Below, piece by piece: positions 1 to 64,000 of a DNA stretch of 64,000 nt. The notes beneath the pieces are model-generated. The model saw only the letters and a list, made by a program, of their open reading frames with translations, was not told the origin of the DNA and did not search any database. Origin of the DNA: Pseudolabrys sp. GTDB taxonomy: Bacteria; Pseudomonadota; Alphaproteobacteria; Rhizobiales; Xanthobacteraceae. Within the stretch, counting starts at the first letter, position 1; the number at the start of each line of letters is the position of its first letter. Location of the stretch: the NCBI GenBank assembly GCA_022841665.1, contig JALHRB010000002.1, positions 1-64,000 on the forward strand, read 5' to 3'. The position numbers and the translations under genes were made by a program.

Positions 1-1776
1 CTCGCGCTGTTCGCGGACGGCTTCACGCGCGCCAAAGGCGACGCCGCGCGCGAGGCCGGCGTCAGCGCCGGCGTGATCGACGGCCTGATCGACGAGGGCA
101 CGCTCGAAACGTTCGTGCTGCCGCCCGAGCCTTTGATGCGCGTGCCCGATCCCGATTTCCGCAAGCCGGAGTTCTCGCTCGCGCAGCTTGCCGCCGCCGA
201 CGCGCTGCGCACGACGGTCGATCAGGGCGGCTATACGGTGTCGCTGCTCGACGGCGTCACCGGCTCGGGCAAGACCGAGGTCTACTTCGAGGCGGTGGCG
301 GAGAACATCCGGCGCAAGCATCAGACATTGATATTGATGCCCGAGATCGCGCTCACCGCGCAGTTTCTCGACCGCTTCGCCGAGCGCTTCGGCGTGCGCC
401 CGGCGGAATGGCATTCGCAGCTCGGGCAGCGCAAGCGCGCGCGCACCTGGAGCGCGGTGGCGGAGAACGAGGTGCCGGTGATCGTCGGCGCGCGCTCGGC
501 GCTGTTTCTGCCTTACGCCGATCTCGGCTTGATCGTGGTCGATGAAGAGCACGACCCCGCCTACAAGCAGGAGGACGGCGCGCATTATCACGCGCGCGAC
601 ATGGCGGTGGTGCGCGGCAGCATTGCGAAGATTCCGGTGCTGCTGGCCTCGGCAACGCCGTCGGTCGAATCGGAAGTGAATGCGCGGCGCGGACGCTATC
701 GCCGCATCCATCTGCCCGAGCGTTTCGGCGGCGCGCATCTGCCGCAGATCGAGGCGATCGACATGCGCACCGAAGGCCCGCCGCGCGGGCGCTTCATTTC
801 GCCGAAACTAGCCGAAGCCGTGCAGAACACATTGGAGCGGCGCGAGCAGGCGCTTCTGTTCCTCAATCGTCGCGGCTATGCGCCGCTCACGCTTTGCCGC
901 GCCTGCGGCTTCCGTCTGCAATGCCCGAACTGCGACGCCTGGCTGGTCGACCACCGCTTCCGCCGCCGCCTGATCTGCCACCACTGCGGCTTCAACATGC
1001 CGCCGCCGGCCGAATGCCCGAATTGCCACGCCACCGAGAGCTTCGCCGCCGTCGGCCCCGGCGTCGAGCGGCTGGAGCAGGAGGCGGCCGAGCTGTTTCC
1101 AGGGGCGCGCATCCTGGTGCTGTCGAGCGATCTCGTGGAATCGATCGAGCGCCTGCGCGCCGAGCTCGACGACGTGGCGGAGGGCCGCTTCGATCTGGTC
1201 ATCGGCACGCAACTCGTCGCCAAGGGGCACCATTTCCCGAAGCTCAACCTGGTCGGCATCGTCGACGCCGACCTCGGGCTCGGCAATGGCGATCCGCGCG
1301 CGTCCGAGCGCACCTTCCAGCTTCTGCATCAGGTGGTCGGCCGCGCCGGCCGCGAGGAGGGCCGCGGCGTCGGCTTTTTGCAGACGCACCAGCCCGACCA
1401 TCCGGTGATGAAGGCGCTCATCCTCGGCGACCGCGAGGCGTTCTATTCGAGCGAGATCGCGCTGCGCGAGCGCACGGGCTATCCGCCCTTCGGCCGCCTC
1501 GCCGGGCTGGTGGTGAGCGCCAGCGACCGGCATGGGGCGGAGGGTTATGGCCGCGCGCTGGTCGCGGTCGCACCCAAGGAAGAGCATGTCCGCGTGCTCG
1601 GCCCGGCCGAAGCTCCTGTGGCCGTTGTGCGCGGCCGCCACCGCTTCCGCCTCTTGGTCAAGGCGCCGCGCAACTTCGACCTGTCGGGCTATCTGCGCGA
1701 ATGGCTTTCCGCCGCGCCAAAGGCCAAGGGCGGCGTTGCGCTCGAGGTCGATATCGATCCGCAGAGCTTCTTCTAG
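1..1776 (+). CDS. priA: Primosomal protein N' (PriA helicase), 5'-truncated by window edge
   Basis: Superfamily 2 DNA helicase that reloads the replisome at stalled forks. The frame is already open at base 1, so the true start lies upstream and the N-terminal DNA-binding domain is mostly missing. Visible parts are a Walker A motif (GVTGSGKTEVY), a DEEH Walker B box, eight zinc-binding cysteines in CxxC pairs (CRACGF, CPNCDAW, CHHCGF, CPNCHA) and the C-terminal helicase domain with GTQLVAKGHHFP and QVVGRAGR motifs. The gene stops just before the convergent SMR gene. Family assignment is secure; only the start is unseen. Confidence 0.96.
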   Translation, partial: LALFADGFTRAKGDAAREAGVSAGVIDGLIDEGTLETFVLPPEPLMRVPDPDFRKPEFSLAQLAAADALRTTVDQGGYTVSLLDGVTGSGKTEVYFEAVAENIRRKHQTLILMPEIALTAQFLDRFAERFGVRPAEWHSQLGQRKRARTWSAVAENEVPVIVGARSALFLPYADLGLIVVDEEHDPAYKQEDGAHYHARDMAVVRGSIAKIPVLLASATPSVESEVNARRGRYRRIHLPERFGGAHLPQIEAIDMRTEGPPRGRFISPKLAEAVQNTLERREQALLFLNRRGYAPLTLCRACGFRLQCPNCDAWLVDHRFRRRLICHHCGFNMPPPAECPNCHATESFAAVGPGVERLEQEAAELFPGARILVLSSDLVESIERLRAELDDVAEGRFDLVIGTQLVAKGHHFPKLNLVGIVDADLGLGNGDPRASERTFQLLHQVVGRAGREEGRGVGFLQTHQPDHPVMKALILGDREAFYSSEIALRERTGYPPFGRLAGLVVSASDRHGAEGYGRALVAVAPKEEHVRVLGPAEAPVAVVRGRHRFRLLVKAPRNFDLSGYLREWLSAAPKAKGGVALEVDIDPQSFF

Positions 1777-1782
1777 CCGCGA

Positions 1783-2097
1783 TCAGGTGACCAGCTTGAG
1801 GCCGACCAGCCCGGCTACGATCAGGCCGATGCAGCCGAGGCGGGCGACATCGGCCGATTCCCCGAAAAGGTAGATGCCGAGCGCGGCTGTGCCGACGGCG
1901 CCGATGCCCGTCCACACGGCGTAAGCGGTGCCGACCGGCAGCGACTTCAGCGCGAGGCCCAAAAAGGCAAGGCTGACGATCATCGCCGCAACGGTCGCGA
2001 GCGACGGCCAGAGCCTGCTGAAGCCTTCGGTGTATTTCAGCCCGATCGCCCAGCCGATTTCGAACAGTCCGGCAATGGTGAGATAAATCCAGGCCAT
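1783..2097 (-). CDS. Small multidrug resistance (SMR) transporter, Gdx/SugE-like
   Basis: Four-helix inner-membrane proton antiporter of 104 residues, the normal SMR length. The conserved membrane glutamate sits in helix 1 ([15 protein letters not shown]). The GWAIGLK and [10 protein letters not shown] patterns fit the SugE/Gdx guanidinium-exporting subgroup better than EmrE, but substrate is inferred. It lies 24 bases downstream of an EamA exporter gene on the same strand, so the two may be co-transcribed. I see no guanidine riboswitch in the short upstream gap. Confidence 0.9.
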
Positions 2098-2121
2098 GAT
2101 GGTCCCCTCACATCCGAGAGA

Positions 2122-3027
2122 CTATTCCGGCATCTCAGTGTGCTTCACGTCCCGCTGCAGCAGCACGCAAGCCGCCGCCGCGAAGATCAGCGCGTAGCCG
2201 ATCATGTCGGGCACGCTCGGCCGCTCGCCGAGCACGACAATCGAGGCGCCGACGCCCACGACCGGCACCAGCAGCGAGCCGATCGAGGCCGTCATGGTCG
2301 GCAGCCGCCCGACAATCGACCACCACAGGAAATGCGCCAGCCCGACGCCGAACACGCCGATGTACAGGATCGCGAGGATCGACTGGGTCTGCAGCGGCCA
2401 CAGCCGCGGATAATGATCGAACGCCAGCATGCCGATGCCGATCAGCACCGCGCCGAACACCAGTTGCCAGGCCGCGTTGGCGAGCGGCGCCACTTTGACC
2501 TGCGCCCATTTCAGATAGACGGTGGCGAAGGCCCAGCCGAGCGCGCAGGCGAGCGCATAGAACGCCGCCGGCGACAGTCCGTGCTCGAATTGCGGCCCTA
2601 CCAGGATGCCCAGGCCGGCGACGCATAGCGCCAGCGCCAGCCAGCGCACCGCGGTCAGCCGCTCGCCCAGCATCATCCAGCTCAGCACGGCGGCCCAGAT
2701 CGGCATCGAATAGGAAATGATGATGGCGCGCGAGGTCGCCCCGCTCAGCTGCGCGAAAGCCGACGCGAGGTTGAAGATGGCCACATTGAAGAAGCCGGCG
2801 ACCATCACATGCAGGCGCTCGCCGCGGGGTACCCGCAGGTCGTGGCCGGTGAGCAGCGCCGCGGCGAACAGGGTTGCCGCGCCGATGCTGGCGCCGGCGA
2901 AGCGCAGGCTCCAGGGCGGCACTTCCTGCAAGCCGAAGACGGCGGCGATCCAGTTCAGGCCCCAGGCAAAAGCCAGCAACACCACGAGCAGCCTGGCGAT
3001 GCCGGACTGGGCTATTGCATGCGGCAT
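2122..3027 (-). CDS. EamA-family (DMT superfamily) transporter
   Basis: Inner-membrane exporter with about ten hydrophobic segments arranged as two EamA repeats of roughly 140 residues. The protein begins AIARLLVVLLAFAWGLNW-like and has a second repeat starting near ALACALGWAFATVYLKWAQ. I chose the ATG at 3027 (MPHAIAQSG), which begins close to the first helix; an in-frame start at 3051 would add eight polar residues. Substrate is unknown; EamA proteins export amino acids, metabolites or drugs. It precedes the SMR gene in the same direction. Confidence 0.88.
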   Translation of the reverse strand: MPHAIAQSGIARLLVVLLAFAWGLNWIAAVFGLQEVPPWSLRFAGASIGAATLFAAALLTGHDLRVPRGERLHVMVAGFFNVAIFNLASAFAQLSGATSRAIIISYSMPIWAAVLSWMMLGERLTAVRWLALALCVAGLGILVGPQFEHGLSPAAFYALACALGWAFATVYLKWAQVKVAPLANAAWQLVFGAVLIGIGMLAFDHYPRLWPLQTQSILAILYIGVFGVGLAHFLWWSIVGRLPTMTASIGSLLVPVVGVGASIVVLGERPSVPDMIGYALIFAAAACVLLQRDVKHTEMPE

Positions 3028-3353
3028 TGTGACGTGGCTCCCGGCCGGCACGCGCCACGCGGTTCCGCGCGGCAGGCCGCGCAGGCTATAGGAGACGGCA
3101 CGGATCTGGCGAGGTATCCCTGTGATGCAATTTTGCCGGGCCCGTCGCGTAAAACATGATCACGCGCGATCACAGCACGGCTTGTTGCACCGCGATTGCT
3201 GCTGTGTTAGCAACCGCCTCGATTTCCGGAGGGTTTTCCGCGGGCTTCCGCGACGTCCTCGGAGGTCGGAATTCCCTCTTGAATTCCAACAGGTTGCGCC
3301 GCCCCTCTGCGACGGCGTTCGGCCTGTGAAGTACGTAACGAAAAGAGTGTCAG
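3028..3353 (+). other. Intergenic control region between the EamA gene and the atp operon
   Basis: About 325 bases without a convincing gene. It must hold divergent promoters for the EamA/SMR genes and the atp operon. A weak candidate for the latter is TTGTTG at 3182 with TGTTAG 17 bases downstream. No terminator or riboswitch is apparent. Confidence 0.4.
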
Positions 3354-5446
<2,093 letters not shown>

Positions 5447-5487
5447 AGATTAGGACGAACGAGTTGGTTAAAGGCGACTGAGAAGAC

Positions 5488-6366
5488 ATGGCCTCTCTCA
5501 AAGACATGCGCGTCCGCATCGCCGCGACCAAGGCGACGCAGAAGATCACCAAGGCCATGCAGATGGTGGCCGCCTCGAAGCTGCGGCGTGCCCAGATGGC
5601 CGCCGAGGCGGCGCGGCCTTTCGCCGAGCGCATGGACCGCGTGCTCGGCAACATCGCCGCCGGCATGGCGGCCAGCGAAGGCGCGCCGAAGCTGCTCGCC
5701 GGCACCGGCCGCAACCAGGTTCATCTGCTGATCGTCGCCACCGGCGAACGCGGCCTGGCGGGCGCCTTCAACTCCTCGATCGTGCGCCTGGCGCGCGAGC
5801 ACGCCAACCGCCTGATGGCGGAAGGCAAAGAGGTGAAAATTCTCACCGTCGGCCGCAAGGGCCACGAGCAGCTCCGCCGCCTGTACGAGAAGAACATTGT
5901 CGACCGCGTCGAGTTGCGCGGCGTGCGCACCATCGGCTTTACCAATGCCGAGGACATCGCGCGCAAGGTTCTGGCGCTGTTCGAGCAGGGCCAGTTCGAC
6001 GTCGCGACTTTGTTCTACGCACGCTTCAAGACGGTGGTTCAGCAGATTCCGACCGCGCAGCAGATCATTCCCGCTAAGCCGCCGGAAGGCGCCGCCGCCG
6101 CGGCCCCGACGGCCGCCTACGAATACGAGCCGGAAGAGGAAGAGATCCTCGACGAGCTGCTGCCACGCTACGTGGCGGTGCAGATATTCCGCGCGCTTCT
6201 GGAGAATGCGGCCTCGTTCTACGGCTCGCAGATGAGCGCGATGGACAACGCCACCCGCAACGCGGGCGAAATGATCCGCAAGCAGACTTTGACCTACAAC
6301 CGCACGCGCCAGGCCATGATCACGAAGGAACTGATCGAGATCATCTCCGGCGCCGAAGCGCTTTAA
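5488..6366 (+). CDS. atpG: ATP synthase F1 subunit gamma
   Basis: Central-stalk rotor subunit, 292 residues. The N-terminal coiled-coil helix ([20 protein letters not shown]) and the C-terminal helix ([20 protein letters not shown]) are the conserved parts. Between them, an alanine-rich acidic stretch around residues 195-215 resembles the insertion seen in alphaproteobacterial gamma subunits. It is spaced 41 bases after atpA and 18 before atpD. A ribosome-binding-like AACGAGGACG lies ahead of atpD. Confidence 0.97.
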
Positions 6367-7812
<1,446 letters not shown>

Positions 7813-7816
7813 CGAA

Positions 7817-7897
7817 AGCGAATAGCGAATAGGGAGTAGCGAATAGAGAGAGCAGGCGGCAAGCGAACTACTCGCTATTCGCTACTCGCTATTCGCT
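7817..7897. repeat. Long imperfect hairpin of TAGCGAA/TAGCGAG heptamers between atpD and atpC
   Basis: Two arms of about 30 bases face each other. The left arm (7817-7846) is built from AGCGAATAGCGAATAG and a variant; the right arm (7868-7897) is its near-complement (CTATTCGCTACTCGCTATT). A related copy lies at 9726-9793. The hairpin falls inside the operon, so it would be present in the atp mRNA just before the atpC start. Confidence 0.85.
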
Positions 7898-7905
7898 AAG
7901 ACACG

Positions 7906-8316
7906 ATGGCCACTTTCCATTTCGATCTCGTCTCGCCGGAGAAGCTCTTGTTCTCGGGCGAGGTCGAGCAGGTGGACGTCCCCGGCGCCGAAGGCGACTT
8001 CGGCGTGCTGGCCGGCCATGCGCCGATGGTCACCACGCTGCGGCCGGGCATCCTCACGGTGAAGTCTTCGGGCGGCGAGCAGAAGATCGTCGTGCTCGGC
8101 GGTTTCGCCGAAGTGTCGGCGGAAGGGTTGACCGTGCTGGCCGACACCGCCGACTCGGTCGAGGACATCGACCGCGCGATGATCGCGACCCGCATCGGCG
8201 AAATCGAGAGCCGCATTGCCAAGACCGAGCCGGGCAATGCGCTCGACAAGCTGATCACGCAGCTTGACCATTACAAGGCAGTCGACCGGCACCTCACCGG
8301 CACGGCGATGCACTAG
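7906..8316 (+). CDS. atpC: ATP synthase F1 subunit epsilon
   Basis: Inhibitory subunit at the foot of the central stalk, 136 residues. The N-terminal beta-sandwich is clear: [19 protein letters not shown], then [19 protein letters not shown] and [18 protein letters not shown]. The C-terminal helical part is short, as in many alphaproteobacteria. It is the last gene of atpHAGDC and is followed 24 bases later by a strong terminator. It is separated from atpD by the heptamer hairpin. Confidence 0.96.
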
Positions 8317-8339
8317 GTCACCGCGCTGTCACCCAATGA

Positions 8340-8367
8340 AAAACGCCGGGGCTCGCCCCGGCGTTTT
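8340..8367 (+). terminator. Rho-independent terminator after atpC, usable on both strands
   Basis: A perfect 12-base-pair stem (AAAACGCCGGGG / CCCCGGCGTTTT) with a CTCG loop. It ends in TTTT on either strand, so it can close both the atp operon and the convergent DUF533 gene, whose stop is at 8377. Confidence 0.92.
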
Positions 8368-8376
8368 GGGTGGGGC

Positions 8377-9129
8377 TTATCGCACGGCTGCCGGCTGCGG
8401 CGCGGGTACGGTCGCGCCCTCGACGGTCGCATGCAGGTGCGCGACGAGTTTCTCATCGAGCTTGAGACGGGCCGCGAGCAGCGCCAGATAGGCGCGCTCG
8501 GAAGGATTGTCGACGTCGATTGCCAGCAGCGAGACGGTATAAAGCTCGGCCGCCTCTTCCGGCGATCGCGCCGCGCGCGCAACGGCATCGACGTCGAGGG
8601 GCTTGCGCAGTTCGTCCATGACGAAGGCTTTGTCGTCGGCGCCGACGTTGAGGCGGTCCATTTGCTCAAAGATGTTGGATTGCTCTTGCGCGTCGATGTG
8701 GCCGTCGGCCTTGGCGGCCGAGATCATCGCGCGCAGGAGGTGGCGGCCGAGCGTCTGCTGCTCGGCCTCGGTCGCCGGGTTGAACGGCGTGTCCGCCGGC
8801 GGCGGCAGCAACGGCGTTTGGGCGCTGGCCGCGGGCGTCGCGGCCTTGCCGGCCTGCCAGTTCTGATAGGCGCGGTAAGCCAGCGCCCCGGCGACGGCCA
8901 TGCCGCCATAAGTCAGCGCCGAGCCGGCCAGCTTGCGGCCGCCCTTCGAGCCCAGGAGCAATCCGGCAAGGCCGCCGGCGAGCGCGCCGCCGCCGAAGCC
9001 GCCAAAGCCGCCGAGCGCCTGGCCCGCTTGCTGGAGAAGATCGCCGTGCGGCCGGCCGCCGCTGTGCTGCGGCTGGCCGGCATTCTGGCTGCCAATGAAT
9101 TGGTCGAGCAAACGCTTCGCGTCGAACAT
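8377..9129 (-). CDS. DUF533 (YebE-like, TerB-fold) inner-membrane protein
   Basis: About 250 residues. The N-terminal part is glycine/alanine-rich with a membrane-associated stretch (GGALAGGLAGLLLGSKGGRK and ALTYGGMAVAGALAYRAYQN). The C-terminal part from about residue 115 is a helical TerB-like domain (LLRAMISAAKADGHIDAQEQ). Function is unknown; YebE-type proteins belong to envelope-stress regulons in enterobacteria. I chose the ATG at 9129 (MFDAKRLLDQFIG), because the longer frame adds a proline-rich leader unlike the family. Confidence 0.85.
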   Translation of the reverse strand: MFDAKRLLDQFIGSQNAGQPQHSGGRPHGDLLQQAGQALGGFGGFGGGALAGGLAGLLLGSKGGRKLAGSALTYGGMAVAGALAYRAYQNWQAGKAATPAASAQTPLLPPPADTPFNPATEAEQQTLGRHLLRAMISAAKADGHIDAQEQSNIFEQMDRLNVGADDKAFVMDELRKPLDVDAVARAARSPEEAAELYTVSLLAIDVDNPSERAYLALLAARLKLDEKLVAHLHATVEGATVPAPQPAAVR

Positions 9130-9216
9130 GTTGGTCCCTGGTTGTGCCCCCGACGGCCAGCTAAGCCGGAGTCGCGGCGGTTCCAAGGCGTCAAACTGCG
9201 GCGCAATGTCTCGCTA

Positions 9217-9717
9217 CTAGCGCGCGAAACGCTCGAACTCCCGCACCACCCGCTCGTAGGTCTCGCGCTTGAACGGCACCACCAAGTCGGGCAGCTCGCC
9301 GATCTTCACCCAGCGCCAATCGATGAACTCCGGCGCGTGGCCGCCGGCGGGCGCGGTGATGTTGATCTCGCGCTCCTCGCCGGTGAAGCGCAGCGCGTAC
9401 CATTTCTGCTTCTGCCCGCGGTATTTGCCGCCCCAGGCCGCGCCGACGGTGTCGCGCGGGATGTCGTACGCGAGCCATTCCGCAATCTCGCCGAGCTTCT
9501 CGACCGAGCGGATGTTGGTTTCCTCGTAGAGCTCGCGCAGCGCCGCCTTGTAGGCGTCTTCGTTTTCGTCGATGCCGCCCTGCGGCATCTGCCAGACATG
9601 CGTGGCGTCGACATGCTCGGGCCCGCCGGCGCGGCGGCCGACGAACACGAGGCCGGCGCGGTTGAACACCGTCATGCCGGCGCAGGGGCGATAGGGCAGG
9701 GATTCGAAGGCGGGCAT
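9217..9717 (-). CDS. rppH: RNA pyrophosphohydrolase (Nudix)
   Basis: Removes pyrophosphate from 5'-triphosphorylated RNA, starting RNase E-dependent decay. It has 166 residues, typical for alphaproteobacterial RppH. The Nudix box is complete from [17 protein letters not shown] through YEETNI, around residues 45-67, with the REXXEE catalytic glutamates. The start [19 protein letters not shown] matches the family. It lies downstream of the deacetylase and ctpA on the same strand, a common order in this group. Confidence 0.95.
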
Positions 9718-9725
9718 GGGAGACC

Positions 9726-9793
9726 GGCGAATAGCGAGTAGCGAGTAGCGAGTAGCAAGATAGGCTTTCTATTCGCTACTCGCTATTCCCTAT
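9726..9793. repeat. Second TAGCGAG/TAGCGAA heptamer hairpin
   Basis: Direct heptamers (GCGAATAGCGAGTAGCGAG onward) are followed, after a short loop, by the complementary arm (CTATTCGCTACTCGCTATTC). It is the same family as 7817-7897 and sits between the deacetylase stop and the rppH start. Confidence 0.8.
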
Positions 9794-9799
9794 GCGCTT

Positions 9800-11092
9800 C
9801 TACGACGACTTCGCCTTGTTCGCCGCCATGCTGATCGGCACCAGCACGAAGCCGCGGCTCTCCACCTTCTTCGCCCATTCGGCGATGCGCGCGACGGTGG
9901 CCGGCTGGCCGCCGGCGATGCCGACCGCGACGCCGTTCTCGCGCGCGGCCATTTCCAGCCGCGCCAGCGAACGGTCGATCTCGGCCGCCGTCGGCACGGC
10001 GTCGAGCACCACGTCGGTCTTGGCGAAAGGCAGGTTGTGGCTGCCGGCGATCTGGCCGGCGACGCTGCGCGAGGAGCCGCCGTCGTCGACATAGATCAGC
10101 CCGCGCTTCGACGTCTCGCGCAGCACCGGCGCCAGCGTCTGCTCGGAAGCGGTGAAGCGCGCGCCCATGAAGCTGACGATGCCGACATAGCCGCTGAAGC
10201 GGCTCATCAGCCAGTGCAGGCGGTCGACGTTCTGCTCGGCGCTGAGCGAGGTGAGCAGCGTCTGCGGGCCGGGATCGTTGTCGGGATAGTCGAACGGCTC
10301 CATCGGCACCTGCAGCAGCACCTCGTGGTTCTCGCCGCGTGCCCTCTCGGCCAGCTTCTCGAGGTCGGCGCCGTAGGGCGCCAGCGCAAAGCTGACGCCG
10401 GCCGGCAGGCTGGAAAAGGCCTCGGCGGTGCCCGACGCGCTGATGCCGAGGCCGCCGATGACGATGGCGATGCGCGGGAAATCCTTGCGGTTGGCCGGGA
10501 TGTCGCGGGGCTTGGCGTAGCGCGCGGACGCGCGCAGCCCGTTCGGACCGACCTTCGGGATGCTGCCGTGCCGGGTGGTCTCCAGGAGCTTGGGATCGGC
10601 CGCGGCGCGCGGGCCGCTCGGCTCGGCCGGCGTGTTGCCGCCCGCCGGGCCGGGGATGACGACTTCCTGCCGCTTGCCGCTGGAGCCGTCGATGATGGTG
10701 ACGGTCTTGGAGCCTGGCGGCGGCGCGGCCGCCTTGGCGGCCTCCGCCGGCTGGCCTTTGTCGGCGGCGACCGTGACCGACGGGCCGTCGTAGCGGCGGC
10801 TGCCGTCGCCGCCGTCGGCGGGGGCCTCGACCGCCTTTGGCGGCGTCGTCTTGGTCGCCACGACCGCCATGGGCTCGCCGCCGAGCGGATCGTTGACCAG
10901 GGCCGCCCAGGCCACCACCATGATGCCGGAGAGGCCGAGCAGGCCGGCCAGCAGTTGCGGGCCCGAGACCGGCAACTTGGGCAGCTTCGGCAGCTTCGGC
11001 AGCTTCGAGGTTTTGCCCTGACCGAGCGGCGCGTTCAGGTCGTCCGGGGCCACGGGCTCAAATCCTGGCGAATCATCGCGCCAGTCTAGCAC
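9800..11092 (-). CDS. Divergent polysaccharide deacetylase (YibQ/DUF610 family), membrane-anchored
   Basis: 430 residues from a GTG start (VLDWRDDSPGFEP). A short cytoplasmic leader contains four KLP units encoded by a 9-base tandem repeat. One transmembrane helix follows at about residues 47-66 (LLAGLLGLSGIMVVAWAAL), then a low-complexity linker rich in A, P and G, then a C-terminal NodB-like domain from about residue 205 (RIAIVIGGLGISASGTAEA, with the YVDDGGSSRS segment). The family has a divergent metal site and its substrate is not established. It sits between ctpA and rppH. Confidence 0.88.
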   Translation of the reverse strand: MLDWRDDSPGFEPVAPDDLNAPLGQGKTSKLPKLPKLPKLPVSGPQLLAGLLGLSGIMVVAWAALVNDPLGGEPMAVVATKTTPPKAVEAPADGGDGSRRYDGPSVTVAADKGQPAEAAKAAAPPPGSKTVTIIDGSSGKRQEVVIPGPAGGNTPAEPSGPRAAADPKLLETTRHGSIPKVGPNGLRASARYAKPRDIPANRKDFPRIAIVIGGLGISASGTAEAFSSLPAGVSFALAPYGADLEKLAERARGENHEVLLQVPMEPFDYPDNDPGPQTLLTSLSAEQNVDRLHWLMSRFSGYVGIVSFMGARFTASEQTLAPVLRETSKRGLIYVDDGGSSRSVAGQIAGSHNLPFAKTDVVLDAVPTAAEIDRSLARLEMAARENGVAVGIAGGQPATVARIAEWAKKVESRGFVLVPISMAANKAKSS

Positions 11093-11130
11093 GCGCCGAT
11101 TCTCGGCCGGTTACCGGGGTCCAAACGAAA

Positions 11131-11153
11131 CGGGGCGCCACTGGGGCGCCCCG
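11131..11153 (-). terminator. Hairpin terminator downstream of ctpA
   Basis: A 9-base-pair GC stem (CGGGGCGCC / GGCGCCCCG) with a 5-base loop. On the minus strand it is followed by TTTCGTTT. It lies 24 bases past the ctpA stop and before the deacetylase start, so it probably separates these transcripts at least partly. Confidence 0.75.
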
Positions 11154-11176
11154 CGGTATTCGGATCGTTGTTCGGT

Positions 11177-12511
11177 TCAGTTCGGAACCGGGGTCTTGGC
11201 GTTCGGCGGGAAAGCCGAGTTGACCTGCACGCCGCGCAGGAGGTCGATGGCCATCTGCAGCGCCTTGTCGTTCTTGGCCTCCGGCGGGATGTAGGACTGC
11301 GAACCGGTCTGCTCCTTGCCGGCGTCGCCCTTGAGGTGGCCGCGCAGCGAGGCCTCGCCCTTGGTGTCGGTCTTGGCCTTGAGATCGTCCGGCACATCCT
11401 GCAGCACCTCGATGTCCGGGGTGATGCCCTTGGCCTGGATCGAGCGGCCCGACGGCGTGAAGTAGCGCGCCGTGGTTAGCCGCAGCGCGCCGTTGCCGGA
11501 GCCGAGCGGGATGATGGTCTGCACCGAACCCTTGCCGAAGGAGCGCGTGCCGATGACCGTCGCGCGCCGGTGGTCCTGCAAGGCGCCGGCCACGATTTCG
11601 GAGGCCGAAGCCGAGCCGCCGTTGATCAGCACGATGATCGGCTTGTTCTTGGTGAGGTCGCCGGCCTTGGCGTTGAAGCGCTGCGTCTCCTCGGCGTTGC
11701 GGCCGCGGGTGGAGACGATCTCGCCTTTCTGCAGGAACGCATCCGAGACCGAGATCGCCTGGTCGAGCAGGCCGCCCGGATTGTTGCGCAGGTCGAGCAC
11801 GTAGCCCTTGAGCTTGTCGTCGCTGATCTTGGCGCCGATGTCGGAGAACGCCTTCTTCAAGCCCTCGGTGGTCTGCTCGTTGAACTGGCTCATGCGGATA
11901 TAGCCGACGTCGTCGCCTTCCGCGCTCGAGCGCACCGAACGCACGCGGATGACGTCGCGCGTCAGCGTCAGTTCGAGCGGCTTGTCGACGCCCTTGCGCA
12001 TGATGGTCAGCTTGATCTTGGTGTTGACGGCGCCGCGCATCTTCTCGACCGCCTGGTTCAGGGTCAGCCCCTGCACCTGGTCTTCGTCGAGCTTGGTGAT
12101 GAGGTCGTTGGCGAGCACGCCGGCCTTGGCGGCGGGCGTTTCGTCGATCGGCGCCACCACCTTGATCAGGCCGTCTTCCATGGTGACTTCGATGCCAAGG
12201 CCGCCGAACTCGCCGCGCGTCTGCACCTGCATGTCGCGGAAGCTCTTGGAGTCCATGTAGCTGGAGTGCGGATCGAGGCCGGCCAGCATGCCGTTGATCG
12301 CCGTCTCGATCAGCTTGCCGTCGTCCGGTTTTTCGACGTAGTCGGCGCGCACGCGCTCGAACACGTCGCCGAACAAATTGAGCTGGCGGTAGGTGTCGGC
12401 CACCGCCGCGCGGGCGCTGCCGCCGAGCATGAGGTGCGGTTGCACCGCCATGAGCGTGAGTGCCGCGCCGCTAGCCGCGCCGAGAAGAATGAGTGAGGTC
12501 TTGCGCATCAT
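11177..12511 (-). CDS. ctpA: Carboxy-terminal processing protease (S41 family)
   Basis: Periplasmic serine protease, about 444 residues. An N-terminal signal/anchor (MMRKTSLILLGAASGAALT) is followed by a PDZ domain around residues 90-170 and the S41 catalytic domain. The catalytic serine lies in NGGSASASEIVAGALQ and the catalytic lysine in TRSFGKGSVQT. The ATG at 12511 overlaps the upstream EnvC-like stop (ATGA), so translation is coupled. CtpA enzymes trim peptidoglycan hydrolases and their partners, which fits the neighbour. Confidence 0.94.
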   Translation of the reverse strand: MMRKTSLILLGAASGAALTLMAVQPHLMLGGSARAAVADTYRQLNLFGDVFERVRADYVEKPDDGKLIETAINGMLAGLDPHSSYMDSKSFRDMQVQTRGEFGGLGIEVTMEDGLIKVVAPIDETPAAKAGVLANDLITKLDEDQVQGLTLNQAVEKMRGAVNTKIKLTIMRKGVDKPLELTLTRDVIRVRSVRSSAEGDDVGYIRMSQFNEQTTEGLKKAFSDIGAKISDDKLKGYVLDLRNNPGGLLDQAISVSDAFLQKGEIVSTRGRNAEETQRFNAKAGDLTKNKPIIVLINGGSASASEIVAGALQDHRRATVIGTRSFGKGSVQTIIPLGSGNGALRLTTARYFTPSGRSIQAKGITPDIEVLQDVPDDLKAKTDTKGEASLRGHLKGDAGKEQTGSQSYIPPEAKNDKALQMAIDLLRGVQVNSAFPPNAKTPVPN

Positions 12512-13827
12512 CCGCGAACCTTTTCGCCTTCGCCAGCCGCCCACCATGGGCCTGGATCGACGGGCATCCCGTCTTTTCGAAACTCGATATAAAGCACCGG
12601 TTGGCTGGAACCAGTCGCGAGGACAGCGGCAATATGGGAGCTATTTCCCATCACCGCAACGGGTTCTCCGGTCAGCACGAACTGCCCGAGATCGACTGAT
12701 ATCCGATCCATCCCAGCGAGCAAGACATGATACCCGCCGCCGACATTAAGGATCAAGAGTTGTCCGTAGGAGCGGAACGGTCCGGCATAGACGACCCAGC
12801 CGTCGGACGGCGCGGTCACCTGGGCGCCGGCGCGGGTGGCGACCGAAAGCCCCTTTTCCATGCCCCCGATACCGTCGGGTGCGCCGAATTCCTTCAGTTT
12901 GACGCCGTTTACCGGAATCGGAACTCGCCCGCGCAGTGAGGCGAAGGCGATCGCAGGGGCGAGCCGGCCGGGATCGCTCAAAGCCGCCAGAGAAGGCCTC
13001 GAATCGCCCCGCGCGGCCTCGCGCGCCGCGCGCGTGGCTGGGTCGAGGCTGCTTTCCAGCTTGGCGATCAAATCTTTGAGATTGTCGACCTGCTTGGCCA
13101 AATTGTCGGCATTGGCGCGCTCGGCCGCGAGCGCCTGCTCGCGGTCGGCCTGCTGCTTCTGCCGCTCGCCGACGAGCGCGCTCATGCGCGTGCGTTCGGC
13201 GTCGAGCGAAACGACCTCGGCCTGCAGCTTGTCGCGCTCGGCGGCGATCTGCTTGCGCACCGCGACCAGGCCGGTGAGATCGTGCGCCAGCGCGTCGACC
13301 GCTTGGCGCATCTCCGGCAGCACGGCGCCGAGCACCATGGCGGTGCGCACCGATTGCAGCGCGTCTTCCGGGCTGGCGATCAGTGCGGGCGGCGGGCGGT
13401 GGCCGATGCGCTGGAGCGCGGCCAGCACTTCGCCGATCGCGGTGCGGCGGCCTTCCAGCGATTTGCGGATGACCTGTTCGTTGGCGTCGAGCGGCTTCAG
13501 GCGCGCTTCGGTGGCGGCGATCCTGGCTTCCACGCCGCGCGCCTTGGCGGCGGTGTCGATGAGCGCCTGATTGAGCTTGCGGCGGTCGCTGCCGATCTCG
13601 TCGATCTCGCGCCGGAGCGCGGCTTCGGCCTCGGACGACTTGCGCTGGGCCTCGCGCGCGGCCTTGAGTTCCTCGTCGCGCTGTTTGAGGGCTTCGGCAT
13701 TTTCGGCCTTGCCGTTCTGCGCGAGTACAGGGCGTTCCTGCGCCCAGCCGGGCGCGAGCGGCCATACCGCGGCAAGTCCCGCGACCAGCGCGGCGTAGCG
13801 GTCGGCGCGGCGAATGGTCGGAATCAA
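12508..13827 (-). CDS. EnvC-like murein hydrolase activator with degenerate LytM (M23) domain
   Basis: Periplasmic protein with a signal peptide ending near PLAPGWAQE, a long coiled coil over about residues 30-270, and a C-terminal LytM domain. The usual HxH zinc motif is replaced by LYIEFRK, as in EnvC/NlpD-type activators that lack hydrolase activity. I placed the start at the TTG at 13827 (LIPTIRRADRY), which directly precedes the signal peptide; an in-frame start at 13971 would add 48 unlikely residues. The stop overlaps the ctpA start. It probably activates an amidase during division. Confidence 0.85.
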   Translation of the reverse strand: MIPTIRRADRYAALVAGLAAVWPLAPGWAQERPVLAQNGKAENAEALKQRDEELKAAREAQRKSSEAEAALRREIDEIGSDRRKLNQALIDTAAKARGVEARIAATEARLKPLDANEQVIRKSLEGRRTAIGEVLAALQRIGHRPPPALIASPEDALQSVRTAMVLGAVLPEMRQAVDALAHDLTGLVAVRKQIAAERDKLQAEVVSLDAERTRMSALVGERQKQQADREQALAAERANADNLAKQVDNLKDLIAKLESSLDPATRAAREAARGDSRPSLAALSDPGRLAPAIAFASLRGRVPIPVNGVKLKEFGAPDGIGGMEKGLSVATRAGAQVTAPSDGWVVYAGPFRSYGQLLILNVGGGYHVLLAGMDRISVDLGQFVLTGEPVAVMGNSSHIAAVLATGSSQPVLYIEFRKDGMPVDPGPWWAAGEGEKVRG

Positions 13828-14111
13828 AGAACCCCCAAAGGGCTGGCCGCCCAAGGTCGCAATCGATGCTGGCGCGCAATTGAGACGAAATAGGGACCCG
13901 CCGGCGTCGCGAAGCACACAGTACGTCCGACAGACGAGCGCCGACAGTACGAGCAGCGACTCGGAGAGCAATATTAGTCAAATCCGCCAAAATGCCCAAG
14001 CAGTCAGGTCGGTAGCGGGTGACTGCTATTCCTTGCCGGCCTCCGGTCCCTAACCTACAGTGGTATGTGCAGGCGCCGCGCGCCATTGTTGTCGTCGCCC
14101 TGGATTTTGTT

Positions 14112-15296
14112 ATGTCAATGCCTGTGCCTCAAGCCGTCGCTCCGGTCTTCATCACCGAGGAGCTGACGCGCCGGGCCGCGCACAGACCCGACTATCTACA
14201 GCAGACGCTCGCGCTTCAGGAGCTCGCGCGGGAGATGGTCGACAATCCCGATCATGTGCTGCCGCGTCTGGTCGATATTGCCATCGACATGTGCGACTCC
14301 GTTTCCGGCGGCATCAGCCTGTTCGAACCCGATCCGCCGCCTGGCGTTTTCCGCTGGCAGCATCTGCGCGGCGATCTCGAAAAATTTACCGGCGCGACCA
14401 CGCCGCGCAACTTCAGTCCGTGCGGAATCACGCTCGACAACCGCGCGCCGATCCTCGTGCAGCGGCCCGAGCGCGTCTACACTTGGCTGCAGGACGCGAA
14501 GGTCTCGCTGCCCGAATGCCTGCTGGTGCCGCTTTATCTGGGCGGCAACGAGCCGCTGGGCACGCTCTGGATCGTGTCGGAAGAGGAAGGCCATTTCGAT
14601 TCAGGCCATTCGGACGTGATGCTCGACCTCGCGGCCTTCACCGGCATCGCGCTAAAGATGGCGCAAAACGAGCGCCGCCTGAAGGAAGCGCTGGAGCAGC
14701 AGGAGACCGTGACGCGGGAAATGGGTCATCGCGTCAAGAACGTGTTCGCCATCATCGATGCGATGATCCGCATGGGCGCGCGCGGCGCCGGCACCGTCAA
14801 GGAATTAGGGGACGGCCTGTCCGGGCGCGTGCACGCGCTGGCAACGGCGCACGGGCTGGTGCGGCGAACCTTCGACAGCAAAGGGCTGCCGCGCGAAGCA
14901 AGCGACTTCGCCGACGTGATCGGCACGATCCTGCGGCCCTATGAGCGGTCCGGCAACAAAGTCAGCGGGCCGCCGGTGCGGATCGGCTCGAACGCCACCA
15001 ACAACGTGGCGCTGCTGTTCCACGAGCTTGCGACCAACGCCGCCAAATACGGCGCGTTGAGCGAAGACGGCGGTTCGGTGCGCATAGCGTGGCAGGTGGC
15101 GGACGACCGGCTGTGCATCGCCTGGGTCGAGCGCGGCGGCCCGCCGATCGCCGCCATGCCTGAGCGCAAGGGCTTCGGGACGCTGCTGTCGGAGAAGACG
15201 ATCGCGGCCGCCTTGGGCGGAACGATCGCCTATGACTGGCAGGCCGCAGGACTTTCGGTCGTGCTCTCGGTGCCGCTCGACCGGCTGACGCGCTGA
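14112..15296 (+). CDS. HWE/HisKA_2-type sensor histidine kinase with GAF domain
   Basis: About 394 residues, soluble. A GAF-like sensor domain spans about residues 40-195. The phosphoacceptor box MGHRVKNVFAIIDAM follows, then a HATPase domain with an N box reading LLFHELATNAAKYGALS and WVERGGPPI, which carries the tryptophan-glutamate pair of the HWE family. I chose the ATG at 14112; the upstream open frame lacks family features. No response regulator is adjacent, so it is an orphan kinase. The signal is unknown. Confidence 0.88.
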   Translation: MSMPVPQAVAPVFITEELTRRAAHRPDYLQQTLALQELAREMVDNPDHVLPRLVDIAIDMCDSVSGGISLFEPDPPPGVFRWQHLRGDLEKFTGATTPRNFSPCGITLDNRAPILVQRPERVYTWLQDAKVSLPECLLVPLYLGGNEPLGTLWIVSEEEGHFDSGHSDVMLDLAAFTGIALKMAQNERRLKEALEQQETVTREMGHRVKNVFAIIDAMIRMGARGAGTVKELGDGLSGRVHALATAHGLVRRTFDSKGLPREASDFADVIGTILRPYERSGNKVSGPPVRIGSNATNNVALLFHELATNAAKYGALSEDGGSVRIAWQVADDRLCIAWVERGGPPIAAMPERKGFGTLLSEKTIAAALGGTIAYDWQAAGLSVVLSVPLDRLTR

Positions 15297-15299
15297 CGC

Positions 15300-15782
15300 T
15301 CAGGCCCGGTGATACGGGTGCCCGGTGAGAATGGTCGTGGCGCGATAGATCTGCTCCAGCAGCATCACGCGCACCATCTGATGCGGCCACGTCGCCGCCC
15401 CGAACGAAATCCGCAACGTGGCCTTGTCGCGCAGGCTGGGGCTGAGGCCGTCGGCGCCGCCGATGATGAAGACCACCGCCGCCTTGTCGTTGGCGCGCCA
15501 CTGGCTGAGCTGGTTCGCGAGCGCGGCGCTGTCGAGGTTCTCGCCGCGCTGGTCGAGCAGCACCACCGCCGCGCCCTGCGGAATGATGTTGGCGAGCGCG
15601 ATCGATTCCTCGAGCATGCGCTTGCCGGCGTCGTCGGCGCGGCTTTCTCGGATTTCTATGATTTCAACGTCGCGCAGGCCGAGCTGGCGGCCGGTCTGCG
15701 CCGCGCGCTTGCGGTAGCGCTCGGCAAGCTCGGTTTCCGGGCCCTGCTTCAGGCGCCCGATAGCGGCGACGATGATGCGCAT
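15300..15782 (-). CDS. rlmH: 23S rRNA pseudouridine-1915 N3-methyltransferase RlmH
   Basis: SPOUT-class methyltransferase of 160 residues that modifies 23S rRNA in assembled ribosomes. The N-terminus (MRIIVAAIGRLKQGPE) and the C-terminal knot (FIIGGADGLSP, then the conserved tail LEQIYRATTILTGHPYHRA) are diagnostic. It lies 16 bases after rsfS in the proA-nadD-rsfS-rlmH run, all on the minus strand. It converges with the HWE kinase with only 3 bases between stops. Confidence 0.97.
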   Translation of the reverse strand: MRIIVAAIGRLKQGPETELAERYRKRAAQTGRQLGLRDVEIIEIRESRADDAGKRMLEESIALANIIPQGAAVVLLDQRGENLDSAALANQLSQWRANDKAAVVFIIGGADGLSPSLRDKATLRISFGAATWPHQMVRVMLLEQIYRATTILTGHPYHRA

Positions 15783-15798
15783 CGTGCCGACGAGTGTA

Positions 15799-16221
15799 TC
15801 AGCTCGGCCGCTTTTCGGCTTTACCGCCCGACCACATCTTTTCCAGGCTGTAGAAGTCGCGCACTTCCGGCCGGAAGACGTGGACGATGACGTCGCCGGC
15901 GTCGATCAGCACCCAGTCGCCTTGCTTCAAGCCTTCGACGCGGATGCGCTTCACGCCGGCTTTTTCCAGGTCTCTGACCACGCGGTCGGCGACGGAGCCG
16001 ACGTGACGGTCCGAGCGGCCGCTGGTCACGACCATGTAATCCGCGATGGAGGTTTTGCCGGCGAGATCGATGCTGACGGTGTCCTCGGCCTTCATGTCTT
16101 CGATAGCGGCGAGGGCAACGCGGAGTGTCTCCTTCGCGCTAAGGCGGCGGGACACGGCTTCGGGCGCAGGTTTGGCAGCCCGAGAGAGTGCAGGTGTCGA
16201 CAGGGGCTCTGGTCCTTTCAA
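15799..16221 (-). CDS. rsfS: Ribosomal silencing factor RsfS
   Basis: Binds uL14 and blocks subunit joining when nutrients are low. The core domain is clear (TVSIDLAGKTSIADYMVVTS, then DAGDVIVHVFRPEVRDFYSL). The start is uncertain: a TTG at 16221 gives 140 residues with a 20-30 residue leader, while a GTG at 16155 gives 118. Neither has a strong ribosome-binding site. The open frame runs further upstream into nadD, which is not credible as coding. It is placed between nadD and rlmH as in most proteobacteria. Confidence 0.9.
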   Translation of the reverse strand: MKGPEPLSTPALSRAAKPAPEAVSRRLSAKETLRVALAAIEDMKAEDTVSIDLAGKTSIADYMVVTSGRSDRHVGSVADRVVRDLEKAGVKRIRVEGLKQGDWVLIDAGDVIVHVFRPEVRDFYSLEKMWSGGKAEKRPS

Positions 16222-16265
16222 TTCGATGCACTCGGCCCGGATAACCGGGGACTCGCCAAAGATAA

Positions 16266-16967
16266 CTACTTCGCGCGCTTCTTGCCACCCTTGTCGCTTT
16301 GTTTGGCGGCCGTTTTGCGCGGGCGGGGTTTGGCAGGAGTTCCCTTGCCCCGCCGCAGCGCGCGCAGGGCGGTCGAGGACAGCGGCGACTTCAGCCCGTG
16401 CAGGAAGGTCCACACCGGCGGCCGGCGGCCGGGCAGGCTGGCGACGTCCTCCTCGCGGATGCGGAAAGGGCGCAACGCCTGTCCCGCCGGGCTGGCGCCG
16501 GCGTAGAGACTCGGCCCCATGCGGTCGATCACGACGATAGGCACCAACGAGGCGATACCGCGCCATTTCTGCCAGCGGTGAAAACTGCGCAGGTTGTCCG
16601 CGCCCATAATCCAGACGAACTGCACGCCCGGACAGCGGTTAATCAGCCAGGAGATGGTGTCGTGCGTATATCGCGTCTTGATGACGGCCTCGAGGCCGGT
16701 GACGTCGACGCGCGGGTGGTGGGTAAGCTCGCGCGCCGCCGCGATGCGCTCGGACAGCGGTGCGAGTCCGGCGGTATTTTTGAGCGGATTACCCGGCGTC
16801 ACCAGCCACCAGACGCGGTCAAGCTTGAGCCGCTTGAGCGCGAGCATGGTCGCGCCCCGGTGCGCCTCATGCGGCGGGTCGAAAGTGCCGCCGAACAGGC
16901 CGATCCTCATGCCGGGCGCGTGAGGTGGCAGGACGCGCTCGGAGCGGTCGAGTTTCTGCGAGTTCAC
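16266..16967 (-). CDS. nadD: Nicotinate-nucleotide adenylyltransferase
   Basis: Makes deamido-NAD from nicotinate mononucleotide and ATP. The nucleotidyltransferase motif [16 protein letters not shown] begins near residue 23, and [20 protein letters not shown] carries the central strand. The 233 residues include a lysine/arginine-rich C-terminal tail (about 25 residues) not essential to the fold. The GTG at 16967 overlaps the proA stop by four bases (GTGA), favouring this start over the internal ATG at 16910. Confidence 0.95.
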
Positions 16968-18256
16968 GGACGGATCTGACCGGTGCCGCGGATGCGGTAT
17001 TTGAAGGTGGTGAGCTGGTCGACGCCGACCGGCCCGCGCGCGTGCAGGCGGCCGGTGGCGATGCCGATTTCGGCGCCGAAGCCGAACTCGCCGCCGTCGG
17101 CGAACTGGGTGGAGGCATTGTGCAGCACGATGGCCGAGTCGACCTCGCGCAGGAACTTGTCGGCGGCGGCCTGGTCGTCGGTGACGATGGCGTCGGTGTG
17201 GTGCGAGCCGTAACGCTCGATATGGGCAACGGCGGCGGCAACACCGTCAACAACACCAACAGCGATGATGGCGTCGAGATACTCGGTCGACCAGTCTTCC
17301 TCGGTCGCGGCCTTCACGCGCTTGTCGACGCCTTGCACGGCCTTGTCGCCGCGGATCTCGCAGCCGGCGTCGATCAGCATCTCGATCAACGGCTTCAAGT
17401 GCGTGGCGGCGACGGCGCGGTCGACCAGCAGCGTTTCGGCCGCGCCGCAGACGCCGGTGCGGCGCATCTTGGCGTTGAGCACGATGTGCTTCGCCATGCC
17501 GAGGTCGGCGGCTTTGTCGACATAGATATGACAGACGCCTTCCAAATGCGCGAACACGGGCACGCGCGCTTCCGCCTGCACGCGCGCGACCAGGCTTTTG
17601 CCGCCGCGCGGCACGATCACGTCGATATTGCCGTCGAGACCGGCGAGCATATGACCGACCGCGGCGCGGTCGCGCGTCGGTACCAGTTGGATGGCGGCTT
17701 CGGGCAGGCCGGCTTCGCGCAGGCCGTCTTCGAGCGCGGCGTGAATGGCGCGCGAGGAGCGCGTCGAGTCGGAGCCGCCGCGCAGGATGGCGGCATTGCC
17801 CGACTTCAGGCAGAGCGCGCCGGCGTCGGCGGTCACGTTGGGGCGGCTTTCGTAGACGATGCCGATGACGCCGAGCGGCACCCGCACGCGCTCGATGCGC
17901 ATGCCGTTCGGCCGGGTCCAGGCTTCGGTGACCGCGCCGACGGGATCATTGAGCGCCTGCACGGTTTCGATGCCGGCTGCGATTGCCTCGACGCGGGCCT
18001 CGTCGAGCGCCAGCCGGTCGAGGAAGGCGCCGGTGCCGCCGGCGGCGCGCGCCTCGGCCAGGTCTTCGGCGTTGGCGGCAAGAATCCGCGCCTTGTGGGT
18101 CCGCACCGCGGCCGCCATGGCGGCCAGCGCGCGGTCCTTCTGGGCGGCCGGGGCAAGCGCGAGAACACGCGCAGAAGCCCGCGCCTGACGGCCGATTTCG
18201 GCCATCACGGCCGCGATATCGCCCGTGCCTTCAATGCTTTTCAGTGGCGCGCTCAT
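16964..18256 (-). CDS. proA: Gamma-glutamyl phosphate reductase
   Basis: NADPH-dependent second step of proline synthesis, 430 residues. It has the aldehyde-dehydrogenase fold with the catalytic cysteine in [16 protein letters not shown] and a conserved [18 protein letters not shown] segment. I chose the ATG at 18256 ([10 protein letters not shown]); the frame is open further upstream but that part does not match the family. Its stop overlaps nadD. The partner kinase proB lies about 0.8 kb upstream on the same strand, beyond a small opposite-strand gene. Confidence 0.96.
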
Positions 18257-18474
18257 CGGCCGCAAACCCGGATGCCTTACCGGGGGGTTACCTAACACGC
18301 CGGGGTTTCCGCCGCGAGGGAGCCGGACGAGCGGTATAATTGCTATGCGCCTGGGGATAGCGTGGATAAATCCAATCACCCCGAAACCGATCAATAGACC
18401 TACACATTGGGCTGTCAGCGTCCCGGTACTGCCGATTTGCATGGGTTTTCCGGCATCGGCGCATGGAGGGTGTC

Positions 18475-18684
18475 ATGGCGTACAACTTGACCCGTCTGCC
18501 CAGCCGCTTCCCCGTGGGCACGAAATTCGTGATCGAGGGCCGCCGCACCGGCGGTGACGGGCCTCAGATCTACAGCCGCTACCTCGAATTCCCCGACGGC
18601 ACCTTCCTGCCGCTGCCGTCGCGCACCGCCCGGCCGGCAATGAAGGCCGTGGGCAGTCCGCGCCGCCGCCGCCGGTCCCGCTGA
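18475..18684 (+). CDS. Small conserved hypothetical protein
   Basis: About 69 residues starting MAYNLTRLPSRFPVGTKFVI, preceded by a good ribosome-binding site (GGAGGG, 6 bases from ATG). The body predicts a few beta strands (FVIEGRR, IYSRYLEFPDGTFLPLP), and it ends in a very basic tail (RRRRRSR). It sits alone on the plus strand between proA and proB. I do not recognise a family; the strong RBS and coherent codon use support a real gene. Confidence 0.6.
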   Translation: MAYNLTRLPSRFPVGTKFVIEGRRTGGDGPQIYSRYLEFPDGTFLPLPSRTARPAMKAVGSPRRRRRSR

Positions 18685-18711
18685 CCGGCAAAAAAGAAGG
18701 GCCCGAAGGCC
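18684..18711 (-). terminator. Rho-independent terminator (minus strand)
   Basis: A 7-base-pair stem, AAGGGCC / GGCCCTT (18694-18711), with a CGAA tetraloop. On the minus strand it is followed by CTTTTTTGCC, a good U-tract. It would stop transcription running down from proB. Confidence 0.75.
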
Positions 18712-19046
18712 CTTGGGGGTAGTGGGTGTTCGGCGCCCGAAGGCGCTTTCGACTGCCGTTCCGCGCTTCCGGGGTTGGGGTGCAGGAAGATGCTGGCCCC
18801 GGCCGCGCGCAACGTTATGGCGCGAAGGTGACGGCGGCGGGCGTTCCCAGCAATCGGCCAAAAGGTCGCAAGCCAAAAGGTCGCGATCCCCCGTCTTGCA
18901 CTGGCTAAATTGTTGGGCCCAAACGCGGAAACCCCGGCCTCCGGTGGGCCGGGGTTAACGGGCGATCGGTCAACCGCCTTGTCCTGAAGTCGTCCTTGTC
19001 CACGTCGTGCCGGAACAACGCCGAGCCCGCGCCGGAGTTCCCGGGC
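18685..19046 (-). other. Gene-free spacer downstream of proB with two hairpins
   Basis: About 360 bases with no credible gene. It contains the two terminator-like hairpins listed at 18684-18711 and 18930-18956, which can close minus-strand transcription from proB. Nothing else is apparent. Confidence 0.6.
18930..18956 (-). terminator. GC-rich hairpin, probable terminator after proB
   Basis: A 10-base-pair stem AACCCCGGCC / GGCCGGGGTT with a 7-base loop, located 90 bases past the proB stop. On the minus strand it is followed by TCCGCGTTTG, a weak U-tract. Confidence 0.55.
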
Positions 19047-20174
19047 TCACTCGCCGCCGAGCGCCAAATCGTCGCGGTGAATGATCTCGGTGCGGCCGGT
19101 GTAGCCGAGGATCAGCATCACGTCGGCGGACGAGCGGCCCTTGATCTGCTCGGCGTCGGCCGCGTCATAGGCGACGAGGCCGCGCCCGATCTCGGCGCCG
19201 TCCGGCCCGCGCACGACGACCGCGTCGCCGCGCTGGAACGCGCCTTCGACCTTGATGACGCCCGCCGGCAACAGGCTCGCACCCGAGCGCAGCGCGCGCA
19301 CCGCGCCGGCGTCGATGACCAGCGCGCCGCGCGGTTCGAGCGAGCCGGCGATCCACTTCTTGCGCGCGGTCACCGGATTGGCCGGCGTCAGAAACCAGGT
19401 GCAGGGCGCGCCTTCGGCGATCGCCTGCAGGGGGTGCGGCACATGGCCGGACGCGATCACCATATGCGTGCCGGCGGTGGTGGCGATCTTGCCGGCTTCG
19501 ATCTTGGTCACCATGCCGCCGCGCGACAGCTCCGAGCCGGACGCGCCGGCCATCGCCTCGATCTCGGGCGAAATCCGCGCCACCACCGGCACGAGCTTGG
19601 CGCCCGAGCCTTCGCCCGGCGGCTTGTCGTAGAGCCCGTCGACGTCGGAGAGCAGCACCAGCAGGTCGGCGCTCATCATGGTGGCGACGCGCGCGGCGAG
19701 GCGATCGTTGTCGCCGTAGCGGATCTCGGACGTGGCGACGGTGTCGTTCTCGTTGATCACCGGCACGCTGCGCCATTCCAGCAGCTTGGCGACGGTGGAG
19801 CGCGCGTTGAGATAGCGGCGGCGCTCCTCGGTGTCGCCGAGCGTCACGAGCACCTGGCCGGCGGTGAGCTTGTGCGCGCCCAAAGCCTCGGCCCAGGCGC
19901 GCGCCAGCGCAATCTGCCCGACCGCGGCGGCGGCCTGCGCCTCCTCGAGCTTGAGCGCCCCGCGCGGCAGGCCGAGCACGGCGCGGCCGAGCGCGATGGC
20001 GCCGGAGGACACCACCAGCACGTCGCGCTTCTCGCCGTGCAAAGCGGCGATGTCGGCGGCGAGGCTTGTGAGCCAGGCGCGCTTGAGGCCGCCGGCGGCC
20101 GAATCCACCAGCAACGAGGAGCCGACCTTCACCACGACGCGGCGGAAGGAGGAAAGGGTAGGGGTTTTCGCCAT
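19047..20174 (-). CDS. proB: Glutamate 5-kinase with PUA domain
   Basis: First step of proline synthesis, 375 residues. The amino-acid-kinase domain opens [20 protein letters not shown] and contains [14 protein letters not shown] and [20 protein letters not shown]. The C-terminal PUA domain begins near residue 290 ([20 protein letters not shown]). GTG/ATG ambiguity is minor. In many Rhizobiales it directly follows obgE; here obgE is about 9.6 kb upstream, with unrelated genes between. Confidence 0.96.
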
Positions 20175-20253
20175 GGAGCCCGGACAAGCGCGTTAAATGC
20201 GCCGGGTGTCTAGCACGCCTTTTGCTGCGCCGTCTAAAGGGGACGCGCCGGCG

Positions 20254-20544
20254 TCAGCTCGCCTTGCGCCGGCGCCCCCGCACCGCCTTCTTGCGGTTTT
20301 GCTTTGCGCGCCGGCCGGCCGCGCCTCCGGCTTGGCCGTGCCGATCAGCGGCATATAGCTGCCGAGGTCCTTCATCGACGGCACCAGTTCGATCAGCTTG
20401 GCGGGGATTTCGCTCGCGCTCGAGCCGAGCGCCTTGGCGCTGTTGCCGAGCGCGCTGCCGCGCTTGCCGACCTGCTTGGCCCTGCGCGGCGAAAACGCCG
20501 AGATTGGACGCCACGGTCGCGCTGGTCTTGGGGTGATCCTTCAC
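20254..20544 (-). pseudogene. Small basic protein gene apparently carrying two compensating frameshifts
   Basis: A protein-like signal switches frame twice. One frame gives VKDHPKTSATVASNLGVF and the tail AGRRAKQNRKKAVRGRRRKA before a stop. The middle (about 20335-20490) is convincing only in another frame (KRGSALGNSAKALGSSASEI, IELVPSMKDLGSYMPLIG). In the first frame the middle is arginine/glutamine-rich noise. This is either a real disrupted gene or a pair of sequencing errors. No family is recognised. Confidence 0.4.
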
Positions 20545-20636
20545 GTGCCAAGCGCGGGGGAGCGGCCGCCTGTTCAATATTGCGTCACGCGCGGCCGATC
20601 CCGATACTGCCGCATTGTCAACAACGCGCGGCCCCC

Positions 20637-21617
20637 ATGAAAGCCATCCAGATCGACGCCCCGGGCGGTCCCGAGGTGCTGAAACCCGTCACGCTTCCCG
20701 ATCCCGTGCCGGGCGCCGGCGAGGTCGTGGTGCGCGGGCAGACCATCGGCGTTGGAAAACCCGATGTGCTGTTTCGTACCGGTGTTTACCGCTGGATGCC
20801 GCCGCTGCCGGCCGTGCCGGGCGCCGAGATGGCTGGGCGCATCGAGGTGGTGGGGCCCGGCGTCACGCACCTGCAGCCAGGACAGAAAGTTCTGGTCTAT
20901 CGTTTTCGCGGCGGTTGCTACGCCGAGCGCATCGTGCTGAAGGCCGATGAAGTCACGCCGCTGCCCGACGCAATCGACCTCGACGCCGCCGTCAGCATCC
21001 CGAACTACCAGGTGGCTTCCGCGCTGCTCAACGAGGCGGCTTTCGGCGTCGTGCCGAAGAGCGTCTATGTCAACGGCGCCGCCGGCGGCGTCGGCGCGGC
21101 GGTGATCCAGCTCTGCCGGCTGGCCGGCATCGAAGCGATCGCCGGCGCCAGCACCGACGAGAAATGCGCCTTTGCGCGCGCGCAAGGCGCGACCCACACG
21201 GTCAATTATGGGCGTGAGCGCGCGGCTGAGCGCGTGCGCGAACTGAGCGGCGGGCGCGGCGTCGATCTGGTGCTCGACCATATCGTCGGCAAGAACTTCA
21301 CCGACAATCTGAAGATGCTGGCGCCGTTCGGGTTGATCGTGTCGTTCAACGCGCTCGGCGGACTGCCCGAGAAGGACCTGTTCAAGGAAATGCGCGCCAA
21401 CCTGCCGGTGAGCCCGGCGGTGCGCTGCTTCACCATGCACAGCTTCGACCATGATCCGGCGGCGCGCGCGCGCGTTGCGGCGCGCACGGTCGCGCTGTTT
21501 GCGGCCGGCAAGGTGAAGCCGCCGGTGCACGCGCGGCTGCCTCTGGCCGAGGCGCGCCGCGCGCACGAGATGCTCGACGCGCGCGCGGCGATGGGCAAGA
21601 TTATTTTGGCGGTGTGA
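20637..21617 (+). CDS. Quinone oxidoreductase / MDR-family NAD(P)H dehydrogenase
   Basis: Zinc-independent medium-chain reductase of 326 residues. The N-terminal GroES-like domain starts MKAIQIDAPGGPEVLKPVTL, and the Rossmann motif is NGAAGGVGAAVIQLCRLAG near residue 145. No zinc-ligand cysteine cluster is present, which fits QOR-type enzymes. I chose the ATG at 20637, because the longer open frame upstream overlaps the frameshifted gene. It likely reduces quinones or enones; the substrate is not determinable. Confidence 0.88.
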   Translation: MKAIQIDAPGGPEVLKPVTLPDPVPGAGEVVVRGQTIGVGKPDVLFRTGVYRWMPPLPAVPGAEMAGRIEVVGPGVTHLQPGQKVLVYRFRGGCYAERIVLKADEVTPLPDAIDLDAAVSIPNYQVASALLNEAAFGVVPKSVYVNGAAGGVGAAVIQLCRLAGIEAIAGASTDEKCAFARAQGATHTVNYGRERAAERVRELSGGRGVDLVLDHIVGKNFTDNLKMLAPFGLIVSFNALGGLPEKDLFKEMRANLPVSPAVRCFTMHSFDHDPAARARVAARTVALFAAGKVKPPVHARLPLAEARRAHEMLDARAAMGKIILAV

Positions 21618-21742
21618 CTGTTCTTATCCAGTCCCCGAAAGGGGAGGGCCGGTGCACGAAATGGGGTGGGCGCGACAGCGCAACCCCGCCCGGCCTCGCT
21701 TCGCTCGACCACCCTTCCCCGCAAGCAGGGAAGGGATAAGCG
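21618..21742. repeat. Intergenic palindromic repeat element
   Basis: Two nested palindromes: CCCCGAAAGGGG near 21635 and CCCTTCCCCGCAAGCAGGGA near 21713. These resemble the dispersed palindromic units common in Rhizobiales intergenic DNA. It lies between two convergent genes and could also terminate them. Confidence 0.55.
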
Positions 21743-22075
21743 CTAAGCGAACCGCTCGCCCGGCGGCGCGATCTCGGTGACCAGGTCGCGCACCAGTCTC
21801 TTGTTGGACAGAGGCGCAAGCTTCATCGCGCGCGGTTCGAGCCGCGCCGTGCAAGCATAGACGGTCTTGCCGTCGAGCTCGATCATGCATTCCTTGCAGG
21901 CATTGGCGTTGATGCAGGAGAAGCGGATCGCGAGCGTCGGGTCGCGGTTGACGCGGATCCAGCGCAGGCCGTCGAGCACCGACTGGCCGGGCTCGAACGG
22001 CACCTCGTGCGTCTCCCAGCGACCGCTTTGCGGATCGCTGCCGCGCCAGATCGCAAGTGTGGCCTGCTCCGTCAT
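21743..22075 (-). CDS. Small 2Fe-2S protein resembling the N-terminal domain of FrdB/SdhB
   Basis: 110 residues. The cysteine pattern CINANACKECMIEL followed by VYACTARL matches a plant-type 2Fe-2S site like that in fumarate reductase iron-sulfur subunits. The C-terminal 4Fe-4S/3Fe-4S domain of true FrdB is absent. Its ATG overlaps the stop of the flavoprotein gene upstream (ATGA), so the two are coupled and probably form one oxidoreductase. The substrate is unknown. Confidence 0.8.
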   Translation of the reverse strand: MTEQATLAIWRGSDPQSGRWETHEVPFEPGQSVLDGLRWIRVNRDPTLAIRFSCINANACKECMIELDGKTVYACTARLEPRAMKLAPLSNKRLVRDLVTEIAPPGERFA

Positions 22076-23763
22076 GATGCCGCCATCTCCGGCGCGCTGC
22101 GCTCAAGCGTGATCTGCCCGCCGCGCAGCGTGACGAACTGGTTGATCGCCCAGGCCGGCGACGTTTCCGGATAGTCCTCGCGTGCCTGCGCGCCGCGCGA
22201 CTCGGTGCGCGCGAGCGCGGCTTGCGTCACGGCGCGCGCCACCAGCAGCATATTGCGCAAATCGAGCCAGTCGATCCGCCGCATGTCGAAGCCGCGGCCG
22301 TCGCCCGGCGGCGCATCGCCGAGCTCTTGCGCGAGCCGGCCGATTTCGCCGAGCGCGCGCGTGAGGCCCCCTTCGCTGCGCAACGGGCCGACGTCGTCCT
22401 GCATAATGCTCTGCAACCGCTGCAGCATCTCGGCGGTGTTGAGGTCGCGGCCGCCGCTGCCCGCGCCGAGGAAGTCGAGCAGCGCGCCGGTGTTGTCGGC
22501 GCGGTTGGGCATCGCGTTGATCGGCCTGGCGTAGGCGGCGGCGCTGCGGCCGGCCTGGCGTCCGAACACGAAAGCCTCGGTGATGGCGTTGCCCGACAGC
22601 CGGTTGGCGCCGTTAGCGCCGCCGACCGCTTCGCCCGCGGCATAGAGACCGGGCAGGCCGGTGCTCATGGTGACGTCGGCGGCAATGCCGCCCATGTGGT
22701 AGTGCGCGATCGGCGCCACTTCGACGTCGGTCCTGGTGAGGTCGATGCCATTGGCGGCGAGGCGGTCGATGACCGGACCGAAAGCCGCGCGCAGCGCGCT
22801 TTCCGGGCAATGCTTGAAGCTCAGATACACGCCGCCGTGCGGCGAGCCGCGCCCGGCCTCGACTTCCTTGATGATGGCATAGCTGCCGGCGTCGCGCGTG
22901 ATGACGTATTTGCCGTCCTCGGCCACGCCGTAGGTCTGCGTGAACTCCTCGCCCCGGTTGTTGAGCAGCCTTCCGCCGAGCTTGTAGCGGAACGGATCCC
23001 ACATGATCGGGTCCATGCCGATCAGCCGCGGCGCCAGATGGCCGATGGGGAAGAACTGCACGAACTCCATGTCGGTGAGCCGGGCGCCCGCGCGCAGCGC
23101 CAGCGCATAGCCGTCGCCGCCCATGTTCGTCGAGGCGCTATTGCGGCGGTAGAGCCGCGTCAGACCGCCGGTCGCGATAATCGTGGCCTTGGCGTGGATG
23201 ACGACCGGCTTGCCGCTGCCGAGATGCAGCGCCATGGCGCCGACGATGTCGCCGCCGTCGTGCAGCAGATCGACGATGCACAGGTCGCCGGCGCGGCGGA
23301 TGCTGTCGATCTTGTTCACCACGGTGCGCAGCGTCTTCGACACGGCCGGCCCGGTGTTGAGGAAATCCACATAAACGCAGCGCGGCCGATCGTGTCCCGG
23401 CGCCATCGCCTGCGTGATGCGGCCGTCCTTGCGCGCCCAGCCGACGCCCCACTCGTCCATGATGCGGATGCAGTCGGGGCCTTCTTCGCACAACAGCCGC
23501 GCCAGCTCGGCGTTGCAGAGGCCGCGTCCGGCGGTGAGCGTGTCGTCGTAATGGTGGCGCCAGTGGTCGGGCGTCTGCGAACCCAGCGCGACGGCGACCG
23601 TCATCTGCGCCATCACGGTGGCGCCGCCCCGGCCGATCAGGCTGCGGTCGGCCAGCAGCACGTTCGCGCCCGCGCGCGCGGCTTCGATCGCCGCGAACAT
23701 GCCGGCGGCGCCGGAGCCGATCACCAGGACGTCGGTTTGCGCGTGTGCCGGTTCGGAGGTCAC
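22072..23763 (-). CDS. FAD-dependent oxidoreductase, FrdA/SdhA/AprA-like flavoprotein
   Basis: About 563 residues. The FAD-binding motif VLVIGSGAAGMFAAIEAARA is near the N-terminus. The conserved AHYHMGGIAADVTMSTGLPG and GANRLSGNAITEAFVFGRQA segments mark the fumarate-reductase flavoprotein superfamily. I chose the GTG at 23763 (VTSEPAHAQTD); a TTG at 23832 would add 23 residues. Coupled to the small 2Fe-2S partner and with no membrane-anchor genes nearby, it is not a standard succinate dehydrogenase. Confidence 0.85.
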   Translation of the reverse strand: MTSEPAHAQTDVLVIGSGAAGMFAAIEAARAGANVLLADRSLIGRGGATVMAQMTVAVALGSQTPDHWRHHYDDTLTAGRGLCNAELARLLCEEGPDCIRIMDEWGVGWARKDGRITQAMAPGHDRPRCVYVDFLNTGPAVSKTLRTVVNKIDSIRRAGDLCIVDLLHDGGDIVGAMALHLGSGKPVVIHAKATIIATGGLTRLYRRNSASTNMGGDGYALALRAGARLTDMEFVQFFPIGHLAPRLIGMDPIMWDPFRYKLGGRLLNNRGEEFTQTYGVAEDGKYVITRDAGSYAIIKEVEAGRGSPHGGVYLSFKHCPESALRAAFGPVIDRLAANGIDLTRTDVEVAPIAHYHMGGIAADVTMSTGLPGLYAAGEAVGGANGANRLSGNAITEAFVFGRQAGRSAAAYARPINAMPNRADNTGALLDFLGAGSGGRDLNTAEMLQRLQSIMQDDVGPLRSEGGLTRALGEIGRLAQELGDAPPGDGRGFDMRRIDWLDLRNMLLVARAVTQAALARTESRGAQAREDYPETSPAWAINQFVTLRGGQITLERSAPEMAAS

Positions 23764-23959
23764 GTCGGTCTCGCAACCATTGCGCGCGCGGAAGCTGTGA
23801 GTTGTGCCGCCATTTCTTTCCTTACTAGCCAATGTGACGGCGGAGGGCTAGCCGCCCTTATGTGCGAGCGGACACCCGCGATGCCGGGGAACCCGACATG
23901 CAGATGATAGATTTGCCTGCTAACCCGGTCTGGCCCGTTTGCGACAGAGAGGATGCCTC

Positions 23960-25570
<1,611 letters not shown>

Positions 25571-25619
25571 ACCTTACGCGACCATTGCGCATTGCCGCCC
25601 CAGTAGAAGCGGGCAGGCG

Positions 25620-26381
25620 ATGGCGAAGCGCGCGGGCAAGGTCTACATCGGCACCTCCGGCTGGAGCTATACCTCCTGGCGCGGACCATTTTTTCCACGC
25701 GAGGTGATGGTCAAGCATCACCTGCGCTATTACGCAACGCAGTTTTCCAGCGCCGAGCTCAACGGCGTGTTCTACCGCACGCCTTCGCTCGAGGCGGTCC
25801 GCGGCTGGCGCGACCAGACGCCGGACGATTTCGTCTTCGCCTGGAAGGCGTCGAAGTTCATCACGCACTGGAAAAGGCTGCGCGACACCTCGCGCAACAG
25901 CCTCGCGCTGATCGAGGAGCGTCTGAAGATTCTCGGGCGCAAGGCTGGGCCGGTGCTGTTCCAGTTGCCGCCGCGCTTTGAGGCCGATGCGGAGCGGCTG
26001 AAATCCTTTCTGCGCTTGCTGCCGAAGCGGCGCCGCTACGCCTTCGAGTTTCGCCACTCCAGCTGGTACAGCGAGGACATCTTCGCGCTGTTGCAGCGGC
26101 ACGACATCGCCTTGTGCGTTTCCGACCACCATGATGCGCCGTCGCCGTGGAAAGTCACCGCCCATCACGTTTACGTGCGGGGACACGGGCCGGGCGGCGC
26201 CTACCAGGGCCATTACTCGAAAGCCGCGCTGCGCCGCTGGGCGCGCAAGATCGTCGCCTGCGTTTGCGAGGGCCGCGATGTCTTTGTCTATTTCGACAAC
26301 GACCAGAAAAGCGCGGCACCCGCAGATGCATTGTTTTTACGCACCATATTAAGGAACTCGCGCCGTCTGGAACTCGATTGA
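25620..26381 (+). CDS. DUF72 (YecE-like) family protein
   Basis: 253 residues with a TIM-barrel-like pattern typical of DUF72: VYIGTSGWSYTSWRGPFFP, ELNGVFYRTPS, FAWKASKFITHWKRL, VLFQLPPRF and FEFRHSSWY. Function is unproven in this family. I chose the ATG at 25620, just before the conserved start. It follows the glucosidase by 49 bases on the same strand and may be co-transcribed. Confidence 0.9.
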   Translation: MAKRAGKVYIGTSGWSYTSWRGPFFPREVMVKHHLRYYATQFSSAELNGVFYRTPSLEAVRGWRDQTPDDFVFAWKASKFITHWKRLRDTSRNSLALIEERLKILGRKAGPVLFQLPPRFEADAERLKSFLRLLPKRRRYAFEFRHSSWYSEDIFALLQRHDIALCVSDHHDAPSPWKVTAHHVYVRGHGPGGAYQGHYSKAALRRWARKIVACVCEGRDVFVYFDNDQKSAAPADALFLRTILRNSRRLELD

Positions 26382-26440
26382 GCCGGAACCGTGGTCGGCG
26401 TCTTGCGTTGCCGCTTTGACGCTTCGTCACATATCGGGCA

Positions 26441-27238
26441 ATGCAAATGTCCTTCCTCGTTTACTTTGCCGTCCTGCTGGTGGCCGCCGCTAGCGCGCTG
26501 TTCGGGCTCGACCTGTTGACGTCGCCGCTGCCGCCGGAGAAGCCGAAGACGCAAGTTGCGGGCACGGCGCAGCCGCCGAATAAGCTGGCGCGGCGCGAGG
26601 CGGAGAAGCAGGCGGCCGACAAGCAGGCCAACGCGGCGCTGACGCCGGTCTATCCGCGCCCGGCGGATGAGAACAAGGACGTGCGCATGGTCTATCCGCC
26701 GACCAGCGAAGCGTTGGCGAGCGTCAAAGGCGAGACGACCGGCAGCGGCAAGGCCGAGGCCGACACTGCGCAGCAGCCCGCTCAACAACAGGCGGAAGCG
26801 CCGCAGCCGCAAGCGCAACCCGCGCAGCCGCAGCAGGCGCCGCAACAGCAGTTCACGCCGGCCGGGCCGGCGCCAGCCGCGACGCCGGTGACGCAGCCGA
26901 GCGGCCCGCAATGCGACGTGTCGGCTTGCGCCGCGGCCTATCGCTCCTTCACCGTGGAGGACTGCACCTACCAGCCCTTCGAAGGCCCGCGCCGGCTATG
27001 CGAGAAATCGCCGGCCGGGGAGCAGTCGCGCACGGCCGAGACCGCGCGTCCGAAAGCGCCGGAGATCAAGCCGCAGCGCGTCGTCCGGCAGGCAAACGAA
27101 GACACCCGCATGCGCGACGCCGTGCGGCGGGTGAAGGAGCTCACCGCGCGCAACGGCGATGACGACTTCGACGACATGCCGCTGCGCGGCCGCCGCGTCA
27201 TCGTGATCGAGCGCGGGCGCGAGGATTTCTGGCGTTAA
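26441..27238 (+). CDS. Membrane-anchored low-complexity protein with BA14K-like motif
   Basis: 265 residues. A single N-terminal hydrophobic segment (SFLVYFAVLLVAAASALFGL) is followed by a long A/Q/P-rich linker (residues about 85-150). A cysteine-bearing motif at about 160-190 (CDVSACAAAYRSF, then GPRRLCEK) resembles the BA14K repeat of Rhizobiales. The C-terminus is charged. It is probably periplasmic and tethered to the inner membrane. BA14K proteins are lectin-like immunogens in Brucella; the similarity here is limited to the short motif. Confidence 0.65.
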   Translation: MQMSFLVYFAVLLVAAASALFGLDLLTSPLPPEKPKTQVAGTAQPPNKLARREAEKQAADKQANAALTPVYPRPADENKDVRMVYPPTSEALASVKGETTGSGKAEADTAQQPAQQQAEAPQPQAQPAQPQQAPQQQFTPAGPAPAATPVTQPSGPQCDVSACAAAYRSFTVEDCTYQPFEGPRRLCEKSPAGEQSRTAETARPKAPEIKPQRVVRQANEDTRMRDAVRRVKELTARNGDDDFDDMPLRGRRVIVIERGREDFWR

Positions 27239-27250
27239 ACACTGGCCTTA

Positions 27251-28363
<1,113 letters not shown>

Positions 28364-28382
28364 GGGTCGTATTCCCTGGTTG

Positions 28383-28471
28383 TCATGGCCGGGCTTCGTC
28401 CCGGCCATCCCGATCATGCTGGCACATTAGCTCCCTAAGCGGGATCGCCGGGTCAAGCCCGGCGATGACAA
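28383..28471. repeat. Palindromic intergenic repeats between frmA and acyl-CoA dehydrogenase
   Basis: Two palindromes: GGCCGGGCTTCGTCCCGGCC near 28388 and CGCCGGGTCAAGCCCGGCG near 28447, flanked by ATGAC/GTCAT ends. Variants recur at 29683-29745 and 32411-32504, so they belong to dispersed families. Confidence 0.75.
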
Positions 28472-28499
28472 AAAGGGTAAGACCGGGGCAAGATGCGCC

Positions 28500-29666
28500 A
28501 TGGATTTTGCGTTCTCGCCCGACCAACTCGCCATCCGTGCCGCGATCGAGAAAATCTGCGCGCGCTTCGGCGACGACTACTGGCTAGCGCGCGACAGAGC
28601 GGGCGGCTTCCCACACGATTTCCATCGCGCCTTCGCCGAGCAGGGCTGGCTCGGCATCGCCATCCCGCAGGCCTATGGCGGCTCCGGCCTTGGCATCGTT
28701 GAAGCCGCGCTGATGATGCAGACCATCGCGAATTCGGGCGCCGGCTTCTCCGGCGCCTCCGCGCTGCACATGAACATCTTCGGGCTCGACCCGGTGGTGA
28801 TGTTCGGCAGCGAGGAGCAGAAAAAGCGCATGCTGCCGCCGCTGATCGCGGGCGAAGACAAGGCGTGCTTTGCCGTCACCGAACCGGACGCCGGGCTCGA
28901 TACGCTCAACCTGAAGACCAAGGCAGTACGGCAGGGCGACACCTATGTGCTGTCGGGCCAGAAAATCTGGATTTCGACCGCGCAGGTGGCGAGTAAGATG
29001 CTGATCCTGGCGCGCACCACGCCGCTGGAGCAGGTGAAGAAGCGCACGGAAGGCCTGAGCCTGTTCTACACCGCGCTCGACCGCGCCCATGTCGACGTGC
29101 GCGAGATACCGAAGATGGGCCGCAGCGCCGTCGACTCCAACGAGCTGTTCATCGAGGCATTGCCGGTGCCGGCGGCCGACCGCATCGGCGAGGAGGGCAG
29201 GGGCTTCGAATACATCCTGCACGGCATGAACGCCGAGCGCATCCTGATCGCGGCGGAGGCGGTCGGCCTCGGCCGCGCGGCGCTGCGCAAGGCTGTGGCC
29301 TATGCCGGCGAGCGCGTCGTGTTCGGCCGCGCGATCGGCCAGAACCAGGCGATACAGCATCCGCTGGCGAAAAGCTGGATGGATATGGAAGCCGCCAACC
29401 TGATGGCGTTCAAGGCGGCGACGCTCTACGTCCGCGGCGAGAATTGCGCGGCGGAAGCCAACGCCGCGAAATACCTGGCGGCGGAAGCGGCCTTTGCGGC
29501 CTGCGAGGCCGCGGTGATGACGCATGGCGGCATGGGCTACGCCAAGGAGTTTCACGTGGAACGCTACATGCGCGAAGCGATGATCCCGCGGCTGGCGCCG
29601 GTCAGCCCGCAATTGATTTTGTGCTTTATTGCCGAAAAGGTGCTCGGCCTGCCCAAGAGTTATTGA
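28500..29666 (+). CDS. Acyl-CoA dehydrogenase
   Basis: 388 residues, standard length. The N-terminal helical domain, the FAD-contacting CFAVTEPDAGLDTLNLKTKA segment and the C-terminal GGMGYAKEFHVERYMREAM signature are present. Oxidises an acyl-CoA to the enoyl-CoA, passing electrons to ETF. The exact chain or branch specificity cannot be told. It stands alone, flanked by palindromic repeats on both sides. Confidence 0.93.
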   Translation: MDFAFSPDQLAIRAAIEKICARFGDDYWLARDRAGGFPHDFHRAFAEQGWLGIAIPQAYGGSGLGIVEAALMMQTIANSGAGFSGASALHMNIFGLDPVVMFGSEEQKKRMLPPLIAGEDKACFAVTEPDAGLDTLNLKTKAVRQGDTYVLSGQKIWISTAQVASKMLILARTTPLEQVKKRTEGLSLFYTALDRAHVDVREIPKMGRSAVDSNELFIEALPVPAADRIGEEGRGFEYILHGMNAERILIAAEAVGLGRAALRKAVAYAGERVVFGRAIGQNQAIQHPLAKSWMDMEAANLMAFKAATLYVRGENCAAEANAAKYLAAEAAFAACEAAVMTHGGMGYAKEFHVERYMREAMIPRLAPVSPQLILCFIAEKVLGLPKSY

Positions 29667-29682
29667 GGCAATTGAACTCCGG

Positions 29683-29745
29683 TCGTCCCCGCGAAAGCGG
29701 GGACCCAGCACTGGATTCCCGCTTGCGCGGGAATGAGCGGGCAAA
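29683..29745. repeat. Palindromic intergenic repeat
   Basis: GTCCCCGCGAAAGCGGGGAC and TTCCCGCTTGCGCGGGAA hairpins in tandem, between the convergent acyl-CoA dehydrogenase and obgE. The pattern matches repeats common in many proteobacterial genomes and may also terminate both genes. Confidence 0.75.
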
Positions 29746-29752
29746 TGCAATG

Positions 29753-32388
<2,636 letters not shown>

Positions 32389-32410
32389 GGGGTTATCCGG
32401 CTTGGTCTTT

Positions 32411-32504
32411 CCTTTGTCATGCGCAGGCTTGACCCGCGCATCCCGCTTAGGCGGGCACTGTGCCTCCCTTAAGCGAGATCGCCGGGACAAGCCCGGTGAT
32501 GACG
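32411..32504. repeat. Palindromic intergenic repeats between rhodanese and cupin genes
   Basis: Units reading GCGCAGGCTTGACCCGCGC and ATCGCCGGGACAAGCCCGGT, variants of those at 28383-28471. They separate two same-strand genes. Confidence 0.7.
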
Positions 32505-32524
32505 GTGAACGATGGTTGCGTCTT

Positions 32525-33067
32525 TTACGTCGCCTGTTGCGGAGTCATCTGCTCGACAACGCCGGATTTCAAGTCGATGCGGATGCGCGTGATCTTGTCC
32601 AGATTGGTGCCGGTGACGCGCACGAAGCGGGCGTAGTCGGGATAATCGATCGAGTGGATGGTGCCATCCTGGTAGATGCCGGCCTTGCCCGGGGTGAGGC
32701 GATATTTCTTCACCGGCTTGAGCTTGGCGTGCTTGGGATCGCTGCCATCGTCCTCGCGCTCCCATTCGACCATGTCGGTGTATTTGGTGGCCTGGCCGTA
32801 GATTGCCCAGGAGTCGCCGTGGTCGTGCGGCGGCGACACGCGCGCCTTGTCGTTGATGTGGGCGAGCACCTGGAAGCCGAGCATGTCGTCCTCGTACAGC
32901 ACCCTGAGGCCGCGCGGTGCGTCGTCGCCGCAATACTTGGCGATGAAGTCCGGATTGGCGAGCAGCCGCTCGAGATCGAGACGTACCTGCTCGCGCCCCT
33001 TGGGGCCGCCGTCGCGCGTCAAATTCGCGCGGCAATCGGCAATGAACTGGTCGAGATCGTAAGCCAT
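32525..33067 (-). CDS. Cupin-fold protein, cysteine-dioxygenase-like
   Basis: 180 residues. The cupin metal motif is PPHDHGDSWAIYGQ near residue 75, and a second-half strand reads YQDGTIHSIDYPDYARFV. The start is the ATG at 33067, preceded by an AGGAGG ribosome-binding site. Thiol dioxygenases share this pattern, and the rhodanese gene lies downstream on the same strand, but the substrate is inferred. The longer open frame upstream is not supported. Confidence 0.7.
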   Translation of the reverse strand: MAYDLDQFIADCRANLTRDGGPKGREQVRLDLERLLANPDFIAKYCGDDAPRGLRVLYEDDMLGFQVLAHINDKARVSPPHDHGDSWAIYGQATKYTDMVEWEREDDGSDPKHAKLKPVKKYRLTPGKAGIYQDGTIHSIDYPDYARFVRVTGTNLDKITRIRIDLKSGVVEQMTPQQAT

Positions 33068-33170
33068 GACGTTCCTCCTGGGCGGCCTTTCCGAGAGCTT
33101 TGCGCAAGTCGCGGCCGAACGCCAGCAGGGTCTCTTCGCGCGCGGGCAGCGCGCGTATATACCCCTCGCC

Positions 33171-34079
33171 ATGACCCCGCCTGACACCGGCCGGAGCGGC
33201 CACGACCACGTCCTTCTGGGCATCGGACTGATGCTGCTCGGCATCTTCCTGTTCGCGCTCAACGACGCGCTCGGGAAGTGGCTGGTGGCGACCTATTCGG
33301 TCGGCCAGCTTCTTCTGGTGCGCAGCGCGGCCGCGCTCTTGTTCCTGGCGCCGTTTTTGCGCGGCGACACCTTGCGCGCGCTGGTGCGCGCGCCGCGGCC
33401 CGGCATCCAGTTGCTGCGCGCGCTGTTTGCGACCTTCGAGGTCGCCTGCTTCTACTGGGCTTTGGCCTACATGCCGCTCGCCGACGTGATGACCTTCTAC
33501 CTCGCCGGCCCGATCTACGTGACCGCGATCTCGCCCTGGCTGCTCGGCGAACATGTCGGCTGGCGGCAATGGCTGGCGGTGATCGCCGGCTTCATCGGCG
33601 TGCTGATCGCGCTCGACCCGTCAGCCGGCTCGTTCACGCCGGCGGCGATGGTCGCCATCGCCGGCAGCTTCTCGTTCTCGCTGCTGATGGTTTGCACGCG
33701 GCTGGTGCGCGGCACGTCCGATACCGTGCTGGTAACGACACAGACCGTTGCCGCGCTGCTTTTCGGCGCGATCGCCGCGCCCTTCGCCTGGATGCCGATC
33801 GATGCCGGCGACACGCTGCTGCTGATCCTGCTCGGCGTCACCGCGCTGGTCGCGCATGCCTGCATCAACCGGTCGCTGAAGGTCGCTCCCGCCTCGACGG
33901 TCGTGCCCTACCAATACTCGACGATCGTCTGGGCAGTGATCCTGGGCTTCGTCGTCTTCGGCGACATCCCGCGCCTGCCCGTGCTGGCGGGCGCCGCGAT
34001 CATCGTCGCGGCCGGCATCTACATCTTCGTCAACGAGCGCAAAGGCGCGCGCGAACTCGCGCTCATGGAGCCGCCCTAG
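33171..34079 (+). CDS. EamA-family (DMT superfamily) transporter
   Basis: 302 residues with ten hydrophobic segments in two EamA repeats, starting GIGLMLLGIFLFALNDALGK. I chose the ATG at 33171 (MTPPDTGRSG); upstream sequence in frame overlaps the divergent cupin promoter. It is distinct from the EamA protein at 2122-3027. Substrate is unknown. It is the only plus-strand gene between obgE and kdpE. Confidence 0.88.
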   Translation: MTPPDTGRSGHDHVLLGIGLMLLGIFLFALNDALGKWLVATYSVGQLLLVRSAAALLFLAPFLRGDTLRALVRAPRPGIQLLRALFATFEVACFYWALAYMPLADVMTFYLAGPIYVTAISPWLLGEHVGWRQWLAVIAGFIGVLIALDPSAGSFTPAAMVAIAGSFSFSLLMVCTRLVRGTSDTVLVTTQTVAALLFGAIAAPFAWMPIDAGDTLLLILLGVTALVAHACINRSLKVAPASTVVPYQYSTIVWAVILGFVVFGDIPRLPVLAGAAIIVAAGIYIFVNERKGARELALMEPP

Positions 34080-34130
34080 CCGGGCCGACCGCGAGGGCCG
34101 GCCCGGTGCCCGAGCAAGGCGTGTCGCGGG

Positions 34131-34730
34131 TCACGACACCTTCTTCATTCGGCCCCAGCTCTTGAGCGCGGACCACACGCGCCGCTCCAGCCGGAAGCGG
34201 TCGATCGGCGCCGACGAGTGGATGGCGCGGATGCGGTAGAGGCCGACGCCGGTCCACTGGAAGCCGCACTTCTCCAGCACGCGGCGCGAGGCGGGGTTGG
34301 TGACGCGCGCGCCGGCCTGCAACGCCTCATGGCCGAGATCGCCGAAGGCGTAGTCGATCACGGCATGCATGGCCTCGGTGGCGAAGCCATTGCCCCAATA
34401 GGGCACGCCCAGCCAGTAGCCGAGCTCGGGTGCCGGCTCCGTGCTCGTGATCCCGCAGGCGCCGACGATCGTCTCGTCGCGCAACGTGATCAGGAAGACT
34501 GCTTCGCCGCCGGCTTTGTTCGCCCCGGAAATGAAGCCCTCGGCATCCGCCACCTTGTACGGATGCGGAATTCGCGCGGTGTTCTCGGCGATGCGGCGGT
34601 CGTTGGCGAGCGCTGCCACCGTTTTAGCGTCCTCAAGGCGCGGCGCGCGCAGGCAAAGCCGCGTGGTCTCGAGGACGGGGATACTCGCCTCTCGGAATGT
34701 CTCGCTCGGTATCTGTTCCAGCAAGGTCAT
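34131..34730 (-). CDS. GNAT-family N-acetyltransferase (RimJ/RimL type)
   Basis: 199 residues. The fold is clear: VLETTRLCLRAPRLEDAKTV, PELGYWLGVPYWGNGFATEA containing the acetyl-CoA loop, and NPASRRVLEKCGFQWTG. A GNAT gene directly after rpmA is a common Rhizobiales arrangement, which suggests a ribosome-linked role, but that is inference. It follows rpmA after a terminator-like hairpin. Confidence 0.88.
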   Translation of the reverse strand: MTLLEQIPSETFREASIPVLETTRLCLRAPRLEDAKTVAALANDRRIAENTARIPHPYKVADAEGFISGANKAGGEAVFLITLRDETIVGACGITSTEPAPELGYWLGVPYWGNGFATEAMHAVIDYAFGDLGHEALQAGARVTNPASRRVLEKCGFQWTGVGLYRIRAIHSSAPIDRFRLERRVWSALKSWGRMKKVS

Positions 34731-34777
34731 GGCTCGGGCTCCAGGTTGCCGGCGCGCCAGCCGCGCCGGAAATGCGA

Positions 34778-34809
34778 AGAGGGGGAGACGGTCACCCGTC
34801 TCCCCCTCT
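34778..34809 (-). terminator. Strong hairpin downstream of rpmA
   Basis: A 14-base-pair stem, AAGAGGGGGAGACGG-like arm against CCGTCTCCCCCTCT, with a TCAC loop. On the minus strand it is followed by TCGCATTTCC. It lies between rpmA and the GNAT gene and probably ends the rplU-rpmA transcript. Confidence 0.7.
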
Positions 34810-34877
34810 CAGAGCCCATTTTGGCCCCGCCGGTTCGACTGAATGACCGGCGGACCTCGAATTTTGGGTCTACCGTC

Positions 34878-35150
34878 TTACTCGGCCGCTGCCTCCGTCG
34901 TCGGTACAACGGACACGTAGGTGCGGCCTTTGGCTTTGGTAGCGAACTGAACTTTTCCGTCAGTGAGCGCGAACAGCGTGTGATCCTTGCCCATGCCGAC
35001 GTTACGGCCGGCATGCCAGGTGGTGCCGCGCTGACGGCAAATGATGTTGCCGGCGAGGGCGATCTCGCCGCCCGCCTTCTTCAGGCCAAGGCGCCGGCCC
35101 GCGGAGTCGCGGCCGTTACGGGAAGAACCGCCTGCCTTTTTGTGTGCCAT
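34878..35150 (-). CDS. rpmA: 50S ribosomal protein bL27
   Basis: 90 residues. It starts [20 protein letters not shown], the conserved N-terminal arm that reaches the peptidyl-transferase centre, followed by [20 protein letters not shown]. No cleavable N-terminal extension is present. It follows rplU by 55 bases. Confidence 0.98.
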
Positions 35151-35205
35151 GGGTGCTCTCTCGAATTCTGACTATTGTTTACACCGATTCCGTGAAGGAA
35201 TCATC

Positions 35206-35688
35206 TCACTTCTTTTTGCCCTTTGTGGCGGGCTTTTTGGCGGGCGACTTCTTGGCCGGCGCCTTCGACTTGGCTTTTGCCGCGGGCTTGGCCTCGCCTT
35301 CGGCGGCCTCCGGGGCCGCTTCGGGCTTCTTGGCCTCGCGCTTGGGCCGCGCCGGCGGCGTCTTGGAGGGCTTGGCCCCCTCGGTCAGGATCTCGGTAAT
35401 GCGGATCACCGAGAAATCGTGCCGGTAGCCGCGCTTGCGGCGCGAATTCTTGCGGCGGCGCTTCTTGAAGGCGATCACCTTGTCGCCGCGCGTGTGCTGG
35501 AGCACCTCGCCGGCAACGGTCGCGCCTGCAACCATCGGCGCGCCGATCACCGGCGTATCGCCGCCGACCACCAGCACCTCGCCGAACTCGATCACTTCGC
35601 CCGGTTCGCCCGCAACGCGGTCGATCCGGATCACATCCTCGGGGGCAACGCGGTATTGCTTGCCGCCGGCTCTGATGACTGCGAACAT
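35206..35688 (-). CDS. rplU: 50S ribosomal protein bL21 with long basic tail
   Basis: 160 residues, longer than the usual 103. The bL21 core (MFAVIRAGGKQYRVAPEDVI to KRRRKNSRRKRGYRHDFSVI) occupies the first 105 residues. The rest is an alanine/lysine/proline-rich extension (KKPEAAPEAAEGEAKPAAKA and similar), as in other Rhizobiales bL21 proteins. It is first in the rplU-rpmA transcript. Confidence 0.97.
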   Translation of the reverse strand: MFAVIRAGGKQYRVAPEDVIRIDRVAGEPGEVIEFGEVLVVGGDTPVIGAPMVAGATVAGEVLQHTRGDKVIAFKKRRRKNSRRKRGYRHDFSVIRITEILTEGAKPSKTPPARPKREAKKPEAAPEAAEGEAKPAAKAKSKAPAKKSPAKKPATKGKKK

Positions 35689-35905
35689 CGTTTTTTCCTC
35701 AGTGTTCGTTCTCCGGTCTCGGACGATCCGGACCGGCTTCTTTCAGTCGGTTTATTGTGTGTTTTGAAGGGCTTAACGCCCGCACAAAAGCACACGGACC
35801 CAGAAGGGTCCGCGTCTCGCGTTTCATATGCGGGGAATGGCCCGTTCTGTCAAGGAAACAGCGGCCTGCGGGCCCATCACCGCCGCGCGATTTTAACGCT
35901 CGGTC
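35689..35905 (-). promoter_or_regulatory. rplU upstream region with a leader-type hairpin
   Basis: About 215 bases. It contains a 7-base-pair hairpin CGGACCC-AGAA-GGGTCCG at 35795-35812 that would lie in the 5' leader of the rplU-rpmA mRNA, or act as terminator for kdpE. An oligo-T run (GTTTTTTCC read on plus, 35689 onward) adjoins the start. I cannot assign a known ribosomal leader motif. Confidence 0.4.
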
Positions 35906-36649
35906 TTACTCCGTCTTGGCTGGCGCGGCGGCGCCGGCCCAGGCGCCGGTCTCGGCTTCCGCCTGCGCCAGCCGGTAGCCGACGCCGAGTTCCGTCACCA
36001 GGATCTTGGGGCTGTTCGGGTTTTGCTCGATTTTCTGGCGCAGCTTGCGCACGAAGATGCGCAGGTAATGCGTGTCGTGCACGTGGATCGAGCCCCAGAC
36101 CTCCTTGAGCAAATGCTGGTGCGTGACGACGTTGCCGGCGTGCTGCGCCAGCACCTGCAGCAGCCGGTACTCCTTCGGCGTCAGCGTCAGGCGCTGGCCG
36201 TTGAGCAGCACGGCGCGGGCGGCGAGATCGATGGTGAGCGGGCCGATCTTGACGCTCGGCTCGCCGCTCGCCGCGCGCGACTGGCGGCGCAATGCGACGC
36301 GCACGCGCGCCAGCAATTCCGCCATGCCGAACGGCTTGACCACGTAATCGTCGGCGCCGAGCTCGAGCAGCTGCACCTTCTGCGCCTCCGCGTTGCGCAC
36401 CGACAGCACGATGATCGGCACGCTCGACCAGGAGCGGATGCGCTCGACCACCTCGGCGCCGTCCATGTCGGGCAGGCCGAGATCGACGATGACGAGATCG
36501 ATCGGCCGCAGCGTGGCCGAGTGGATCGCCTCGGCGCCGGTGCCGGCCTCGTGCACGGCGAAGCCGTTCAACTCGAAGCCGGTGCGCAGGAAGCGCCGAA
36601 TCTGTATCTCGTCATCGACGATGAGGACGATGGGAGTGGGCTCACTCAT
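35906..36649 (-). CDS. kdpE: KdpE-type response regulator
   Basis: 247 residues. The receiver domain has DDE near residue 12, the phospho-aspartate in LVIVDLGLPDMDG and the lysine in VVKPFGMAELL. The OmpR-type winged helix follows (LTPKEYRLLQVLAQHAGNVV, then HYLRIFVRKLRQKIEQNPNS and GVGYRL). Its start overlaps the upstream kdpD-like stop by eight bases. No kdpFABC potassium-pump genes are in the window. Confidence 0.9.
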   Translation of the reverse strand: MSEPTPIVLIVDDEIQIRRFLRTGFELNGFAVHEAGTGAEAIHSATLRPIDLVIVDLGLPDMDGAEVVERIRSWSSVPIIVLSVRNAEAQKVQLLELGADDYVVKPFGMAELLARVRVALRRQSRAASGEPSVKIGPLTIDLAARAVLLNGQRLTLTPKEYRLLQVLAQHAGNVVTHQHLLKEVWGSIHVHDTHYLRIFVRKLRQKIEQNPNSPKILVTELGVGYRLAQAEAETGAWAGAAAPAKTE

Positions 36650-38186
36650 CTGCGTCGCTTTCCAGTTGGGTGACGGCCTTTTGCGTCACCGGCAGTTCGA
36701 TCGCCACCGTGGTCCCGCGGTCGGGGCCGTCGCTGGTGGCGGTCATCTTGCCGCCATTGGCGGCGACAAAGGCATTGGCGATCCACAGGCCGAGGCCGGA
36801 GCCGCTGGTGTTGGCGGCGTGACGGTCGCCGCGCGCGAAACGCTCCCAGATCAGCGGCTGTTCCGCATCGGTCAGGCCGGCGCCCTTGTCGCTGACGCCG
36901 ATGACAAGCCGGCCGTCACGCGCACGCGCGGCCAGCGCGATGCGCGAGCCGGGCGGCGAGTATTTCACGGCGTTGTCGAAGAGCTGCACCAGCGCCTGCT
37001 GCACCAGCACGGGATCGACATGGACGAGCGGCAGGTCGTCCGGCACGTTCAGATCGAGCCTGCGGCCGGTGAGCCGGCGGCGGCAGCGGTCGACGGCGGC
37101 GTTGATGATGTCGGCGGGATCGGCCCATTCCAGATGCGGCGTGACTCCGTCGCTGCTGATGCGCGTGGCGTCGAGCAGGTTCTGGATGTCGCTGTTGAGG
37201 CGCTCGGCTTCGTTGCGCACGTCGTGCACCAGCGCTTTCAGCTTCTTCTCGTTCCGCAAGGCTGGCGCCGCGCTCAGTACGGTGGCGGCGCCGAGGATGG
37301 AGGCGAGCGGCGTGCGCAGCTCGTGGCTGACCGAGCCGATCAGCGCCTCGCGCAACTGGTCGGTCTGCGCGCGCATGCGCGCCTCGCTGATGGCGTGGGC
37401 GACGCCGAGACGCTCGAGCGTGGCCGTGGCGTCCGCCAGCACGGCATCGACGCGCACGCGCAGCTCGTCGACGGAGGCCTGCGAGGCATGGCCGAAATCG
37501 ATCGCGATGACGCCGAACTCCGGGCTCTTGGGCGACACCGCGCGCACCAGCCAGGTTTCGCCGGCGTTGCCGGTGACGATGGCGGCGGCAGCCTCGCGTG
37601 CGGACAATGCCTTGGTCACTTCCGCCTGCACTTGCGCCGGCACCGCGCTGCCTTTGCGCCGGCCGGCCGCGGTGCCCTCACGCGCGCCCGCGAAAAGTAC
37701 GACCTTGCGCTGCAGGACCGAGGCGAGGTGGTCCTCGATCGCGGCATGGATGTCGGATACGTCGAAGGCCACCGCCAGCCGGCGCGAGAAGGCATAAAGG
37801 TCGCGCAGGTCGATTTCGCGCTGGCGCGACAGCTCCAGTTCCCGCTTCAGCCGCGTGGCGAGCTGGCTCACCACGACGGCGGTGAACACATAGAGGATGA
37901 GATTAATGACTTCCTGCGGGTCCTTGATGCGGAAGCTGTAGAGCGGCGGAAAGAACAGGTAGGCGGACGCCAGCACCCCGCAGAAGGCCGCGAAAAGGGA
38001 GGGCACGATGCCCCAGCGGATGGCCGCGATCATCACCGGGATGACGTACAGGACCGAGCCGCGGGTCAGGCCGATGCTGAAGATGATGAGGGAAATGACG
38101 CCGGTGGTGATCGCAACCAGGCCAAATGTCAGCAAGGTGCCGCGCACTTGGCTGCGAAGTTTTCTCAAGGCGGACCTGTCGGGCAT
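36642..38186 (-). CDS. KdpD-like sensor histidine kinase lacking the N-terminal KdpD domain
   Basis: About 514 residues. Four transmembrane helices form a DUF4118 unit (residues about 15-110), followed by a GAF-like region, the H box SVSHELRTPLASILGAATVL, and a HATPase domain with SGSGLGLWIANAFVAANGGK. Full KdpD proteins have about 380 further N-terminal residues (KdpD and Usp domains) that are missing here. I chose the ATG at 38186 (MPDRSALRKL); the longer frame crosses the opposite-strand tRNA and is spurious. Confidence 0.88.
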   Translation of the reverse strand: MPDRSALRKLRSQVRGTLLTFGLVAITTGVISLIIFSIGLTRGSVLYVIPVMIAAIRWGIVPSLFAAFCGVLASAYLFFPPLYSFRIKDPQEVINLILYVFTAVVVSQLATRLKRELELSRQREIDLRDLYAFSRRLAVAFDVSDIHAAIEDHLASVLQRKVVLFAGAREGTAAGRRKGSAVPAQVQAEVTKALSAREAAAAIVTGNAGETWLVRAVSPKSPEFGVIAIDFGHASQASVDELRVRVDAVLADATATLERLGVAHAISEARMRAQTDQLREALIGSVSHELRTPLASILGAATVLSAAPALRNEKKLKALVHDVRNEAERLNSDIQNLLDATRISSDGVTPHLEWADPADIINAAVDRCRRRLTGRRLDLNVPDDLPLVHVDPVLVQQALVQLFDNAVKYSPPGSRIALAARARDGRLVIGVSDKGAGLTDAEQPLIWERFARGDRHAANTSGSGLGLWIANAFVAANGGKMTATSDGPDRGTTVAIELPVTQKAVTQLESDADE

Positions 38187-38311
38187 CGGTAGAGGTTTCG
38201 CCGGTTCTGTCGGATGGACCCCATAATACGCGGCTGCGCCCTTGTCTGTCTCGCCCCGCTTGGTTACATAGCCCTCGTCCGAAGGGGGCTTTTTGGCCGT
38301 TTTCGGGCTCC

Positions 38312-38401
38312 GGAGAGGTGGCTGAGCGGTTGAAAGCACCGCACTCGAAATGCGGCATACGGGCAACCGTATCGGGGGTTCGAATCCCTCCCTCTCCGCC
38401 A
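38312..38401 (+). tRNA. tRNA-Ser(CGA)
   Basis: A 90-base class II tRNA. The acceptor stem is GGAGAGG / CCTCTCC, the anticodon stem-loop CCGCA-CTCGAAA-TGCGG places CGA in the loop, there is a long variable arm (ATACGGGCAACCGTAT), and the T loop is TTCGAAT. CCA is encoded (38399-38401). It lies at the boundary between core genes and the accessory region and is a plausible integration site. Confidence 0.97.
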
Positions 38402-39261
38402 GCCCTTCCGTGCCAACATTTCTCCGCTGCTTTCGAGCCCGCAGAAATCGCCAACAACCATGGGCTCCGGGCACAAACCTCAGCACTATAACGCGCTGGC
38501 TGGGTGCCGAAATCCTCTCTCCAGGCCCGGTTGTCTCCAAACCTCCCGACTGCGCGGATTTAGTACGGAGCTCGTAAGGGATTGATTTTGATTCGCTTTT
38601 CGTAACGCCAACCTCCGCACTTTCGCAAGATGTCTCGTGGCAGCGGTAGCAACCGTAGTTCAACACGGGCGTTGATTGTGCAGCGGTTTTTGATTCTCTC
38701 GGTACGGAACGGGGCTGCCCGTTGGCGGCTTGCGGCTCAGCGCGACTGGGCCGTAACGCTGCGCGAACAGACTTCTCGCTGATTGTATTTCCATGATGCA
38801 TCAGCGCGTCTCGGGATGCCAGCAGATCGCGGAAGATTATCTCAGGCGAGCGCGAGGGCTGCCATTGCCAGGAGAAGCGCGACAGCGCTCATATTGGAAG
38901 ATATCGTGCAGAGCCTTGATTGGACGGCCGCAATGCAGCTTCCGGGAAAAAGAGAGTTGCTGGCCTGCGACGGCAGGTCCGACCCGCTACGCGAAGCTCA
39001 AACATTCTGGGCGCACCGATGTCGCGATCATCGGGGCCGGAATTGTGGGGCTTACACGAGATGGGTCTCGCCGCTGCGATTAGGGCAGGCGCTGGCATCG
39101 GCGTCTTGCCGTGTTTTCTCGGCGACCGTCTGGACGGCGTGAGGCGGCGGAACAAAACTCAACGGCAACACGACGGTCTTGAATAAGGCATACAAACAGG
39201 CGTCTGATGCGGCGTCGGCCCCGGACACTTGTCAGCTGGCTTCGCGTGTCAAAGTGCTGTC
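38402..39261. other. Gene-poor debris zone at the start of the accessory region
   Basis: About 860 bases with lower GC and no intact gene. The only protein-like signals are two short remnants near 39015-39129, listed separately. I see no integrase gene and no copy of the tRNA 3' end further along the window. Confidence 0.6.
39015..39145 (+). pseudogene. Abutting remnants of an FAD-dependent oxidoreductase and a LysR-type regulator
   Basis: In one frame 39015-39056 reads TDVAIIGAGIVGLT, the Rossmann start of many FAD oxidoreductases. Immediately after, in another frame, 39061-39129 reads MGLAAAIRAGAGIGVLPCFL, a sequence typical of the C-terminal part of LysR regulators. Neither extends into a full domain. 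The clean switch suggests a deletion junction. Confidence 0.4.
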
Positions 39262-39290
39262 GGGAACCTTTTCTCCTGAAACGCATCTAA
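39262..39290 (+). promoter_or_regulatory. ECF-type promoter of the sigma-factor gene
   Basis: GGGAAC at 39262-39267 and CATCTAA at 39284-39290, with exactly 16 bases between. The same pair with the same spacing occurs at 40008 and 42409. The location ahead of the sigma gene suggests autoregulation. A GGGAG ribosome-binding site follows at 39303. Confidence 0.8.
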
Positions 39291-39312
39291 TTCGATAGCA
39301 ACGGGAGTAGTC

Positions 39313-40002
39313 ATGAAATCAGCGTCTGCGCCGCATGTGGCGCTCCATTCCGACGATGCCGAACTGGTGCGGCGCGCACTTGCCCGTGACGATGCGGCGT
39401 TTCGCGCCATCATGGAGCGGCACAATCGCCGGCTTTACCGAATCGCCCGCAGCATCCTGCGCAACGACACTGAAGCCGAAGATGTCGTCCAGGAAGCCTA
39501 TGTCAGCGCCTTTACCCATCTGGACGGCTTTCGCGGCGATTCCAGCCTTGCGACATGGCTGTCACGCATCACCATGAATGAAGCTTTGGGGCGGCTGCGG
39601 CGCGAACGTCCGGCTGTCGAGTTGGAAACTTTCGAAGCCCAGCGGACCGAGGCTCAGATCATTCAATTTCCTCAAACGATGGCATCTGGCGATCCGGAAC
39701 GAACAATGGCGCAACGAGAAATTCTGCAGTTTGTCGAGCGAGCGACCGACAATCTGCCCGAGATCTTTCGAATCGTGTTTGTCACGCGCGTGATCGAGGG
39801 TATGAGTGTCGAAGAAACCGCGGACCTCCTCGGTCTTCAGCCACAAACGGTCAAGACACGGCTGCATCGCGCGCGGCGGCTCGTGCGCGAACAGCTGGAC
39901 AAGCAAATCGGCCCCGTCCTGATGGATGCGTTTCCATTCGCCGGCAGACGCTGCGAGCGTATGACCAACGCCGTCATGCAACGGCTCGGCCTTGCCGGCT
40001 AA
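39313..40002 (+). CDS. ECF-family RNA polymerase sigma factor
   Basis: 229 residues. Region 2 covers about residues 35-100 (NRRLYRIARSILRNDTEAED, VVQEAYVSAFTHLDGFRGDS) and region 4 about 140-190 (IEGMSVEETADLLGLQPQTV, KTRLHRARRLVREQL). A 35-residue C-terminal tail with a single cysteine (C214, GRRCERMTNAV) follows. No anti-sigma gene is adjacent, which is unusual. The identical promoter motif upstream of this gene and of two neighbouring units implies it drives its own small regulon. Confidence 0.9.
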   Translation: MKSASAPHVALHSDDAELVRRALARDDAAFRAIMERHNRRLYRIARSILRNDTEAEDVVQEAYVSAFTHLDGFRGDSSLATWLSRITMNEALGRLRRERPAVELETFEAQRTEAQIIQFPQTMASGDPERTMAQREILQFVERATDNLPEIFRIVFVTRVIEGMSVEETADLLGLQPQTVKTRLHRARRLVREQLDKQIGPVLMDAFPFAGRRCERMTNAVMQRLGLAG

Positions 40003-40007
40003 TTGCC

Positions 40008-40036
40008 GGGAACCAATCCGCTCAGCCATCATCTAA
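40008..40036 (+). promoter_or_regulatory. ECF-type promoter of folE
   Basis: GGGAAC at 40008-40013, a 16-base spacer, then CATCTAA at 40030-40036, beginning five bases after the sigma-gene stop. The downstream bases CAGGCGTC resemble those after the third copy (TGGGCGTC). A second GGGAAC at 40053 with CAGCGAA 16 bases later is a weaker possible site. Confidence 0.78.
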
Positions 40037-40102
40037 CAGGCGTCTATATACCGGGAACGTTTTGGCGGCGTTTCCAGCGAACGGTTAGAGGAAGGCATCT
40101 CC

Positions 40103-40720
40103 ATGAGTTCAAATGTTCATGCGCTGGAGCGGGTCAGAACCTTGCACTCCGAGGTTGATCGGCCCGACCGAGCGGAGGTCGAAGCGGCGTTTCGAACTAT
40201 TATTCGATGGACGGGCGACGATCCAGAGCGGGACGGCTTGATCGAGACCCCCGCTCGCGTGGCGCGCGCGTTCGAAGAGTTTTTCGGTGGCTATGCTCAG
40301 AACCCCGTCGAAATCTTACAAAAGACCTTCGAGGAAATCGAAGGTTATGATGAAATGATTGTGCTGCGCGGCATTCGTTTTGAGAGCCATTGCGAGCATC
40401 ACATGGCGCCTATCATCGGCCAGGCCTGGGTGGCCTATGTTCCAAGCGGTCGTGTGGTTGGAATCAGCAAGCTCGCCCGTGTGGTTGAGGTCTACGCCAG
40501 GCGGCTGCAGATTCAGGAAAAGATGACGGCTCAAATCGCCAATACGATCAATGATGTCCTTAAGCCGCAAGGCGTTGGAGTCATCATCAAGGCGTCACAT
40601 CACTGCATGACCACGCGCGGCGTGCATAAGCCCGATTCAGATCTGGTCACCAGCCGAATGCTTGGCTGTTTTCGCGACAATCCACTGACCCGCCAGGAAT
40701 TCCTCAGCATGGCGGTCTGA
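40103..40720 (+). CDS. folE: GTP cyclohydrolase I
   Basis: Converts GTP to dihydroneopterin triphosphate, 205 residues. Zinc ligands are C97 and H99/H100 ([10 protein letters not shown]) and C169 ([10 protein letters not shown]). The body matches type IA enzymes ([20 protein letters not shown]). It is preceded by an ECF promoter. A folE copy in an accessory sigma unit is probably a second, condition-specific enzyme, but the chromosomal copy is not visible here. Confidence 0.95.
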
Positions 40721-40797
40721 AGGCGGAGAGCGGTTTTCCTTCTAGTGTGGTGGCCGCGCCGCGACTGTGACACTGCGGCATTACGGAAGAAGAAAAC

Positions 40798-42330
40798 ATG
40801 GCGCAAGAGCAATCGCCGCCGAGCGGCCCCGATCTGACCCAGGGCGTTGCGCTCGCAGAGTTTGTCGATGGAAGGCTCGCGGGCCATGTTGGCGACCAGG
40901 AGGTGCTGCTTGTCCACAGCGGGACCGAGATATTCGCCATCGCGGCCCATTGCAGCCATTATCATGGGCCGCTTATTGAAGGGCTTGTAGTCGGGGACGC
41001 CATTCGGTGTCCCTGGCATCACGCCTGTTTCGATCTACGCAGCGGCGAAGCCGTGCGCGCGCCGGCCATAAGCGCTCTCGCCTGTTGGCGGGTCGAGCAA
41101 CGAAATGGCCGGGTTTTCGTTCGTGAAAAGCTCGAACAACCGAAGCCGCACGCCAAAACCCCAGCCGATGGGCTTAACAAGATTGTCATCGTCGGTGGGG
41201 GCGCGGCTGGCTTCGCCGCGGCGGAAATGCTTCGGCGGCGGGAATTTCGCGGCAGGATCGTCATGCTGAGCAGCGATGCAGCGGCGCCGGTCGATCGGCC
41301 CAACCTGTCCAAGGACTATCTTGCCGGCAGTGCTCCCGAGGACTGGATACCGCTGCGTCCGGACAGCTTTTACGACGAGGCAGCCATCGAGTTGCGTCTC
41401 GATACCGAGGTGACCGGCATTGATACCAAAGCGCACAATGTCGTCACCTCCAGCGGCGACAAAGTGGCTTACGATCTCCTTCTGCTGGCCACCGGTGCGG
41501 AGCCGGTGCGCTTGCCGATCCCGGGCGCTGACCAGCCGCACGTTCACACACTGCGTTCGTTCGCCGATTGCCGTGCCATCGTTAGCGCGGCCAGAGGAGC
41601 GCACCGCGCGATCGTGATCGGTGCGAGTTTTATTGGGCTCGAGGTCGCGGCCGCGTTGCGCGCACGCGAGATCGAGGTGCATGTGGTGGCGCCGGAAAAG
41701 CGGCCGATGGAGCGTGTCCTCGGGCCTGAAATGGGTGATTTCGTTCGGGCGTTGCACGAGGGGCACGGGGTCGTCTTTCACCTCGAAGATACAGTGGTCG
41801 CCATCGAAGGCCAGCGCGCTATTCTCAAAAGCGGCGCCGTGCTTGAAGCCGGCCTGGTGGTCGTTGGTATCGGAGTGCGGCCTCGTTTGGCGCTAGCCGA
41901 GCAGGCCGGTCTCGCGATCGATCGCGGCATCGCAGTGAATGCCTTTCTCGAAACGAGCGTCGCCGATATCTATGCCGCGGGCGATATCGCGCGCTGGCCC
42001 GATCCGCATTCCGGCGGGAAAATCCGCGTGGAGCATTGGGTGGTCGCGCAACGTCAAGGACAAACCGCGGCGCTCAACATGCTCGGTCAGCGCGAAAAAT
42101 TCGAAGCAGTGCCGTTTTTCTGGAGTCAGCACTACGACGTGCCAATCAATTATGTCGGCCACGCCGAGCAATGGGACGAGATCGCGATCGACGGCGATAT
42201 CAAGACGAAGGATTGCTTGCTGAAATTCAAGCGCCAGGGGCGAACGCTCGCCGTCGCATCAATATTCCGCGATCTAGAAAACCTGCGGGCCGAGTTAAAG
42301 ATGGAGCGCGAGGCAGGGCTCTTGGGGTGA
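40798..42330 (+). CDS. Rieske 2Fe-2S / FAD-dependent NAD(P)H oxidoreductase fusion (AIFM3-like)
   Basis: 510 residues. An N-terminal Rieske domain has C52-x-H54 and C71-x2-H74 (AHCSHYHGPL, CPWHHACFD). A linker leads to a pyridine-nucleotide disulfide-type reductase with IVGGGAAGFAAAEML near residue 128, [37 protein letters not shown] and IYAAGDIARWPD. Rieske-fused ferredoxin reductases move electrons from NAD(P)H to an unknown acceptor. It follows folE by 77 bases and is probably read from the folE promoter. A decayed copy lies at 43378-43917. Confidence 0.92.
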   Translation: MAQEQSPPSGPDLTQGVALAEFVDGRLAGHVGDQEVLLVHSGTEIFAIAAHCSHYHGPLIEGLVVGDAIRCPWHHACFDLRSGEAVRAPAISALACWRVEQRNGRVFVREKLEQPKPHAKTPADGLNKIVIVGGGAAGFAAAEMLRRREFRGRIVMLSSDAAAPVDRPNLSKDYLAGSAPEDWIPLRPDSFYDEAAIELRLDTEVTGIDTKAHNVVTSSGDKVAYDLLLLATGAEPVRLPIPGADQPHVHTLRSFADCRAIVSAARGAHRAIVIGASFIGLEVAAALRAREIEVHVVAPEKRPMERVLGPEMGDFVRALHEGHGVVFHLEDTVVAIEGQRAILKSGAVLEAGLVVVGIGVRPRLALAEQAGLAIDRGIAVNAFLETSVADIYAAGDIARWPDPHSGGKIRVEHWVVAQRQGQTAALNMLGQREKFEAVPFFWSQHYDVPINYVGHAEQWDEIAIDGDIKTKDCLLKFKRQGRTLAVASIFRDLENLRAELKMEREAGLLG

Positions 42331-42408
42331 TTTTCTTCCATCGGTTGAGTGCGGTAAACGCCCATTCTAACCGATTCTGTAACAGCTCGGCCTTCCTGAA
42401 TAATTTAC

Positions 42409-42437
42409 GGGAACCTTTCTGCTGGCCGCTCATCTAA
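42409..42437 (+). promoter_or_regulatory. ECF-type promoter of the DUF4142-cupredoxin pair
   Basis: GGGAAC at 42409-42414, a 16-base spacer, then CATCTAA at 42431-42437, 61 bases ahead of the DUF4142 start. Sequence, spacing and orientation match the copies at 39262 and 40008. Confidence 0.8.
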
Positions 42438-42498
42438 TGGGCGTCAAAACATCCAACCACCGGCGCCGTTCCGGCGTCCGATGACAGGAGGATATCTC

Positions 42499-43023
42499 AT
42501 GCTAGTCCGATTAAGCGCGGCGCTTGCCGCAATTTGCATGTTAAGCGGCGCGGCCCTCGCGCAAGGCGTGGCTAAGCCGACGGATCCGCAAATCGCACAC
42601 ATCGCCTACACCGCAGGCCAGCTCGATATTACCGCGGCGAAGCAGGCGCTCTCGAAATCCAAGAACAAGGAAGTTCGCGCATTCGCGCAGGATATGGCGC
42701 GCGACCATGAGGCTGTGAACAAACAGGCCCTCGATCTGGTGAAAAAGCTCAAGGTCACGCCGGCGGATAACGATACCAGCCGCGCATTGTCCAAGCAGGC
42801 TGCCGACAAGCAGGCCGAACTAGCGAAGCTCAACGGCGCTGCATACGACAAGGCTTATATTGCCAATGAAATTGCCTATCACAAGACGGTGAACGGCGCG
42901 CTTGAAACCCTGCTCATTCCTTCGGCGAGCAACGCCGAACTCAAGAGCCTGTTGCAGACCGGCCTGAAGATATTTCAAGGCCATCAGCAACATGCCGAAC
43001 ACGTCGCCGCTTCACTGAAATAA
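42499..43023 (+). CDS. DUF4142 secreted protein
   Basis: About 174 residues with a signal peptide (MLVRLSAALAAICMLSGAAL, cleaved after ALA). The mature helical domain fits DUF4142: IAYTAGQLDITAAKQALSKS, EVRAFAQDMARDHEAVNKQA, then YIANEIAYHKTVNGALETLL and FQGHQQHAEHVA. DUF4142 is a ferritin-like helical fold of unproven role, often in stress regulons. The ATG at 42499 is preceded by AGGAGG. It is followed directly by the cupredoxin gene. Confidence 0.9.
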   Translation: MLVRLSAALAAICMLSGAALAQGVAKPTDPQIAHIAYTAGQLDITAAKQALSKSKNKEVRAFAQDMARDHEAVNKQALDLVKKLKVTPADNDTSRALSKQAADKQAELAKLNGAAYDKAYIANEIAYHKTVNGALETLLIPSASNAELKSLLQTGLKIFQGHQQHAEHVAASLK

Positions 43024-43033
43024 GGTGCATCAC

Positions 43034-43354
43034 ATGCTTCCGGGACGGTACCTCTTCCTCTTTGCAATCATGATAGCTGGGATGAATGCCGTCCCGGCGC
43101 ACGCGGAAACGATTCAAGTGACGATTGACAAGCTCGTCTTCACGCCGATGGAAATCAAAGCGAAGGTGGGCGACACCATCGAGTGGGTCAATAAGGACAT
43201 CCTCGCACATACGGCGACTGTGAGCGGCGACTGGGATGTGATGATTGCGGCCAAATCGTTGGCAAGCTTGGTTCTGAAAAAGACAGGTAACGTCGATTAC
43301 TACTGCCGCTTTCACCCCAATATGAAGGGGCGCATCTCTATCACGCCGAAATAA
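43034..43354 (+). CDS. Cupredoxin (amicyanin/plastocyanin-like blue copper protein)
   Basis: 106 residues with a signal peptide (LFLFAIMIAGMNAVPAHA). The type 1 copper ligands are H59 (LAHTATV), C91, H94 and M97 (YYCRFHPNMKGRI). It is a periplasmic electron carrier. The ATG at 43034 is preferred; an in-frame GTG at 43025 is possible. It is ten bases after the DUF4142 stop and is probably co-transcribed from the ECF promoter. Confidence 0.9.
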   Translation: MLPGRYLFLFAIMIAGMNAVPAHAETIQVTIDKLVFTPMEIKAKVGDTIEWVNKDILAHTATVSGDWDVMIAAKSLASLVLKKTGNVDYYCRFHPNMKGRISITPK

Positions 43355-43377
43355 AGGAGATGTCTGGCCTCCTCGCC

Positions 43378-43917
43378 CTAAGCTTTCCAAGGACTACCTT
43401 GCCGGTAGCGCGCGCCCGAAGATTGGGTGCCGCTACGGCACGAGAGCTTCTATTCCGAAAACGGCATTGAGATGCGTCTCAATACAAACGTCATGAGTAT
43501 TGACCCACGATTCTCAGAGGTCGCGCTCGCCGACGGAAACAAGGTGTCTTACGATCGACTGTTGCTCGCGACCGGCGCCGAGCCGGTCCGCCTGCCGATC
43601 CAGGTGCCGACCAGTCGCACGTATGCACGCTGCGCTCGCTTGCGGACTGTCGCGCCATTATCGAACGAGCCAGAACAGCGCGCCGGGCAGTCGTACTGGG
43701 TGCAAGATTTATTGGGCTTGAGGTCGCGGCCGCGCTGCGTGCACGCGACATCGAGGTCCATGTGGTGGCGCGCCGGAAAAATTCCGATGGAGCGGATTCT
43801 TGGTCCGCAGATGGGCGGCTTTGTGCGCGCGCTCCACGAGGAGCACGCTGGCTGAGCAGGCCGAACTCACGCTCGATCGCGGTGTCGTGGTGATGGAGCG
43901 GGGCGCGGTGGCTTAAG
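43378..43917 (+). pseudogene. Decayed partial duplicate of the Rieske/FAD reductase gene
   Basis: Matches the region around 41299-41765 of the intact gene, then jumps to the part near 41898. Recognisable pieces are LSKDYLAGSA, a stretch reading [19 protein letters not shown], and [20 protein letters not shown]. They lie in different frames, and an internal deletion removes about 120 bases. The Rieske domain is absent. It lies directly after the cupredoxin gene. Confidence 0.85.
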
Positions 43918-44044
43918 GGTTCACTTCGCCTGCGACTGGCCGTCTGCCTCGCAATCAATCCGTCCAAACAGGAAACTCTAGTGGAATAAACTCACTATCG
44001 CCACGGTTTAAGAAATTGGTCAGTTCATTTGCTGGAGCTATCTC

Positions 44045-44770
44045 ATGATCTCCTCTGAAGCAAACGCGGCACTGCCTGGCCCTGCTGACGAAACGGCACT
44101 TAACAGGGCCTCGCTTTCTTCGGCGTTGGTAACAATCTTTCGGGGTAATTTTTGCGACGTTATTTTGCCCGGCCGCAAGTCTGTCATCTTCAAGAGAGGT
44201 GAAGTGCTCTACGACGTAGGTGCAGGAGACCGGACTTTTTTCTTTATCCGAAGTGGCTTTATCAAGGTAGGAACCGTTACCCAGGGCGGCCGCGAGATTA
44301 TCTACGACGTTCGCAAAGAGGGAGGGGTAGCAGGAGAACTTTGCGCCTGCCAACCCCTTCGACGAGATCGTGCAGTGGCGCTAGAGCCAAGCGACGTGAT
44401 CCCGGTGCCTTATTTCGAAATTGTTGAAGCGCTCCAGCAGAATCCGGGGTTCCTCGGAAAACTCATTGAGATTTTCTGTGACAGCCTCGCGGATGCTTAC
44501 GACCAGATCAACACATTGGCCTTTCACGATACGACTCGCCGGCTTTCCCACGTGCTGCTTGGTCTCGCATCCAAGATCGGACAGCGTGCCGATAATGTGA
44601 TTGAGATTCCCACCTACCTGACGCAGGAAGATATCTCGCAGATGGTGGTCGCTAGACGCGAGCGAGTGTCGACTGCCTTGAATCACCTTCGACGGCGCGG
44701 AATGGTCCAGTACTCAAACGACGGTCATCTCCTGCTTGATGTCGAGGCTCTCGAAAGCCAAACTCGGTGA
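44045..44770 (+). CDS. Crp/Fnr-family transcriptional regulator
   Basis: 241 residues. The cyclic-nucleotide-binding fold spans about residues 45-150 (FKRGEVLYDVGAGDRTFFFI, RSGFIKVGTVTQGGREIIYD). The C-terminal winged helix holds LTQEDISQMVVARRERVSTA and HLRRRGMVQY. It lacks the N-terminal cysteine cluster of oxygen-sensing Fnr. It is next to a cytochrome gene that it may control, though I see no TTGAT-N4-ATCAA box. Confidence 0.9.
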   Translation: MISSEANAALPGPADETALNRASLSSALVTIFRGNFCDVILPGRKSVIFKRGEVLYDVGAGDRTFFFIRSGFIKVGTVTQGGREIIYDVRKEGGVAGELCACQPLRRDRAVALEPSDVIPVPYFEIVEALQQNPGFLGKLIEIFCDSLADAYDQINTLAFHDTTRRLSHVLLGLASKIGQRADNVIEIPTYLTQEDISQMVVARRERVSTALNHLRRRGMVQYSNDGHLLLDVEALESQTR

Positions 44771-45025
44771 TCTGAAAATTGTTTCCTCACTCTAAAGACA
44801 TTGCTCAAACGGTCAGAGTGTTACCGAAGTAACAAACGTTTTTCTCAGCGGGGTGTAACGTATCTACCTTGTTGCGTGCTGATAATGTGAGGCGGGTGTT
44901 CAATTTTGCACAGAAACAGCGCTCAGTCTTGGCTTATCAATACGGTGGTGCTCGGCGGCCTCTATGTCGCCTACTGCTCCATCGCGCCGGTCGAACGATC
45001 TGCCTGAGTTACAGAGGAGGATATA
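44771..45025 (+). other. Spacer between the Crp/Fnr gene and the cytochrome gene
   Basis: About 250 bases, AT-richer than its surroundings. It holds a possible 33-residue membrane peptide (44906-45007) and must contain the cytochrome promoter, which I cannot pinpoint. Confidence 0.4.
44906..45007 (+). CDS. Possible 33-residue membrane peptide
   Basis: A short frame with a TTG start reads a polar N-terminus (LHRNSAQSW), a hydrophobic stretch (LINTVVLGGLYVAYCSI), and a short tail. A GAGGCGGGTG upstream could act as a ribosome-binding site. It ends 18 bases before the cytochrome start. No homology is claimed; a chance frame is equally possible. Confidence 0.3.
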   Translation: MHRNSAQSWLINTVVLGGLYVAYCSIAPVERSA

Positions 45026-46369
45026 ATGCAGAAGAAAGCGGCCATCATCGCGACTTGTATCGGAGCTGGTTTATTGGGAGTCGCGATTGCTGCCGCTGCC
45101 CCTTCCTCTAAGAAGGCCGCTGCCCCTGCCGCTCAGCAAGGCTTTGACGCGGCGATCACGCGCCACGCCGACACCATGCTGGAAGAGGGCCGAAGGACAT
45201 TCCGCTACGATACCTTCGGGAGCGAGGCATTCTGGGGCGATGCGCTGCAACTGCACAAAGCCATCGCCGGAGTGAAGAACGGTGGTGTCGGCCCCGGCGT
45301 CTCGCCGAAAACGGCGCTGGCGGTCGGCCTCAAAGTGGACTCGGATGCGTTGCCGAGTGCTTTGAAGAAGCAGATCGCCGCCGGCAAGGTGAACCTCGAC
45401 GATCCGGCAACCACCCTCGCACTGCTCAAATTGAACGCCGTCGTCGGCGTGACGGCCTTCACGAACAAAGATGGCAGTGTCAGGTCGATGGGCATCCAAT
45501 GCGCGTTTTGCCACTCGACGGTCGATAACTCGTTCGCGCCTGGTATCGGCAAGCGGCTCGACGGCTGGCCCAATCAGGATCTCAATGTCGGCGCGATCGT
45601 ATCTTTGGCTCCGAATCTCAAGCCATTTACCGATCTCCTCGGTGTCGATGTCGCTACGGTGAAGAAGGTTCTCGCCAGCTGGGGGCCGGGCCGCTACGAC
45701 GCGTTTCTGAACAAAGATGGCAAAGCTTTACGCCCCGACGGCAAGCAGGCGGGAACGTTGATCCCACCGGCATTTGGTCTGGCCGGTGTGGACTTAGCCA
45801 CCTCGACCGGCTCCGGATCGGTCACTTACTGGAACGCCTATGTCGGCGTGACCCAGATGCATGGTTTGGGAACGTATTTCGACGCCCGGTTTGGCGACAA
45901 GGATCAGTATCCAGTCTCCGCCAAGAGCGGCGCGTGGAACACGCGTGAAAAGCCTGACAGAGTGACGGCCAAGTTGGCTGCGCTGCACTTCTACCAGCTA
46001 TCGATTCCTGCGCCGAAGGCGCCGGCGGGTTCGTACGACAAAGCGGCGTTCGAACGGGGCAAGGCGCTGTTCAACAGCCCGGGGAAATGCGCGACCTGTC
46101 ACGTACCGCCGCTCTTCACCGAGCCGGGACACAACATGCACACGCCGGCCGAAATCGGCATAGACTCATTCCAGGCCGACCGTTCGCCGACTCATATGTA
46201 CCGCACGGCGCCGCTCGCCGGATTGTGGGCGCACCAGAAGCGCGGCTTCTTCCACGATGGGCGCTTTGCAACCTTGCTCGACGTGGTGAACCACTACAAC
46301 GCGCATTTCAAGCTGAACCTCAGCGACGCGGACAAGAAGGATCTGGTCGAATACTTGAAAGGGATCTGA
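45026..46369 (+). CDS. Di-haem c-type cytochrome (cytochrome-c-peroxidase-like)
   Basis: 447 residues with an N-terminal signal peptide (IATCIGAGLLGVAIAAAA). Two haem-binding motifs are C159-A-F-C-H163 and C355-A-T-C-H359. The second, in the C-terminal half, is followed by LFTEPGHNMHTPAEIG and YRTAPLAGLWAHQKRGFFHD, which resemble di-haem peroxidase/MauG-type proteins. It is periplasmic. It follows the Crp/Fnr gene and precedes hemA, whose product starts haem synthesis. Confidence 0.85.
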   Translation: MQKKAAIIATCIGAGLLGVAIAAAAPSSKKAAAPAAQQGFDAAITRHADTMLEEGRRTFRYDTFGSEAFWGDALQLHKAIAGVKNGGVGPGVSPKTALAVGLKVDSDALPSALKKQIAAGKVNLDDPATTLALLKLNAVVGVTAFTNKDGSVRSMGIQCAFCHSTVDNSFAPGIGKRLDGWPNQDLNVGAIVSLAPNLKPFTDLLGVDVATVKKVLASWGPGRYDAFLNKDGKALRPDGKQAGTLIPPAFGLAGVDLATSTGSGSVTYWNAYVGVTQMHGLGTYFDARFGDKDQYPVSAKSGAWNTREKPDRVTAKLAALHFYQLSIPAPKAPAGSYDKAAFERGKALFNSPGKCATCHVPPLFTEPGHNMHTPAEIGIDSFQADRSPTHMYRTAPLAGLWAHQKRGFFHDGRFATLLDVVNHYNAHFKLNLSDADKKDLVEYLKGI

Positions 46370-46417
46370 ACGAAAAATACCTGGCAGCGCGCCCCCAGGG
46401 CGGAAAAGTTTAGGTCC

Positions 46418-47647
46418 ATGGATTACAACGTCTTTTTTGTATCTGCCCTGGCGACGTTGCATGACGAACGCCGTTACCGGGTGTTCGCCGACCTAGAGCG
46501 CATCGCCGGGCGCTTTCCGCACACCCTCTGGCATTCGCCGCAAGGCCCGCGCGAGGTCGTGATCTGGTGCTCGAACGACTATCTCGGCATGGCCCAGCAC
46601 CCCAAGGTGATCGGCGCCATGGTCGACGTCGCCGCCCGCATGGGCGCTGGCGCCGGCGGCACCCGCAACATCGCCGGCACCAATCATCCGCTGGTCGAGC
46701 TGGAGCGCGAGCTCGCCGACCTGCATGGCAAACCGGCCGCGCTGGTGTTCACCTCGGGCTATGTCTCGAACCAGACCGGCATTGCCACCATCGCCAAGCT
46801 GCTGCCGAACTGCCTGCTGCTGTCCGACGCGCTCAACCACAATTCGATGATCGAGGGCGTGCGCCAGTCCGGCTGCGAGAAACAGGTCTGGCGCCATAAC
46901 GATGTCGGCCATCTTGAAGAATTGCTGAAGGCCGCCGATCCGGCGCGGCCGAAGCTGATCATTTTCGAGAGTCTCTATTCCATGGACGGGGACGTGGCGC
47001 CGGTGCACGCGATCTGCGATCTGGCCGAACGCTACGGCGCCATGACCTATGTCGACGAGGTGCACGCCGTCGGCATGTACGGCCCGCGCGGCGGCGGCAT
47101 CACCGACCGCGACAATGCCATGGTGCGCATTGACGTGATCGAGGGCACGCTGGCCAAGGCGTTCGGCTGCCTCGGCGGTTATTTCGCGGCGAGCGAAGTG
47201 CTGATCGACGCGGTGCGCTCTTATGCGCCGGGCTTCATCTTCACCACCGCGCTGCCGCCGGCAATCTGCGCCGCCACCACCGCGGCGATCCGACACCTGA
47301 AGACCTCGCAATGGGAACGCGAACGCCATCAGGATCGCGCCGCGCGCGTCAAGTCCGTGCTCAATGCCGCAGGATTGCCTGTGATGCCAAGCACCACCCA
47401 TATCGTGCCGGTACTGATCGGCAACGCCGAGAAGTGCAAGGCCGCGAGCGACCTGCTGCTGGCCGAGCACGGCATCTACATCCAGCCGATCAACTATCCG
47501 ACCGTGCCGCGCGGCGAGGAACGGCTACGCATCACGCCATCGCCCTATCACGACGACGCGCTGATCGACGCGCTTGCCAAGGCGATGGTCGACGTGTGGA
47601 ACCGGCTCGGCTTGCTGTTGACCGACCGCGCGCTCGCGGCCGCATGA
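46418..47647 (+). CDS. hemA: 5-aminolevulinate synthase
   Basis: PLP enzyme condensing glycine and succinyl-CoA, the alphaproteobacterial (C4) route to haem. It has 409 residues. The conserved parts are [57 protein letters not shown] and the PLP lysine in [16 protein letters not shown]. Its GC is higher than that of the genes just upstream, so it may be native DNA or of separate origin. It lies 48 bases after the cytochrome. Confidence 0.96.
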
Positions 47648-47857
47648 GACTATTGCGTTCGGTCACAGAATAACGAAAGCCTCGATGCGTACAACGAGCG
47701 TCGAACAGACGGGCTCAACGCCGTCTAACCAGAAGCGAAAACTATTAACGTGCAAGAATTGAGTTTGAATGGGACAGGAAACTTCGCAATTGTTCTCCGT
47801 CGACCATCCGTCGTCGTTGATGCGATTCATGTTGTTTCGTTTCTAGGGTGAGACAAG

Positions 47858-48169
47858 ATGACGATTCTTCCTCCTGATTGTGTGCCCCTCGACCAACCGC
47901 AAAAATCGGCGCCCGTCGGCGGTTTGGAAAGAGTTCTGAGGCTTCTCTCCGTCGCTACTATGCTTATGACGGTACCGCAAATACTGACGATTTGGATCGG
48001 AGGTAACGCTGCCGGCGTCTCACTCGTGTCGTGGGCTTCCTACCTTTTTTCCGCGTGCCTATGGTTTGTTTACGGAATAAGGAAGCGCGACAAGACAATC
48101 TATCTTGCATGTGTCGGTTGGGTCATACTTGACGCAGCCGTGGTGATCGGAATCATCGTGCACAGCTAA
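47858..48169 (+). CDS. SemiSWEET (PQ-loop) transporter
   Basis: 103 residues with three hydrophobic helices, forming one MtN3/saliva unit that dimerises. The PQ motif is TVPQILTIW near residue 38, followed by GVSLVSWASYLFSACLWFVY. SemiSWEET proteins move sugars down their gradient; substrate here is not known. The gene is less GC-rich than hemA and sits in an isolated stretch with over 170 bases of non-coding DNA on each side. Confidence 0.88.
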   Translation: MTILPPDCVPLDQPQKSAPVGGLERVLRLLSVATMLMTVPQILTIWIGGNAAGVSLVSWASYLFSACLWFVYGIRKRDKTIYLACVGWVILDAAVVIGIIVHS

Positions 48170-48339
48170 ACTGATTGGCGTTTAAATGTCGTGGACATGC
48201 TGGGGGCGGCAACTCGGCTGCACATTGATGTTCCATACCTGGCTGCCGAGCGCCGCCGCCACATTCGGAGTGAACGCGGCATGTGTGCCGGTGCATTTCT
48301 ACGCAAATCGAAAGAGCCGGATAGTTCTGCTGTTGCTTC

Positions 48340-48765
48340 TCACGGTGCCACGCACGGATTCTTGACCATGTAAGTTCGCTGGTCGCTCCATTTAATGGGA
48401 AAAGACTTCATCAGCGAGGCGAGCATTATGTCCGCCGGCTGCCGTCCACCGAGGATCGCCTCGACGATGTCCGGCGCCAGCAGGGTCAGCCGCAGTACAC
48501 GACCGACGTAGGACTCGTTGATCTTCTTGGCTACCGCGATTTCCCGGATCGTTGCGTAGGTGCCATCCTCCAGCATCTCCCGCCAGCGGAATGCCCGGGC
48601 GATGGCCTTGACCATGGCATTGTCGATATGGCGGCGGACGGGCGCCGTCGTCACAATTGTGCCGTCGGGAGCGAGGACGAGTTTCCGGCCACCGCGCCTG
48701 CGGATCGAAATCGGGATGAGCACGGTGACGGTTCGGCCATCGACGGTGGGATTGGGCTCGGTCAT
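48340..48765 (-). CDS. Recombinase-associated HTH-like protein
   Basis: 141 residues. The N-terminal half is strand-rich (TVTVLIPISIRRRGGRKLVL). The C-terminal half has a helix-turn-helix-like segment (TIREIAVAKKINESYVGRVL, RLTLLAPDIVEAILGGRQP) resembling the ParB/KorB-type HTH. Its ATG overlaps the recombinase stop by one base (TAATG). It may act as directionality factor or repressor, but this is inference. Confidence 0.7.
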   Translation of the reverse strand: MTEPNPTVDGRTVTVLIPISIRRRGGRKLVLAPDGTIVTTAPVRRHIDNAMVKAIARAFRWREMLEDGTYATIREIAVAKKINESYVGRVLRLTLLAPDIVEAILGGRQPADIMLASLMKSFPIKWSDQRTYMVKNPCVAP

Positions 48766-50078
48766 TATGCCACCCTCCGGGGCTCTGGTTTGATGGTGCC
48801 CAGCTCTGTGACCAGATTGGTTAGTCCTTCGATCCGCAACCGGATGTCGGCACCGTCCGGGCTGACATCGACCCGCCCCACGAGCAATTGCACGATGCGG
48901 GCCTGCTCGGCGGGGAAGAGTTCATCCCAAAGCGGATCGAGCCGCTCCAGCGCGTCGCGCACGTCGGCCTCCGAGATGTCGCCCATCGACTTCGCCGCGC
49001 GCCATGTGCGCACGATAATCTCCGGCGCCCGCAGCAAGCCGCGCAACTGGTCGACGACCGCGCTCTCGATCTCGGCTGCAGGGACACGGCGAACGGTGCA
49101 CGAATCGGCATCACGCTTCAGCACATCGGTCGAGACATAATAGCGGTAGAGCTTGCCGCCCTTGCGGGTGTGTGCCGGGGTCATCGCTCTGCCGGTCGGC
49201 CCGAATATCAGACCCTTGAGCAAGGCCGGCGTCTGGGCCCGGGTATGTGCAGCGCGTTTGCGCGGGCTTTCGCGGAGGACGGCGTGCACGCGATCCCAGA
49301 GGGTGCGATCGATGATCGCCTTGTGCTCGCCGGGATAGGCCGTGCCCTTGTGCACGGCATCGCCGACATAGACCCGGTTGTTGAGCAGCTTGTAAACATA
49401 GCCCTTGTCGACCAGCTTACCCTGCTTGCCGGTAACACCTTCTGTCCTGAGCGCGTGCACCAGCGCGGTTGCGGAGCCGATCTTGATGAACCGCTCGAAG
49501 ATCATCCGAACGGTCGCCGCCTCGGCCTTGTTCACGACCAGCTTGCGGTCCCGGACGTCGTAGCCGAGCGGAACGAAGCCGCCCATCCACATGCCCTTCT
49601 TTCGCGAGGCGGCGAACTTGTCGCGGATGCGCTCGCCGATCACCTCGCGTTCGAACTGCGCGAAAGAGAGCAGGATATTGAGCGTCAGCCTGCCCATCGA
49701 GGTGGTCGTGTTGAACGACTGCGTCACGCTGACGAAGGTGACGCTGTTTCGGTCTAACACCTCGACGAGCTTGGCAAAGTCCATCAGCGCGCGGCTGAGG
49801 CGATCGATCTTGTAAACCACGACCACGTCGACCCGGTGGGCTTCGATGTCGGCAAGCAGGCGCTGCAGCGCCGGACGTTCGAGCGTTGCGCCGGAAATCC
49901 CGCCGTCATCATAGCGGTCGGGCACGAGCACCCAGCCCTCGGGCTTCTGGCTTGCAATGTAGGCTTCGCAGGCCTCACGTTGGGCGTCGAGCGAGTTGAA
50001 CTCCTGCTCCAGTCCCTCCTCGGAGGACTTGCGCGTGTACACCGCGCAGCGGAGCTTGCGGACGACCGGCTTCTTCAT
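48765..50078 (-). CDS. Large serine recombinase
   Basis: 437 residues. The resolvase domain (residues about 8-155) has the catalytic serine, probably S18, in CAVYTRKSSEEGLEQEFNSL and the motif YKIDRLSRALMDFAKLVEVL. A recombinase domain (about 175-275) and a zinc-ribbon-like region (about 295-345) follow, but with few cysteines. It can mediate site-specific integration or excision. Its start overlaps the DUF2924 stop by four bases. Confidence 0.93.
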   Translation of the reverse strand: MKKPVVRKLRCAVYTRKSSEEGLEQEFNSLDAQREACEAYIASQKPEGWVLVPDRYDDGGISGATLERPALQRLLADIEAHRVDVVVVYKIDRLSRALMDFAKLVEVLDRNSVTFVSVTQSFNTTTSMGRLTLNILLSFAQFEREVIGERIRDKFAASRKKGMWMGGFVPLGYDVRDRKLVVNKAEAATVRMIFERFIKIGSATALVHALRTEGVTGKQGKLVDKGYVYKLLNNRVYVGDAVHKGTAYPGEHKAIIDRTLWDRVHAVLRESPRKRAAHTRAQTPALLKGLIFGPTGRAMTPAHTRKGGKLYRYYVSTDVLKRDADSCTVRRVPAAEIESAVVDQLRGLLRAPEIIVRTWRAAKSMGDISEADVRDALERLDPLWDELFPAEQARIVQLLVGRVDVSPDGADIRLRIEGLTNLVTELGTIKPEPRRVA

Positions 50079-50521
50079 GACGGTGTCCGCCGATTTTTCA
50101 GGCCAAAAAACAGGAGCCCGTTCCAGCGTGTGCCGGTGATCGCGCGCGCAATCGCGGACAGCGATTTGTACGGCCGGCCCTGATATTCGAAATCTTCATC
50201 GCGCACCGTCACGCAGTGCTCGACGCCCTGATATTCCCGAATGAGCCGCGTGCCGGCGATCGGCCGGTCCTTCGCCGGCTGCCGGCGCCGCGCCGGATCG
50301 CCGCCATCGAGGTCCTCGGCGAGATCGCGAAGGCGTTTCAGCGTTTCGGGTTTGAGCCCGCCGAAGGCCAGTTCCTGGATTCGGTACGCCAGCCGGTGTT
50401 CGAGGAAGCGCCGATTATAGGGCGGCGGTTCGCTTTCGAAGAGATCGCGCCATCGCTGCTTGAGCGCACCGATCGGCGCGGTTTTCAGGGCGGCCAATTG
50501 GGCCAAAATGGTATCGGTCAA
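50075..50521 (-). CDS. DUF2924 protein
   Basis: 148 residues matching DUF2924: LAALKTAPIGALKQRWRDLF, RRFLEHRLAYRIQELAFGGL, then GTRLIREYQGVEHCVTVRDE and YKSLSAIARAITGTRWNGLL. The end resembles a DNA-binding region seen in recombinase-linked proteins. It is coupled to the gene before and after by ATGA overlaps. A role in recombination is likely from context only. Confidence 0.88.
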   Translation of the reverse strand: MTDTILAQLAALKTAPIGALKQRWRDLFESEPPPYNRRFLEHRLAYRIQELAFGGLKPETLKRLRDLAEDLDGGDPARRRQPAKDRPIAGTRLIREYQGVEHCVTVRDEDFEYQGRPYKSLSAIARAITGTRWNGLLFFGLKNRRTPS

Positions 50522-50754
50522 TCCGAGCCTCCATCGCGGGTGAGGGCTTCGGCATGACTGCGTTGGTGGGCGGGACAGTCGAGCGAACTTTCTCCGGGGT
50601 GGGCAGAAAAAGGTGTGGACTTCCGAGCCCGCAACCGCATGAGGCCGGCGGCCAGGATCTCGGCGATCTCGTCGAGCCGCTCGTCGGCGGAAAGGCGTTC
50701 TGGATCAATGGGATTCGGGAGCTGCATCGCAAGCCGTGGATGAGGGGCAATCAC
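50518..50754 (-). CDS. Small hypothetical protein, first gene of the recombinase operon
   Basis: 78 residues with a short helical core (DPERLSADERLDEIAEILAA, GLMRLRARKS) and a C-terminal LDCPAHQRSHAEAL stretch. Similar small genes precede DUF2924 in rhizobial recombinase sets. Its stop overlaps the next start. Function is unknown. Confidence 0.7.
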   Translation of the reverse strand: MIAPHPRLAMQLPNPIDPERLSADERLDEIAEILAAGLMRLRARKSTPFSAHPGESSLDCPAHQRSHAEALTRDGGSD

Positions 50755-50789
50755 CCAAGGCCTCTACTCACGGGGCTCATAATCCGTCC

Positions 50790-50805
50790 CAAAATGATGA
50801 TTTTG
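50790..50805. promoter_or_regulatory. Inverted repeat in the divergent control region
   Basis: CAAAAT-GATG-ATTTTG, a perfect 6-base dyad, between the recombinase operon and the divergent two-gene cassette. A second dyad, CATGAA / TTCATG, spans the start codon at 50849. Both could be operators. Confidence 0.4.
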
Positions 50806-50848
50806 AATCGACTCCCCGCCGAATCGGGCTTAGGAACGTACAGGGAAC

Positions 50849-52111
50849 ATGAATGAAGATTCATGGACGGCTAACATGGCCAAGAACGTCAAGAAATTCG
50901 TCAATCGCGAGTTCGCCAGGACGGTCGATCTCGATCTGCTCAAACGGCTCTTGGAGCCATACGCGTCAATGATCGCGTTCGACTGGAACGCTCTGCCGGC
51001 AGACGAAAAGGATAAGCGCGAAGCAATTTTCGAGTTTTTCCGCGGAACCGATGAGCGATTCCCGGCGGAACTCCTGGACGCGCTCCACAAGATCATGGTG
51101 CTTTCGGACACCAACGGCGCGCGCCTGCTGCAAGAGCAGGCCGATCTTGCCGGCGTGAACCTGGTACCGAAGGAAGAGATTGAGGAAAGCGACGGCCGTC
51201 ACCTGACGCCGCGCCACCTTGCGCTGCGAGCCTACCTCGACCACAGGGCGGTGTTCGATAAGACGCTCGACATTCATGCGTTCTGGTCGGTTCGCTCGCC
51301 CAGCGAATGGGTTGGAGTGCAAGAAAATGTCGAGTCTCGTCATGATGATGAAACGGCGCGCACCGCCTTGAAGGCGGCGGCATCGGCATATTTTGCCAAT
51401 CGCTATCTCGGACGCTACTGCGACGTGAGATGGTATCCGGAAGGCGACGAGGTGCAGATCCTGGTGCTGCACGGCAAGAATGCCATGACCGCCAATGTCG
51501 AGGACAATGGCGCCGAGCGAACGCTGACCTATCGCGAGATTGCACAGGACACGATCCGCTATCACGCGGCTTCTGGCCGGGTTTGGATCAGCGCGAGTGC
51601 CGCGGTGGAGCGGAAAAAGCTGCGGGATCTATTTGCCGAACACATGCTTGGGGATTGCGAGTTCTTCCCAGGCGACGACAGCCAACGGCTTTACACCCTC
51701 GATCCTATCCGCAAGCAGGGTACAGCATTTCGGTTCCATCATGCCTGGGATTCTCAGGTTCTGTGCGTGCTCGTGAAGGAAATTCAGGTCGACGAGGGCG
51801 AGCACGAGGTCGACGGCAAGACCCGATATTCTCCCTGGGCCATGACAGTGCGGGACAGCCGGGATGCGATCGGGCGCTTGATCGATCTCGCACCCGACGT
51901 CGATTTAGAAGATCTGCGGATCGGTTACGTGAAGCTTGAGTTCCGTTTCAATGTCGATGGCAAGGAAGTGAGGGTCATCGTCAAGGTCAAGCCGCCTAAC
52001 GTGGCCAGCTTCCGCGATCATTCGTTCGAGAAGCAGATCATGGAGCATCTGGAACGCAATGGCATCCGGCTCTCACGCGGCTTTATGCCGACTGCTGTTG
52101 CGGCGGAGTGA
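50849..52111 (+). CDS. Unrecognised protein, first gene of a two-gene cassette
   Basis: 420 residues, or 411 from an ATG at 50876. No family is recognised. It has no signal peptide or membrane segment and an acidic, soluble composition. The middle part is a mix of strands and helices (RYLGRYCDVRWYPEGDEVQI, GAERTLTYREIAQDTIRYHA), and the C-terminal part has LRIGYVKLEFRFNVDGKEVR. It overlaps the next gene by about 14 bases. Placed beside a recombinase operon, it is a candidate cargo or defence gene. Confidence 0.75.
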   Translation: MNEDSWTANMAKNVKKFVNREFARTVDLDLLKRLLEPYASMIAFDWNALPADEKDKREAIFEFFRGTDERFPAELLDALHKIMVLSDTNGARLLQEQADLAGVNLVPKEEIEESDGRHLTPRHLALRAYLDHRAVFDKTLDIHAFWSVRSPSEWVGVQENVESRHDDETARTALKAAASAYFANRYLGRYCDVRWYPEGDEVQILVLHGKNAMTANVEDNGAERTLTYREIAQDTIRYHAASGRVWISASAAVERKKLRDLFAEHMLGDCEFFPGDDSQRLYTLDPIRKQGTAFRFHHAWDSQVLCVLVKEIQVDEGEHEVDGKTRYSPWAMTVRDSRDAIGRLIDLAPDVDLEDLRIGYVKLEFRFNVDGKEVRVIVKVKPPNVASFRDHSFEKQIMEHLERNGIRLSRGFMPTAVAAE

Positions 52112-53048
52112 TCGGCATCCGATCGCCTGCGTCGATGGCGACGACCTTGCTGGATTTTCTCCGGCGTTGGTTCGCCAATTCGAGCGGCTTGGGATTTTGA
52201 TCGAGCGGGCGTTGTCGTCCGACCTGGGCACCATTGTACTCGCGCCTGTCGGCGAGCACGTTGCAGCCGTTAATCTCGATGGCGAGGACGAGACGGTCCT
52301 GATTTCGGCACGCACGACTCAGCAGTACGACATCGATTTTGCTGCGCTGTGCCATCAGTTCCGTGGCGCCAACCGCTTCGAGGGGCCGCGAGTCGAAAGT
52401 ATCTCATCGAGAACCCTGTGGCTTGGCGCGCTGGGGCGCGGCAGCCGCCGGCGTGAATTCTATGTCGTCCGAGGGCTCAACGCGCGCAATGCTGGCGAAA
52501 CCGCGCTTGCGCTCAAGGGACGTGCATCTGGTGCCTCGGTGACCATTCTGACGCCCACCGAACGCAACCTGACGAGCGATATTCTCAAGCGCCTGTCGGC
52601 GGATCAGATCGCTGTCGCCGCGATAGAACACATTCTGACCGGCGACGATCAGCACCCTTTTGCAATATCGATTCCGGCCGTCCGGGTGGCAGTCGCTCCG
52701 TCCGAGACAGAACGGCTCACTGTCGATACTCAAGGGCATCGGGCTCGGTTCGACGGAAGCGAGGTCAAACTGACGCGCCGTGACTTTGCCGTGCTTGTCC
52801 TCCTTGCAAATGAGCTTACCGACCAGAACGGCATCGTGCCGCGGAGTTCAATCTCCGAGACGATTCGCGAAATTACCGGTAACAAAGACACCAACGAAGA
52901 ACAGGTTGAAAAGACAATCAGCCGATTAAGGTCAGCGCTGTGCAAGGCCGGCCGTCTCTCGCCGAAGGCAGCAAAAGCGCTCATCAAAATGACGCGTCGC
53001 GTCGGCTATCAGCTCATGCTTGCGCCGGACGCGGTACGAGTCATCTGA
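52098..53048 (+). CDS. Protein with C-terminal OmpR-like winged helix, second gene of the cassette
   Basis: 316 residues from a TTG at 52098, or 329 from an ATG at 52059. The N-terminal 200 residues are unrecognised (CVDGDDLAGFSPALVRQFER is the conserved-looking start). From about residue 230 a winged helix resembles the OmpR DNA-binding domain: VKLTRRDFAVLVLLANELTD, EEQVEKTISRLRSALCKAG and RRVGYQLM. There is no receiver domain. It overlaps the gene upstream, so the pair is co-translated. Confidence 0.75.
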   Translation: MRRSDRHPIACVDGDDLAGFSPALVRQFERLGILIERALSSDLGTIVLAPVGEHVAAVNLDGEDETVLISARTTQQYDIDFAALCHQFRGANRFEGPRVESISSRTLWLGALGRGSRRREFYVVRGLNARNAGETALALKGRASGASVTILTPTERNLTSDILKRLSADQIAVAAIEHILTGDDQHPFAISIPAVRVAVAPSETERLTVDTQGHRARFDGSEVKLTRRDFAVLVLLANELTDQNGIVPRSSISETIREITGNKDTNEEQVEKTISRLRSALCKAGRLSPKAAKALIKMTRRVGYQLMLAPDAVRVI

Positions 53049-53082
53049 TTCCGCCAACCGCTCGGGTGGCGGCAGCTTCAAG

Positions 53083-53115
53083 AGAGGTTCAGGAGAGGTT
53101 CGGGACAGGTTTCTA
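53083..53115 (+). repeat. Three tandem 11-base repeats upstream of the phage-like module
   Basis: AGAGGTTCAGG, AGAGGTTCGGG and ACAGGTTTC at 11-base steps, about one helical turn apart, followed by a CGTCGTC-N7-GACGACG hairpin at 53138-53158. This looks like a regulator-binding site ahead of the 53171 gene. Confidence 0.5.
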
Positions 53116-53170
53116 GGCCGGAGCATGGGCATCTTCCCGTCGTCAAAACGCGACGACGAGGCATTGCCCG

Positions 53171-53746
53171 ATGACGACCCGACTCACCCCTGCCTCTCTC
53201 CAGATCATCCAGCATGAAGCCGATATTGCGGCTCGCCGGCTGATCCGGAAACTCCGTCTTCCCTACGACGATCTCGCCGACCTCCGCCAGGAGCTGCTGG
53301 TCGACCTGATCGCTCGGCTGCCGGCATTCGATCCCAAGCGCGGTTCCCTCGGCGCATTCGCCGGCATCGTCATGGCCAACCGGGCCGCTCGCATCGCCCA
53401 CAAAGTGAAGCGAGAGCGCCGGCTCTATGGTGCGGTGCCAACCTCACTCGACGAGACATTGCCCAAAGGCGACGGCGCCACCCGGGGCGATTTTGTTTCC
53501 GAAGAGGATGGCCTATCGGCCTATTTCGGCCAGCCCGCGGATGCCTTCGCCGATGTTGAGCGCCGGCTCGATGTCGCGCGTGGCCTCGGGACCCTCGATC
53601 CGGACGACGGCGCCCTCTGCGCCGCGCTCTCCCGGACGACCATCGATCGGCTTGCGGGCGGCGGCCGTGGGGCACGGAGCAGCCTCTATCGCCGCGTGAA
53701 GGACATCCGTCTCGCTTTACTCGCCGCCGGCCTGAGGGCCGCGTGA
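53171..53746 (+). CDS. Sigma-70 region-2-like phage protein
   Basis: 191 residues. The segment DLRQELLVDLIARLPAFDPK and RGSLGAFAGIVMANRAARIA resembles sigma region 2, and a short C-terminal helical part (RTTIDRLAGGGRGARSSLYR) is in the place of region 4. It heads the replication module and may direct its transcription, but many such proteins are of unknown activity. Confidence 0.7.
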   Translation: MTTRLTPASLQIIQHEADIAARRLIRKLRLPYDDLADLRQELLVDLIARLPAFDPKRGSLGAFAGIVMANRAARIAHKVKRERRLYGAVPTSLDETLPKGDGATRGDFVSEEDGLSAYFGQPADAFADVERRLDVARGLGTLDPDDGALCAALSRTTIDRLAGGGRGARSSLYRRVKDIRLALLAAGLRAA

Positions 53747-53780
53747 GACGGTTCAGCCGCATGGCGAGTAGGAGCCAATC

Positions 53781-54122
53781 ATGATCAGCACCATCACCAA
53801 GCTACCGAGCGTCCGGCTTCGGATCAACGAAACCGACCTGTGCGGCTGGATCGGCCAGGCGGCTCCCGGCGATGTCCTGGAGTATTACCGCGGCTTTCTC
53901 GCAATGGACACGTTCTCGCAGGCGACGCGCCTGACCGAGCGCGACCGCGCGGAGCTCACCCGCCTGGCGCGCCGCGCCTGGTGGGCCGGCGAGCAGAAGC
54001 TGATCCACCTCGTTCAGCGTCGCCACGGCGCCGACGACTACAGCTATCTCGCAATCGCGCGCTTGAAGCCGAAGACGGTTCCGGCCTCGCTCTCGTCGCT
54101 GCTGTTGGCGGAGGTCGCGTGA
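53781..54122 (+). CDS. Hypothetical phage-module protein
   Basis: 113 residues, soluble. The central helical part reads DVLEYYRGFLAMDTFSQATR and LTERDRAELTRLARRAWWAG. The C-terminus has HLVQRRHGADDYSYLAIAR. No family is claimed. Its stop overlaps the following 20-codon frame by one base. Confidence 0.75.
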   Translation: MISTITKLPSVRLRINETDLCGWIGQAAPGDVLEYYRGFLAMDTFSQATRLTERDRAELTRLARRAWWAGEQKLIHLVQRRHGADDYSYLAIARLKPKTVPASLSSLLLAEVA

Positions 54123-54184
54123 TGGGCCGCAACCTCCCCAAGCCGAGATTTCACCTCAGCACCAACGAAGAGGTCTTCCGATGA
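54122..54184 (+). CDS. Possible 20-residue gene within the module
   Basis: A 20-codon frame beginning MGRNLPKPRFHLSTNEEVF. It starts on the last base of the preceding stop (TGATG) and its stop overlaps the next start (ATGA), the same coupling seen for the other genes here. It is too short to judge by composition. Confidence 0.4.
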   Translation: MGRNLPKPRFHLSTNEEVFR

Positions 54185-54477
54185 CCACATCAGCTGCAGT
54201 GACCGCGCTGCGCAAGCGCCATATCTGGCTCGATGCGCTGCCGGACACCATTGCCATTCCGGCACTCGAAGCACGACAGCGGCCGGCCACCGTCAAGGCG
54301 ATCGAGGATGCCACGCTCGACGACATCGCATTCGCGATGCTGGTGACGGAGGCGGAATTCAACGCCGTTGGCGACAAGCTGCATGCGCTGCGCAAGCTCT
54401 ACAGCCTCGCTCGCCAAGCCGGCGCGCTCGGTGCCGATCGCGCGGTCGGGGCGATTTCCGATGGGGGAGGCCGCTAA
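54181..54477 (+). CDS. Hypothetical phage-module protein
   Basis: 98 residues, helical (LEARQRPATVKAIEDATLDD, IAFAMLVTEAEFNAVGDKLH, ALRKLYSLARQAG). No family is recognised. Its TAA overlaps the next ATG by one base, indicating coupling to the ATPase gene. Confidence 0.75.
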   Translation: MTTSAAVTALRKRHIWLDALPDTIAIPALEARQRPATVKAIEDATLDDIAFAMLVTEAEFNAVGDKLHALRKLYSLARQAGALGADRAVGAISDGGGR

Positions 54478-55310
54478 TGGCGCTGCGCATCATCACGGCC
54501 GATCAGCGGCTCGCCGAGGCCCACACCAAGACCACGATGGCGATCTTCGGCCCCTCCGGTGTCGGCAAGACCTCGCTGCTCAAGAGCCTCCCGCCTGCGG
54601 AGACGCTGTGCATCGATCTCGAAGCCGGCATGAAGTCGGTCCAGGATTGGCCCGGCGACAGCATCCCCGTGCGCAGCTTCGCCGATGCTCTCGACGTCGC
54701 TTGCCTGGTCGGTGGCGTCGATCCGGCGGCGGATGAGAAGACCTTCTTCTGCGAAAGCCACTACCGGCACCTCAGAGACACCTATCCCGACCTCGTCCGT
54801 ATGATCGCGTGCAAGCGCATCATCTTCGTGGACTCCATCACCGACCTCACGCGCCTGGCTATGGCCTGGGCGAAGACGCGGCCGGAAGCGCAGTCGGAAC
54901 GGACCGGCAAGCCCGACACGCGTGGTGCGTACGGCCTGCTGGCGCGCGAAACCATCGGGCTCCTGAAGCACCTGCAACACGTGCCGGGCCGCACCGTGAT
55001 CTTCGTCGGGATCCTGGACCGCGTCACCGACGAGTTCAACCGCGTCACCTGGCAGCCGCAGATGGAGGGCGGCAAGGCCGCCCGCGAGCTCCCCGGCATC
55101 GTCGACCAGGTGATCTCCATGAGCCGGTTCGCGCCCGATGGCGACGCCTGGCGTCACGAACCCGATCGCGGCGAGGTGCGCCGCCTCGTCTGCCAGTCGG
55201 CCAATCCCTTCGGCCTGCCGGGCAAGGATCGCTCCGGCCGCCTCGACCTCACCGAGCCGCCCGACCTCGGCGCGCTGCTCCGCAAGATCAACCAGACCAG
55301 CAGAGGATGA
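54477..55310 (+). CDS. RecA-like ATPase, Sak4-type phage recombinase
   Basis: 277 residues. Walker A is GPSGVGKT at residues 25-32 and a Walker B-like strand is IIFVDSITDLTRLA. It resembles phage Sak4/AAA_24 proteins, which work with an ssDNA-binding protein and an exonuclease in annealing-type recombination. The next gene is a plausible SSB-like partner and a PD-(D/E)XK nuclease gene lies in the same run, which supports the call. Confidence 0.82.
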   Translation: MALRIITADQRLAEAHTKTTMAIFGPSGVGKTSLLKSLPPAETLCIDLEAGMKSVQDWPGDSIPVRSFADALDVACLVGGVDPAADEKTFFCESHYRHLRDTYPDLVRMIACKRIIFVDSITDLTRLAMAWAKTRPEAQSERTGKPDTRGAYGLLARETIGLLKHLQHVPGRTVIFVGILDRVTDEFNRVTWQPQMEGGKAARELPGIVDQVISMSRFAPDGDAWRHEPDRGEVRRLVCQSANPFGLPGKDRSGRLDLTEPPDLGALLRKINQTSRG

Positions 55311-56053
55311 CCACCATGTTCGACATGAACGATGCCGAGCCGCAGAAGACCGGCGAACTCATTCCCGACGGCACCTTCGCCAAGGTGACCATGATCGTCC
55401 GCCCGGGCGGAATCGATGGCCAGAGCGAGATCGACCAGGCGCTGCTCAAGGCGCCCAAGGACCCGTCGAGCGACGTGCGGATGCTCGACTGCGAGTTCAC
55501 CGTGGCGGAGGGACCGCATGCCAAGCGCAAGTTCTGGCAGATGTTCACCGTCCAGGGCGGCAAGGTCGACGAGAACGGCGTCTCGATCGCCTGGAAGATT
55601 TCGAAGAGCAGCTTCCGCGCCATGATCGACAGCGCGCTCGGCCTCGACTCGCAGGACATGAGCGAGGCGGCGAAGCAGAAACGCGTCCTGCGCGGACTCG
55701 CCGATCTCTCGGGCATCACCTTCGTCGCCAAGATCAGGATCGAGGCAAGCGAGGACGCCCGCTATGGCGATCAGAACCGCCTCGATCGCGTGGTGTTGCC
55801 AGGCGAGAAAGAATGGAAGCTCGTCATGGACGGCAAGGACGTGCCGGCAAGCCCAAGCCGCTCTCGTGGGACCGGCGGCAAAGCCGCTGCCGCGCAACCC
55901 GCCTGGAATCAGACAACGGGTCCGGGCGGACAGCCGGCTGCTGCGCCATCTCGATCACCGCAGACGTCCGGCGCGCCCGCCTGGTCGCAACCGTCATCCG
56001 GCACTGGCGCACCGGCAGCAAAGCCGCCGGGTCCGGCTTGGCTCAACGGTTGA
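55307..56053 (+). CDS. Probable single-stranded-DNA-binding protein of the module
   Basis: 248 residues from an ATG at 55307 that overlaps the ATPase stop. The N-terminal 185 residues contain strand-rich stretches (GTFAKVTMIVRPGGIDGQSE, KRKFWQMFTVQGGKVDENG). The C-terminal 60 residues are a disordered Q/P/A/S-rich tail (RSPQTSGAPAWSQPSSGTGA), a layout typical of SSB proteins. Assignment rests on context and architecture, not on recognised motifs. The open frame continues upstream only as shadow. Confidence 0.6.
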   Translation: MTTMFDMNDAEPQKTGELIPDGTFAKVTMIVRPGGIDGQSEIDQALLKAPKDPSSDVRMLDCEFTVAEGPHAKRKFWQMFTVQGGKVDENGVSIAWKISKSSFRAMIDSALGLDSQDMSEAAKQKRVLRGLADLSGITFVAKIRIEASEDARYGDQNRLDRVVLPGEKEWKLVMDGKDVPASPSRSRGTGGKAAAAQPAWNQTTGPGGQPAAAPSRSPQTSGAPAWSQPSSGTGAPAAKPPGPAWLNG

Positions 56054-56056
56054 GCC

Positions 56057-56290
56057 ATGACCGACGACGAGTGGCAGGCGCACGTCACGCATGAAGCGGC
56101 CAAGGCGATCGGCGAATGGCTCGAAGGAAGAGGACGGCTTCACCAGCCAATCCGCTCTTTGACCATGCCCGAGATCGAGGCCATGGCGCAGAACGCCATC
56201 AGCCGCTTCATCGTGCTGGCGTCGCAGCGGATCGCGGAAGCACCCGACGAGCCAGGGTCGCAGAAGCTCTCGATGCTGCTGTTGGGTTGA
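56057..56290 (+). CDS. Hypothetical small phage-module protein
   Basis: 77 residues, mostly helical (DEWQAHVTHEAAKAIGEWLE and TMPEIEAMAQNAISRFIVLA). It starts four bases after the preceding stop, and its TGA overlaps the TTG start of the next gene. No family is recognised. Confidence 0.7.
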   Translation: MTDDEWQAHVTHEAAKAIGEWLEGRGRLHQPIRSLTMPEIEAMAQNAISRFIVLASQRIAEAPDEPGSQKLSMLLLG

Positions 56291-56631
56291 GAGCCTGCAC
56301 CCTCTGCAGCCGCGAAGCTCGCGGCTTCTACTACACCCACCAGCTGCGCCCCGACCGCTATCCGACTTATCCCTTCTGCTCGCTGCGCTGCCTCAATGCC
56401 AGCGCCGCCATCGCCAAGAGGAACCACGGCGTGATCGACAAGACCGAACTGGAGATACAGGCGATCAAGGCAGCGCGGCGCAATTTTGCGGAGGTGCTGA
56501 CCGAGCTTGGACTGATGGCGCCGTTCCACGACCGAACTCCTGAAGAGATCGATCGGATCATCGAGGCCTGCATCGACGGCTTCCAGGAAGCTATGCGCCG
56601 CGAAACGCTCAACGACGACATTCCATTCTGA
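56287..56631 (+). CDS. DUF6511-like zinc-ribbon protein
   Basis: 114 residues from a TTG at 56287 that overlaps the previous stop. Four cysteines (C4-x2-C7 and C31-x3-C35, ACTLCSREARGFYY and YPFCSLRCLN) suggest a zinc site at the N-terminus, followed by a helical C-terminal part. It resembles DUF6511 proteins of rhizobial prophages. Function is unknown. The longer open frame overlaps the gene upstream and is not supported. Confidence 0.75.
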   Translation: MRACTLCSREARGFYYTHQLRPDRYPTYPFCSLRCLNASAAIAKRNHGVIDKTELEIQAIKAARRNFAEVLTELGLMAPFHDRTPEEIDRIIEACIDGFQEAMRRETLNDDIPF

Positions 56632-56639
56632 GGCCGGTC

Positions 56640-57425
56640 ATGGATATCGTCGACCTCAACCACGGCTCCGGATTCATTTACGGCCGCGCCCCCGCGCCGC
56701 CGCCGATCGGCGAGCGCATTGACGCCCTCGTTGACGGCGCGCTCATGGCAGAGCGTGCCGTCATGCCTGCGCGCGATTATCTTGGCGCGTCCCGCATCGG
56801 CGAACCGTGCGCACGCCGGCTCTGCTATGAGCTGATGCACGTGCCGGTCGATGACGGCGCCGATTTTTCCGGCCGCATGCTGCGCATTTTCGAAGCCGGC
56901 CATCGCTTCGAGGAAATGACCATCCGTTGGCTGCGGCTCGCCGGGTTCGATCTGCGCACGCACAACCGCGATCGCGAACAGTTCGGCTTCTCGGTCGCGG
57001 GCGGCCGCCTCCGCGGCCACATCGATGGCGTGATCGTCGGCGGCCCAGATGTCGGGATCGAGTATCCGGCCCTGTTCGAACACAAGGCGCTCAAGGCCTC
57101 CTCCTGGCAGGACGTCGTAAAGCGGGGCGTAAAGGCTTCAAAGCCGATCTACTGGGCGCAGGTCCAGGTCTACATGGCCTACCTCGCGGTCGAGAACACG
57201 CTGTTCGTCGCGCTCGACAAGGACACGCAGGCGCTCCGCTACGAACTCGTCTCCTTCGACCCACCGGCGGCGCAGGCGCTCTCGGACAAGGCGGTCGCCG
57301 TGATCCGCGCCGCCGCCGTTGGCGAGCTCCTGCCGCGCATCTCCGACGATGCCAGCTTCTTCATCTGCGCGTTCTGTCCGTATCGCATCCGCTGCCACGC
57401 GCTCGCACCGGGAGGCAATGCATGA
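56640..57425 (+). CDS. PD-(D/E)XK nuclease, Cas4/RecB-like, with Fe-S-type cysteines
   Basis: 261 residues. Candidate catalytic residues are D129 (GHIDGVIVGG), E147 and K149 (FEHKALKA) and Q174/Q176 (YWAQVQVYMA). Cysteines C57 and C62 near the N-terminus and three more at the C-terminus (FFICAFCPYRIRCHAL) match the cluster of Cas4/AddB-type nucleases. It may act as the exonuclease partner of the Sak4-like ATPase. No CRISPR array is present. Confidence 0.8.
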   Translation: MDIVDLNHGSGFIYGRAPAPPPIGERIDALVDGALMAERAVMPARDYLGASRIGEPCARRLCYELMHVPVDDGADFSGRMLRIFEAGHRFEEMTIRWLRLAGFDLRTHNRDREQFGFSVAGGRLRGHIDGVIVGGPDVGIEYPALFEHKALKASSWQDVVKRGVKASKPIYWAQVQVYMAYLAVENTLFVALDKDTQALRYELVSFDPPAAQALSDKAVAVIRAAAVGELLPRISDDASFFICAFCPYRIRCHALAPGGNA

Positions 57426-58726
57426 CCATCACCCTTTCCGAGAGCCAGCGCGCAGCGATCACCACGGTCAAGGACTGGTACGAGAACCGCACGAAGGAGC
57501 AGCAGGTCTGCCGCGTGTTTGGCTATGCCGGCGCCGGGAAGAGCACGATCGTCAAGTATGCGATCGAGGAACTAGGACTCTCGACGCCGGGAGCCGAGTC
57601 GAAGATCGGCGACGTGCTCTATGCGGCCTTCACTGGCAAGGCCGCGCTGGTCATGACGCGCAAAGGTACGCCAGCGTCCACCATCCATTCCCTCATCTAT
57701 CGTGTGTCGGAGGCGAGCCCGCAGGAGATCGAGAAACTCAAGCTCGAAGTCGCCGAGATACAAGCAAAACTGCCATCGCTCGGTGTCGCCGAACGCCTGT
57801 TCGAGGAGTCGCGGCTGCGCTCCCTCGAGTTGCGCCTGAAAGACGTGCATAAGCCGCGCTTCGTGCTCAATTCCGAGTCCGTCCTGCGCGATGCCAAGCT
57901 GCTCGTCCTCGACGAGGTGTCCATGGTCGGCGCGGAGATGGCGCGCGACCTCCTTGCCTTTGGCAAGCCGACCCTCGTGCTGGGCGATCCCGGCCAGTTG
58001 CCGCCGGTCAAGGGCGAGGGCGCCTTCGACACCGACAAGCCCGACGTGCTCTTGACCGAAGTGCACCGGCAGGCCGGCGACAGCGCCGTCATCCGTCTTG
58101 CGACCTGGGCGCGCGAGGGGAAACCAATTCCCTACGGCGAACACGACGAATTCGTGTGGAAGATGCGCCGGTCGGACGTGGACGCATCGGGCCTGCTGCG
58201 GGCCGGCCAGGTGATCTGCGGGCGCAATGCAACGCGCATGCAGCTCAACCTTGCCATGAAGCAGGCCGCAGGCTTTACCGCACCCTATCCGGCCGGGGCC
58301 GGCGAGAAACTGATCTGCCTGCGCAACCGCAACGACATCGGCCTGGTCAACGGCATGTTCGTCACCCTCGGCGAGATCGAGGAGGACGGCGACGAGATCG
58401 CCTTCAAGGCCGCGATCACCACCGAGGACGGACACAAGGTCGGGGGCGAGACCAACGGCAAGCGCGAGCGCTTCCGCATCTATCGCGGCCACTTCGACGA
58501 TCATCTCTCGCCCGATCCCGATCGGGACCGGCGCGACTATCATAAGAAGCGCACCCTGATCGAGTGCGTCTGGGGCTGGGCCATCACGTGTCACAAGTCG
58601 CAGGGCTCGCAGTTCGAAAACGTCGTGGTGTTCGACGACGGGCTCGGGCGCACGCCGCAGGACCGGGCGCGCTGGCTCTATACCGCCATCACCCGCGCCG
58701 AGCGCGGGCTCGTGCTGCTCGATTGA
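57422..58726 (+). CDS. RecD-like superfamily 1 DNA helicase
   Basis: 434 residues. Walker A is GYAGAGKST at residues 34-42, Walker B is LLVLDEVSMVGAEMARDLLA, motif III is LVLGDPGQLPPVKGEG, and the C-terminal UvrD_C_2 motif is ITCHKSQGSQFENVVVF. The final motif VI is YTAITRAERGLVLL. The ATG at 57422 overlaps the nuclease stop (ATGA). It probably serves phage DNA replication or recombination. Confidence 0.9.
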   Translation: MTITLSESQRAAITTVKDWYENRTKEQQVCRVFGYAGAGKSTIVKYAIEELGLSTPGAESKIGDVLYAAFTGKAALVMTRKGTPASTIHSLIYRVSEASPQEIEKLKLEVAEIQAKLPSLGVAERLFEESRLRSLELRLKDVHKPRFVLNSESVLRDAKLLVLDEVSMVGAEMARDLLAFGKPTLVLGDPGQLPPVKGEGAFDTDKPDVLLTEVHRQAGDSAVIRLATWAREGKPIPYGEHDEFVWKMRRSDVDASGLLRAGQVICGRNATRMQLNLAMKQAAGFTAPYPAGAGEKLICLRNRNDIGLVNGMFVTLGEIEEDGDEIAFKAAITTEDGHKVGGETNGKRERFRIYRGHFDDHLSPDPDRDRRDYHKKRTLIECVWGWAITCHKSQGSQFENVVVFDDGLGRTPQDRARWLYTAITRAERGLVLLD

Positions 58727-58733
58727 GGCGCCA

Positions 58734-61712
58734 ATGCTCGACCTCAACGACGCGCAACCTGTATGGCCGGTCGAGCGGTTTGACCTCGATGCCATCGTGT
58801 CGCGTCTGCGCGATAGTGCCGAGCAATGGGTTCCGCGGCTGTTCCCGAATGGCAGACGGGTCGGCGATGAATGGCGGCTTGCCAATATCCAGGGCGCCGC
58901 ACCGCGCAAGAACGGCTCTTGCGTGATCGCGCTTGCCGGCGAGCACGCTGGCGACTGGATTGACTTCGACGGTGGCCATGGCGGTGGACCGCTCAGCACA
59001 TTGGAGAATGCGACGGGCCTCAGCGGACGCGAGCTGTTCGCCTACGCGGCTGATTTGACAAATGCAGGCACGCAGCCGAGACGGTCCGCCGCCAAGCCCT
59101 CGTCCAAGCAGGCGGATCAGGCCCGCGAGATCGAACACATCCTGTCGAAGGCAGTGCCGATCGCGGGCACGCTGGGCGAGCGATATCTCGCTTCGCGTGG
59201 CCTACCGGCGTCCGACTGCTCCGACCTTCTGTTCCATCCCGACCTGACTCATTGGGAAAGCCGGCGTGGCTTTCCGGGCCTGGCAGCCGTGGTACGGGAT
59301 GTTGCCGGCAACCGCATCGCGCTCCACCGCACCTATCTCGCCGACGACGGCACCACCAAGGCGCCGGTCGATAACCCGCGCAAAATGCTGGCCTCGATCG
59401 CAGGCGGCGCCGTGCGTCTCGCCGATCTGACTGACGACCGTGTCATCGGTCTCGCCGAGGGCATCGAGACGGCGCTCTCGGTGATGACTGCCTGCGCGCG
59501 CCTGCCGGTCTGGGCAACGCTCTCGGCCTCCAACCTGGAACAGGTGGCTCTGCCCACCGAAGCGCGGAAGGTCGTCCTGCTTGCTGACCACGATCCCTCG
59601 GGCGCCGGCGCGCGCGCTGCCGAGACCGCTGCCGCCCGTCTGCACGCCGAGGGGCGGCGGGTCTTCATCGCCATTCCGCCAAGGGAGGGCGAGGATTTCA
59701 ATGACCTGCTGCTGCGCGACGGCGTCGATACCGTGCGCAGAATCGTTGAAGCCGCGGTCGAATGGGGCACCCACAGCAACGACGATCGCGTGATCCTCGC
59801 CATCGACAGCGGCACGCACAAGCCGATCGGCTTCGGGCAGTCGGATCGCCCCCGACCACAGTTGCGCGCCGATAACGGCGATCTGGCGCGCGCGGTGTCG
59901 CAGGCGTGGCAGATTCTACTCGCCGCCAATGATCCGCCCTGGATGTTCCGTGCCGCCGGATGCCCGACCTGGGTGGTGCGCGACGACGACGGCCTGCCCA
60001 TGGCGAAGCCCCTGACCGAGGACCGCCTGCGTCCGGTGCTCGCCCAACTCGTCGATTGGCGAAAGATTAATCGCAATGGCGAACTCGTCCCGGCCCATCC
60101 GCCCTTGCCGGTGATCAAGTCGATTCTGGCCACACCCGATCCGGCGCTTCCCGTCCTGACAGGCATTGTCACGACGCCCGTGTTTGGCCGAGAGGGCGAA
60201 CTCATCACCGAGCCCGGCTACCATCCGGCTGCGCGCCTGCTCTACGATCCGCCCAAGGGCTTCGTACTGCCACCGGTGCCGGCGAAGCCTACGCAATCCG
60301 ACATCGCCGTTGCGCGGTCTCTGCTGCTGGACGATCTCCTGGGAGATTTTCCGTTCATCGGCGAAGCCGAGCGCGCGCATGCGCTGGCGCTCCTTCTCGT
60401 CGGCTTCGTACGCGCCATGATCGATGGGCCGACCCCGCTACATCTGGTCGAGAAACCGACCCAAGGCACCGGTGCGACCCTGATGGTGGACGTGATGTCG
60501 GTCGTCGCGATCGGCTGCCGGGCGAGCGTCATGGTCGAAGGCAGCGACGACGAGGAATGGCGCAAGCGCCTGACCGCCAAACTGCGCCAGATCCCGTCCG
60601 TCGTCCTGATCGACAATCTGCGCCGGCCGCTCGACTCCTCGGCACTCGCTGCCGCGCTCACCGCGCCGTTCTGGGAAGACCGCATCCTTGGTGTCTCGGA
60701 AACGACGCGGCTGCCGATCCGCTGCATCTGGATCGCCACCGGCAACAATGCCGAGTTCTCGGGCGAGATGGCGCGCCGGCTTGTGCGCATCCGGCTCGAC
60801 GCCCGCGTCGACCAGCCCTGGCGCCGTAGCGGCTTCCGTCATCCCGATCTGGTGGGCTGGGTGCATGCCAATCGGGCAGACCTCGTCGCTGCTTGCCTGA
60901 CGCTATGCCGCGCCTGGATCGCGGCCGGCATGCCGCGCGGGGGCAAGCACATCGGCAGCTTTGAAGCCTGGGCTGCGGTTATCGGCGGCATGCTCGACGC
61001 GATCGGCGTGTCCGGATTCCTTGGCAACATCGACGAGATGCTCGACGCCTCCGACGGCGAAGGGGCGGTCTGGCGCGTGTTTGTCGGACAATGGTGGGAC
61101 CGCTTCGGTACAGCAGAGGTCGGCACCAGCGGGCTCTACGAGCTCGCCGTCAATTGCGAGCCGCCGCTTCCGCTCGGCACCGGCCGCGACCGTTCGCAGC
61201 GAATCCGGCTCGGCAAGGCGCTCGCGCGAATGCGCGACCGCGTGTTCGACATCGGCGGACTCAAAGCGCGCATCAGAGCCCTCGGGGTCTCCCATCAGGC
61301 CCGCCGCTGGCAACTCGCCCTCGAAGGGGAACGTGAAGAACGGTTTTCCGACTGCAGCCACGAACAAACAGGGGAACGTGGGGAACGTTTGCCGGACTCC
61401 TCCGAAGCAGAAAAAGGGGAATGTCAGGTGTCTGTCGACCAACGTTCCCCCCAACGTTCCCCGGCCTATCCCATTGATAATGAAGGCATCGGGGAACATG
61501 GGGAATGTGGGGAATGTTTTTCCGACCTCCGCGCGTGCGCGCGCGTACACAATAATAAAGAAGAGCAAACACATTCCCCACATTCCCCACATTCCCAAAA
61601 CGCCGACAATTCAGAGGCTTGTGCCGGGGAACATGGCGGGGAAGGTCGCCAAGCACGTTCCCCACATTCCCCGCTCGCCGATTCTCCCGATTGGCTGAAG
61701 GGGGTGCCGTAA
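58734..61712 (+). CDS. TOPRIM primase/helicase-type replication protein with repeat-encoded tail
   Basis: 992 residues. The N-terminal part resembles phage primases, with a TOPRIM domain at about residues 235-330 (VIGLAEGIETALSVMTACAR, KVVLLADHDPSGAGARAAET). The middle and C-terminal parts (about 510-760) resemble a helicase/ATPase domain, but its loop is KPTQGTGATL rather than a standard P-loop. The last 130 residues are low-complexity, with units such as GERGERL, GEHGECGE and HSPHSPHS. They are encoded by the GGGGAAYRTG array. Confidence 0.85.
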   Translation: MLDLNDAQPVWPVERFDLDAIVSRLRDSAEQWVPRLFPNGRRVGDEWRLANIQGAAPRKNGSCVIALAGEHAGDWIDFDGGHGGGPLSTLENATGLSGRELFAYAADLTNAGTQPRRSAAKPSSKQADQAREIEHILSKAVPIAGTLGERYLASRGLPASDCSDLLFHPDLTHWESRRGFPGLAAVVRDVAGNRIALHRTYLADDGTTKAPVDNPRKMLASIAGGAVRLADLTDDRVIGLAEGIETALSVMTACARLPVWATLSASNLEQVALPTEARKVVLLADHDPSGAGARAAETAAARLHAEGRRVFIAIPPREGEDFNDLLLRDGVDTVRRIVEAAVEWGTHSNDDRVILAIDSGTHKPIGFGQSDRPRPQLRADNGDLARAVSQAWQILLAANDPPWMFRAAGCPTWVVRDDDGLPMAKPLTEDRLRPVLAQLVDWRKINRNGELVPAHPPLPVIKSILATPDPALPVLTGIVTTPVFGREGELITEPGYHPAARLLYDPPKGFVLPPVPAKPTQSDIAVARSLLLDDLLGDFPFIGEAERAHALALLLVGFVRAMIDGPTPLHLVEKPTQGTGATLMVDVMSVVAIGCRASVMVEGSDDEEWRKRLTAKLRQIPSVVLIDNLRRPLDSSALAAALTAPFWEDRILGVSETTRLPIRCIWIATGNNAEFSGEMARRLVRIRLDARVDQPWRRSGFRHPDLVGWVHANRADLVAACLTLCRAWIAAGMPRGGKHIGSFEAWAAVIGGMLDAIGVSGFLGNIDEMLDASDGEGAVWRVFVGQWWDRFGTAEVGTSGLYELAVNCEPPLPLGTGRDRSQRIRLGKALARMRDRVFDIGGLKARIRALGVSHQARRWQLALEGEREERFSDCSHEQTGERGERLPDSSEAEKGECQVSVDQRSPQRSPAYPIDNEGIGEHGECGECFSDLRACARVHNNKEEQTHSPHSPHSQNADNSEACAGEHGGEGRQARSPHSPLADSPDWLKGVP
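61326..61672. repeat. Iteron-like array of GGGGAAYRTG, candidate replication origin
   Basis: About 15 copies in 350 bases. Direct copies start at 61326, 61371, 61380, 61416, 61491, 61500, 61509 and 61626. Inverted copies (CAYRTTCCCC or AACGTTCCCC) start at 61441, 61453, 61570, 61579, 61588 (partial), 61654 and 61663. An alternating GCGCGTGCGCGCGCGTAC and then an AT-rich AATAATAAAG segment sit at 61531-61563 between the main direct and inverted groups. Location inside a primase gene parallels known phage origins. Confidence 0.7.
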
Positions 61713-61755
61713 TGCCGCGCGCGCCCAATACCGGATTGGTCCACAGAGGCGCGCC

Positions 61756-62073
61756 ATGAGCCGGCAGCGTCTCCCCAATCGCCGGCCCAGCCTCACGACC
61801 CGGCTCGTGCACGACTGCCGGTCCTATTCGGTGACGGTCGGCTTCGATCCCGACACCGGCCGCATCGGCGAAGTGTTCACGCACGGCGCCAAGGTCGGCT
61901 CCGCCATGGACGGCATCCTCGACGATGCCTGCATCGCGCTGTCGCTCCTGCTGCAGCACGGCGTCGAGCCCACCGCGCTCGCTGCGAGCATGGGACGGCT
62001 TGGCGACGGCAAGACGCCCGCTTCGATCATCGGCGCGCTCGCCGACCTCATCGCCCACGAGGCGCAGCCATGA
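61756..62073 (+). CDS. Stand-alone TSCPD-domain protein
   Basis: 105 residues. It matches the TSCPD module found at the C-terminus of some ribonucleotide reductases (YSVTVGFDPDTGRIGEVFTH, AMDGILDDACIALSLLLQHG). No reductase gene is adjacent. Such proteins recur in phage and plasmid modules, perhaps in nucleotide supply. Its stop overlaps the next start. Confidence 0.85.
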   Translation: MSRQRLPNRRPSLTTRLVHDCRSYSVTVGFDPDTGRIGEVFTHGAKVGSAMDGILDDACIALSLLLQHGVEPTALAASMGRLGDGKTPASIIGALADLIAHEAQP

Positions 62074-62270
62074 GGTGGGCACCCAAAGGATACGGCGGAG
62101 AGCGGCGCCCTCCCGATCAGGTCAAACGCGATGGCTGGCACGAGCACGGCATCCTGGTGGTGAGCGTGCATGATCAATCTCTCACCTGGCCGGAGCGTGA
62201 ACTGATCCGGCAGCTCGGAGGAAAACTTTACGGCAAACGCTCGACGAACAAGGAGGCGTACCATGGCTGA
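62070..62270 (+). CDS. Hypothetical small phage-module protein
   Basis: 66 residues with a basic N-terminus (MRWAPKGYGGERRPPDQVKR) and a helical C-terminus (LTWPERELIRQLGGKLYGKR). No family is recognised. It overlaps the gene before by four bases and the gene after by eight. Confidence 0.75.
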   Translation: MRWAPKGYGGERRPPDQVKRDGWHEHGILVVSVHDQSLTWPERELIRQLGGKLYGKRSTNKEAYHG

Positions 62271-62691
62271 TTGGACGCCGGCTTGCGTGGAAGCGCGGCT
62301 GCACGAAGCGGCGGACGTGATGGCGCGTCTGCCGGAGGTGCGCGTGCAGGGTTACTACTCGCTGTGGCCGAAGATGCTCGCCGAGTTCAGCGATTTGGTT
62401 GGCCAGGAACCTCAGCGCCTCAAGCGTCCTCCTCCGTCTCCCGATGCCATCACGCGGATGGAGGAGACACTGGGCTGGTTGCGGTGGCTTGAAGCCGAGG
62501 ATGCGAAGCTCGCCTGGGCGCGCGCCGAGCGCACCCCATGGAAAATGATCTGCTGGCGGTTCGGTATCGCTCGCGCCACCGCGCATCGGCGCTGGCAATA
62601 TGTGCTGAGCGTGATCACGTGGCGGCTCAACGGGCGGAGGGTGCCGGGGAAGCGGTCACGGCGATTCGTGGTCGAAAGAGCCAAGGCTTGA
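62263..62691 (+). CDS. DUF6362-family protein
   Basis: 142 residues. The body fits DUF6362 of rhizobial prophages: VEARLHEAADVMARLPEVRV, GLVYYSLWPKM-like YYSLWPKMLAEFSDLVG, and a C-terminal helix-turn-helix-like part (KMICWRFGIARATAHRRWQY). In related phages such genes lie just before the terminase. Here the mer operon begins instead. Confidence 0.8.
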   Translation: MADWTPACVEARLHEAADVMARLPEVRVQGYYSLWPKMLAEFSDLVGQEPQRLKRPPPSPDAITRMEETLGWLRWLEAEDAKLAWARAERTPWKMICWRFGIARATAHRRWQYVLSVITWRLNGRRVPGKRSRRFVVERAKA

Positions 62692-62695
62692 GATT

Positions 62696-63136
62696 CTATG
62701 CTTCAGCCGGCGGACGACGAACGTCGAGAACGTCAAGCACTGGGCATTCTGGTGCGGTAGTTCCAGTGCAACGCGCAACTGTCTTCGCCAGCAACCGCTC
62801 CAGCTTGCGAAGGTCAGCTATCTTGGCGCGAATCTCGTCGAGATGATGCGAAGCGATTTCGCGAACTTCCCGACATGAGGCTTTTGCGGGGCCGCCGAGC
62901 CGAATCAGCGCGCGGACCTGATCGAGAGAAAATCCCAACTCCCGCGACCGGCGGATAAAGGCCAGGATACGAAGGTGAGTGGCGTCATAGACGCGACGCC
63001 CACCGGCTGTGCGCGGCGGCGCCGGGAACATCTTGATCCGCTCGTAGTAGCGGATTGTCTCGATGTTCACGCCGGTAAGTTCCGACAAATTACCGATTGT
63101 TAACGCTTCCGCTCGCGCATCTGTGATCGAGCCCAT
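62696..63136 (-). CDS. merR: Mercury-responsive MerR regulator
   Basis: 146 residues. The N-terminal HTH (TIGNLSELTGVNIETIRYYE) is followed by a dimerisation helix. Three cysteines at 88, 123 and 131 (ASCREVREI, ARCTGTTAPECPV) correspond to the Hg(II) ligands of Tn501 MerR, with C82-C117 spacing kept. It is divergent from merT. Its stop faces the DUF6362 stop with only four bases between. Confidence 0.93.
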   Translation of the reverse strand: MGSITDARAEALTIGNLSELTGVNIETIRYYERIKMFPAPPRTAGGRRVYDATHLRILAFIRRSRELGFSLDQVRALIRLGGPAKASCREVREIASHHLDEIRAKIADLRKLERLLAKTVARCTGTTAPECPVLDVLDVRRPPAEA

Positions 63137-63147
63137 GGTGACCGGCC

Positions 63148-63178
63148 TTGCTCCTGTAGTGACTACAGGAAGTATACC
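63148..63178 (+). promoter_or_regulatory. MerR-controlled mer operator/promoter
   Basis: TTGCTC at 63148-63153 and TATACC at 63173-63178, separated by 19 bases, the over-long spacer typical of MerR promoters. A dyad CCTGTAG-N3-CTACAGG (63153-63169) lies within it. It drives merT-merP. Confidence 0.9.
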
Positions 63179-63204
63179 GCCCGCGATCCAGAGAGGACAA
63201 CGAA

Positions 63205-63618
63205 ATGAGCGAAACGCGCAGCGCCATGGGTTCTATTGCATTGAGCGATCGCCCTGCCAACGCCTCGCCCGGCAAGGGTCAAAAGCTGGCGGCGGCGGGC
63301 GGGATCATCGGTGCGCTCGCCGCATCGTCGTGCTGCATTTTGCCGGTCGTTCTCTTTAGCCTTGGTGTCAGTGGCGCATGGATTGGAAACTTCACGCAGC
63401 TTGCGCCCTATCAGCCGTATTTCATTGCGGCCACGCTCGCTTTCATCGGCACCGGCTATTGGTTGGTCTATCGCTCGTCAAAGGTCGCCTGTGCAGAGGG
63501 TGAGGCTTGCGCACGGCCATTGCCTAACAGATTCGTTAAGATCGCGCTCATTGCGGCGACCGTCATTGTTCTTGCCGCCTGGGCCTTCGACTATGTCGCC
63601 CCCTACGTGCTGTCCTAA
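63205..63618 (+). CDS. merT: Mercuric ion transport protein MerT
   Basis: 137 residues with three transmembrane helices. A cysteine pair in helix 1 (SSCCILPVVLFSLGVSGAW) and a second pair in the loop (VACAEGEACARPL) are the Hg(II) ligands. The N-terminal 30 residues are a polar extension (MSETRSAMGSIALSDRPANA) longer than in Tn501 MerT. The ATG follows AGAGGACAACGAA. Confidence 0.93.
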   Translation: MSETRSAMGSIALSDRPANASPGKGQKLAAAGGIIGALAASSCCILPVVLFSLGVSGAWIGNFTQLAPYQPYFIAATLAFIGTGYWLVYRSSKVACAEGEACARPLPNRFVKIALIAATVIVLAAWAFDYVAPYVLS

Positions 63619-63635
63619 CCAATGGAGCAAATCAA

Positions 63636-63920
63636 ATGATGAAGTACGTCATCCCTGTTACGCTCTCGCTCGGCATCATCGGTCCTTCGTCTGCTCGTGC
63701 AGCGGAAAAAACGGTGACGCTCGCGGTGCAGAACATGTACTGCGCCGCGTGCCCGCACACCGTTAAATCGAGCCTGCAATCCGTGCCGGGTGTCAAAGCG
63801 GTTTCGGTGTCATTCAAAAACAAGACTGCCATCGTGACCTTCGACGACGCAAAGACCAACGTGAAGGCGCTGACGACAGCGACGACGAACGCCGGCTATC
63901 CGTCCTCTCCGAAAGGCTGA
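63636..63920 (+). CDS. merP: Periplasmic mercury-binding protein MerP
   Basis: 94 residues. A signal peptide (VIPVTLSLGIIGPSSARAA) is followed by the HMA fold with the metal-binding motif NMYCAACPHTVKSSLQSVPG. It passes Hg(II) to MerT. It starts 17 bases after merT. Confidence 0.95.
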   Translation: MMKYVIPVTLSLGIIGPSSARAAEKTVTLAVQNMYCAACPHTVKSSLQSVPGVKAVSVSFKNKTAIVTFDDAKTNVKALTTATTNAGYPSSPKG

Positions 63921-63927
63921 GCCTCCG

Positions 63928-64000
63928 GTGAAAGCAGCCGGTACCACAATTGGAGCAGTGCTCGTTGGCGCCCTTGCGGTGGTTTGCTGCGCCACGCCAG
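63928..64000 (+). CDS. MerF-like (or second MerT-like) protein, cut by window end
   Basis: A GTG at 63928 begins VKAAGTTIGAVLVGALAVVC, then C-A-T-P, with a membrane helix ending in paired cysteines as in MerF. Only 24 codons are visible. A merA reductase would be expected further on. Confidence 0.6.
   Translation, partial: MKAAGTTIGAVLVGALAVVCCATP

What the first reader, a model, noticed from the sequence alone, without database searches (positions are those of the whole stretch)
61326..61672. Iteron-like array in the 3' end of the primase gene
About 15 copies of GGGGAAYRTG lie in 350 bases, mainly direct on the left and inverted on the right. They surround an alternating purine-pyrimidine block and an AT-rich stretch (61531-61563). 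The array also dictates a repetitive protein tail (GEHGECGE, HSPHSPHS), so DNA-level selection probably outweighs protein-level selection. Placement resembles phage origins inside replication genes.
Basis: partly seen in the sequence, partly recalled or inferred. Interest (0 to 1): 0.85.

Follow-up and report, generated by a model that had tools for sequence, protein, structure and literature searches.

The report
Phage primase reads its own gene's tail
A bacterial virus hidden in this genome appears to keep its replication start site inside the last part of its own primase gene, as a cluster of nine-letter DNA words, and comparison with relatives suggests which amino acids of that same primase read which letters.

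Summary
The array is real: 14 exact GGGGAAYRT (8 direct, 6 inverted) in 61326-61672, none elsewhere in the 64 kb window, at most 2 in 2000 shuffles. It lies in the primase ORF of a serine-integrase prophage, between a C-terminal winged helix and a conserved last peptide. Relatives keep the layout, but the nine-letter unit differs between phages and is shared by both orientations within each, so selection acts on DNA. Across 57 representatives of 91 primases the unit letters track single residues of that primase's own winged helix: wing tip 855 (letter 3) and 856 (letter 5), recognition helix 820 (letter 6), 824 (letter 7) and, weaker, 828 (letter 8). Rules frozen there predicted 84 of 84 scored letters in 17 further loci; in 37 more, letters 3, 5 and 6 held with few exceptions and letter 7 failed in loci like L033. 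Best reading: replication-origin iterons bound by the primase's winged helix, as in P4 alpha or SaPI Rep, with the ORF usually running through the origin (143 of 148 distinct loci), as in lambda O. Binding and origin activity are inferred, not shown. New variant of a known kind.

The parts
58734..61712 (+). primase-helicase ORF, 992 aa: DUF7146 + Toprim_3 primase part, AAA+/SF3-like ATPase part, C-terminal winged helix, array-encoded tail
   Evidence: Pfam DUF7146 E 2.3e-29, Toprim_3 E 1.2e-21; PHROG primase families; Foldseek to primase-helicases
61017..61319 (+). C-terminal winged helix (residues 762-862), inferred reader of the array
   Evidence: AlphaFold models, block pLDDT mostly 80-95; covariation with the unit
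61188..61238 (+). recognition helix, residues 819-835; 820, 824 and 828 (spaced by four) covary with unit letters 6, 7 and 8
61287..61307 (+). wing tip, residues 852-858 (VSHQARR here); 854-856 covary with unit letters 3 and 5
61326..61424 (+). set A, direct units GGGGAAYRT at 61326, 61371, 61380, 61416
61442..61462 (-). set A, inverted units at 61442 and 61454
61491..61517 (+). set B, three tandem direct units (61491, 61500, 61509)
61530..61551 (.). alternating purine/pyrimidine block, 22 nt, between direct and inverted units
   Evidence: run of 12 nt or more in 56 of 57 tails against 24 of 399 gene-body blocks
61546..61575 (.). lowest-GC 30-mer of the tail (27% GC), candidate melting site, not conserved
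61571..61597 (-). set B, three tandem inverted units (61571, 61580 exact; 61589 imperfect)
61626..61646 (+). set C, direct unit 61626 and near-copy GGGGAAGGT at 61638
61655..61672 (-). set C, two tandem inverted units (61655, 61664)
61680..61709 (+). last peptide DSPDWLKGVP of the ORF, of a conserved type, read only by translating through the array
   Evidence: W[LW]x(1,2)[VLIA] in the last 12 aa of 52 of 57 representative relatives and 33 of 37 further tails
57422..58726 (+). Dda-like SF1 helicase gene directly upstream
54477..57425 (+). rest of the replication/recombination module: Sak4-like AAA_24 protein, phrog_2300 protein, DUF6511 protein, Cas4-like exonuclease
62263..62691 (+). DUF6362 protein, considered as rival binder of the array
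   Evidence: its columns covary less than the primase contacts for letters 3, 5, 6 and 7
48765..50078 (-). large serine integrase of the prophage

Best explanation
The array is a set of iterons, most likely the prophage's replication origin, and the protein that reads it is the product of the gene in which it lies. The C-terminal winged helix (residues 762-862) of the primase-helicase binds the 9-bp units: recognition-helix residues 820, 824 and 828 face unit letters 6, 7 and 8, and wing-tip residues 854-856 face letters 3 and 5. Several monomers on direct and inverted units around the central alternating block would seat the AAA+ ring, open the DNA and let the Toprim domain prime. The ORF is usually kept open through the array so that a conserved C-terminal peptide is added after it; the linker between is whatever the DNA dictates. 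When a contact residue changes, the units follow one by one. Shown by computation: the array, its conserved layout, the letter-residue covariation, the predicted fold, the prophage setting. Inferred: physical binding, melting, origin activity, the order of events.
For: (1) Unit sequence differs between phages yet is shared by direct and inverted copies within each; inverted copies differ from their own direct consensus by 0.60 letters on average (n 345) and from other loci's by 2.63 (copies had been collected within 2 mismatches of the locus consensus, so the first figure is biased low). (2) Of 679 variable primase columns over 57 representatives, the best for each letter is in the winged helix: letter 3 col 855 (94% of unit entropy; 854, 852, 853 follow, then 27%), letter 5 col 856 (91%, next column 28%), letter 6 col 820 (73%, next 30%), letter 7 col 824 (77%, next 31%), letter 8 col 828 (45%, next 38%). 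(3) On a tree of residues 12-760 (91 rows), supported independent pairs go the same/opposite way: 855-3 16/0 of 16, 856-5 9/0 of 9, 820-6 7-8/0 of 8, 824-7 8-9/0 of 9, 828-8 8-9/0 of 10. (4) Held-out loci: 84 of 84 scored letters in 17. (5) Near the window, rows with I824 (window, L050, L052, L054) have C/T mixtures at letter 7 (8C/7T, 9/8, 8/8, 4/8), rows with T824 nearly all C (L051 15/1, L002 14/1, L057 17/1; exception L053 10/4). (6) AlphaFold puts 820/824/828 in the recognition helix and 854-855 at the wing tip. (7) Consensus units: 485 exact copies in 20,586 nt of 57 tails, 6 in the other 639,944 nt. (8) Best Foldseek matches of helicase plus winged helix are primase-helicases incl. NrS-1, SaPI PriRep1 and SaPI5. 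(9) Distant relatives carry arrays just 3' of the gene: L243, L245, L247 of 8 examined and relatives of L247 and L245. (10) P4's cis-required region lies next to the 3' end of alpha and 11 of its 16 annotated type 1 repeats read GGTGAACA, one letter from the unit GGTGAACGT of L013.
Against: No binding or replication experiment exists. With a tree of the winged helix itself (contacts left out) only 4-5 supported independent pairs remain per contact; none goes the opposite way, some do not differ (824-7 2.9 of 4 same, 828-8 3.0 of 5 same) and none is significant alone, so part of the count on the N-terminal tree could be module swapping. The residue classes were chosen after seeing the data. In 37 further tails the rule was right/wrong/unscored: letter 3 33/3/1, letter 5 34/3/0, letter 6 32/2/3, letter 7 25/10/2, letter 8 28/1/8; a nearest-neighbour guess with contacts masked was right in 32, 32, 23, 29, 26. 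The misses at letters 3 and 5 are L304, L343, L389, where the unit finder failed; read by eye they fit letter 3, but L304 and L389 (Ser856 with A) break letter 5. All 10 misses at letter 7 are loci 68-92% identical to L033. A naive transfer to the distant L248 fails (by eye). DUF6362 has one column at 0.63 for letter 8, above primase 828 (0.57), on 30 loci. The ORF stops inside the array in 5 of 148 distinct loci. Walker A lacks its usual lysine, so motor activity is uncertain. No conserved AT-rich element.
Confidence: 0.82

Rival explanations
1. The array is an operator or autoregulation site read by the same winged helix, controlling transcription of the replication or late genes, and the origin is elsewhere.
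For: The covariation argues for reading, not for replication; iteron initiators often autoregulate (established knowledge).
Against: 14 units in three sets inside the 3' end of the gene suit an origin better; 3' arrays next to helicase genes in distant relatives and the P4 cis-required region are replication sites or placed like them.
Confidence: 0.1
2. Another protein of the module (for example the helix-turn-helix-like DUF6362 protein) reads the array, and the primase merely co-diverges.
For: A DUF6362 column reaches 0.67 and 0.63 of entropy for letters 6 and 8 on 30 loci.
Against: For letters 3, 5, 7 DUF6362 reaches 0.21, 0.22, 0.27 against 0.88, 0.91, 0.72 for the primase contacts on the same 30 loci; Dda helicase, Cas4 and AAA_24 reach at most 0.38 for any of the five letters. 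A DUF6362 homologue was found in only 30 of 58 loci held, whose flanks are limited.
Confidence: 0.04
3. The repeats act as RNA or single-strand hairpins (direct set pairing with the next inverted set), for example as an RNA element or a pRN1-like stem-loop origin.
For: Direct sets are followed by inverted sets; arms 61492-61521 and 61567-61596 are 90% complementary; pRN1 uses a stem-loop 3' of its replication gene (PMC4234260, passages).
Against: Within loci, hairpin partners are not clearly more alike than non-partners (0.840 against 0.885 mismatches, permutation p 0.16, 48 of 57 loci with a 3+3 block; partners closer in 12, farther in 7, equal in 29); hairpins do not explain covariation with protein residues. 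A hairpin in addition to binding is not excluded.
Confidence: 0.06
4. The tail is a repetitive protein under protein-level selection, or a by-product of repeat slippage with no function.
For: The ORF has an open tail of 250 nt or more after the winged helix in 143 of 148 distinct loci and its last peptide is conserved.
Against: Inverted copies follow direct copies as reverse complements; codons are the array's, not the gene's (Gly GGG 10 of 13 in the tail, 7 of 77 in the body); slippage cannot make inverted copies track residue 855.
Confidence: 0.02

Closest known systems
Phage P4 alpha protein with type 1 repeats of ori and crr
   Same: Toprim_3 primase fused to an ATPase; short repeats in both orientations, two pairs of them 9 bp apart; crr lies next to the 3' end of alpha; 11 of 16 annotated type 1 repeats read GGTGAACA. 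That alpha binds its origin repeats by a winged helix is stated in passages of PMC4234260.
   Different: The window protein lacks the Pox_D5, D5_N and DUF5906 hits of alpha and profile comparison finds no homology of helicase or winged helix; P4 repeats are outside alpha, here they are inside the ORF.
SaPI Rep / SCC Cch2 initiator helicases
   Same: C-terminal domain recognises iterons found directly downstream of the helicase gene (PMC7581432, passages); Foldseek finds PriRep1 and the SaPI5 primase-helicase.
   Different: Their origin is downstream of the gene; here the ORF runs through it and ends in a conserved peptide; central alternating block; 9-bp unit with an inferred letter-residue code.
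Lambda O and Stx-phage O: origin inside the initiator gene
   Same: Iterons lie in the initiator's own gene and lengthen the protein (PMC7466680, abstract).
   Different: O is not a primase-helicase and loads DnaB through P (recalled); the array here is at the 3' end, with shorter units in both orientations.
repABC plasmids, oriV inside repC
   Same: Origin inside the initiator gene of alphaproteobacterial replicons (PMC3155836, abstract).
   Different: repC has an A+T-rich region and no iterons (same abstract).
N15 / PY54 repA replicons
   Same: Recalled: origin inside a P4-alpha-like repA gene.
   Different: Not tested here; only the listing was seen, no passage read.

Membership tests
Iteron origins of primase-helicase initiators (P4 alpha / SaPI Rep type) | Cluster of short repeats specific to the element | tested here: met
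   485 exact units in 57 tails against 6 in 639,944 nt around them
Iteron origins of primase-helicase initiators (P4 alpha / SaPI Rep type) | Repeats read by the C-terminal domain of the primase-helicase | tested here: inconclusive
   Strong covariation with recognition helix and wing; no binding assay
Iteron origins of primase-helicase initiators (P4 alpha / SaPI Rep type) | Repeats at the 3' side of the helicase gene | tested here: met
   Inside the 3' end in the 91 distinct loci; just downstream of the gene in distant relatives
Iteron origins of primase-helicase initiators (P4 alpha / SaPI Rep type) | Active helicase motor | tested here: inconclusive
   SF3/AAA+-like fold, but Walker A Lys is Ala; an invariant Lys lies 7 residues upstream
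Iteron origins of primase-helicase initiators (P4 alpha / SaPI Rep type) | Array supports autonomous replication | not testable with these tools
   needs a replication assay
P4 alpha protein family | Sequence homology of helicase and winged helix to alpha (D5_N, Pox_D5) | tested here: not met
   hhalign probability 0.2 and 0.1; these Pfam domains absent from the window protein; only Toprim_3 and a weak second Toprim model in common
Lambda-type origin within the initiator gene | Iterons inside the coding sequence of the protein that binds them | tested here: inconclusive
   Inside the coding sequence: yes; bound by the protein: inferred
pRN1-type stem-loop origin | Base-paired arms conserved by compensatory change | tested here: not met
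   No significant partner-specific signal

The most novel reading that the evidence does not exclude
Winged helix plus array form one self-contained, fast-diverging recognition cassette. Because the origin is translated as the initiator's own tail and ends in a conserved peptide, initiator and origin are inherited together, and new specificities arise by a residue change tolerated by mixed arrays (the I824 rows with C/T mixtures) followed by unit-by-unit conversion. The result is a family of many mutually private origin types, a readable amino acid-to-base code for origin specificity, possibly driven by competition between related phages in one cell. The conserved alternating CG/CA block would be a fixed, specificity-free part, such as a melting, Z-DNA or primer-start element.
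Probability: 0.35. Interest if true: 0.82.

Novelty: new variant of a known kind. Interest (0 to 1): 0.68.

Why it matters
Initiator-origin specificity is usually known for single pairs. Here well over a hundred natural pairs (91 distinct loci, 17, 37) each sit in one gene, so the specificity of a replication initiator can be read letter by letter from sequence, tested with natural orthologues, and followed while it changes. It would also give alphaproteobacterial temperate phages a recognisable origin and explain a class of odd repetitive primase tails (GERGER, CEPCEP, REGREG) as translated origins. In the ten searches of the held open-access library no listed title or abstract start describes this array or code; only the top rows of each were listed and subscription papers are mostly not held.

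Tried and rejected
Hairpin/RNA reading: tested by partner-specific similarity within loci, not supported.

Other binder: DUF6362, Dda helicase, Cas4 and AAA_24 columns tested; none rivals the primase contacts except DUF6362 at letter 8 (and partly 6) on 30 loci. The TSCPD gene gave only 9 homologues and was dropped.

P4 alpha homology: sequence and profile tests negative; the isolated winged helix matches only generic folds, none with E under 0.001, and 1KA8 (recalled code of the P4 domain) is not in the top 50 listed. By eye the P4 wing TKQGIQTNLTL resembles GTYQGAQRWRL of relatives that read GGTGAA; a lead, not a test.

AT-rich melting element: not conserved. PDB sequence search: nothing useful. 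Distant relatives without a convincing array: L240, L241, L242, L244, L246 of 8. In one search the 1-mismatch finder missed the array of L250, which is visible by eye.

ORF through the array: the '57 of 57' printed is circular (units were only sought inside the ORF). One search counts it properly: of 148 distinct loci with an intact winged-helix end and sequence beyond, 143 have an open tail of 250 nt or more and 5 stop inside the array (L067, L086, L089, L216, L307); apart from these, 9 run to the contig end, 11 have a cut or diverged winged-helix end, 198 are duplicates.

Unit finder limits: it demands G at letters 2 and 4 and T at letter 9; it failed on L304, L343, L389, which do have arrays, and it may have chosen a shifted phase in the G-run units of L033, so letters 5-8 of L033 are doubtful. 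Rows dropped: 10 loci (no motif or short tail); copies of the window itself (L042-L049, L132); one short protein (L027), where the window was added, of 170 loci 1 had no winged-helix hit, 11 no motif, 14 short tails, 84 tails already seen; 60 kept, 37 distinct. The scans returned only the best 80 of 225, 187, 120, 129 and 105 hits.
Full report
Observation. The window holds 14 exact GGGGAAYRT in 61326-61672, 8 direct and 6 inverted, and none elsewhere in 64 kb. Shuffles that keep the dinucleotides of the segment give 0.03 on average and at most 2 in 2000. In the 3.85 Mb assembly all 6 matches to tandem pairs lie here. The order is three sets, each direct then inverted. The middle set is the clearest: three tandem direct units, a 22-nt alternating purine/pyrimidine run (61530-61551), three tandem inverted units, the last imperfect.

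Setting. The array is inside a 992-aa ORF with DUF7146 and Toprim_3 domains that matches phage primase families. Upstream lie genes for a Sak4-like protein, a DUF6511 protein, a Cas4-like nuclease and a Dda-like helicase, and farther a large serine integrase. Downstream, past mercury-resistance genes (MerP and MerA pass NCBI's curated cut-offs, MerR-like and MerT-like do not), lie terminase, portal, protease, major head and minor tail genes (locus L239). It is a prophage with cargo.

Relatives keep the layout but not the letters. 41 related loci came from reference genomes, 35 with the C-terminal region, 33 distinct tails besides the window's. Their alignment shows the same plan, with two instead of three central direct units in some (L006, L018). 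The unit is GGGGAACGT, TGTGAACCT, CGTGAGGGT, GGGGGACCT, GGTGAATGT and so on; within one phage direct and inverted units agree, and all 91 distinct loci tabulated have both orientations. The encoded peptides change accordingly. Gly codons in the window's tail are GGG in 10 of 13 cases, in the rest of the gene in 7 of 77. So the letters of the DNA are what is kept.

From 91 distinct primases (90 of the loci plus the window) I took 57 representatives at 90% identity and same unit and compared each of 679 variable columns with each unit letter. The top column was in the C-terminal winged helix for every letter tested: 855 for letter 3 (G with Gln/Lys/Asn in 35 of 35, T with Gly/Arg in 22 of 22; 94% of the unit's entropy), 856 for letter 5 (A with Ala in 48 of 48, G with Thr/Ser/Val in 8 of 8, T with Leu in 1 of 1), 820 for letter 6 (A with Arg/Lys in 47 of 48, G with Gln/His/Asn in 8 of 8), 824 for letter 7 (C with Thr in 43 of 44, T with Ile in 9 of 9, G with Val in 3 of 4), 828 for letter 8 (weaker); letter 1 is best tracked by 855 and 854 (41%, 39%). 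In AlphaFold models 819-835 is the recognition helix and 854-855 the tip of the wing; 820, 824 and 828 are spaced by four, so on one face of the helix, in the same order as the letters.

Controls. (a) Tree: on residues 12-760 the five letters changed at least 18, 9, 8, 13 and 12 times, and supported independent pairs agree in 16 of 16, 9 of 9, 7-8 of 8, 8-9 of 9 and 8-9 of 10, none opposite. On a tree of the winged helix without contact columns only 4-5 supported pairs per contact remain, none opposite, some not differing, none significant alone; exchange of the whole cassette may account for part of the first count, but not for the column-specific signal. The residue classes were chosen after seeing the data. 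(b) Other genes: best columns of Dda, Cas4 and AAA_24 reach 0.10-0.38; DUF6362 reaches 0.21, 0.22, 0.67, 0.27, 0.63 for letters 3, 5, 6, 7, 8 on 30 loci, where the primase contacts reach 0.88, 0.91, 0.92, 0.72, 0.57. (c) Held-out loci, rules frozen: 17 loci, 84 of 84 scored letters right, 1 unscored; several are close to the training loci. 37 further distinct tails, 25 of them under 90% identical to any training winged helix, right/wrong/unscored: letter 3 33/3/1; letter 5 34/3/0; letter 6 32/2/3; letter 7 25/10/2; letter 8 28/1/8. A nearest-neighbour guess with contacts masked was right in 32, 32, 23, 29, 26, and a constant guess in 19, 28, 17, 24, 4. So relatedness alone predicts letters 3 and 5 almost as well in this set, letter 6 is clearly better by the rule, and letter 7 worse. 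The misses at letters 3 and 5 are three loci where the unit finder failed; they do have arrays: by eye L343 fits letters 3, 5 and 7, while L304 and L389 fit letter 3 and break letter 5. All 10 misses at letter 7 are loci 68-92% identical to L033; in the G-run units there the phase is ambiguous, but Val824 does not go with G in most of them.

A change caught midway. Among rows 95-96% identical to the window, those with Ile824 (window, L050, L052, L054) have mixtures of C and T at letter 7, those with Thr824 (L051, L002) almost only C, with one exception (L053, 10C/4T); distant Ile824 rows (L006, L078, L088, L095, L098, L129, L063, L026) are mostly T. This fits a residue change that tolerates both letters, followed by gradual conversion of units.

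Where the array sits in wider relatives. Of 8 distant relatives, L247 (Azospirillum), L245 (Streptomyces) and L243 (an archaeal virus) have arrays just after the stop codon, in L247 as three direct then three inverted units; in five I found none that convinced. Further relatives L248, L249, L251 and L252 repeat this, and L250 by eye. The three Streptomyces-type loci (L245, L251, L252) have a CACACACACAT block between the sets. So arrays 3' of the gene occur well outside the window's clade; being inside the ORF is the mark of that clade. There 143 of 148 distinct loci have an open tail of 250 nt or more and 5 stop inside the array. The ORF ends in a PDWLKEV/PDWLRELDP-like peptide in 52 of 57 representatives and 33 of 37 further tails. 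I infer that the frame is kept open for that peptide and that the linker is dictated by the origin.

Known systems. SaPI Rep proteins recognise iterons just downstream of their gene with the C-terminal domain, and Cch2's C-terminal domain binds a putative origin in vitro (PMC7581432, passages). P4 alpha binds origin repeats by a winged helix (PMC4234260, passages); the P4 record shows crr next to the 3' end of alpha, and 11 of 16 type 1 repeats read GGTGAACA. Lambda-type O genes contain their iterons and grow with them (PMC7466680, abstract). repC contains its oriV (PMC3155836, abstract). The window's system works like these; it is not a sequence member of the P4 alpha family.

Open points. 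Binding and origin activity are not shown. The alternating block (run of 12 nt or more in 56 of 57 tails; between direct and inverted units in 53 of 57) has no explanation yet. The ATPase lacks the usual Walker A lysine (Ala in 53 of 53 rows, with an invariant Lys seven residues upstream), so the motor may be unusual or unwinding may need the neighbouring Dda-like helicase.

Noticed in passing
window 60453-60476 (primase residues 574-581): Walker A reads KPTQGTGA: the usual Lys is Ala in 53 of 53 aligned relatives, with an invariant Lys seven residues upstream. Distant L240, L243, L246 share the upstream Lys and lack the usual one; L241, L242, L244, L245, L247 have the usual Lys and no upstream one.
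   Followed up: partly
window 62696-63920 and L239:82-1599: MerR-like regulator, MerT-like, MerP and MerA genes sit between the replication and packaging modules of the prophage: mercury-resistance cargo.
   Followed up: partly
window 56116-56631: The DUF6511 protein ends in NDDIPF, like the C-terminal tip of single-strand binding proteins (resemblance recalled).
   Followed up: no
window 61680-61709: Conserved last peptide after the array, PDWL[KR]-type; partner unknown.
   Followed up: partly
L001, L002, L040 (one contig, JARYIJ010000001.1): A Pseudolabrys genome carries two full and one partial copy of this primase within about 100 kb; tails of L002 and L040 are identical.
   Followed up: no
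L248, L250: Centre of the downstream array holds an inverted ACTGTCA...TGACAGT motif instead of the CG/CA block.
   Followed up: no
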